Positions 1 through 39,011 of a stretch of DNA of 39,011 nt are shown here, piece after piece. The notes beneath the pieces are model-generated. The model made no database searches. It was not told the origin of the DNA and was given only the letters and a program-made list of their open reading frames with translations. Within the stretch, counting starts at the first letter, position 1. Each line of letters opens with the position of its first letter. The stretch lies in NCBI GenBank assembly GCA_016204695.1, contig JACQKD010000011.1, positions 1-39,011 of the forward strand, in the 5' to 3' direction. Position numbers and translations under genes: made by a program. The DNA is from Candidatus Kaiserbacteria bacterium. GTDB taxonomy: Bacteria > Patescibacteriota > Minisyncoccia > Phycocordibacterales > UBA918.

Positions 1-1172
1 CCGCCACATCCACCTACGCATACGACCATACCACCGAGAGAATCAAAAAGACCGCAAACAGTGTCACCACCATCTACCCCAACGATCTCTGGAACAAAGC
101 AACGAGCGGCGCAACAGCCACCACCACCCGCCATATCTTTGATAACCAAGGTACTCTCCTTGCAACGGTGGAAGGCAACGGCGCCGCCACCTCAACCAAG
201 TACCTCCATCCCGACCATCTCAACTCCACCAACGCCGTCTCGGACTCCACCGGAGAACTCCTCCAAACCCTCGACTACTACCCCTATGGCGACGAACGCA
301 TCGCAACCGGTACCTTCACCTCCCAAAGACAATTCATCGGTGAAATCAAAGACCAAGAGACAGACCTCTCGTACCTCAATGCGCGGTACTACGATGGGAA
401 CAGGGGGCAGTTCACGAGCCAAGACCCGATGTTTTGGAGACTTACAGGCGACCTGCTCATTGATCCCCAACAGCAGAACTCCTACGGGTATGCAAGGAAT
501 AACCCCTTACGGTTCATTGACCCTACTGGGTTGTTCAATATCAAGACTGGTGAGATTGAGAAGGGCGACACTCTCAGTAAAATTCGCAACCAGATAAATA
601 AGGAATATGGCACCTCGCTTTCCGTATCTCAACTTACGAAGGCTAACGGTATAAAAAACCCCAACAAGATTTACACCGGTAACTTTATTGTACTGCCGGG
701 GCAGAATCCACGTCTAACATTCAATGGGCAATCTTTGCAAGTCTATGATAGGACATACAACACTGACGTACCGAGTTTAAATTGGACGGGAACATCGGGG
801 GATTCGTCACGGGGGTACGCATCTATCCCCGAAGGTTTGTACAGAGCAGATCCAGCAAACGTACAGTACTGGAAAGATGTTGGTTTCGCGAACAAAGTGG
901 GGTCTACCCTTAGCGAGCCTATCAGATATATGACATTTGGGATCAAGGAGAAAACAGGCTTCTGGCCTGGCGGTTCGTATGCATGGGGGGAAGCAAGAAC
1001 AGAACTAAGTAATATTGATACAAGCACCGAAAAAACAGGCTACTACATTCATGGTGGCTCAAGGGCAGGCTCGGCGGGATGTATTGACTTGACCGATGAC
1101 AACAACGCTTTCCATAGCTGGCTTTCTTCCTATGGGAAACCGATTGACGTCACAGTGAGCTATCCTCAATAG
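1..1172 (+). CDS. RHS repeat-associated core protein (5' truncated by window) with LysM-like segment and C-terminal L,D-transpeptidase-like (Tlde1/DUF2778-like) toxin domain
   Basis: Frame continues upstream of the ATG at 168 to the window edge (ATSTYAYDHTTERIKKTANSVTTIYPNDLW). RHS core motifs TGELLQTLDYYPYGDER, GEIKDQETDLSYLNARYYDGNRGQFTSQDP and SYGYARNNPLRFIDPTG. LysM-like IEKGDTLSKIRNQINKEYGTSLSVSQLTKANGIKNPNKIYTGNFIVLP. Tail motif YYIHGGSRAGSAGCIDL. Confidence 0.85.
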   Translation, partial: ATSTYAYDHTTERIKKTANSVTTIYPNDLWNKATSGATATTTRHIFDNQGTLLATVEGNGAATSTKYLHPDHLNSTNAVSDSTGELLQTLDYYPYGDERIATGTFTSQRQFIGEIKDQETDLSYLNARYYDGNRGQFTSQDPMFWRLTGDLLIDPQQQNSYGYARNNPLRFIDPTGLFNIKTGEIEKGDTLSKIRNQINKEYGTSLSVSQLTKANGIKNPNKIYTGNFIVLPGQNPRLTFNGQSLQVYDRTYNTDVPSLNWTGTSGDSSRGYASIPEGLYRADPANVQYWKDVGFANKVGSTLSEPIRYMTFGIKEKTGFWPGGSYAWGEARTELSNIDTSTEKTGYYIHGGSRAGSAGCIDLTDDNNAFHSWLSSYGKPIDVTVSYPQ

Positions 1173-1175
1173 AAT

Positions 1176-1643
1176 ATGAAATCCTTTTTTAAAAATGGTC
1201 TTTTTGTGTTCTTAGGAGGAATAGCGGGTTCTTTTGTGGCGAGCACTTTGATGATGTTTTACTATTTCAATACTGGTGTCTACTCATCTATTTTAGATGG
1301 GGCGTTCTCCGCTCAACCTATCGAACTTAGAGACATAATTGTGACACTAGGTCGTTTTTTTTTCATTCTCACCAGCATATCGGTACTTAGTACTTCTCTT
1401 GTTTTTTTTATTATCTTTTGCATTTTTGCCTTTTTCAATAAGGGGAAAGTTATAAGTGAGTGGTTATTATTACTTTTGTCCGGTATCGGAGTTCTTTTAG
1501 TTGCGTCTTTAATTACAGTCTCCGACATAATGGTGCCTTTGGGTCAGCCTAGAATTAGGATCACGATAATAGGGTGGGTCATGTTTGTCATTTGGACATT
1601 AACTGTAAATTTTGTAATTTTTCATCGAAAGAAACTTTCTTGA
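1176..1643 (+). CDS. Putative 4-TM membrane protein, candidate immunity protein for the upstream RHS toxin
   Basis: Begins 3 nt after the RHS stop. 155 aa with about four hydrophobic stretches. Low-GC relative to its neighbours. Confidence 0.65.
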   Translation: MKSFFKNGLFVFLGGIAGSFVASTLMMFYYFNTGVYSSILDGAFSAQPIELRDIIVTLGRFFFILTSISVLSTSLVFFIIFCIFAFFNKGKVISEWLLLLLSGIGVLLVASLITVSDIMVPLGQPRIRITIIGWVMFVIWTLTVNFVIFHRKKLS

Positions 1644-1688
1644 GACTGATTTATCTACTATGCTTTTTGCGCTTTTGACATCAGTATA

Positions 1689-2350
1689 GCCACCTACGCA
1701 TACGACCATACCACCGAGAGAATCAAAAAGACCGCAAACAGTGTCACCACCATCTACCCCAACGATCTCTGGAACAAAGCAACGAGCGGCGCAACAGCCA
1801 CCACCACCCGCCACATCTTCGACAACCAAGGAACGCTCCTTGCCGCTGTCGAAGGCAATGGCACCGCCACCACGACGAGATACCTCCACCCCGACCACCT
1901 CAACTCCACCAACGCCGTCTCGGACTCCACCGGAGAACTCCTCCAAACCCTCGACTATTACCCCTACGGAGACGACCGTATCTCCACCGGCTCATTCACC
2001 TCCCAAAGACAATTCATCGGTGAAATCAAAGACCAAGAGACAGACCTCTCGTACCTCAACGCACGGTACTATGATGGGAACAGAGGGCAGTTTACGTCTC
2101 AAGATCCGGTGTTTCTGAACATTGGTGTCGACAAACGAACTATACAAGTTATCAGGGATCCCCAACTACTCAACTCCTATAGTTACGCAGGAAACAATCC
2201 TTTGAAAAATACCGATAAAACAGGAGAGCTTATTGATATCCCATGGATTTCAAATAGTACATGGGTGCAAGAAGCTGCTCTCGCGGCGTACAATCATAAC
2301 GCTACATGGAAGTTTGCTATGGATCATCCACACATTACTTCAGTTGGTGT
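1689..2350 (+). pseudogene. Orphan RHS core fragment (duplicate of window positions 10-~425), no start codon
   Basis: Positions 10 onward re-occur at exactly +1680. Same reading frame (ATYAYDHTTERIKKTANSVTTIYPNDLW...GQFTSQDPVFLN). In-frame TGA at 1647 and no start codon before the repeat. Confidence 0.75.
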
Positions 2351-2974
2351 TGGGGCGTGGGGAAGACGGTGCATGGGGAGTTGCCGATGTACTCAAAATG
2401 GCGTCTTGCGTATGCACGCTCGAATCCGATCGATACCGACAACGGCTATCATCCGCAAAATATCTTTCGGCTGGTCTTGCGGAGCAAATGGCAGAATTAC
2501 ACACAGCAGGCGTATTTCCGCGTCGACCGGCATAACGCGAGCGCGAGCCCCAATCGCGCCGCCTCAAACGGTCTTCTCTTGTTTAATCGCTATCAGGACG
2601 GTGACAACCTCTACTACGCGGGCGTGCGAGTGGACGGCAACGCAGTCATCAAGAAGAAAAAGGGCGGGACGTATTACACGCTCGCCTCGAAAAAGATTTT
2701 GCCGGGGACGTACGATCTGACGAGTACGCCGACGCTGATCCCGAAGGATATGTGGATCGGTCTGCGGAGCGTAGTGACAAACGGGGTTGATGGCTCTGTT
2801 TTCCTCAAGCTCTATACGGATATTGGCAAGACGGGGCAGTGGACGCTTACTGCCGAAGCGATTGACGACGGAAAGTCCTATGGCGGCGCCGCGATCGTAA
2901 GCGAAGGGTACGGCGGTATTCGCACCGATTTCATGGACGTGAGTTTCAATGACTACCGTATGACGGCACAGTAG
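2340..2974 (+). pseudogene. C-terminal remnant of a secreted LamG/concanavalin-like domain protein, out of frame with the RHS fragment
   Basis: Frame +2 ORF reads HGELPMYSKWRLAYARSNPIDTDNGYHPQNIFRLVLRSKWQNYTQQAYFRVDRHN...VSFNDYRMTAQ*, unlike RHS. Reading frame switches near 2350. Confidence 0.5.
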
Positions 2975-2989
2975 TCTCGCGCCCTGACC

Positions 2990-3025
2990 AAAACGTCTCT
3001 TTTGTCTCGGCGAAGGAGGCGTTTT
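2990..3025 (+). terminator. Hairpin terminator downstream of the LamG-like remnant
   Basis: aaaacgtctcttt ... aaggaggcgtttt, 13 bp stem including G-U pairs. Confidence 0.55.
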
Positions 3026-3119
3026 GCGGCACGTCGTGGATAACTGCCGGTGGGATCTCCTTCTGAAACGCTGTACACTGGTACGGTACGCAACCTTAAA
3101 AGATGACTCACGTATTGTT

Positions 3120-4271
3120 ATGAAAATCGAACAGAAAAAATGGACTCCGGAAGGAGGATGGAAGACGCTTACCGCTGAGCCGCTCGGCGAATCCCCCGAT
3201 CTAGTCTTCGTCTTTGGCGGGACGGCGCTCGTGAAGGACCATGCGCGATTCGACGAGGTACGTGCCTGGTATCCGCAGTCGCATGTCTTGAGCGCCTCAA
3301 CGGCGGGGGAAATTATCAGAACGGAAGTTTCCGACGATACGCTGGTGCTGACGGCGATCAAATTCGAAAAAACCACGCTCCGATTCGCCGAAGCAAGTAT
3401 CACGGATGCTGAGGAAAGCGAGACGGTTGGTAAGTCGCTCACGCGGGCGCTTCCCAAAGATGGTCTTGTGCACGCGATGATTTTTTCAGACGGCCTGTCG
3501 GTCAACGGCACAGCGCTCGTCAAAGGACTCCTCTCCGAACTGCCGGAACATGTGTCGGTCACCGGAGGGCTGGTGGGAGACGGCGCGCGCTTCAAGGAGA
3601 CGGTGGTTGGACTCGACGCGCTACCCGCGGAAAAGAAGCTTGTTTGCATCGGCTTTTATGGCGAACATATCAAGGTCGGCTACGGTTCGCTCGGCGGCTG
3701 GGATCCGTTCGGTGTCGCCCGGACGATCACGAAGGCGCAAGGGAATGTACTCTATGAGCTTGACGGCAAGCCCGCGCTCACGCTCTATAAGGAGTATCTC
3801 GGCGAGCTCGCGGGAGAGCTACCCGCAAGCGGCCTGCTTTTCCCTTTGTCGCTCAAGGTGAAGACCGAAACGGGGGAAGAAGTAGACGTCGTGCGTACGA
3901 TCCTTGCCGTTGACGAGCAAGCGCAGTCCATGACGTTTGCGGGCGACATGCCGGAGGGGGTCGTCGTGCGTCTCATGAAGGCAAACTTCGACCGTCTCGT
4001 CGACGGCGCCTCCGGCGCCGCAGGCATGAGTATCGAATCGCAGGGCACAGGGAAGGCGGAGCTTGCCATTCTCGTGAGTTGCATCGGCCGGAAGCTCGTG
4101 CTCAAAGAGCGCGTCGAGGAAGAAGTCGAGGCGGTCATGGAGAAAGTCGGAGCGCAGGCGGCGATTGTCGGCTTCTATTCCTATGGCGAGATCAGCCCGA
4201 CTGCTCCCACGGAGCGCCAGTGTCAGCTCCACAATCAGACGATGACCATCACGACCTTTAGGGAAACATAA
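3120..4271 (+). CDS. FIST N/C domain sensory protein
   Basis: MKIEQKKWTPEGG..PDLVFVFGGTALVKD..VLSASTAGEI..; C-terminal LVSCIGRKLVLKERVEEEVEAV...VGFYSYGEISP..CQLHNQTMTITTF typical of FIST_C. Confidence 0.85.
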   Translation: MKIEQKKWTPEGGWKTLTAEPLGESPDLVFVFGGTALVKDHARFDEVRAWYPQSHVLSASTAGEIIRTEVSDDTLVLTAIKFEKTTLRFAEASITDAEESETVGKSLTRALPKDGLVHAMIFSDGLSVNGTALVKGLLSELPEHVSVTGGLVGDGARFKETVVGLDALPAEKKLVCIGFYGEHIKVGYGSLGGWDPFGVARTITKAQGNVLYELDGKPALTLYKEYLGELAGELPASGLLFPLSLKVKTETGEEVDVVRTILAVDEQAQSMTFAGDMPEGVVVRLMKANFDRLVDGASGAAGMSIESQGTGKAELAILVSCIGRKLVLKERVEEEVEAVMEKVGAQAAIVGFYSYGEISPTAPTERQCQLHNQTMTITTFRET

Positions 4272-4276
4272 CAACG

Positions 4277-5278
4277 ATGCATCACGTCCTTGGGCGACAG
4301 ATCAGAAAGGTATGGGGCGAAACACTGCCGGCTTCCCCGGAGCTTGCCGCCTTTCTTCGGATAGTGAGCGACACGTATGACGACTACGACAGAGATCGCG
4401 AGCTTTTGGAACGATCTTTTGACATCAGTTCCAAGGAATTTCTCGAGCTCAACAACCGGGTGCTCACGCTCCTTCAAGAGTTGCGGATTGAAAAAGAGGG
4501 GGTGGAACAGAGAATTATCGAACGCACCAAAGAGCTTACGACGGCAAACGAACGTCTGCGCGAACTAGACAAAGTGAAGACGGAATTCATCTCGGTCGCG
4601 GCGCATCAGTTGCGTACGCCGCTTTCGGCCGTGAAATGGACACTCTCGCTTCTCATCGATGAGCATGCGGAAAACCTAACGTCACAGCAAAAAAGCTTGC
4701 TCATGAAGGGCTACGAAAGCAATGAGCGCACGATCAATCTCATCAACAAGATGCTCGTGGTCACTCGCATCGAGTCGGGGAAGATGCAGTATGAGTTGCA
4801 ACAGATCCACATTGAAGATCTGATTGATACCGTACTTCTCGACTTTGTGGGAGAAGTGGAAACGCGTCACGCGACACTCTCATTCAAGCGCCCGATAGAG
4901 CAACTGCCGTATATAGAGGCGGATCCGGAGAAGATCCGGGCCGTAATCCAAAACTTCGTCGAGAACGCGCTCTACTACACCGGCACCGGCGGAGTCGTGA
5001 CAGTATCGGCTGTGCAAGACGGCGACTCCATACGGGTGTCGGTGGAGGACAACGGCATCGGTATTCCGGCGGGACAGCAACTCGGTATCTTCAACAAATT
5101 TTTTCGCGCCGACAATGCCGCAAAAGTGAAAACCGACGGCTCCGGGCTCGGCCTCTTCGTGGCGAAGAACATTATCGATCGGCACGGCGGCACGATCGGT
5201 TTTCACAGCAAGGAGCACGTCGGCACGACTTTTTACTTTACCCTCCCGACATTGCCCCATGCGGCAGGCGGGACGTAG
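4277..5278 (+). CDS. Sensor histidine kinase (HisKA + HATPase_c)
   Basis: H-box EFISVAAHQLRTPLSAVKW; N-box NFVENALYYT; G-boxes VEDNGIGIP and DGSGLGLFVAKNII. Confidence 0.93.
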   Translation: MHHVLGRQIRKVWGETLPASPELAAFLRIVSDTYDDYDRDRELLERSFDISSKEFLELNNRVLTLLQELRIEKEGVEQRIIERTKELTTANERLRELDKVKTEFISVAAHQLRTPLSAVKWTLSLLIDEHAENLTSQQKSLLMKGYESNERTINLINKMLVVTRIESGKMQYELQQIHIEDLIDTVLLDFVGEVETRHATLSFKRPIEQLPYIEADPEKIRAVIQNFVENALYYTGTGGVVTVSAVQDGDSIRVSVEDNGIGIPAGQQLGIFNKFFRADNAAKVKTDGSGLGLFVAKNIIDRHGGTIGFHSKEHVGTTFYFTLPTLPHAAGGT

Positions 5279-5282
5279 ATGC

Positions 5283-5400
5283 TTGAGGAAGCGCGGGGTG
5301 AGGAAGCATGGGATGCTTCCGCAAGACTTATTGAGGGCCTTTGTGAGGAACGAAACAAAAGACCCAATGAGTGGACGGCGCCTGTAAGGCGCTTCCGCAA
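5283..5400 (+). repeat. Structured repeat family 1, copy A (intergenic between HK and response regulator)
   Basis: ggtgaggaagcatgggatgcttccgcaagacttattgagggcctttgt...acaaaagacccaat..gcgcctgtaaggcgc. Three hairpins. Homologous to copies in lepA and tsaD. Confidence 0.8.
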
Positions 5401-5464
5401 ATTTCTCTCAGATGTACAGATCCAAAAAGGACCGGGAAAACCTTTATGATACAATCGTAACAGT

Positions 5465-6280
5465 ATGGAAACTAAGAAAAAACAAGCGGAAAAAACGAGG
5501 GCAAAAATATTAATCATCGAAGACGAGGTCATTCTCGGCGAATTGCTTCTTGAGAAGCTGACCGCCGAAGGGTACGATGCGGTGTGGAAGGTGGACGGCG
5601 AGGAGGGTATTGCGGCGATGCGTGAGGCGCGGCCGGATATGGTGCTTCTCGATATCGTCATGCCGAAAAAAGACGGGTATGAAGTACTCGAAGAGATGCA
5701 GGCTGACTCTGGACTCAAAAGCATCCCGGTCATTGTGATCTCGAATTCCGGCCAGCCGGTCGAGATAGAAAAAATACTCGAACTGGGCGTCAAAGATTAT
5801 ATTGTGAAAGCGCAGTTCAGTCCGGCTGAGGTGCTCGAAAAGATGGCAAAGTGGCTGGGGGCCGGGGAGTCGTCGGAGCCGCCTTCCGAAGACGCTCAGA
5901 GGGCGAAGATTCTCATTGTGGAGGACGATCCGTTTCTCTCGTCGATCACCGTTTCTCACCTTGAGGAACACGGCTTTTTCGTGTCGGTGGCGACTGACGG
6001 GGAGCAAGCGCTTTCTCTGATCGAGAAACAGATACCGGATCTCGTACTCCTCGATATTGTCATGCCGGGGATAAACGGATTCGAGGTACTCCGACGCATC
6101 AAGGAAGACGACCGTACCAAGCAGGTGTCGGTCATTATGTTCTCCAATCTGGGACAGGAACATGAGATTGAAGATGCAAAAAAGATGGGGGCTGACGCAT
6201 TTTTGGTCAAGGCGAAATTTACGCCGCGGGAAGTTCTGGAAAAAGTTGAACATCTGCTGAAGGAGAAGGGTGTGATATAA
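5465..6280 (+). CDS. Tandem two-receiver response regulator (REC-REC)
   Basis: Two CheY-like domains: ILIIEDEVILGELL..DMVLLDIVMPKKDGYEVL and ILIVEDDPFLSSI..DLVLLDIVMPGINGFEVL. No output domain. Confidence 0.92.
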   Translation: METKKKQAEKTRAKILIIEDEVILGELLLEKLTAEGYDAVWKVDGEEGIAAMREARPDMVLLDIVMPKKDGYEVLEEMQADSGLKSIPVIVISNSGQPVEIEKILELGVKDYIVKAQFSPAEVLEKMAKWLGAGESSEPPSEDAQRAKILIVEDDPFLSSITVSHLEEHGFFVSVATDGEQALSLIEKQIPDLVLLDIVMPGINGFEVLRRIKEDDRTKQVSVIMFSNLGQEHEIEDAKKMGADAFLVKAKFTPREVLEKVEHLLKEKGVI

Positions 6281-6297
6281 GAACCTATCTGAACGCT

Positions 6298-6804
6298 ATG
6301 AGAAAACTACTGACGGTGCTTGTTATCATCGCGATTCCCCTGATTTATTTTTTGTATATGTTCCAAGATGATACGCCGATCGTGCCGCCACGGATAGGAC
6401 AGGAGCCACCGCTCATCAGGATCGGCAACGTGCCTCTGCGTGTGGAAGTTGCCGATACTCCCGCATTACGGGAGCGAGGGCTTGGCGGGCGCGACACGCT
6501 TGCGCCGACGGAAGGCATGCTTTTTATCTTTGACAAAAGCGATTACCACAAGATCTGGATGCTCGACATGAAGCTCGTGATCGACGTCATATGGGTGGAT
6601 GAACAATTTACGGTCGTGGACATCAAGAAGGAGTTGCGTCCGGACACGTATCCGCGGATATTTGAACCAAAAGTACCGGCGCGATTCGTGATCGAAACAA
6701 ACCAAAATTATACCGAATCATTCGGGATCAAGATCGGGGACAAGGTGACCATACCGGACGACCTTATCCCCGAAGATCTCAAAAATACGCCCGAACAGCA
6801 GTAG
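6298..6804 (+). CDS. DUF192 family protein with N-terminal signal anchor
   Basis: LRVEVADTPALRERGLGGRDTLAPTEGMLFIFDKSDYHKIWMLDMKLVIDVIWVD. Confidence 0.85.
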   Translation: MRKLLTVLVIIAIPLIYFLYMFQDDTPIVPPRIGQEPPLIRIGNVPLRVEVADTPALRERGLGGRDTLAPTEGMLFIFDKSDYHKIWMLDMKLVIDVIWVDEQFTVVDIKKELRPDTYPRIFEPKVPARFVIETNQNYTESFGIKIGDKVTIPDDLIPEDLKNTPEQQ

Positions 6805-6841
6805 ATTTCCGGTTTTTGAGTTTTTATTGTATACTATCGGC

Positions 6842-7211
6842 GTACCGGATAGTTGCCTCGTCGTCAATGGCGGGGAGGAAAGTCCGAACACGCCTCGCCG
6901 CGCAAGCGGCGAGAGCAGGGTAGCGGGTAACGCCCGCCTGGGGAAGCCCACGGGATGCGAGCAGAGACGTCCGGAGCGAGAGCGAAGGACATCTCCCGGC
7001 CGACACGGTCGAGAGATGAGCTTTCATGGCGACATGAGAGGTGAAACGGCTAAATTCCTACCCGCGTGCAAGGCCGTGTCTTTTCTGGAGGCATATGCCC
7101 GGAAGAGAAGTGCCGCTTGAGATGTATGGCAACATGCATCCCAGATAAATAGCTATCGTCCCGTACGGACAGCTTCGTCCGTACGGGATACAGAATTCGG
7201 CTTATAGGTAC
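6842..7211 (+). ncRNA. rnpB: RNase P RNA (bacterial type A-like)
   Basis: GGGGAGGAAAGTCCG near 5' end; ACAGAATTCGGCTTATAGG near 3' end; P1 pairing gtacc/ggtac; AGAGGTGAAACGGCTAAATTC. Confidence 0.92.
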
Positions 7212-7224
7212 ATCGAGCGAGCAC

Positions 7225-7257
7225 AAATACCGGCCTCCGTCAGGAGGCCGGTATTTT
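7225..7257 (+). terminator. Rho-independent terminator of rnpB
   Basis: aaataccggcctcc gtca ggaggccggtattttt. Confidence 0.9.
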
Positions 7258-7354
7258 TCGTCTCTTCAACAGGTGTCAGATTTGGTTCTCTGTCGGCTGT
7301 GTTATGCTGTAGGCATCCCCGAGAGGGAGGTTATAAGTACACGCTTAATTCCAT

Positions 7355-9811
7355 ATGCCATCGCCTGAACATTTTTCCGATGATCCGATCGCGATGCGTC
7401 TGATCACCATTGCGCAATACGTCCTCGTTGTCGTATTCGGTTTACTGCCGATTTTCTTCATTCCTTCGCTTGCGGCGCCATTCGCCTATTCGAAAGTGCT
7501 CTTCGCGGTTGCGGGGGTGTTTCTTGCCATTATTCTCTACGGTTTCGCTCTTCTTCGCGGGGGGGCGTTTCGCGTACAACTTTTATGGGCCCCCATTGTT
7601 TTGTGGATCATCGCGCTCATCGCGCTGGTTTCCGCGCTGTTGTCGGGCGACTTCCGCGACGCGCTTATCGGCGAAACGTTTGAGGTGCACTCCGCGCTCT
7701 TTGTGGTACTGCTTGCACTCGTGGCATCCGCGTGGACGATATTGGGGACCAACAAGACCGCCATCATGCGCCTGTTTATATTCCTTTCGGGAAGCACGGT
7801 CGCACTCTCTCTCTTCCATATCCTTCGTCTCCTCTTCGGTGCCGACTTCCTTTCACTCGGGTTGTTTGCCGGCGATCCGACCCTCTCTCCGTTCGGGGGT
7901 TGGAATGATCTCGCCATTTTCTTCGGCCTTGCAATCATGCTTTCGCTTGTGGCCCTTGAGCAGTTGCGTCTGACGCGGCTCGGACAGATCCTGTTCGGAT
8001 TTGTCGTGATTGTCGCTCTTGTCATGCTCGCTTTGATCAACTTCTTTGCCGTGTGGATCGTACTCGGTCTCGTGAGTCTGGTGCTCCTTATCTACGGACT
8101 GACCAAGGACCGGTTCGTGGACAAAACCGTACTTGCCGCACAAAAGCAGTCTCTCTCAACCGTCTCTCTCATTGTCTCACTGGTGGTTCTTGTCGCTTCG
8201 GTGGTGTTTATTCTCGGCGGAAGTGTGGTAGGTAACGCGATTGGTCGTGCGACCAACATTTCGTATCTTGAAGTTCGCCCCTCCTTCCGGGCAACGACCG
8301 ATATTACCCGAAACGTATACAATTCCGACGCGCTCTTCGGTGTCGGGCCGAATCGTTTCGTTGATGCATGGCGTCAATATAAAGACAATTCTATAAACGA
8401 GAGCATTTTCTGGAACACTGACTTCATCGCCGGTTTCGGGTATGTCCCGACCTTCTTCGCGACCATGGGACTTCTGGGGGGGCTTGCATGGATCGCATTC
8501 TTCGCGCTCTTTCTTGTCGCCGGCCTGCGGATGCTTTTGCGTACCACATCGAATGATCGGCTCTGGTACTTTATCGGGACGACATCATTTGTCGGCGGTG
8601 TCTACATCTGGGGCATGACGGTGGTCTACGTGCCGGGTCCGGCGCTCCTGCTCATTGCCGCGCTTTGTACGGGTCTCGTGAGCGCGTCCTACGGCGTGCT
8701 CATGCATACCAAGACGTATGGCATTTCAAGCCAGGGTAGCCGCCAAATGATGTTCCTCTTCATCATCGCCTTTTTGGTGCTTGTCATCGGATCGGTCAGC
8801 AGTGTCTACTTTATCGGGAGGCATTATGCGGGGGTATATACGTTTAACTCAAGTGTTCCGCTCATTGCCGCAGGATCTTCGCTTGATGATATAGAAGCGA
8901 GGACCGTACAGGCGTACATCTTCTCGCGTGATGACGCGTATGCGCGCCGTCTCGCCGAGTACCAGATCGCCCGGATGAACAACCTGCTCAATGTCGCAGA
9001 GCCGACGGAGGAGCAGAAACAGCAGTTCAACAATGCTCTCAACAGCGCGATCAATGCGGCACAGGTGGCTGTTTCCGGGGACCAGAGTGATCCGCGCAAT
9101 GTCAACATTCTCGGTACCGTCTATGCGACATTGGTACCGGCAAAAATCGAAGGAGCGTATGATCGCGCGGTCGAAAGCTTTACCAGAGCGAAAGATCTCG
9201 ATCCGCACAATCCGTTGCGCCTTCTGACTCTTGCGGAACTCTCGCTTGCTTCCGGGAAGAACGATGAGGCGCGGCAATATGCGGAGTCGGCGATCGCCAT
9301 GAAGTCGAATTACAGCGATGCAATCTTCTTTCTTGCGCAACTCGATATTGCCGCCGGCAATACGGATGCGGCGGTTGCCGGCACGCGCGCGGTTACGGTA
9401 CTTGAACCACAAAATCCCGTGCGCTTTTTCCAGCTTGGCGTCCTCTTGCTTTCATCGGGCAAAATGCAGGAGGCGATATCGTCGCTTGGGCAGGCGGTCG
9501 GTCTTGATCAAAATTACGCAAACGCGCGCTTCTACCTTGCACTTGCGTATGACACGGTCGGAGAAAAGAGCAAAGCGCGCGAACAGCTTGATGCCGTTCT
9601 CGCTTCGAATCCCGGCAATGAAATCGTCACGAATCTCCTCGGACGTCTCGACCGTGGGGAACCCCTTCTCCAGACTGCCGCACCGCAGACTACCATTCCG
9701 GAATCGAGCGGAGTGAGCGCACAGGAGGGGGCGGTAACCGCTTCGTCGACGCCGGATACGCCACTTGTCACCCCGGTAAACACCCCGAATACGGGGGAAA
9801 CGGCGCAATAG
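7355..9811 (+). CDS. Multi-TM O-antigen ligase/polymerase-like protein with C-terminal TPR region
   Basis: Many TM helices, Wzy-like central loop (FGVGPNRFVDAWRQYKD), then TPRs (AVESFTRAKDLDPHNPLRLLTLAEL; FFQLGVLLLSSGKMQEAISSLGQAV). Confidence 0.8.
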   Translation: MPSPEHFSDDPIAMRLITIAQYVLVVVFGLLPIFFIPSLAAPFAYSKVLFAVAGVFLAIILYGFALLRGGAFRVQLLWAPIVLWIIALIALVSALLSGDFRDALIGETFEVHSALFVVLLALVASAWTILGTNKTAIMRLFIFLSGSTVALSLFHILRLLFGADFLSLGLFAGDPTLSPFGGWNDLAIFFGLAIMLSLVALEQLRLTRLGQILFGFVVIVALVMLALINFFAVWIVLGLVSLVLLIYGLTKDRFVDKTVLAAQKQSLSTVSLIVSLVVLVASVVFILGGSVVGNAIGRATNISYLEVRPSFRATTDITRNVYNSDALFGVGPNRFVDAWRQYKDNSINESIFWNTDFIAGFGYVPTFFATMGLLGGLAWIAFFALFLVAGLRMLLRTTSNDRLWYFIGTTSFVGGVYIWGMTVVYVPGPALLLIAALCTGLVSASYGVLMHTKTYGISSQGSRQMMFLFIIAFLVLVIGSVSSVYFIGRHYAGVYTFNSSVPLIAAGSSLDDIEARTVQAYIFSRDDAYARRLAEYQIARMNNLLNVAEPTEEQKQQFNNALNSAINAAQVAVSGDQSDPRNVNILGTVYATLVPAKIEGAYDRAVESFTRAKDLDPHNPLRLLTLAELSLASGKNDEARQYAESAIAMKSNYSDAIFFLAQLDIAAGNTDAAVAGTRAVTVLEPQNPVRFFQLGVLLLSSGKMQEAISSLGQAVGLDQNYANARFYLALAYDTVGEKSKAREQLDAVLASNPGNEIVTNLLGRLDRGEPLLQTAAPQTTIPESSGVSAQEGAVTASSTPDTPLVTPVNTPNTGETAQ

Positions 9812-9887
9812 AAGATGTACCTGCGAATGCCCGTGGCAGAGTCGTGAGACGTTATCGGCAAACCAATAAACCCAATAAATCAATGCG

Positions 9888-11564
9888 ATGGTGAGAAGAG
9901 TGCTACAGGCAATGTATCGGGAGATACGCGGTCTTCACGAGGCCGCGTATATTCTTGCGCTTTTTGCGCTCGGTTCCCAGCTTCTCGCATTGGTGCGAGA
10001 CAAGTTGCTCGCATACCAATTCGGCGCGAGCGACCTCTCCGACATCTACTGGGCCGCCTTTCGCGTTCCTGACCTTCTCTTTGCGATCTTCGCCTCGGTG
10101 CTTTCGGTGTACGTGCTCATACCTTTTGTCGCCGAACGTATGCTTGAGAGCACAAGTAAGGCGCGCGACCTTCTCTCTGCGGTGTTTACTTGGTTTCTGT
10201 TTGGCTATGGCGCCGCGGCGGCGCTTATCGCGCTGTTTGCGCATACCATCATCGCGATGCTTTTCCCGGGATTTGACGCGGCGGAGCAGACCACGATGGT
10301 ACTCCTTATGCGTGTTCTGCTCTTGCAAGCGTTTTTCCTTTCCCTCTCAAACCTTTTCGGCGTGGTGACACAGCTCCATCGGAAATTTGTCCTCTATGCG
10401 ATAAGTCCGCTCTTGTACAATCTGGGTATCATCCTCGGCATCGTTGTGTTGTATCCGTTGTGGGGACTTTCCGGCATCGCACTCGGCGCCATGCTCGGCG
10501 CGGTTCTTCATCTGGGTATCCAAATACCGTTTGTTATCCACAGCGGTCTTGCACCGAGAGTAGTGTGGCGGGTTGATGTGCGAATGCTCGCGACAATCGC
10601 AAAGAGCTCGCTTCCGCGGGCGCTGGCGCTCACACTCCAGCAGTGCGTTCTTCTCGCCATCACAAGCATCGCGACGCTCATGGCGTCCGGTTCCGTGACG
10701 GTCTTGCAGTACGCGTACAATCTGCAAGCCGTTCCGCTGACCATCATCGGCGTGTCCTATTCGGTAGCGGCTTTTCCCACGCTTGCGCGACTCTATTCCG
10801 AAGGTGATCGAATTACGTTCCTTCAACATGTATATGCCGCACTCCGGCATATCATATTCTGGTCAATACCAATTACTGCGCTCTTTGTCGTTATCCGCGC
10901 CCAACTCGTGCGGGTGATCTATGGCGCCGGGGCATTTGACTGGAGCGATACGCGGCTGACCGCCGCCGTTCTTTCCCTCTTTGTCATCTCACTTGTCGCC
11001 CAATCGGTGCATCTCTTGATCGTTCGTGCGTATTACGCCGCGGGAAATACACGTACGCCGCTCGTGACGACCGCACTTTCTTCGGCGGGCATCGTCTGTG
11101 TCGCATTGCTTCTGCATGTATTCTATGCGCAGACGCCTGCGTTTGCGTTTGTACTCGCGTCGGTGTTTCGTGTGGAGAACGTGCCGGGCACCGAAGTCCT
11201 TGTTTTGCCGCTCGCGTTCTCCGGCATATTTCTTGTGCACAGCGTCATTTTGGTATACCTCTTCATGCGGCATTACGGCCGCGAAGCGCTCGGTGACCTC
11301 GTGCGGGTGCTTTTGCAGTCCTGCGGAGCGGGCATTGCCATCAGCGCAACCGCTTACATCTGCCTCAATATCCTCGTGGACGGATTCCGCACCGACACGG
11401 TCATGGGAGTTTTTCTGCAAGGGTTTATCGCCGGTACCATAGCACTTTTTGCCGGTGCACTGTTTCTCTTTGGTGTCGACAACCGGGAATCCAAGGAAAT
11501 CTGGCGGTCGTTCCATCGCCGTTTTTGGAAGGTGAGCCCCATTGTCCCGCAAGAGAAGGAGTAA
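9888..11564 (+). CDS. murJ: Lipid II flippase MurJ/MviN family
   Basis: ALGSQLLALVRDKLLAYQFGASDLSDIYWAAFRVPDLLF; multi-TM MATE-like architecture. Confidence 0.85.
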   Translation: MVRRVLQAMYREIRGLHEAAYILALFALGSQLLALVRDKLLAYQFGASDLSDIYWAAFRVPDLLFAIFASVLSVYVLIPFVAERMLESTSKARDLLSAVFTWFLFGYGAAAALIALFAHTIIAMLFPGFDAAEQTTMVLLMRVLLLQAFFLSLSNLFGVVTQLHRKFVLYAISPLLYNLGIILGIVVLYPLWGLSGIALGAMLGAVLHLGIQIPFVIHSGLAPRVVWRVDVRMLATIAKSSLPRALALTLQQCVLLAITSIATLMASGSVTVLQYAYNLQAVPLTIIGVSYSVAAFPTLARLYSEGDRITFLQHVYAALRHIIFWSIPITALFVVIRAQLVRVIYGAGAFDWSDTRLTAAVLSLFVISLVAQSVHLLIVRAYYAAGNTRTPLVTTALSSAGIVCVALLLHVFYAQTPAFAFVLASVFRVENVPGTEVLVLPLAFSGIFLVHSVILVYLFMRHYGREALGDLVRVLLQSCGAGIAISATAYICLNILVDGFRTDTVMGVFLQGFIAGTIALFAGALFLFGVDNRESKEIWRSFHRRFWKVSPIVPQEKE

Positions 11565-11571
11565 TACGTTT

Positions 11572-12681
11572 ATGAGTACCCCGGAAAGTACTGCAAAAGG
11601 CGGATCTAAAGATGTTTTGTCGCGTCGAGAATTTCTGAAAACCGCTGTCAGTGGCGCTGGCGCTACTGTGTTTTTCACAATGGAAGGCAGGCACGTATGG
11701 GCGGCTGAAGTAAAAGAAGGAATGTCATGGATCGAAGGGATTCGAGCATTGCGTAGTATCGTTTTCAAACCGGGAGCAGTCGAAGAATCCGCAATTTTTA
11801 TAAAAGGGAAGTATGGCGCAGGTCGATGGAGCGTTCCTCAGGAAGGAAAGCAAGGCAACGTAGACATTGTATACGAAGATCTTGGCGAAGTGGCGGAGAT
11901 GGTACGGAAAAACGAGCTTGAGGAAATTATGATCGCACATGTGCATGTACTTGATGGTGTTTCTCGCGGATATACTATGACAAAAGAAATCGAATCCCAG
12001 ATGCAAGTCGGGACACAGACGCGCCTCGTCTTACCACCGAGTTATCACGACGTTGCGATAGCAAGAGCGCGCATGCCTCGTGTCGATGGCGAGGGGCTTG
12101 AAGAAATACCGAGACGGCTACTAAAAGAGGTGGTTGTCGATCCGCGTGGCGTTTGGATCTATCAACATGAGACAGATCCGAATGGCGCCTTCACAAAAGG
12201 GTATGCGGAAGCACTTGCACTAGCCGAACGATTCGCACCAGAGATGGAGGCGTTGTTGGAGAATTTTACGAAGAGTGAACTTCTTGCGTTTCTTGATTTG
12301 AAACGCTATAGAGGGGGTTCTTTAGGCACAGCTGATCCTGGAGATACGCTTTCCCATATACGTATCAAAGCGCAGGTGGCCGCTACATATGCACTTAGAT
12401 CAAATAACCTATCATGGATTGATCTTGAGGACTCCGCTCCGCTCCAACGTTGTCTTGCAAGTGCAAGTGAGGCGACACGGCGGGCATATGACGATTATAT
12501 CGTCTCTCTGAAAGAGTACAGGACAAAAGTCCACAATCTATATGATTCACAGGAGACATTTATCCAAAAGTCGGCGGAGAACACTGTTACGTCGGAAGAT
12601 TACATCGCCTTGAAGAGAGCGTATTACGAGGTCAGCGGTGTTGCCATTGATTTTGTCTCTTACGATGATATAGGCCTTTAG
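11572..12681 (+). CDS. Hypothetical protein with Tat signal peptide
   Basis: MSTPESTAKGGSKDVLSRREFLKTAVSGAGATVFF (S-R-R-x-F-L-K). No family recognised for the body. Confidence 0.7.
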   Translation: MSTPESTAKGGSKDVLSRREFLKTAVSGAGATVFFTMEGRHVWAAEVKEGMSWIEGIRALRSIVFKPGAVEESAIFIKGKYGAGRWSVPQEGKQGNVDIVYEDLGEVAEMVRKNELEEIMIAHVHVLDGVSRGYTMTKEIESQMQVGTQTRLVLPPSYHDVAIARARMPRVDGEGLEEIPRRLLKEVVVDPRGVWIYQHETDPNGAFTKGYAEALALAERFAPEMEALLENFTKSELLAFLDLKRYRGGSLGTADPGDTLSHIRIKAQVAATYALRSNNLSWIDLEDSAPLQRCLASASEATRRAYDDYIVSLKEYRTKVHNLYDSQETFIQKSAENTVTSEDYIALKRAYYEVSGVAIDFVSYDDIGL

Positions 12682-12751
12682 TCATTGTCACTGAACAGTG
12701 CCTTTTATTGATATCTGGCCAAATCATCCGTCTTTCTGTACAGTTGCTCTC

Positions 12752-14749
12752 ATGAAGCAGATCAGGAATTTTTCGATTATTGCGCACATTGACCACGGGA
12801 AGTCGACGCTTGCCGACCGTATGCTTGAGGTGACGGGGACGGTCGAAGCGAGGAAAATGAAAGAGCAAGTGCTCGACTCGATGGAGCTTGAGCGCGAGCG
12901 CGGTATCACCATCAAGATGCAACCCGTCCGGATGATGTATCATCCGGACAATCAAAAAGAGGATGGAGTTTTGTACGAGCTCAATCTCATCGACACGCCA
13001 GGACACATTGATTTTTCATACGAAGTCTCGCGTGCGCTCAAGGCGGTCGAAGGCGTCCTGCTTCTCGTGGACTCGACGCAGGGCGTGCAAGCTCAGACGT
13101 TGACGACGCTCGAGATGGCGCGGAGCGAAGGACTTGCGATTATTCCCGTGCTTACGAAGATAGACATGCCGCACGCTCGCGTATCCGAAGTGACCGCAGA
13201 GATTGTTGCACTACTCGGCTGTTTGCCGGAGGATGTGCGGCTTGTCTCGGGCAAAACAGGGGAGGGTGTGCGGGAATTGCTGGATGCGATTTGTGTGCGC
13301 ATCCCGCCCCCTTACAGGGGCAGTACACCTTGCGGCTCTTTTGTTTCGCAAAGCTCACAAAACAGCTCGCAAGGTCTTGCGGGAGCGTCCCACGCTCCCT
13401 CACCGCGCCCTTCGGGCGCGGCGGCCTTCCGCGGACTCATCTTCGACTTTCAATATTCAAACCACCGCGGGGTGACGGTTTTTTTGCGCGTGTTCGACGG
13501 AAGCGTGAAAAAGGGCGACCATCTCTACTTCCATGCGGCGAAAAAGACATTTCAAGCGCTTGAAGTCGGCATGCTCACGCCTGCGGAGCGGCCGCTCGAC
13601 GCGCTCGTTGCCGGAGAAATCGGCTATATCGTGACCGGCATCAAAGAGCCGGGTATTGCCTCGGTCGGCGATACGCTTCTGAATGAAAAAACGCGCGGCG
13701 AGGCGCTCGCCGGATACTTCGAACCGAAGCCCGTCGTGTGGGCGTCTGTCTTTACAGAAAGTCAGGATGATTTTACGCAACTGCGGCAGTCACTCGACCG
13801 GCTGAAGCTCTCCGATTCGTCGCTTTCGTACGAGGAGGAGTCCTCGGGCATCTTGGGCCGCGGATTCCGGTGCGGCTTCTTGGGCATGTTGCATCTTGAG
13901 ATCGTCACCGAGCGCCTCAAGCGCGAGTTCAACCTCAATCTCATCATTACCGCGCCCTCGATTGCGTACGAAGTGACGTGGGAGACGGGCAAGGAACATG
14001 ACAAAACCGAATTTATCTACGCTCCCTCGCGTTTTCCCGACCACGGCGCTCCGGCATCGATACGCGAGCCGTGGGTGCGCGTACGCATCATTCTGCCGCC
14101 GGAGTATCTCGGGTCCGTCATGACACTTCTCTACGACCATGAAGGCGAAATCGATGACACGGAGGTATTCGGTGAGGAAGCGCGGGGCGCTTCCGCAAGA
14201 CCTTCCGAGGAATTTCTGGAGCGAAGCGAACAGAAATACCCGGAAGGTGTACAGCGCCGGTACGGTGACGGGCGCAATCTTCTCTCGGTCTTGATGCCAC
14301 TTCGCGAGCTCATGCGTAACTTTTTCGACAAGCTCAAAAACGCGACCTCCGGCTACGCGTCCCTCTCATACGAAATGGCGGATATGCGTCCGGCCGAAGT
14401 CGAGCGGCTCGATGTGCTCGTCGCCGAAGAAATCGTGCCGGCGTTTTCGCGCGTGGTGGGCCGCAGACGGGTCGAACTTGAAGCCCAACAGGTGGTGGAG
14501 AAGCTCCACGGCATCTTGCCGCGCCAGCTTTTCACGACCAAGATTCAGGGCAGAGCGATGGGGCGCATTATTTCGTCTCGCACCATTTCTGCGCTCAAAA
14601 AAGATGTCACCGGCTATCTCTACGGCGGCGACATTACGCGCAAGATGAAGCTCCGCGAAAAGCAAAAGAAAGGCAAAAAACGCATGCAAGCGACCGGCAA
14701 GGTGAACATCCCCCCGGAGGTCTTCATGCAAATGGTACGGTCGGAGTGA
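12752..14749 (+). CDS. lepA: Elongation factor 4 (LepA), interrupted by two in-frame repeat-encoded insertions
   Basis: MKQIRNFSIIAHIDHGKSTLADRM G1; RGITIKMQ; DTPGHIDF; TKIDMP; CRASFS-like C-terminus LPRQLFTTKIQGRAMGRIISSRTISALKKDVTGYLYGGDITRKMKL. Confidence 0.95.
   Translation: MKQIRNFSIIAHIDHGKSTLADRMLEVTGTVEARKMKEQVLDSMELERERGITIKMQPVRMMYHPDNQKEDGVLYELNLIDTPGHIDFSYEVSRALKAVEGVLLLVDSTQGVQAQTLTTLEMARSEGLAIIPVLTKIDMPHARVSEVTAEIVALLGCLPEDVRLVSGKTGEGVRELLDAICVRIPPPYRGSTPCGSFVSQSSQNSSQGLAGASHAPSPRPSGAAAFRGLIFDFQYSNHRGVTVFLRVFDGSVKKGDHLYFHAAKKTFQALEVGMLTPAERPLDALVAGEIGYIVTGIKEPGIASVGDTLLNEKTRGEALAGYFEPKPVVWASVFTESQDDFTQLRQSLDRLKLSDSSLSYEEESSGILGRGFRCGFLGMLHLEIVTERLKREFNLNLIITAPSIAYEVTWETGKEHDKTEFIYAPSRFPDHGAPASIREPWVRVRIILPPEYLGSVMTLLYDHEGEIDDTEVFGEEARGASARPSEEFLERSEQKYPEGVQRRYGDGRNLLSVLMPLRELMRNFFDKLKNATSGYASLSYEMADMRPAEVERLDVLVAEEIVPAFSRVVGRRRVELEAQQVVEKLHGILPRQLFTTKIQGRAMGRIISSRTISALKKDVTGYLYGGDITRKMKLREKQKKGKKRMQATGKVNIPPEVFMQMVRSE
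13304..13402 (-). repeat. Structured repeat family 1, copy B1 (inside lepA, inverse orientation to the gene)
   Basis: Reverse complement ggtgagggagcgtgggacgctcccgcaagaccttgcgagctgttttgt...aacaaaagagccgcaaggtgtactgcccctgtaaggggg. 99 nt between near-direct repeats ccgccccct/ccgcgccct. Confidence 0.82.
14170..14262 (+). repeat. Structured repeat family 1, copy B2 (inside lepA)
   Basis: cggtga|ggaagcgcggggcgcttccgcaagaccttccgaggaatttctg..cagaaatacccggaaggtgtacagcgccggta|cggtga. 93 nt (31 codons) between exact 6-nt direct repeats. Confidence 0.85.
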
Positions 14750-14845
14750 TGATGGGATTCCGCCCGCACTCCGTCGAGTGTGCCGTTATCGCAGGCGGTG
14801 TACCCGGAGCGGTTCGGATGGTGAGGTGGCAGGCATCCTCCCGGC

Positions 14846-14962
14846 CTATTGGCCGAATAGCGATCCTCCGGAATAGAAAAAGACCATGCTGATGATAATC
14901 ACGACCGAGAGTACGGTCCACACCCACTTGATCACCGCCTTTGTACGCTTGTGGTAGAGCAT
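14846..14962 (-). CDS. Small single-TM membrane protein (38 aa)
   Basis: MLYHKRTKAVIKWVWTVLSVVIIISMVFFYSGGSLFGQ*, basic N-terminus plus TM helix, divergent from the FtsB-like gene. Confidence 0.5.
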   Translation of the reverse strand: MLYHKRTKAVIKWVWTVLSVVIIISMVFFYSGGSLFGQ

Positions 14963-14999
14963 TTTGGGGGATTGCGATTTTGAGCATATAATACCACAC

Positions 15000-15398
15000 G
15001 TGTTCGACTTTCACGAAAAGCGGAAGATCAAGAGCTGGCTTTTTTCGAAGCCGATGATCGCGGTATTGTTGATTGCTTCGGCGCTTTTTGCAACGAGCGT
15101 CTATGAGCGCTATAAAAAGGAACGCGAGACGGCCGAAAAACACGCCGAACGGCTCATCGAGCTCGATCGTCTCAAGGCCCATGCCGCCGCGCTTGAGGCG
15201 GACGTCGAATATATGGAGAGCAATCGCGGCATCGAAGAAGAGATTAGAGATCGCTTTGATGCGGTGAAGAAAGGGGAACAGGCGGTGGTCGTGATGAATG
15301 AAGCGCCGGTTACTTCTTCCACCACGTCCGCGGCTCCGGTACTTCCGGAAGTTGTTTCAGCCGAGGGAGCTTTTTCGTGGCTCTTTTTCTGGAGATAA
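15000..15398 (+). CDS. Septum formation initiator (FtsB/DivIC-like) protein, GTG start
   Basis: Single TM followed by coiled coil RLKAHAAALEADVEYMESNRGIEEEIRDRFDAVKKGEQAVVVMNE. Confidence 0.7.
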   Translation: MFDFHEKRKIKSWLFSKPMIAVLLIASALFATSVYERYKKERETAEKHAERLIELDRLKAHAAALEADVEYMESNRGIEEEIRDRFDAVKKGEQAVVVMNEAPVTSSTTSAAPVLPEVVSAEGAFSWLFFWR

Positions 15399-15420
15399 CA
15401 AAATATACAAGAGACATATT

Positions 15421-15491
15421 GCGGGATTAGTTTAGTGGCAGAATGCGACCTTCCCAAGGTTGAGGCACCGGTCCGATTCCGGTATCCCGCA
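15421..15491 (+). tRNA. tRNA-Gly (CCC)
   Basis: gcgggat...atcccgc acceptor stem, anticodon loop ttcccaa, T-loop ttccgattccgg-type arm. Confidence 0.92.
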
Positions 15492-15590
15492 CAAAAATAA
15501 GGAGGACAGTGCGGAGCGCTGGACGACTATATTTTTGTAGCGGGATACCGGAATCGGAAACCGGAGGCGGTATACAAGACGAGCGGAACG
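15467..15590 (+). repeat. tRNA-associated element: inverted copy of the tRNA-Gly 3' end plus a conserved 30-mer
   Basis: accggtccgattccggtatcccgcacaaaaata (15467-15499) vs tatttttgtagcgggataccggaatcggaaaccgg (15530-15564). ccggaggcggtatacaagacgagcggaacg at 15561-15590. Confidence 0.8.
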
Positions 15591-15617
15591 CGGAGCGTTA
15601 CGCGACTATACACGCAA

Positions 15618-16724
15618 CTATTCTCCATAAGGCGCCAACTTCCCATCCTTGAATTGATAGGTGAGCAGAGGAACGGAGACAGAGCGGTCTTGATTGAACC
15701 GGAAGCTGTGTACGGCGGTGTTGCCTGTTCTGCCGACGAGCTCTGTCACTATATCTTCCATGCGAAAGTCGCTCTCTTTAAGCAGGTCGAACAGGAGTGT
15801 TGCTGAAGAATGTGCAAGCGCCGCGAGATAGTCGGGCTCGATGCCGTATCGCTCTTCGTACTTGGCGATAAAGGCCGGATCGTACTCGCTTGAGAGAAGC
15901 GCTCCGAAATAAACGCCGGGTGCCTCTGTCCCGAAGATGTCACGCAGTCCGTCGTTGTTCACGTCCGTGCCGATATAGAGGGGGATGTCTTTGCCGAGCG
16001 GAGCATATTGTCGGAGCATGACCGCACCCTCGGGAGCGGCAAACATCGCGAATACGACATCCGGTTTTGTCGCAACCGCCTTCGCGATCTGTGTGCGAAA
16101 GTCTTTTGTCGTTCCGGAGACCACTTTTTCCACGCCGACGATGGTGATTTCGTCCGCGTACTCCTTCAGCAATGTCTCCGCTTGCAAGCCCAGTTCGCTT
16201 TGCTCGGTGAAAAAATACACGTTTTTCCAACTCATCCGTTTCATGAAGTCGACCTCGTGGCGCACTTGCTCCCGAAGCCCCGGGTAGATGCAAAAGAGAA
16301 TCGGGTATTCCGTGAACCGGTCATCGCAAGTCGAGACGGCGATAGCGGCGGCGAGTCCGCTTGTATCGAGCGTAGGTGCCACGGAAAGCGTCTGTGCAGG
16401 ACCAAGTGGGCCGATAATGATATCCGCGTGATCTTGTTTTGTTATCTTTGTGAACGACGTCACTGCGGCTGCCGGTGTGAATCCGCCCGTATCCTCGTAT
16501 ATGAGGCGAATTTTTTCGGAGCTGAAGCCGCTCTCTTCGAAAGCGATGTCAAGCCCGTGTCGGACGTTCTCACCGAGGTCTGCAAGTTCTCCGGAAAGGG
16601 GCATGACGAGGCCGATCTTCACCGGGTCATCGGGCATTTTGTCCGGCGGAGCCATCAACCACCAACCGAATAATGCGACAGCGACTACAACGAGCACGGG
16701 CCAAAAGTATTTTTTATTTTGCAT
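15618..16724 (-). CDS. ABC transporter substrate-binding protein (branched-chain amino acid type, Peripla_BP_6)
   Basis: DPVKIGLVMPLSGELADLGENVRHGLDIAFEESG; VIIGPLGPAQTLSVAP; YIGTDVNNDGLRDIFG. Confidence 0.85.
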   Translation of the reverse strand: MQNKKYFWPVLVVVAVALFGWWLMAPPDKMPDDPVKIGLVMPLSGELADLGENVRHGLDIAFEESGFSSEKIRLIYEDTGGFTPAAAVTSFTKITKQDHADIIIGPLGPAQTLSVAPTLDTSGLAAAIAVSTCDDRFTEYPILFCIYPGLREQVRHEVDFMKRMSWKNVYFFTEQSELGLQAETLLKEYADEITIVGVEKVVSGTTKDFRTQIAKAVATKPDVVFAMFAAPEGAVMLRQYAPLGKDIPLYIGTDVNNDGLRDIFGTEAPGVYFGALLSSEYDPAFIAKYEERYGIEPDYLAALAHSSATLLFDLLKESDFRMEDIVTELVGRTGNTAVHSFRFNQDRSVSVPLLTYQFKDGKLAPYGE

Positions 16725-16785
16725 AGGTTGCTTAATTACGGTACTTCCACTGTCCTCCCCTGAGAAGTTTTCGTCAAAATTTAAT

Positions 16786-16891
16786 TACCAAAGGTGGATA
16801 ATTCGATATAACCGCTTATTTCAAGCCGCACCATTAAATAAATTTCGACGTTCAGAACGTCGTTTATTTGACAGTCACATGACCTTTGGTA
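16786..16891. promoter_or_regulatory. Nested inverted repeats upstream of the TrmB-like gene (possible operator or structured leader)
   Basis: taccaaaggt (16786-16795) ... acctttggta (16882-16891); inner aaataaa-ttt-cgacgttcagaacgtcg-tttattt. Confidence 0.5.
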
Positions 16892-16901
16892 GTGTTGGGT
16901 C

Positions 16902-17660
16902 GTGAATGACACAGCAAAGCAACTCGCCGCCGTATTTCATCTGAGCGCGTACGAAGCGCGTCTTTATATGGCGGCACTTGATGAAATGGACGGTACGGTG
17001 AGCGATCTTGCCGAACGTGCGGCTATCCCGCGGACAGCGGTATATCCGCCGCTAAAGGCGCTTATTGCGAAAGGATTTATCACAGCACTCAAGTCGCACA
17101 GGAAACACACTCGCTATCGTGCGATTGAGCCGAAGTATCTTGAACATATCTTCGAACGACGCCGTGTCGACCTGAAAGATATCATCGGGCGCTTCAGTCA
17201 GGGCATCTCAAACGATTCGGGTGAGATGCGTGTTCAGTATTTTGAAGGGCGCGGCGGCGTGGAGACGGCAGTCGAGATATTTTTAAGTGAAGCAAAGTCA
17301 AAAGTATGGAAAACGTTTGAAAATCCTGCCTATGCCGAGTATTTCTTCGGGTCGCGGTACTTTGAAGACTATGTGGATCGTCGCGTGGCAAAAGGTATAC
17401 GATGCCGCGTCGTTATTCCTTCGCGCGAGCATACCCCGTGGATGAAACAAATCATGGCTGTGGCGGAAGAGAAGTTGCTCGATATTCGCATCGTATCCCC
17501 GGAACTCTATCCTATTGAAGCCACTATTGCAGTTGGCGGAGACTGGATTCTCGCGGTTTCCGTGCAACAAAGGCCGTTTGCAATCATTGTGAAAAATGTT
17601 CCGCTTGCGCGCACTCTGAAGAGCCTCCACGATATGGTGTGGGATCGGTTTGCCGCGTAA
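16902..17660 (+). CDS. TrmB-like helix-turn-helix transcriptional regulator
   Basis: LAAVFHLSAYEARLYMAALDEMDGTVSDLAERAAIPRTAVYPPLKALIAKGFI; PLD-like sensor domain downstream. Confidence 0.82.
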   Translation: MNDTAKQLAAVFHLSAYEARLYMAALDEMDGTVSDLAERAAIPRTAVYPPLKALIAKGFITALKSHRKHTRYRAIEPKYLEHIFERRRVDLKDIIGRFSQGISNDSGEMRVQYFEGRGGVETAVEIFLSEAKSKVWKTFENPAYAEYFFGSRYFEDYVDRRVAKGIRCRVVIPSREHTPWMKQIMAVAEEKLLDIRIVSPELYPIEATIAVGGDWILAVSVQQRPFAIIVKNVPLARTLKSLHDMVWDRFAA

Positions 17661-17738
17661 CTCGATTTTTAAGAAATAAAATATGCCCACTGTCCACATT
17701 CTGCTATACTATAGAACCTTATGAGATAATACATACGC

Positions 17739-17972
17739 ATGAACGTTACTATCTACAGCACGCCAACTTGCCATTTCTGCCATGCCGCAAAAGAGTTTTT
17801 CAAGGAACATAACGTCAAATATGAAGACTTTAATGTTGCCGAAAATATGGAAAAGCGCAAAGAGATGATCGAGATGACGGGACAGATGGGCGTGCCGGTT
17901 ATCAAAATCGGGGATGACATCATTGTTGGTTTTGACGAAGGAAAGATGCGGCAGTTGCTCGGGATTTCGTAG
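17739..17972 (+). CDS. Glutaredoxin-family protein
   Basis: MNVTIYSTPTCHFCHAAKEFF (CxxC), GVPVIKIGDDIIVGFDEGKM. Confidence 0.9.
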   Translation: MNVTIYSTPTCHFCHAAKEFFKEHNVKYEDFNVAENMEKRKEMIEMTGQMGVPVIKIGDDIIVGFDEGKMRQLLGIS

Positions 17973-17997
17973 GTTATTGACAACGATTGTTCGCTCC

Positions 17998-18078
17998 CTG
18001 TATGAAATTTCTGTGAAATTTCATACAGAAGCTTCGCTCGGAGAAATAATGAAAATGTATTTTCATTATCCTCCTTAC
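17998..18078 (+). repeat. Hairpin repeat copy F1 upstream of tRNA-Arg
   Basis: ctgtatgaaattt-ctg..-aaatttcatacag hairpin, then aagcttcgctcggagaaataatgaaaatgtattttcattatcctcc. Similar to 20104-20153. Confidence 0.55.
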
Positions 18079-18080
18079 TT

Positions 18081-18152
18081 GCTCCCGTAGTTCAATGGAT
18101 AGAACGGCCGCGTCCTAAGCGGGTAATGTCAGTTCGATTCTGGCCGGGAGCA
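18081..18152 (+). tRNA. tRNA-Arg (CCT)
   Basis: gctcccg...cgggagc acceptor; anticodon loop gtcctaa; T-arm gttcgattc. Confidence 0.88.
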
Positions 18153-18220
18153 CCGGAAGGGTTTTTGCACAGTGCGCCTGTTTTGTTTGTGCTCGCGGAG
18201 GATATACTTGTCACGTAACT

Positions 18221-18763
18221 ATGGATTTTTTAATTGAGTCCTTCAAACATTGGCCGACGATAGGAGCCTTTGCACCATGTTCGTCCGCCGTTGCGGAGAA
18301 GATGACCAGACCCGTCGATTTCTCTCGTGCGCGGGTGCTTGTTGAATTCGGCGGTGGCACGGGAGCGATCACCAAAACCATCCTTGCTCGGATGCGGCCG
18401 GATGCGGAACTGGTCTCCTTTGAGCTTTTGCCTGCGTTTGTTTCCGCGCTCAAGCGCATACCGGACTCGCGACTGACGGTGGTGCATGATTCGGCCGCAA
18501 ACCTCGGAGCGTATCTTGCCGCGCGAGAAATAGAAAAAGCCGATGCGATTATCTCGACGCTCCCGGTCGGTACCATGAATAAAGCCCTCCGCGCACGCAT
18601 CTTTGAGGAGGTGAAGGGTGCGCTTGGTACGGGCGGTCGGTATGTGCAAATCCAGTATTCACTGCTTTCTTGGAAGGAGATTAAACGAAACTTTCCCGAA
18701 ACGTCGCTCGATTTCACGCCCCGCAACTTTCCTCCGGCGTTTTTCTACATCTGCGAGCGGTGA
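18221..18763 (+). CDS. SAM-dependent methyltransferase (phospholipid N-methyltransferase / rRNA dimethylase-like)
   Basis: VLVEFGGGTGAITKTILARM motif I; MDFLIESFKHWPTIGAFAPCSSAVAEKM as in PmtA-like proteins. Confidence 0.75.
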   Translation: MDFLIESFKHWPTIGAFAPCSSAVAEKMTRPVDFSRARVLVEFGGGTGAITKTILARMRPDAELVSFELLPAFVSALKRIPDSRLTVVHDSAANLGAYLAAREIEKADAIISTLPVGTMNKALRARIFEEVKGALGTGGRYVQIQYSLLSWKEIKRNFPETSLDFTPRNFPPAFFYICER

Positions 18764-18775
18764 GCGATAGACAGG

Positions 18776-19639
18776 TCAGTGTGCGCCGGTGCGGAGATAG
18801 TCGGCAAACATCCCGATAACTTTTTTAGTGGTTGCGCCGACGAGGCCGTCTGCGATGGTGTTGTCTCCGACTTGCACTACCGGCACGACGTCTTTGAAAC
18901 TTGAAGTGAGAAACGCCTCGTCGGCGCGCAAGAGTTCGTCAAGCGTATACGCTCGTTCGTCTACCGTGAGCCCCGCCGCGCGGGCGAGTTCGATGACGAC
19001 ATTCCTCGTCACTCCTTTGAGGATGTTGTCCGCCGCGGTCACGAGCGTGCCGTCTTTGACCATAAAAAAATTGCTCGTCGCGCACTCAAGCACGTTTCCG
19101 TTCCATGTGTACAGGATTTCAAGCGTGCCCGCCTCTTTCATCGGTTTTTGCAAAAGGGCGGTGGTGATGTAGTTGGTGGTCTTGTACTCGGGGTACTGGC
19201 GCAGGTGCTCATGTACGATGACACGCGCACCATCGGTGTAGTATGTCGGTTCAAGCGGTTTCCATTCTTCAAGAAAAATATAAAAAGTCGGCGTCTCGGG
19301 ATCGAAGTCAATGCCACCGAGCGCTTGCCCGCCGGTGATGATGCATTTCACATTGAGCCGCGGCATCTCTCCGCCGTCCGGCATGCGATCGGATATATTT
19401 TTCTCGACAAGATCAAAAATGATATCTCGGATTTCTTTGTCGGTGTGCGGGATCGTGATGCGCAAAAAGTCGGCGGATTTCTTAAAACGGGCGATATGAT
19501 CTTCCCACCGGAAGATCGTGCTGTTTACGAGAGCCATCGCTTCATAGATGCCGTATCCTCGCAGGAGTCCGATGTCGAGCACGCTGACCTTCGCCTCGTC
19601 TTCGGGGAGGATCCGGCCGTTGAGATAGCAATAACGCAT
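18776..19639 (-). CDS. Class IV aminotransferase (branched-chain / D-amino acid aminotransferase-like)
   Basis: VSVLDIGLLRGYGIYEAM; EILYTWNGNVLECATSNFFMVKDGTLVTAADNILKGVTRNVVIELA. Confidence 0.9.
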   Translation of the reverse strand: MRYCYLNGRILPEDEAKVSVLDIGLLRGYGIYEAMALVNSTIFRWEDHIARFKKSADFLRITIPHTDKEIRDIIFDLVEKNISDRMPDGGEMPRLNVKCIITGGQALGGIDFDPETPTFYIFLEEWKPLEPTYYTDGARVIVHEHLRQYPEYKTTNYITTALLQKPMKEAGTLEILYTWNGNVLECATSNFFMVKDGTLVTAADNILKGVTRNVVIELARAAGLTVDERAYTLDELLRADEAFLTSSFKDVVPVVQVGDNTIADGLVGATTKKVIGMFADYLRTGAH

Positions 19640-19726
19640 CGGACCATGATAACAGAGAGAAAGGAATGCACAACAATCACCTCTTTATCACTCTTTTCGT
19701 GTATATGGGTGGTATACTTGCAGGTA

Positions 19727-19993
19727 ATGCCTTCGGATCGACAAGAAGAAATATTGGCTCTTACGCGGGAAAACAATACACTCCTGAAGAAAATGCATCG
19801 CAATGCCGTGATTGAGATGTGGTTGCGGGTATTGTGGTACGCGCTTATCATCGGCTTGCCATTCCTGCTGTATTTCTATATTCTGGAGCCGTACCTCGGG
19901 ACCATAAAGGATCAGATGGACCAATATGGTGTCGGTGTGGGCGCGTATCCGGGGATCGAGAAACTGGAATCGTTTTTGCGCCGAGGGGAATAA
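19727..19993 (+). CDS. Small single-TM membrane protein (about 88 aa)
   Basis: MPSDRQEEILALTRENNTLLKKMHRNAVIEMWLRVLWYALIIGLPFLLYFYILEPYLGTIKDQMDQYG... Confidence 0.65.
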   Translation: MPSDRQEEILALTRENNTLLKKMHRNAVIEMWLRVLWYALIIGLPFLLYFYILEPYLGTIKDQMDQYGVGVGAYPGIEKLESFLRRGE

Positions 19994-20008
19994 ATTCTTT
20001 TCTTCTCG

Positions 20009-20106
20009 CTTGGGTAAACGAAGTTTGCTTCGACCGCGTTCGGACAAAATGAATGTAAACACTCACTTTGCTCCTCACTTGTCGAAGTAAGCAAATCTTG
20101 CCCAAG
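20009..20106 (+). repeat. Structured repeat family D, copy D1
   Basis: cttgggtaaacgaagtttgcttcgac...gtcgaagtaagcaaatcttgcccaag outer stem. Core tttgcttcgaccgcgttcggacaaaatg..gtaaacactcactttgctcctcacttgtcgaagt matches 36745-36815. Confidence 0.7.
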
Positions 20107-20153
20107 CTTCGCTCAAAGATATAATGCAAGCGAGCTTGCGTTATCCTTCTCAC
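20104..20153 (+). repeat. Hairpin repeat copy F2 upstream of tRNA-Phe
   Basis: caagcttcgctcaaagatataatgcaagcgagcttgcgttatccttctcact; same layout as 18028-18078 with a changed stem. Confidence 0.55.
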
Positions 20154-20155
20154 TC

Positions 20156-20228
20156 GCTTGGGTAGCTCAGTTGGTAGAGCACTTCCCTGAAGAGGAAGGG
20201 GTCGGCGGTTCGAGCCCGCCCCCAAGCA
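20156..20228 (+). tRNA. tRNA-Phe (GAA)
   Basis: gcttggg...cccaagc acceptor; anticodon loop ctgaaga; D-arm gctcagttggtagagc; T-arm ggttcgagccc. Confidence 0.95.
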
Positions 20229-20274
20229 CAGCCGCAAAAAGACCCGTGCGTACGCACGGGTCTTTTTGCGGCTG
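20229..20274. terminator. 46-nt perfect palindrome downstream of tRNA-Phe, probable bidirectional terminator
   Basis: cagccgcaaaaagacccgtgcgtacgcacgggtctttttgcggctg. Confidence 0.8.
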
Positions 20275-20280
20275 GCTCTA

Positions 20281-20328
20281 TGGGGGCGGGCGAGAAGGCC
20301 GGAGGCGGTATACAAGACGAGCGGAACG
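20281..20328 (+). repeat. tRNA-associated element: inverted copy of the tRNA-Phe 3' end plus the same conserved 30-mer as after tRNA-Gly
   Basis: tgggggcgggc (20281-20291) is the reverse complement of gcccgccccca (20214-20224). ccggaggcggtatacaagacgagcggaacg at 20299-20328. Confidence 0.75.
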
Positions 20329-20407
20329 AAGTGGAGCGAGGGCTTGTCGCCGAGGCGTGGTCAAGAGCGCTTATCAGAATGCGAATACTTGGAGCATTAT
20401 GATTAGC

Positions 20408-20536
20408 GACTCGTGACCGAGCCCGCCGAATAAAAACGCGAACAGAATCGTTAGTGACTCGGGCCGAGCCCGCCCGTACTCTCAATGACCACGCACGAAA
20501 AGACTTACGAACTCGTGATCGAGCCCGCCCCCAAGC
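20408..20536 (+). repeat. Array of tRNA-Phe 3'-end-like direct repeats (cgagcccgcc x3, the last with the full cgagcccgcccccaagc)
   Basis: gactcgtgaccgagcccgcc, gactcgggccgagcccgcc, gaactcgtgatcgagcccgcccccaagc. The 17-mer cgagcccgcccccaagc occurs at 20211-20227 and 20520-20536. Confidence 0.7.
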
Positions 20537-20618
20537 CATATTCGCCGACCGGCCAATACTTATGGTAGAGTATCGTTATTGTCATTAACGTACGCACTCG
20601 AACAACCGAGAAAATCAC

Positions 20619-21119
20619 ATGACGGTCACTCATATACTCTGCACAGGGGGTACATTCGATAAGACGTATGGAACTGGTGCAGGTGTAAAAAACTTCTCGT
20701 TCCCGACTGTCTCTGCGGTCGAGGATATTGTTGACCGTCTTGGTATTCAAAATGTTCATGTCTACTACGAATCAGCACGGGCGAAAGATAGTCTTGATAT
20801 GACTGACGAAGATCGGAATTACATCGCCTATTGGTGTGCTGACAAATCACGAGATCATTGTGTGGTAGTACACGGGACTGACACCATGATCGATACGGCA
20901 CGTGTAGTTGCGAAGTACTGTCCGAACAAAGTCGTTACTCTGACGGGTGCTTTGCAGCCAGCGCGGGTACGGGACACCGATGCAGAATTCAACCTTGGCG
21001 GCGCGATCATCGCCACACAAGTCGCTCCGCCAGGTGTGTATATCGTTATGAACGGGGTGGCGTACCAGTGGGACACCTGCAAAAAGAATCCTGTGACAGG
21101 GTATTTCGAGCCGCTGTAG
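20619..21119 (+). CDS. Short asparaginase-like protein (N-terminal domain only)
   Basis: THILCTGGTFDKTY; VVVHGTDTMIDTARVV; VTLTGALQPARVRDTDAEFNLGGAI. 166 aa, about half of a typical L-asparaginase. Confidence 0.78.
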   Translation: MTVTHILCTGGTFDKTYGTGAGVKNFSFPTVSAVEDIVDRLGIQNVHVYYESARAKDSLDMTDEDRNYIAYWCADKSRDHCVVVHGTDTMIDTARVVAKYCPNKVVTLTGALQPARVRDTDAEFNLGGAIIATQVAPPGVYIVMNGVAYQWDTCKKNPVTGYFEPL

Positions 21120-21144
21120 ATGAGGAGGCGTTTTAGGGCTTCCG

Positions 21145-21627
21145 CTACTTCGTCTTCACCTTCAGTCTTGCGCTCCTTGCCTTATCCACTTTTGGTAGGA
21201 TAATCTCAAGCAGGCCGTGTTTTTCTTTGGCCTCCGCTTCGTCTATCAAGATCTCCTCCGGGAGAAGAATGGTGCGTGAGAAGCCGCCCCAGTAGAGCTC
21301 GCGGTGATAGTAGTTTTCGTCAGGTGCCTCGCGGTCTTCTTCCCGTGCGCCCTTGATGGTCACCATGTCTCGGGTGATTGCGATATCGAGGTCGTCCGGA
21401 CTCACGCCGGCGATGAGTGTGCGAATGACGATGCTTTCGGCGGTCTGGTACATGTCGATAGGGAGTTCTCCTTCTTCCTGCACCTCCTCTTGGGCACCTT
21501 GCCACGAGGGATCTCTTTTTTCGTCTGTGGGAGCGTCGACTTCGAAATCGTCTTCCGGCTCGTCCTCATAGGAGCGCATGGACACCGAGCCGGCGAGTCG
21601 CTTAAACAGTGAAGGTTTTTTTATCAT
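21145..21627 (-). CDS. Hsp20/alpha-crystallin family small heat-shock protein
   Basis: ELPIDMYQTAESIVIRTLIAGVSPDDLDIAITRDMVTIKGAREE..YYHRELYWGGFSRTILLPEEI. Confidence 0.92.
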   Translation of the reverse strand: MIKKPSLFKRLAGSVSMRSYEDEPEDDFEVDAPTDEKRDPSWQGAQEEVQEEGELPIDMYQTAESIVIRTLIAGVSPDDLDIAITRDMVTIKGAREEDREAPDENYYHRELYWGGFSRTILLPEEILIDEAEAKEKHGLLEIILPKVDKARSARLKVKTK

Positions 21628-22325
21628 GATGTGAGTGAATTACGTGGTCGCTGTATGCGCTTAACTTTTTCAAAGACAAGGAAAAGCATGATGATGCCGA
21701 ACCAGACGAACATGAAAACGGAGAGCAGTGTTTCTCCATGCGCATTCATTATAGAGAAGTTGAAAAGTGCATGCAATGCGATAGCTATGCACAACCCGAT
21801 CGTCGCGTAGATGACGCGCGCGTATGTGCCTTTGTAAAATGCGAATGCCATCATCGCGCCGACCGTTCCCGATGAAAGGATGTGCAGTAAGGTTGCACCG
21901 ATGAAACGGAAGTGACCCGTCAGTATCGACTCGACGACGTTTCCGGAAGCGAGCGGACTGAAGATAAAGAGCGCATTCTCAAGAGCGGAAAAACCCAGCG
22001 CAATCGCGATCATATAGATGATCGCGTCGATCGGCTCGTCGACCGCTTTGCTCCAGAGTACGACGATGAGGGCGGCGCTGTACTTGAGAATTTCTTCGAT
22101 GATGATCCATGAGAGCATGAGGTCGTCGCCGGAAAAGCGTTCCATGGCGAACTGTTGGAGCGGCAGGACAAGCAAGACCACCGCCATACCCGCGATGAAT
22201 GAAGTCGCGATGAGCGATCGTGGTTCCGGATGGACGCGATCTTCGCGCAGGAGAAACCACAACCAGAAAAGCGCGGGAACCAGCCCGCCGGTGAGCGCGA
22301 GGAATATCATGGTCGGATGCATCAA
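21624..22325 (-). CDS. PrsW-like intramembrane metalloprotease family protein
   Basis: WFLLREDRVHPEP; IIEEILKYSA (EExxK); DEPIDAIIYMIAIALGFSALENALFI. Confidence 0.85.
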   Translation of the reverse strand: MMHPTMIFLALTGGLVPALFWLWFLLREDRVHPEPRSLIATSFIAGMAVVLLVLPLQQFAMERFSGDDLMLSWIIIEEILKYSAALIVVLWSKAVDEPIDAIIYMIAIALGFSALENALFIFSPLASGNVVESILTGHFRFIGATLLHILSSGTVGAMMAFAFYKGTYARVIYATIGLCIAIALHALFNFSIMNAHGETLLSVFMFVWFGIIMLFLVFEKVKRIQRPRNSLTS

Positions 22326-22351
22326 CAGCTATTGTATCAGACGCACAGTGG

Positions 22352-24520
22352 CTATCCGGGAGTAGTTGTGCGTGTAGAGCCGGGCCAACGGGCGGTCATG
22401 AGCATGTCGGCGTCTCGCATTTGTCCGGGCAGATTCTGCCAGATGGTTTCGGTGACAAACGGCATGAAGGGATGAAGGAGCTTGAGCGACGTGACAAGTG
22501 CGACTCCGAGCGTGTATTGTCGGGCGGCTTTTGCGTCTTCGTCCGTTCCGGAGAGGATTGGTTTCGATGCCTCAAGCACGTTGTCGGCGAGCTCGTGCCA
22601 GACGTAGTGATATGCTTTCTCGGCGGCCATATAGAGACGGTATTCTTCGACGTCTTTCGTCACTTCAGCGACGATGGCATCAAGATTTTTCAAAATAGCT
22701 TCGTCTTCGGAGGGGAGCAGAGACGGCTTCTCGAAGGAAGTATTGACGGTATTGCTCAAGATAAAGCGGGCGATATTCCAGAGTTTGTTTGAAAAATGTT
22801 TGTAGCCCTTTATTTTGTCTTCGGAAAGCGGAGTCGATGAACCGGGAGGATTGCCGACCACAAGCGACATACGCAATGCGTCGGCTCCGAATTTGTCGAC
22901 CATGTCGATGGGGGAGACGACATTCCCTTTCGACTTTGACATCTTCTTATTATTTGCGTCGTTTACCATGCCGTGGAAATACACAGTCTTGAACGGTATC
23001 TCTTTGGCAAGGTACAGTCCGAACATGATCATGCGCGGTACCCACTTGAATACGAGATCGGCGCCAGTTTCCATGAGGTCAGTAGGATAGTATGTTTTGA
23101 AATCGGCTCCACTAGGGTATCCGAGTGTCACGAGCGGCCATTGTCCGGAAGAAAACCATGTGTCGAAGGTGTCTGGATCTTGTTCCCAACCCTCTCCCGG
23201 TGAATCGATTGAGGCCACAACATCGTTTCCCTTGAACCATGCGGGGATGCGGATACCCCACACAATCTGTCGTGAGATATTCCAGTCGATGGAATTTTTC
23301 ATCCAGTGGAGCAGGATTTTCTTCTCGTATTCCGGAAGGATGTCAATATGGCCGTCGCGCTCCACGGCGTTTACCACAAGCTTCGTGAGTGGTTCCATTT
23401 TCACAAACCACTGATCTTTCACTTGCGGCTCGATCATTGCCGCGCATTTGTAGCAACGTTTGACGATGTTTTTATAATTTTCGTCTACATGTTCAAGCAA
23501 CCCTTTCGCTTTAAGTTTTTCGACGATTTTCGAGCGAGCGTCGCCGATCTTAATGCTTGCGAATTCGCCTGCAATCGGCAGAAGCTTACCGTCCCAGCCG
23601 ATGATCTGCTCCATGTCGAGCGTGTGGCGCGTCGCTATCTCGAAGTCCACTTGGCTGTGCCATGGCGTGATGGTCATGACGCCGGTGCCGAACCCCGGGT
23701 CGACGGCCTCGTCCTTGATAATGGTCGCCATGATTGGTCCGTTAATCCACTCGACCTCAAGCACATCCCCATGCTTGTACTGCTCGTATCGCTTGTCGTG
23801 CGGATGCATGACGACATACTTATCGCCAAATTTGGTCTCGGGGCGTACCGTTCCGATACTGAATGGCCCATATTTGAAGGTATAAAAGGGCGTGGTTTCT
23901 TCGACGCTTTCCGTTTCGACGTCCGACAGGGAGGTCTGATGTTTGGGACACCAGTTGATGGTGCGCTTGCCGCGATAGACGAGGCCATCTTTGTGCATCT
24001 TGACGAATGTGTCCTGTACTTGTCGCACAATGTCCGGGTCGAGCGTAAACTTTTCGCGCGACCAGTCGCAGGAAGTTCCGAGCCGGCGGATGTCGTCCTC
24101 CATATACTTCTTATTCTCGAGCGTGAATGCGTATATCTCATCGTACAGTTGCTTCGGGTCCATGCCGAAACGCGACCGGCCTTCCTTTTCGAGCTTCTTT
24201 TCATACACTACTTGCGTCTCAAAGCCCGCATGGTCGGCTCCGGGTAAAAAAAGCGCCCGTTTGCCGCGCATGCGCGCAAAACGCGTGGCGATATCCTTGA
24301 GTGTCATGTCAAGGCCATGGCCCGCGTGGAGGCGGCCGTTTGCATTTGGCGGAGGCATAATGATAGTGAATGGCTCCGTCGGGTGGTTGGGAAGCTTGTC
24401 CGGGTCGAAATAACCTGATTTCTCCCACATTGCGTAGATGCCATCTTCGGTTTCTTCCGGTTTGTACGGGGAAAGGAAGATTTCCGGAATGGCGGGGATG
24501 TTCTTTTTCTCCTCTTGCAT
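22352..24520 (-). CDS. valS: Valyl-tRNA synthetase
   Basis: PPPNANGRLHAGHGLD (HIGH variant); KMSKSKGNVVSP (KMSKS); LPGADHAGFETQVVYEK; DTFDTWFSSGQWP. Confidence 0.95.
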   Translation of the reverse strand: MQEEKKNIPAIPEIFLSPYKPEETEDGIYAMWEKSGYFDPDKLPNHPTEPFTIIMPPPNANGRLHAGHGLDMTLKDIATRFARMRGKRALFLPGADHAGFETQVVYEKKLEKEGRSRFGMDPKQLYDEIYAFTLENKKYMEDDIRRLGTSCDWSREKFTLDPDIVRQVQDTFVKMHKDGLVYRGKRTINWCPKHQTSLSDVETESVEETTPFYTFKYGPFSIGTVRPETKFGDKYVVMHPHDKRYEQYKHGDVLEVEWINGPIMATIIKDEAVDPGFGTGVMTITPWHSQVDFEIATRHTLDMEQIIGWDGKLLPIAGEFASIKIGDARSKIVEKLKAKGLLEHVDENYKNIVKRCYKCAAMIEPQVKDQWFVKMEPLTKLVVNAVERDGHIDILPEYEKKILLHWMKNSIDWNISRQIVWGIRIPAWFKGNDVVASIDSPGEGWEQDPDTFDTWFSSGQWPLVTLGYPSGADFKTYYPTDLMETGADLVFKWVPRMIMFGLYLAKEIPFKTVYFHGMVNDANNKKMSKSKGNVVSPIDMVDKFGADALRMSLVVGNPPGSSTPLSEDKIKGYKHFSNKLWNIARFILSNTVNTSFEKPSLLPSEDEAILKNLDAIVAEVTKDVEEYRLYMAAEKAYHYVWHELADNVLEASKPILSGTDEDAKAARQYTLGVALVTSLKLLHPFMPFVTETIWQNLPGQMRDADMLMTARWPGSTRTTTPG

Positions 24521-24562
24521 AGTGTGTGCATGGTAGCATAATCAGAACATCTCTTCACGGCC

Positions 24563-26410
24563 ATGAAGTTTTCCAGAGCGTCGATTGGTGTCATAGGATT
24601 CGCACTGTTTCTCTCGGCGCGGGTTGCGCTGGCCGACACGAGCGGGCCGAATACTCCCGTCTCGGCGGTAAACGACAGTTCGACCGGTGCGGGAACGATA
24701 AGTTGGAGCACGATCACGTCGCCGTTTACGATTGATGGGACGAGTTCCGCGTCGGTGTCACTTGCCAGCACGCGTACCACGAAGTACTTGAAATTCACTG
24801 ATTTCGGCTTTTCGATTCCTGCGAATGCGACAATCGACGGCATTTCCGTGACTCTTACCAGAAGGACTACGGTAGTGGATGTCGTCCGAGATGCCGTCGT
24901 AGCGCTCGTTGGCGACAGCGCGACGACGACTTCGAAAGCCGACACGAGCATATTTTGGCCCATCGCTTTCACATCGAAATCGTACGGAGGGAGCGCTGAC
25001 ACGTGGGGACGCTCATGGACGGCATCGGAAATAAACAGTGCATCGTTCGGCGTGATTGTTTCGGCGGAAAACGCCGATGCGGCTTCATCTCGGACTGTGC
25101 ATATCGACGGCGTGACTGTAACGGTGACGTATACGGTCCCTGTTTCAGATACGACTCCGCCGGTTATCGCCGCACGTGCGGATATTACGGGAGTGGAAGC
25201 GATCTCAAGTGCCGGAGCCGTGGTCACCTATACCGCACCGGATGCGACTGATAATGTGGATGCGACCGCTCCCGCAAGCTGTACGCCCGCGTCCGGCGGA
25301 ACATTTGCGCTTGGGACGACGCAGGTGACCTGTATCAAAACCGATGCGGCCGGCAATGCCGCGACATCGACCGCTTTCGCGGTGACGGTGACGGATACGA
25401 CGGCTCCGACCATTGTACTCAATGGTTCCAGTCCGCAGACGATACTCATCGGGGGCGCCTATACCGAGACCGGTGCAACGGTGACCGATGCGGCGGATCC
25501 CGCTCCTGTGTTGACGATTGACGGCAGTGCGGTAAACACCGGCGCACTTGGTACGTACGCTGTCACCTACAACGCCGTGGATGCAAGCGGTAACCACGCC
25601 GCACAAGTGACGCGCGCCGTGACTGTTGTTGACCAAGAGGCGCCGATTATCACCTTGCGGGGAGCCAATCCGCAGGTGCTCACGGTAGGGGAGCCGTATA
25701 CGGAACTCGGCGCCGATGTTGCCGACAATCATGACGCCGGACTCTCGGCGACCATTGATGCGACTACTGTTGCGACCGGTATCGCCGGTACCTATACGGT
25801 CACCTATGACGCGACCGACTCTTCGGGGAATACTGCGACGCGGGCGACGCGTACCGTACAGGTCGTGCATGATACGACGCCGGAACCGTTCACATTTGTC
25901 GATCAAAACGGAGTCGCATCAGCGAGTGAGATTGAGTCGAACTCGATCGCGGTTCGCGGGATCACTACCGCCGTGCCGGTATCCGTTATCGGGGGAGAGT
26001 ATGCGGTCGGCGGAGGCGCGTACACGTCTGTTACCGGCACGGTTTCAAACGGCGATGCGGTGACGGTGCGGCATGCATCGGGAAGTACGAATAATGCAGC
26101 CGTCGAAACCGTGCTTACCATCGGCGGAGTCAGCGATACGTTTACCAGTATTACATCGGCCGGAGGTGCGTCGGGAGGGGGAGGGGGCACCGCGAACACT
26201 TTCTCCGATGTTTCTTCACCGGAGATGCTCCCGCCGCCTGTTGCCGAACCCGTCCCCTCCGAGGAAGAAACACTGGGTGCGACGGTACCTCCGCCGGTCG
26301 ACCCGCACATTCAGGCCGAGATTACGCTTCGTCACAAGCAAATTCTCGATCTGATGCGGCAGTGGGTTCTTCTGATTCAGGAACAAATACGCGTCCGCGG
26401 TCAATTCTAA
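24563..26410 (+). CDS. Secreted surface protein with HYR and DUF5011-type Ig-like repeats
   Basis: Signal peptide; TAPASCTPASGGTFALGTTQVTCIKTDAAGNAATSTAFAVTVTDTTAP (HYR); PTIVLNGSSPQTILIGGAYTETGATVTD..GTYAVTYNAVDASGN (DUF5011-like, repeated). Confidence 0.85.
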   Translation: MKFSRASIGVIGFALFLSARVALADTSGPNTPVSAVNDSSTGAGTISWSTITSPFTIDGTSSASVSLASTRTTKYLKFTDFGFSIPANATIDGISVTLTRRTTVVDVVRDAVVALVGDSATTTSKADTSIFWPIAFTSKSYGGSADTWGRSWTASEINSASFGVIVSAENADAASSRTVHIDGVTVTVTYTVPVSDTTPPVIAARADITGVEAISSAGAVVTYTAPDATDNVDATAPASCTPASGGTFALGTTQVTCIKTDAAGNAATSTAFAVTVTDTTAPTIVLNGSSPQTILIGGAYTETGATVTDAADPAPVLTIDGSAVNTGALGTYAVTYNAVDASGNHAAQVTRAVTVVDQEAPIITLRGANPQVLTVGEPYTELGADVADNHDAGLSATIDATTVATGIAGTYTVTYDATDSSGNTATRATRTVQVVHDTTPEPFTFVDQNGVASASEIESNSIAVRGITTAVPVSVIGGEYAVGGGAYTSVTGTVSNGDAVTVRHASGSTNNAAVETVLTIGGVSDTFTSITSAGGASGGGGGTANTFSDVSSPEMLPPPVAEPVPSEEETLGATVPPPVDPHIQAEITLRHKQILDLMRQWVLLIQEQIRVRGQF

Positions 26411-27828
26411 GATTGCGTGTGGAGTGAAAGATTGCCGTCGGCGACGATTGTTGCAGGGTCACTGCCCGCGCCGCCACGGGCGGCGCGGGCATGGGCGGCA
26501 AGCGCGATCATAAGGGCGTTGTCGGTCGTGAGTCGCGGTTCGGGAAGATAGAGCGTTCGTTCGGGATATTCTCTCGCAAACAGCTCGGTGAACGCGCGGC
26601 GGATATGCGTGTTGGCGGAAACGCCGCCGCCGAGGACGAGTGTCTGTGCATTATGCGCGTCGAGTGCTCGTTTTGTTTTTGCGACGAGCACTTCGGCGGC
26701 GGCGTTTTCAAATTCAAGCGCCAGAGCCCGTCCAAAATCCTCATCTGCTTTGTTACGGGGCCCCTGCGTCTCGGTCATCGTATCCCCACATACGCTTCCC
26801 TCGCCGCTTTCCCCGTGCCTCGTATCTGAAAGATTTTGGACATACTCTGATTTGTAGTGTTTTCTAATTGCATAGAGTACGGCGGTTTTCAGTCCCGAAA
26901 ATGAAAAGTCATAATTATCAGCCGCGATCATCGGACGGGGAAGTGTTACCGATGGCACGAGTTTTTCTTCGCGCGCATGCTCGGCCAGCTTCGAGATCTG
27001 CGGCCCGCCGGGATACGGAAGGCCGAGCATGCGTGCGACCTTGTCGAACGCTTCGCCGACCGCGTCGTCCCGCGTCTGCCCGACGAGCTCGTACTCATTC
27101 CAGTCGCGCATCAAGACGAGTTCGGTATGCCCTCCGGAAATGAGAAGTGCGAGAATGGGGAAACGGGCTTCTGCGAGCTTCCCGTTTCCAAAAAGTGAAA
27201 TAAAAATATGCCCCTCCATGTGATTGACCGGCACAATCGGCACGTTCCATGCGAGCGCAAGCGCCTTGGCGAAATTCACCCCGACCCAGAGCGCCGGCTC
27301 AAGTCCGGGACCGTTGGTGACGGCGATGAGGTCGACGGCTGGTCTTTCTCCCGCGTCTCGGAAGTATGAAAGAAACGCCTCGGCGAGTCCGGGTTCGCGC
27401 TCCAATATCTTTTCAATCGCGGCCGTTTTTTCTTCGCTAAGACCTCCGCAAAACAATTTTTGAGAAGGGCTGTGACCGTGGGGTGAGAAAGCGACAGCTT
27501 TCGCAAGACTCATTGAGGGCTTTGTGAGACGAAGTCGAAACAAAGACCCAATGAGTGGACAGACCCTGTAAGGGTTGCTTCCAAAAATTGATTTTGCGGA
27601 GGTCTTCTCTGCTTGCTCAAGTGCCTTTTTGAGCATCGGTACGAGCGTTTTTGCATGCTCGCGCTTTGCGACCGCGGGGAACACGCCGCCGTACTCCTTG
27701 TGGATGTCCATCTGCGAGAAAAGCGCATGCGCGAGCACTTCGTACGTCGCATGTGGGAAATCACCCTCGGCTCGCACAATACTTACCGCCGTCTCGTCAC
27801 AGCTTGTCTCGATAGAGAGTATCATCAT
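26407..27828 (-). CDS. tsaD: tRNA N6-adenosine threonylcarbamoyltransferase TsaD, with two repeat-encoded in-frame insertions
   Basis: MILSIETSCDETAVSIV; HMEGHIF; ILALLISGGHTELVLM; GEAFDKVARMLGLPYPGGP; NYDFSFSGLKTAVLY; VLGGGVSANTHIR; TTDNALMIA. Confidence 0.95.
   Translation of the reverse strand: MMILSIETSCDETAVSIVRAEGDFPHATYEVLAHALFSQMDIHKEYGGVFPAVAKREHAKTLVPMLKKALEQAEKTSAKSIFGSNPYRVCPLIGSLFRLRLTKPSMSLAKAVAFSPHGHSPSQKLFCGGLSEEKTAAIEKILEREPGLAEAFLSYFRDAGERPAVDLIAVTNGPGLEPALWVGVNFAKALALAWNVPIVPVNHMEGHIFISLFGNGKLAEARFPILALLISGGHTELVLMRDWNEYELVGQTRDDAVGEAFDKVARMLGLPYPGGPQISKLAEHAREEKLVPSVTLPRPMIAADNYDFSFSGLKTAVLYAIRKHYKSEYVQNLSDTRHGESGEGSVCGDTMTETQGPRNKADEDFGRALALEFENAAAEVLVAKTKRALDAHNAQTLVLGGGVSANTHIRRAFTELFAREYPERTLYLPEPRLTTDNALMIALAAHARAARGGAGSDPATIVADGNLSLHTQS
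26731..26840 (-). repeat. Structured repeat family E, copy E1 (inside tsaD)
   Basis: tgttacggggcccctgcgtctcggtcatcgtat..catacgcttccctcgccgctttccccgtgcctcgtatctg; matches 32958-33043. 81 nt between the two atctg repeats. Confidence 0.8.
27440..27605 (+). repeat. Structured repeat family 1, copy C (inside tsaD) bounded by about 22-bp inverted repeats
   Basis: agacctccgcaaaacaattttt (27440-27461) vs aaaaattgattttgcggaggtct (27583-27605). Core ggggtgagaaagcgacagctttcgcaagactcattgagggctttgtgag..cgaaacaaagacccaatgagtggacagaccctgtaagggt. Confidence 0.82.
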
Positions 27829-28691
27829 TTCTTAAAGCGAAAAGGAATGTCGTCCCATGTTTTTGATCGAATGCTCGCCGCGTTCCTGTGTCCGCCCCCG
27901 CCATATTTTTCAGCTATGCGTGCGACATCGAAATCTCCGACACTGCGAAGCGAAATATGAAACGCGCCTTCGTAGTGGTACCAGACGATCGCAAACGGCG
28001 GACGCTTTTCCGCGAGCAGATTTCCCACGGCGGAACGGAACGGCCGCGAACAGTTGACCGCGTATATCTCGTGTCCCTCGAATGTCACCAGCTCCGCATA
28101 CTCGGCAAGTTCTCTGACATGCGCATCGATATATGCTCGCAGTATGGCTCCCTTTTCGACGAGTTTTTGAAACGCGGTTTCGTCTTCAAAAAGCGCGGCA
28201 AGCGCATCCCAACTTTCAAAAGTCATCGCATATTCGCCGATGATTGCCGCGATCTCACCGCTGTGCGGCAAAGTATTTTTCCAGAGATCATGCTCTTCTA
28301 TATACAACAGCAATTTCGGCATGGGCGCATCGGGATGAAAATACATCCACGCGAGGGTTGCACCCGAATGGTCATTGTCAAAAATGTTGTTCGGGAAAGA
28401 AGTTACCGCCGCTTTGCTTGTCTGATGGTGGTCTATGACGGTGACGGAACGATTCTTCGCCACGAGCTCTTCGAGTACCTCTTTCGAGTAGCTGTAGTCG
28501 AGGATGTATATCTCCTTGTCATCAAGCCCCTCCGGCGGCTCGAGCTGTGTCTTGCGACCGATATAGCTCACGCTCTCGCCAAACTTCTTCCATGCGGCCC
28601 ACGCCGCGCTAAACCCATCTCGGCAATCCGCGTGGTAGATAACAACTATGTCTTTTAATTCCTGTCCGTCCATACGAAAGGAATCATACAC
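27825..28691 (-). CDS. DHH-family phosphoesterase (DHH/DHHA1)
   Basis: VVIYHADCRDGFSAAWAAW; IYILDYSYSKE; VTVIDHHQT; NDHSGATLAW; GGGGHRNAAS. Confidence 0.88.
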   Translation of the reverse strand: MYDSFRMDGQELKDIVVIYHADCRDGFSAAWAAWKKFGESVSYIGRKTQLEPPEGLDDKEIYILDYSYSKEVLEELVAKNRSVTVIDHHQTSKAAVTSFPNNIFDNDHSGATLAWMYFHPDAPMPKLLLYIEEHDLWKNTLPHSGEIAAIIGEYAMTFESWDALAALFEDETAFQKLVEKGAILRAYIDAHVRELAEYAELVTFEGHEIYAVNCSRPFRSAVGNLLAEKRPPFAIVWYHYEGAFHISLRSVGDFDVARIAEKYGGGGHRNAASIRSKTWDDIPFRFKK

Positions 28692-28751
28692 TTTTTGTGT
28701 TTTTTCGCACCCGATTTACGTTTTGGTTCGATGGCGTACAATTGAGCTGTT

Positions 28752-29591
28752 ATGTCACAGGAAATGATGCCGTCTGCGCCGCATAAAGATTTCGAGAATA
28801 ACAAACATGTCGATAGGAGTGGTGTGGAATATTGGTATGCCCGAGTGTTACTGCCTCTTTTGGGCTATGAGAAGTGGGGGAAAGCCGAAGAGGTAATTGG
28901 TAGAGCCGCACGCGCCTGTATAAACAGCGGCCAGGATGTGGATAACCATTTTCACCGGACGGGGAAAATGGTCAAAATTGGCTCTACTGCAATGCGAGAG
29001 GTTGTGGATTACAAGCTCGATCGGTACGCGTGTTATCTGATTGCCCAGAACGGAGATTCCAATAAGCCAGCCGTAGCACACGCCCAGACATACTTTGCTC
29101 TCCAAACGCGTCGACAAGAAATTTTTGAACAGTTGCCGGCAAACGAAAAGAGACTGTTTATTCGAGGCGAGATATCGAGCCATAACAAGAAACTTTTTCA
29201 GACGGCAAAACGTGCGGGAGTCAGCAAGTTTGGGTTGTTCAATGACGCAGGGTATAAGGGTCTCTATGGCATGCCATTGTCAGATATCGAACGAACAAAA
29301 GGCATCAAGAAAGGGGAACTGCTCGATCGGGCAGGATCAACCGAATTGGCGGCGAATTTGTTTCGCATCACTCAAACGGACGAGAAGTTGCAGAAAGACA
29401 ATGTTCACGGAGAGCGGGCGGCTTCGAGGACTCATTTTATGGTGGGTGGCAAAATACGGAAAACAATCAAAGAGATCGGTGGTGTTCTGCCGGAAAAGCT
29501 TCCCACTGAAACACACATACAAAAAGTCAAAAAGAAAATGAAACAATCGCCATTGTTGACTGATGAGAAGCCAAGGGGTAGAGAATGGTGA
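28752..29591 (+). CDS. dinD: DNA damage-inducible protein D (DinD)-like
   Basis: GVEYWYARVLLPLLGYEKWGKAEEVIGRAARACINSGQDVDNHF; LDRYACYLIAQNGDSNKPAVAHAQTYFALQTRRQE. Confidence 0.88.
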   Translation: MSQEMMPSAPHKDFENNKHVDRSGVEYWYARVLLPLLGYEKWGKAEEVIGRAARACINSGQDVDNHFHRTGKMVKIGSTAMREVVDYKLDRYACYLIAQNGDSNKPAVAHAQTYFALQTRRQEIFEQLPANEKRLFIRGEISSHNKKLFQTAKRAGVSKFGLFNDAGYKGLYGMPLSDIERTKGIKKGELLDRAGSTELAANLFRITQTDEKLQKDNVHGERAASRTHFMVGGKIRKTIKEIGGVLPEKLPTETHIQKVKKKMKQSPLLTDEKPRGREW

Positions 29592-29685
29592 AGCGATTCT
29601 CTCCATTCTTGTCGCTTTCTGTAGTACGCATCGTCCCAAACCATCTCGGCAATCTACACGGTACATGACGAGCAGTTGACGAGAA

Positions 29686-29705
29686 TACTTTACTTTGATA
29701 AAGTA
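29686..29705. promoter_or_regulatory. Putative operator TACTTTA-N6-TAAAGTA upstream of the TrpR-like gene
   Basis: gaaTACTTTActttgaTAAAGTAgcg, 6-25 nt upstream of the ATG at 29711. Same motif at 31683-31702. Confidence 0.65.
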
Positions 29706-29710
29706 GCGTC

Positions 29711-30025
29711 ATGAGCTGGAAAAGCAAGGAAAGCAAGAGGTTAATTCAGGCGATTCTCGCCTTGAAAACGGACGACGAAGCTCGGCGTTTTTTGCGTGAC
29801 TTACTGACGGAGAAAGAGATCGAAGAATTTTCCAAACGTTTTCAGGCGGCTGAAATGCTTACTAAGCAGGTGCCATATCTCGCGATTGAAAAAGAGACCG
29901 GTTTGAGCTCGACCACCGTCGCGCGGGTTGCAAAATGGCTCAATGGAACAGAAGGCGGATACCGAGCGGTCATCAATAAGCTCCATCAGCATACCCCCGC
30001 CCAATCACGGAGAGGGTTGTCTTGA
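29711..30025 (+). CDS. TrpR-related YerC/YecD family regulator
   Basis: RFLRDLLTEKEIEEFSKRFQAAEMLTKQVPYLAIEKETGLSSTTVARVAKWLNGTEGGYRAVI. Confidence 0.88.
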   Translation: MSWKSKESKRLIQAILALKTDDEARRFLRDLLTEKEIEEFSKRFQAAEMLTKQVPYLAIEKETGLSSTTVARVAKWLNGTEGGYRAVINKLHQHTPAQSRRGLS

Positions 30026-30067
30026 TGTATTTCAAACAGACATGAACATAACCCTCTCCGCGATTGG
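30001..30067 (+). terminator. Long inverted repeat across the end of the TrpR-like gene
   Basis: ccaatcacggagagggtt ... aaccctctccgcgattgg (17/18 complementary), followed by gaggggg-tttt. Confidence 0.55.
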
Positions 30068-30129
30068 AGGGGGTTTTCGTTTGCCTACCCTGAATGGCGA
30101 ACGTATCAGGAGTTAGTTCTTTGGGAGAA

Positions 30130-30807
30130 ATGAAAATGCAAGACGTATCAGTTGTTACGCATGTTCCCGAGACGGGCGACATTGTTCTCACCGCGCAGTA
30201 TGTGGAGTGTTTCCGCAGGGTGTATGCGGAAAAGCCGTGGAATGAGTGGCTCAAGTGTCCTTGTTGTGAAAAGTACTGGGGAACAAAAGATAAAGCCCTG
30301 CTTGCCTCATGGCAGTATCGGCACTGCGGCGAGACGCTCGTGGACTTCTGGTCGCGCGCAGATGTTCTTTCCGATTTTTACCAGGAGATTACAAGCGATG
30401 CCCTCTGCTCGCTCGCGATTGCGGGCGAGAAGGTAGTTGGATTCTGTTCAGGATATCCAATAGCGGTTTGTGATCTCGAACAGAAGATAGGTATTCGCTT
30501 TGGTGATACACTCGAAAATTATTTTGGCAGACAAGGGTGCATCGGCTACCAAGACGAAATCGGGGTTCTCCCAAAATATCAAGGCTTCAAAATCGGAAAG
30601 GTGCTGAATAGGCGCCGAGTACAACATTTGGAAGAAAAGGGGATGTCGACCATCGTCTCAAGAGCGAGACGAGCTCCGAATCCTTCCGTGACGTTTTTGT
30701 GGTATACCCAAAAATTAGGGTACCAAATACTCGCCGAGTATTCTCCGGAGGATGGCAGGGTAATTCTCGGGAGGCGCATCGAAGGTCTGGTTGACCTTCT
30801 GCATTAG
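30130..30807 (+). CDS. GNAT-family N-acetyltransferase-like protein
   Basis: YQDEIGVLPKYQGFKIGKVLNRRRVQHLEEKGMSTIVSRARRAPNPSVTFLWYTQKLGYQIL. Confidence 0.72.
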   Translation: MKMQDVSVVTHVPETGDIVLTAQYVECFRRVYAEKPWNEWLKCPCCEKYWGTKDKALLASWQYRHCGETLVDFWSRADVLSDFYQEITSDALCSLAIAGEKVVGFCSGYPIAVCDLEQKIGIRFGDTLENYFGRQGCIGYQDEIGVLPKYQGFKIGKVLNRRRVQHLEEKGMSTIVSRARRAPNPSVTFLWYTQKLGYQILAEYSPEDGRVILGRRIEGLVDLLH

Positions 30808-30852
30808 TGACCCTCACACAGGGGACATTCCAGACGACCTAGCGCTCCTGTG

Positions 30853-31677
30853 CTAGGTCGTTGTTTTGTATGTCCCAAGAAGAAATGCTTCATCACCCGC
30901 TTTCTGTCTGTTCCCCGAAAAAAGAATGACGCAATCGCGTGGGGCATGTATTTCTTCTATGCCGTCCTGACCGATCAGTTGGCCCTCGCGTAATGTCTCG
31001 AAGTCTTCAAACGGTTTTGCGAGCGAAAAAGAGGAGGACTTGGTGACGTACATATAAAAGACTTGAAGACGAGACTGTTCTCTCGAAGATGTCTCGCGTG
31101 TGACATGTCCACGTGTTGCAAGAAATGAGAAGATACTTTTTACCGCCATATCGGTCGATTCAGGATCGCCCAGATAACCGCATTCGATGCAAACTCCGAT
31201 TTTTCCGATCGAATTCATGTAATAATCCGTACCCCCCGGCTGTACTGCATCCAGTCCCGAAACAACAAGGTCCGCTGGCAGGTACTTGGCCGTGGGAAGG
31301 CCGTTGTCTTCGCATATGACGAATCTTCGACTGTGCTGTACACGGCTCGCGTGGATATCGAGCAGTGCGTCCGCTTGGTTGAGATACGTTTTCAGAAATT
31401 GCGCTCGTCCGTATTCGTAACTTTCTTTCTCTCTTTGCGAAAGCTGGTCGTCGGGTTTGAACATGCGATTCAGATTCGCTTCAGTGAAGCGCTGATTTGC
31501 CGCGATGGCTCGAGGGTTTCCATAGCCGATAAAGACCCTGCCTTTTTCTATGGCGAGATTCGGCAGAATGTTTCGTATCGCCTCGACGCCGCATGTTTCA
31601 TTTCCGTGCACACCGCCAAGAATAACGCTCGTCGGGCCGGGTTCTTTTCCTCTGAATTCGATCATGTCTTCCAACAT
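30853..31677 (-). CDS. Succinylglutamate desuccinylase / aspartoacylase (AstE/AspA) family protein
   Basis: VILGGVHGNETCGVEAI (HGNE); GYGNPRAIAANQRFTEANLNRMF; DALLDIHAS. Confidence 0.88.
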   Translation of the reverse strand: MLEDMIEFRGKEPGPTSVILGGVHGNETCGVEAIRNILPNLAIEKGRVFIGYGNPRAIAANQRFTEANLNRMFKPDDQLSQREKESYEYGRAQFLKTYLNQADALLDIHASRVQHSRRFVICEDNGLPTAKYLPADLVVSGLDAVQPGGTDYYMNSIGKIGVCIECGYLGDPESTDMAVKSIFSFLATRGHVTRETSSREQSRLQVFYMYVTKSSSFSLAKPFEDFETLREGQLIGQDGIEEIHAPRDCVILFSGNRQKAGDEAFLLGTYKTTT

Positions 31678-31682
31678 TGGAA

Positions 31683-31702
31683 TACTTTACCAGAGTAAAG
31701 TA
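31683..31702. promoter_or_regulatory. Putative operator TACTTTAC-caga-GTAAAGTA upstream of the AstE-like gene
   Basis: Perfect 8-bp-arm palindrome immediately upstream of the minus-strand ATG at 31677; same arms and spacing as 29686-29705. Confidence 0.68.
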
Positions 31703-31769
31703 CCGGCAGTCAAATCCGTGCATGCAGATGCCATTGCTTCTTTCCGTGTTGTATGGCTTTATACAGAGG

Positions 31770-32939
31770 ATGAAAAATGGACTCATAGTGGGAGGGATTC
31801 TGATCGTAGTTGTTGCGGCGGGGGCGTGGTACCTGTCTTCTTCTCCGACTCAGACAGGGCAGGAGGCCGCCGTGTCGGCTGTGTCTTCGACACCAATCTT
31901 TTCGGCGATGGTTACGCCGATTGCGACGCAGGTGTTCGCACAGGCGACTGATGCGGGAGCGCAGTATGCGGAGCTTGCAACAACGACTCCCGTGGGGGAG
32001 GGGACGCGGGTGAAAACCTCGGAGAAAGGCCGTGCGCTCATCGAGGGGTCGCATGAGGCGTTTCTCGACTACGATACGGAAATCGTAATCGCATCCGCCG
32101 ACGCGGGGAAGGGCACACACATTAACCTTGAAGGCGGGAAAATCTGGGCGCGCGTGAAAAATGTCGTCGATAGCGGCGATACCTACGAGGTTGAGACGCC
32201 GAATGCGGTGGCGGTCGTGCGCGGCACATCCTTCGGGCTTTATTATAAAGACGGCGATACGACGCTTCTTGTGACGGAGGGAGAGGTGCGTATGTCCGCC
32301 GTAGACCCGGAGACGGGCGAGGTGGTGCCCGATACTGAAGTCATTGTCACTGATGGAGAAAAAGCGGTGCGCGAAGAAGATAAGCCGATCGCCGAGGATG
32401 TTATCGCCGACAAAGACAAGGTGGAGGAATGGTTCGACTTTGGCGCTTCCGAAGGGGACGCAGACGAGTCGGAGTCCGGAGAGGCGGTCAGTGATACGGA
32501 GCCGGTATCTGATGCCGCACCGTCTCCGGAGCCGGTTGCCGAAGAGCCGCCGCAAAATCCTCCTCCGGCCGAACCTGTCCAAAACCCCCCGGCTGAACAA
32601 AATCCGCCGCTCGCCCCTCGCCCGGTACCTCCTTCCGGAGAGCGTCTTGCACTATCGAAGCTTGCTCCTGCTGACGGAGCGGAATCGGCGAATCTCCCGA
32701 ACATTCCGATTGATATCTACGGCAGTGGCCTTGATACTGTGATAGGCGTCGCGGTGGATACGCATGTTGTCCGTGACTTCACCATCGTCGACCATATGCA
32801 CATCAGATTCTTTTTGCCGAAAGGATTTGCACCCGGCATCTACACCGTCGGTGTCACGGATAAGGCGGGGAAGAAGGCATTTCTCTATGACGCGCTTGAT
32901 ATATACGACAAGCGGGCACCGGTGCAGGATGGGGGGTAA
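31770..32939 (+). CDS. FecR-domain protein with N-terminal TM and Pro/Glu-rich linker
   Basis: TRVKTSEKGRALIEGSHEAFLDYDTEIVIA..INLEGGKIWARVKNVVDSGDTYEVETPNAVAVVRGTSFGLY. Confidence 0.85.
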   Translation: MKNGLIVGGILIVVVAAGAWYLSSSPTQTGQEAAVSAVSSTPIFSAMVTPIATQVFAQATDAGAQYAELATTTPVGEGTRVKTSEKGRALIEGSHEAFLDYDTEIVIASADAGKGTHINLEGGKIWARVKNVVDSGDTYEVETPNAVAVVRGTSFGLYYKDGDTTLLVTEGEVRMSAVDPETGEVVPDTEVIVTDGEKAVREEDKPIAEDVIADKDKVEEWFDFGASEGDADESESGEAVSDTEPVSDAAPSPEPVAEEPPQNPPPAEPVQNPPAEQNPPLAPRPVPPSGERLALSKLAPADGAESANLPNIPIDIYGSGLDTVIGVAVDTHVVRDFTIVDHMHIRFFLPKGFAPGIYTVGVTDKAGKKAFLYDALDIYDKRAPVQDGG

Positions 32940-33062
32940 GAACCTGTCTGAAAAGTCCATCTGCGTTGTTGCGGAGCCTCTGCGTCTCGGTCATCGTATT
33001 ATTCATACGCCTCCCTCGCCGCTTTCTCCGCGCCTAGCATCTGGAGCTTTTCCGACAGATTC
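32940..33062 (-). repeat. Structured repeat family E, copy E2 (intergenic)
   Basis: gaacctgtctgaaaagtccatctgcg ... gcatctggagcttttccgacagattc imperfect inverted ends; core matches E1. Confidence 0.8.
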
Positions 33063-33085
33063 TAAGTTTTTGACACAATATATTT

Positions 33086-34999
33086 ATGAAACACATACTC
33101 CGCTCTCTCCTCGGATCTCGAATAGCGAAACTCTCCGTCATTGTCGCGGCGAGCGCGGTGCTGTCGACGGCGCTTTTTTGGTACGGTACGTTTGATTCAT
33201 GGCAGGAGAAACTGCTCGACCGGTTTTTTGTCACAAAAGAGCCGGGCCACAACATCGTCATCATCGGTATCGACGAGCGCAGTATTGATGAGGTCGGTCC
33301 GTGGCCGTGGCCGCGCGCGACGCTCGGGAAGCTTCTCGAAGGGGCGCAGGACGCGGCGCTGATCGGTGTCGACATCAGCATGTCCGATGCGTCGCGCGCG
33401 GGAACTGCCGATGACGCGGCTTTTGCGACTGTGCTCGCGCGTATGCCGAGCCGCGTGGTGCTTCCCGTACAAGTGAGCGAACGGGGGAGAATTATCACCG
33501 AGCCACTTGCTCTATTTGGGGAGCGGGCGCGAGAAGGTTTTATCAATGTCAGTCCGGACAGCGACAGTATCGTTCGCCGAGCGCCTGCGGCGCTCGGCGA
33601 GTACCCGAGCTTTGCCCATGCGCTCGTCTCGGACGACACTCCCTCTCGGTATCGCATTGACTACCGCGGCCCCGAAGGGACATTTCTCACCGTTCCCGCG
33701 TCAGAAGTCCTTCGCGGTACCATACCGGCGAGAGTGTTTGCGGACGCGATTGTGTTGGTTGGCGCGACCGCCCCGAGTCTCAACGACACCGTACTCACGC
33801 CATTCGGCGAAATGCCCGGCGTCGAATTCCATGCCAACAATGTCGCGACCATCCTTGACGGTGCGTTCTATACCGAACGCTCGCTTCCGTGGAGCCTCGG
33901 GATGATCGTACTCGTCCACGCCGCAGTGCTTGCGTGCATCCTGTACATACGCCGATTTCTCTATCTTGGCCTCGCCCTTGTCGGCGTACTCGCCACGCTT
34001 TTTCTCGGTTCGATCGCGCTTTTTATCCACTACATCGTTCTGCCCGTGCTCTATGCGGCCGTCGGGTATGCGCTTTCACTCGTTACGACGCTTTCGTTCC
34101 AATATCTCACCGAATCGAAAGAAAAACGATTCATCAGGAATTCATTCCAGTACTATCTCACGCCGGACGTGATTGATGAGATCATTCGCGACCCCGGCCA
34201 GCTCGCGCTCGGAGGCGTGGTGAAAAAGATCACCGTCTTTTTCTCCGACATCAGGGGGTTCACCGCGATCTCCGAGGGACTCTCTCCGGCCGAGCTGACA
34301 CAACTTTTGAATGAATATCTGACCGCCATGACGGACATCGTCATGGACGAGCACGGCGTGGTTGATAAATACATCGGCGACGCAGTCATGGCCTTTTGGG
34401 GCGCGCCGCTTGAAAATGCGCATCAGGCGCGCGATGCCTGTCGCGCGGCGGTGAAGATGTCTCGCACGCTTGCCGAACTCAACGTGGGTTGGGAGGCGCG
34501 GGGACAGAAGCCGATGCGCATCGGTATGGGCATCAATCTCGGCGACCTTGTCGTCGGCAACATGGGTTCGCAAAAACGTTTCAATTACACGCTGATGGGA
34601 GACGAGGTGAACTTCGCCTCGCGGCTTGAAGGACTCACGAAATACTACGGTGTCGAGTGTCTCATCAGCGAGTCGGTACAGCGAGAGATCGCGGACGTGC
34701 CGGAGTGCGTGACGCGCGAGCTCGATACTGTCGTAGTGAAAGGTAAGACCGAACCGAAAAAGATTTTCGAGCTGGTGACCCGGCCGCTCGGCGGCCGCAC
34801 GCGAAAAGCGCATGCGCTTTTCGCGTGCGGCCGCGCCGCATATCTAGCGGGGAAGTGGGACGACGCAATCGTCGCGTTTCGCGAAGCCGCGGAAACTTGC
34901 GACGACGGTCCCTCCCGCGCATTTCTCGAACGATGCGAAGCATTACAACAGCATCCGCCCGCGGACTGGAAGGGAATATACGAATTCACGTCAAAATAA
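33086..34999 (+). CDS. CHASE2-domain adenylate/guanylate cyclase
   Basis: CHASE2: NIVIIGIDERSIDEVGPWPWPRATLGKLLEGAQDAALIGVDISMSD; three TM; cyclase: KKITVFFSDIRGFTAISEGLSPAELTQLLNEYLTAMTDIVMDEHGVVDKYIGDAVMAFWGAP. Confidence 0.93.
   Translation: MKHILRSLLGSRIAKLSVIVAASAVLSTALFWYGTFDSWQEKLLDRFFVTKEPGHNIVIIGIDERSIDEVGPWPWPRATLGKLLEGAQDAALIGVDISMSDASRAGTADDAAFATVLARMPSRVVLPVQVSERGRIITEPLALFGERAREGFINVSPDSDSIVRRAPAALGEYPSFAHALVSDDTPSRYRIDYRGPEGTFLTVPASEVLRGTIPARVFADAIVLVGATAPSLNDTVLTPFGEMPGVEFHANNVATILDGAFYTERSLPWSLGMIVLVHAAVLACILYIRRFLYLGLALVGVLATLFLGSIALFIHYIVLPVLYAAVGYALSLVTTLSFQYLTESKEKRFIRNSFQYYLTPDVIDEIIRDPGQLALGGVVKKITVFFSDIRGFTAISEGLSPAELTQLLNEYLTAMTDIVMDEHGVVDKYIGDAVMAFWGAPLENAHQARDACRAAVKMSRTLAELNVGWEARGQKPMRIGMGINLGDLVVGNMGSQKRFNYTLMGDEVNFASRLEGLTKYYGVECLISESVQREIADVPECVTRELDTVVVKGKTEPKKIFELVTRPLGGRTRKAHALFACGRAAYLAGKWDDAIVAFREAAETCDDGPSRAFLERCEALQQHPPADWKGIYEFTSK
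34791..34834. repeat. 44-nt perfect palindrome inside the cyclase ORF
   Basis: gcggccgcacgcgaaaagcgcatgcgcttttcgcgtgcggccgc. Confidence 0.9.
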
Positions 35000-35017
35000 G
35001 CGTTGCGGCGGGACATC

Positions 35018-36157
35018 CTATCGTCCGGTCGACAATGTGGCCTTGAGTCGCAGAATGCGCGTTACCGATTCATTGATGCGCGACTCTGTGATCTCGCCGG
35101 AGCGGACGGCTTCGTACAGGCGGTCATAGATTGCAATTTGCACTTCGGGCGTATAGGTGCTGATGATCATGTCCGCTCCGGCCTTGATCGCCGCAAGCGA
35201 TGCGTCTGCGGGGGAGGTGCCTGCGGAGATCATCTCCATGTCGTCGGTAATGATGACGCCGCGAAAGCCGAACCGTTCCCGCAATATCTGCGTCAGAAAT
35301 ACCGGCGAGAGCGTCGCGGGCTTGGTATCTATCTCGGGCACGCTGATATGCGCGGTCATGATCGCTCCTTCCGGATACTTCGAAATGATCGACGCAAACG
35401 GCGCCATACTCTCTTCGATCCCCGCGCGTCCGTCTTCGCGCATAACGCCGTTTCGGTGCGGATCGAGTCCGACGCTTCCATAGCCGGGAAAATGCTTCAC
35501 GACCGGGATGACCCCTCCGCGCAGATACCCGCGCATCATCGCCTCGCCGAGCCGGCCGGTCGTCGTTGCGTTGGCGCCGAATGTGCGGCTGTACAAATAC
35601 GAGTTAGGATTGGCGACATAATCCACAACCGGAGAGAAATTCGTGTTGATGCCGAGTGCGGCAAGCTCCGCTCCGCGCCGTTCGGCAACCGCCTCCGCTT
35701 CATCCTCGCTCTCTATGTCGCTCTCCGGCGTGAGCTCATCAAGAAATGAAAACCGCACGACAGCCCCGCCCTCCTGGTCGGCGGCGATAAAAAGCGGAAC
35801 GGATGCAAGCGACTGGAGGCCGCTCGTCAATGCGCGCACTTGTGCGGCATCAGTGACGTTTCTTTTAAGCAGGTTGATTCCGCCGATGTGGTAGCGCGCG
35901 ATCATTTTCGTGATATGCGCGTCGGGGACGGTTCCGCCAAAGCCGACGATGAGCATCTGTCCGATCTTCTCTTCAAGCGGCATCACTGCGACCTGTGCGG
36001 TGATAGGATCGGGATTTTCTTCTCGTGTCGTTGCAGTTTCATGTGTCGGCAGTACTGCCGGAACGACGGTCGAACCGACACTTGCTTCCTGTCGAAGCAT
36101 GAAAAAAGCCGCGCCCGAAAGGACAAGAAACGCGAGAATGATAAAAATAATTTTCAT
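35018..36157 (-). CDS. Glycoside hydrolase family 3 N-terminal (NagZ-like beta-N-acetylhexosaminidase)
   Basis: EKIGQMLIVGFGGTVPDAHITKMIARYHIGGINLLKRNV; VVKHFPGYGSVGLDPH; GFRGVIITDDMEM. Confidence 0.92.
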   Translation of the reverse strand: MKIIFIILAFLVLSGAAFFMLRQEASVGSTVVPAVLPTHETATTREENPDPITAQVAVMPLEEKIGQMLIVGFGGTVPDAHITKMIARYHIGGINLLKRNVTDAAQVRALTSGLQSLASVPLFIAADQEGGAVVRFSFLDELTPESDIESEDEAEAVAERRGAELAALGINTNFSPVVDYVANPNSYLYSRTFGANATTTGRLGEAMMRGYLRGGVIPVVKHFPGYGSVGLDPHRNGVMREDGRAGIEESMAPFASIISKYPEGAIMTAHISVPEIDTKPATLSPVFLTQILRERFGFRGVIITDDMEMISAGTSPADASLAAIKAGADMIISTYTPEVQIAIYDRLYEAVRSGEITESRINESVTRILRLKATLSTGR

Positions 36158-36170
36158 GGCGTGCGTATGC

Positions 36171-36854
36171 CTAGGGCACGACGAATATGGAGTAATCGAA
36201 CTCGCTCGACCAGTCGCGGCACGTCGGCGTGTTAATGCCCGGATGCGAGCCGCCAGTGCATGGCATCGGCCCGCACTGCGCCTTCGGAAACTTTGATTTG
36301 TCCACTCCTTCGGCGGCTCGAAAACCAACGACCGAAAATGGCCCGCTCCACGGACAGCCGTACCCGGTCCCGGAGGGGTAGTTGTAGTACATGTAGAAAA
36401 AGGTGCCGTCGGGGCGTGGATTAAACATGCTCGACGGCGGTCCGGAATTGATAGGATCGACCGGTACAGTCGGAAGGTACTGCCGGAGTGGCGCGAGGAA
36501 ATTCGGGAGATAGCTTACCTTCCATCCTGCGAGATTGCCGTCGCCGCTTTCCGCAACCGCAGGGTAGTAGCCGTGGTCGTCGTAGTAGAGCGCAAGCGCA
36601 TTCGCAAGGGTGTTCATTTCCGCGATCCGCTTCGCGTCACGACCTTTTGCCCGGGCGGTATTGAGTGATGCCATTACCACGCTCGCAAGGAGTCCGATGA
36701 TCGCGATGACGACGAGAAGCTCTATTAGAGTAAAACCGCTTTGCAGTTTTGCTCCGACTGCACTCGGACAAAATGCCCGTAAACGCTCACTTTGCTCCTC
36801 GTTTGTCGGAGTGAATCCTCCGGAATGATTTTGGGAAAATTTTCGGCAAGACAT
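36171..36854 (-). CDS. Type IV pilin-like / type II secretion pseudopilin
   Basis: SGFTLIELLVVIAIIGLLASVVMASLNTARAKGRDAKRIAEMNTLANALALYYDDHGYYP. Confidence 0.9.
   Translation of the reverse strand: MSCRKFSQNHSGGFTPTNEEQSERLRAFCPSAVGAKLQSGFTLIELLVVIAIIGLLASVVMASLNTARAKGRDAKRIAEMNTLANALALYYDDHGYYPAVAESGDGNLAGWKVSYLPNFLAPLRQYLPTVPVDPINSGPPSSMFNPRPDGTFFYMYYNYPSGTGYGCPWSGPFSVVGFRAAEGVDKSKFPKAQCGPMPCTGGSHPGINTPTCRDWSSEFDYSIFVVP
36745..36815 (+). repeat. Structured repeat family D, copy D2 (inside the prepilin leader)
   Basis: gttttgctccgactgcactcggacaaaatgcccgtaaacgctcactttgctcctcgtttgtcggagt; homologous to 20026-20098. Confidence 0.75.
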
Positions 36855-36857
36855 ATG

Positions 36858-37145
36858 TTAGAACGGTTGGACGTTTCGATAGACATCAAGTTCTTCGGTG
36901 CTCGGCCCGGGGCCGCCTTGTTTGACGTATGTTCTGCCTTCACGCAGAAGCAAGAATGTTGCGGCAATCGCAAAAATCACCAGCGCCACCATGACGTACC
37001 GTGCGCGCCTTTCGTCAGGCACCAGTCCGCCCGAGTGGGCGATGATCCAGCGAGCAAGACTTGACGTCCCGCTCCGCGCAAAGGAGCCGGGTTGTTGTGC
37101 GGTTTCTTCCCCGAATTGAACATGTGCGGAATCGGTAGGGTCCAT
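36858..37145 (-). CDS. Hypothetical single-TM protein (95 aa)
   Basis: RRARYVMVALVIFAIAATFLLLREGRTYVKQGGPGPSTEELDVYRNVQPF; just upstream of the prepilin gene on the same strand. Confidence 0.55.
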   Translation of the reverse strand: MDPTDSAHVQFGEETAQQPGSFARSGTSSLARWIIAHSGGLVPDERRARYVMVALVIFAIAATFLLLREGRTYVKQGGPGPSTEELDVYRNVQPF

Positions 37146-37188
37146 ACAGATATGTCTTCAGTATACCATCGACTCTATGGGGGTGGTC

Positions 37189-39011
37189 CTATGGCGTTGA
37201 GGTTTGGCTACTACTGTCAGCACTTGCGCTCTCTTCCGCTCCGCCGGTCGCCGGCTCCGAAGGAGCCGGCGACTCCGGCTCCGCAGGTGCAGTCTCCTGC
37301 GTCGGTTCGGAACTCTCCACTGTCGCTTCATCGACCGGCTGTTCGGAAGTAGTATCCGATGAAGCCGTGTCCGGGGCACTGCCCGTCGTCTCTATGGTTT
37401 CACCCTCCGCGTTTTCCGTCGGTATCGCGGAGTCATTTGACACCGACGATGAGTTATCGCCGGAACTTCCTCCTGATGGAGAAGTTGGCGTTGCATTCCC
37501 GCTCTCGAGCTCCCGGATACGCGCTTCAAGTGTTTCCACTCGCTCTTCAAGTGTCTCGGTACGGACAAAATATGCTTGTACTTGGCTCCACATCTCCTGC
37601 ACCGCCTTCACCACCACCGACAGTATCGCCCTATCATCAATACCCGTAATAGCCCCCGCTTCATTATGCGTCGCCAGAATATCATCCACGTCCGCAGTAT
37701 CTTCCGCAATAAATCCGTACCTCGTCCTCCCATCTCCTTGTTTATATATAAAGGAAACAGGGTCAAGCTCGGCAATGACATCAAGTGCGGTTGTCGAAGC
37801 AGTACCAAAGGAAAGCGTTTCGATATCTTTCTTGGTGTCACGAGTGGAAGAAAGACACGCATCACTCGCAGAGTTATAGACCACCTGCTTGTTGGAATCC
37901 AAGCAGAGAGAGCCTGCTCCGGTGCTTCCGGTCAATCCATCGAAGCCAACAGTACCTGTGACCGACAAAGTTCTCCAAGGACTCGTCGTCCCAATGCCGA
38001 CGTTGCCGCTTGTGTTTATTCTCATTCTCTCTGTGACAGCAGGAGTTGTGTTGCGAGTATAGAAACGTAGGCTTCCTTGGTTAGCGTTATCTACGGCGCC
38101 AGCGATTTGGGCGTAGCTCGTACTGCCGAAATCAAAATTTATATATGCGCCATCGCCGCTGGCATCAGCGCCAGTTGCACCAATTCTCAAAACTTCATCA
38201 ACCGAAACTCCCGCTGTGTCGGAAATCTGGACCTGCAGCTTCGCTCCTGGCCCCGTCGTCCCGATGCCGACGTTGCCAGTACTGTTTATCCTCATCCGTT
38301 CACCCCAGACAGAACCGGTGTATGTCCAAAAAGCAAGATTGCTTGCCGCCGAACTGGTGAATCCGGCAACAATACCTGTTTGGCTGGAGCTGTCATACCC
38401 CAGTCCAATGCCTTTGTTGTCATCGTCATCGGTGATTTTTGCCACATTGAGCCAGTTGCCGCTTGCAGTCGCCCCGTTCGTACTTACAGAGAAAGGCCAA
38501 TCGGGAGAGGTATCCCCGATGCCGACGTTGCCGCTACTGTCTATCCTGACCTTTTCCGCCCCACTCGTATCAAATCGTAAATAATTATTAGTGGTGTCGC
38601 CCACAAACTGCACCGATCTGCTACCCCAACCAATAGCGTTAAGAGAATCCACGATGAAGTTACCACCTCCAACCGCAAGCTTCGCCCCCGGACTCGTCGT
38701 CCCGATGCCGACATTGCCGGTGCTTCCAATGAAACTCGCTATATAACCGTTCTTACCGTCATTGATGTACGTATTTCTAAACTGCGTAGTACCATTTTGG
38801 TAGCCCGAGTAGTTTAGGTGTAGGTTTGCACTCGCGTTCGTAGAGTAAGCTGCATTAAGTTGATTCCCTGTAAAATAAACACCGTTTGTTCCGTCACCAA
38901 GTACGGTATAAACACCGGAACCGACCACCTCCAGCTTCGCCCCCGGACTCGTCGTCCCGATGCCGACATTGCCGGTGCTTCCAATGAAACTCGCTATATA
39001 ACCGTTCTTAC
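37189..39011 (-). CDS. Tail-fibre-like protein with Peptidase_S74 intramolecular chaperone domain (5' end beyond the window)
   Basis: Repeated GNVGIGTTSPGAKL motifs; DTKKDIETLSFGTASTTALDVIAELDPVSFIYKQGDGRTRYGFIAEDTADVDDILAT (S74); coiled coil and low-complexity tail. Confidence 0.88.
   Translation of the reverse strand, partial: KNGYIASFIGSTGNVGIGTTSPGAKLEVVGSGVYTVLGDGTNGVYFTGNQLNAAYSTNASANLHLNYSGYQNGTTQFRNTYINDGKNGYIASFIGSTGNVGIGTTSPGAKLAVGGGNFIVDSLNAIGWGSRSVQFVGDTTNNYLRFDTSGAEKVRIDSSGNVGIGDTSPDWPFSVSTNGATASGNWLNVAKITDDDDNKGIGLGYDSSSQTGIVAGFTSSAASNLAFWTYTGSVWGERMRINSTGNVGIGTTGPGAKLQVQISDTAGVSVDEVLRIGATGADASGDGAYINFDFGSTSYAQIAGAVDNANQGSLRFYTRNTTPAVTERMRINTSGNVGIGTTSPWRTLSVTGTVGFDGLTGSTGAGSLCLDSNKQVVYNSASDACLSSTRDTKKDIETLSFGTASTTALDVIAELDPVSFIYKQGDGRTRYGFIAEDTADVDDILATHNEAGAITGIDDRAILSVVVKAVQEMWSQVQAYFVRTETLEERVETLEARIRELESGNATPTSPSGGSSGDNSSSVSNDSAIPTENAEGETIETTGSAPDTASSDTTSEQPVDEATVESSEPTQETAPAEPESPAPSEPATGGAEESASADSSSQTSTP

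Follow-up and report, generated by a model that had tools for sequence, protein, structure and literature searches.

A dispersed element of approximately 180–200 bp, which encodes no protein, lies directly 3' of tRNA genes in the ultra-small Patescibacteria. It is probably a protein-less, folded, att-like DNA element that was inserted between T55 and C56 of tRNA or tmRNA genes, with arms made from the target. Its anatomy, as read from the contexts of matches in other genomes, is constant in its order and runs from the tRNA 3' tail through a hairpin (H), an inverted copy of the tail and a core (hairpins P2 and P3) to a direct copy of the tail. The direct copy is 19 nt long and starts at C56 of the T-loop, often running exactly from C56 to one base past the discriminator. 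Each site has its own inverted tail, direct tail and base of H, while the core (junction, P2, P3) is the constant part.

Two copies are present in the window, i.e. the whole 39,011 nt stretch of a Candidatus Kaiserbacteria contig that was analysed, and their features are listed in Table 1. The first-pass annotation had described a tRNA-Gly and a tRNA-Phe, each followed by an inverted copy of its own 3' end and by the same 30-mer. Both tRNAs are genuine, and the 30-mer (15561–15590 and 20299–20328) is repeated with 0 mismatches, where 0 such repeats are expected by chance. The inverted copy behind tRNA-Gly exists, at 15533–15558 relative to 15472–15497 (26 nt, 88%), so that the span originally given for it, 15530–15564, was slightly wide; the inverted arm behind tRNA-Phe (20281–20291) was placed correctly and extends to 16 nt at 88%. 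In both window copies the inverted arms form part of a longer hairpin, tail-H-inverted tail.

Table 1. Features of the two element copies in the window.
Feature	Position (nt)	Strand	Evidence
tRNA-Gly(ccc)	15421–15492	+	ARAGORN; Rfam RF00005
tRNA-Gly tail, C56 to discriminator+1 (probable insertion target)	15474–15492		
Hairpin H, Gly copy, AAAAATAAGGAG..CGACTATATTTTT type, common to other genomes	15493–15536	+	
Inverted tRNA-Gly tail and junction GAAA	15537–15560	-	
Truncated core, Gly copy, 5' half of P2 including the 30-mer	15561–15608	+	CM R1 match 15550–15617, E=4.3e-4
tRNA-Phe(gaa), tail 20211–20229	20156–20229	+	ARAGORN; Rfam RF00005
Hairpin H, Phe copy	20230–20277	+	23-bp perfect palindrome 20229–20274, terminator-like
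Inverted tRNA-Phe tail (TGGGGGCGGGC at 20281–20291) and junction GAGAA	20278–20296	-	
Core hairpin P2, Phe copy, containing the 30-mer 20299–20328	20297–20356	+	CM R1 match 20288–20366, 80.6 bits, E=1.6e-20
P3 hairpin GTGGTCAAGAGCGCTTA..TTAGCGACTCGTGAC, Phe copy	20357–20417	+	P3 covariation on the related set A4
Direct tRNA-Phe tail copy CGAGCCCGCC, 3' part decayed	20418–20427	+	
Second element copy, 3' remnant, ending in a third tail copy at 20465	20440–20475	+	
Third element copy, 3' remnant, ending in a fourth, near-full-length tail CGAGCCCGCCCCCAAGCC at 20520	20502–20537	+	

The Gly copy is broken within P2 and has lost P3 and the direct tail copy. The T-loop of this tRNA-Gly is unusual (TCCGATT), and the inverted arm mirrors the oddity, with GGA in place of GAA; it also has an additional A facing the step from position 72 to 73, where many inverted arms elsewhere likewise have a single additional base. 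At tRNA-Phe, one whole copy adjoins the tRNA and is followed by two truncated 3' ends, giving three element ends in a row. Direct tail copies start at 20418, 20465 and 20520, each after an element end resembling TTAGxGACTCGTGAC. Elsewhere in the window, regions resembling each other occur upstream of tRNA-Arg and tRNA-Phe (18030–18080 and 20100–20156), in which AGCTTCGCTC is followed by an ATAATG...CATTAT-like hairpin and then by a CCT(C/T)CT-rich stretch just before the tRNA. The window also contains a class A RNase P RNA gene (6837–7220, 125 bits).

The 30-mer core occurs in five near-exact copies in the 835-kb genome from which the window derives. Loci L001, L002, L004 and L005 lie behind tRNA-Gly, -Phe, -His and -Glu, while L003 is a contig end with arms that fit the tRNA-His tail; in this genome-wide search the 30-mer was not found mostly away from tRNAs. 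A covariance model (CM R1) built on core hairpin P2 gave 13 matches at E<0.01 in the same genome, most of them just behind tRNAs, and when any detectable tail copy is counted, 15 of its 36 tRNAs are occupied (0.6% in the control that used the tails of other tRNAs). Within the order, 192 of 397 genomes contain matches to CM R1, in many cases several; because the model is biased to the common P2, the counts are too low for copies with a different P2 hairpin, such as L231. Searches across the phylum beyond the order returned weak matches only, but at least one of them, L231 in a genome of the same class, represents a complete module that has another P2 and follows tRNA-Ala. Among named genomes, the full core was exclusive to Patescibacteria.

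Modules are always on the same strand as, and 3' of, a tRNA or tmRNA gene. The 100 modules with a same-strand upstream tRNA are distributed over 19 isotypes and 38 anticodons, and in 71 of them the core starts 55–64 nt behind the tRNA end. The tmRNA genes beside smpB appear to bear modules too (L176, L191, L194), judging from 3' ends read by eye. Gln(ttg), Gly, Ser and Leu are frequent hosts among the 100. tRNA-Met is absent despite the 19 other isotypes; about three Met tRNAs per genome would predict several. Several loci have a terminator-like hairpin beyond the second tail copy, seemingly displaced from the tRNA. A second type of tail cassette was also seen, in which the inverted tail is followed by another hairpin and then GTACTGAACCTGTAAGGTTCGA... 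(L042, L144, L148, L005 and others). Its NNCC/GGNN stem covaries by eye, and it can share an array with the main type.

In sequence, the arms correspond to the adjacent tRNA. Across the 100 modules, the mean alignment score between a tRNA's own tail and the inverted region was 12.0, compared with 5.8 after permutation (highest permuted mean in 10,000 permutations, 6.6), and for the direct region the corresponding values were 14.4, 6.0 and 6.9. No copies were found with arms unrelated to the adjacent tRNA. Where the tRNA tail and the direct copy are discordant, the inverted arm sides with the tRNA tail at almost all positions; the downstream direct copy decays freely.

Dispersal of the element is well supported. 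Multiplication within a genome, with different arms at each site, is observed in G006, which has 11 modules at 11 different tRNAs. The cores at its tRNA-Ala and tRNA-Lys are 97.9% identical over 141 nt, whereas the arms and H differ, each fitting its own tRNA, and core identity stops where the arms differ. Gene conversion could be an alternative source of core similarity between sites. Tandem copies are found at L038 and L251. The sole empty/filled comparison, between rather distant congeners, shows tRNA-Glu(ctc) filled in G243 and the orthologous tRNA empty in G269. Excised or free forms were not observed.

Most modules, at about 200 bp, are gene-free, and where larger inserts occur they separate the tRNA tail from H. 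Among these are a 13-kb prophage-like island at tRNA-Ser (L161), with a large serine recombinase, IetA/IetS and a terminase-like protein, an insert with a serine recombinase alone (L219), and single-gene inserts (L005, L198, L200, L210). HNH-repeat and AbiH-like genes lie nearby at L161. A Gabija pair is located between two near-identical modules (L159:5127–9055; PADLOC: GajA 1.8e-153, GajB 3.5e-184). The upstream tRNA-Ala of that locus reads as interrupted inside the T-arm, possibly from assembly collapse. Because short tail repeats stand at the insert edges, the sequences suggest that in several cases other elements entered pre-existing modules.

Hairpin P2 is 97% paired and shows double changes in 14 of 15 pairs, which was matched by none of 500 shuffles. 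The 11 modules of G006 yield a consensus three-way junction (P1, P2 and P3) of 64 pairs, 33 with double changes, again matched by 0/500 shuffles. P1 consists of the inverted tail paired with the direct tail, closing the junction. When the Phe module of the window was folded as single-stranded DNA (z = -10.8), its inverted arm paired with the tRNA's own tail, and an Ala module (L037) folded without its upstream tail gave the three-way junction (z = -3.8). GCGNAGC is the apical loop found most often; loops of this class form very stable DNA mini-hairpins. G-T pairs make up 18 of 1418 standard pairs in P2 (1.3%), compared with 262 of 3928 in the tRNA stems of the same loci (6.7%; p about 1e-18, with related sequences not independent). 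In P1, mismatches of the G-T and A-C types stand at 33:48, near the neutral expectation from tail composition as worked out by hand. P3 has 6% G-T, a figure that comes from free RNA folding, which favours G-U. Thus the rarity of G-T in P2 favours a conserved fold that acts at the DNA level, an argument that rests mainly on P2 and P1 and is incomplete given P3.

In the reading that we consider probable, the element would insert between T55 and C56 of the T-loop, which is equivalent to duplication of the 19-nt tail. The tRNA would stay whole because the element brings a copy of the tail together with its own hairpin/terminator H. Pairing of the inverted with the direct tail on one strand could, together with P2 and P3, give a three-way junction in which the tRNA tail is offered in duplex form, in the manner of the integron attC and CTXphi att hairpins and their targets. 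The substrate would be this folded single DNA strand, presumably handled by a recombinase or nuclease acting in trans. The arms may be copied from the target, may be exchanged at each new site, or may be brought into line with the tRNA by fold-back (quasi-palindrome) correction. A bolder version, put forward tentatively, is target-programmed insertion: the inverted arm might serve as a DNA guide for the T-arm/acceptor strand, a mobile core being retargeted to any tRNA or tmRNA through arms rewritten from the target, without guide RNA and possibly by a host enzyme.

An element working at the RNA level is rather unlikely. It would be co-transcribed with the tRNA, its inverted arm competing for the T-arm/acceptor strand or pairing with the downstream tail and so switching tRNA maturation; a tRNA strand shared in every case at fixed spacing, the excellent covariation and an inverted arm that tracks the tRNA's own tail all agree with this. 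Yet H, often with a T-run, lies between tRNA and core and would usually terminate the transcript, P2 has few G-U pairs and the direct tail copy further downstream decays freely. A regulator would not be expected to occur in tandem arrays, or to be present in some cases and absent in others, and tRNAs and RNase P RNA were the only Rfam families at cut-off. The first-pass annotation had left the choice between a tRNA-targeting mobile element and a tRNA-processing control structure. The former is supported by the many copies, the own-tRNA arms, the direct tail duplications, the tandem arrays and the empty orthologous site, but the latter is not, given the hairpin, in many cases terminator-like, that stands between tRNA and element and the lack of a G-U excess at paired positions.

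It is quite improbable that each module is simply an attR left by a past prophage or island integrase that used tRNA 3' ends, with an incidental hairpin. Duplicated 19-nt tails are typical of tRNA integration, and some islands do occur at module sites (large serine recombinase, terminase-like protein, IetAS, Gabija), but this does not account for a single core across all isotypes or for an inverted tail copy in every module. Moreover, recombinase families show no association, the gene-bearing inserts lie between tRNA tail and H and several look like later entries into an existing module, and the core was on no phage, plasmid or viral contig searched. The remaining explanation has old, vertically inherited structures at many tRNAs, whose cores were homogenised by ectopic gene conversion and whose inverted arms were corrected as quasi-palindromes. 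In its favour, palindromes are readily corrected by template switching, inverted arms match the tRNA tail in nearly all cases, and the identity of the cores stops where the arms begin to differ. Against this, occupation of tRNAs is sporadic between genomes, an orthologous site is empty, tails are duplicated, some copies stand in tandem, and what look like native terminators lie beyond the second tail copy, which leaves this explanation quite doubtful as well.

Element-rich genomes show no enrichment of tyrosine or serine recombinases, Y1 transposases or TnpB. As a helper, a tyrosine recombinase was rejected: PF00589, in which IntI and Xer are counted together, is present at about one per genome with or without elements, and none was detected in the element-bearing genomes G150 and G306. 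The serine recombinase PF00239, considered as a general helper, occurs in 43 of 65 strongly positive genomes (hand count) versus 281 of 397, and the Y1 transposase PF01797 in 27 of 40 element-rich genomes versus 183 of 297 in the background, with none in the genome of the window. A homing guide of the TnpB/Cas12 or CAST kind, an idea that had come from the look of a scaffold plus 19-nt guide and from different PAM-like bases before the two tails, was discarded with PF07282 over cut-off in 0/40 element-rich genomes. Likewise rejected were a retroviral-type primer-binding site, as the inverted arm has no TGG complement of CCA, and a viral origin, as viral contigs gave only chance exact-pattern matches without the core (e.g. 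L255), and phages and plasmids none.

Compared with known systems, the element would probably work most like integron attC sites or CTXphi att hairpins. Integron attC sites are recombined as folded single strands (PMC6393395, PMC3053210). The element shares with them imperfect inverted arms around a structured spacer and, like integron cassettes, occurs in tandem copies, here sometimes with defence genes nearby. Unlike attC, with its fixed R-box, the element has arms that reproduce the tail of the adjoining tRNA; tRNA and tmRNA genes of any kind are targeted, most copies are gene-free, and it forms a three-way junction with two conserved hairpins. The conserved R-box (RYYYAAC / GTTRRRY) is not at the arms, and no GTTRRRY was seen by eye at arm ends in the invariant columns of set A4. 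In the att site of CTXphi, an inverted pair of target-like arms gives a duplex that mimics the chromosomal target, and the inverted pair of target-like arms of the element is similar. Such single-stranded att hairpins exploit Xer (reviewed in PMC3089051); the arms of the element, in contrast, fit tRNA tails and not dif, there is no phage, and in some element-bearing genomes the single Xer-like gene is undetected.

REP/BIME sequences (RAYT, Y1 HUH) and MITE-like repeats are also short, protein-less, hairpin-forming, dispersed and intergenic. The present element differs from REP/BIME in its strict location at tRNA 3' ends, its target-matching arms and its 19-nt direct copies, and its own genome has no PF01797. 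As in tRNA-integrating islands and satellites, the tRNA 3' end is duplicated (the 19-nt direct repeat) and the tRNA reconstituted. Known tRNA integrases are typically tied to one tRNA each, whereas the present element has a single core behind tRNAs of 19 isotypes, an additional inverted tail copy and no integrase gene; a recombinase gene lies between the repeats only in the larger inserts L161 and L219. The tail element is probably of a new kind, because it lacks at least one defining feature of each compared family and because searches of Rfam, phages, plasmids, viral contigs and the literature gave no match. In Rfam, only tRNAs and RNase P RNA reached the gathering cut-off, with no match to the core, and the core was absent from the phage, plasmid and viral-contig searches. 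Largely open-access journal papers on tRNA repeats and RNA motifs of CPR bacteria, on integron-like cassettes and on palindromic elements contained no description of it.

Few sites receive mobile DNA as commonly as tRNA genes do, and the element looks like an undescribed way for DNA to insert at any of them. If a fixed folded core does take its arms from the tRNA it occupies, target choice would follow a new principle, and a programmable insertion tool might be built on it. The element is widespread in Patescibacteria, a group whose gene transfer is little understood, and such sites also harbour defence systems (Gabija, IetAS).
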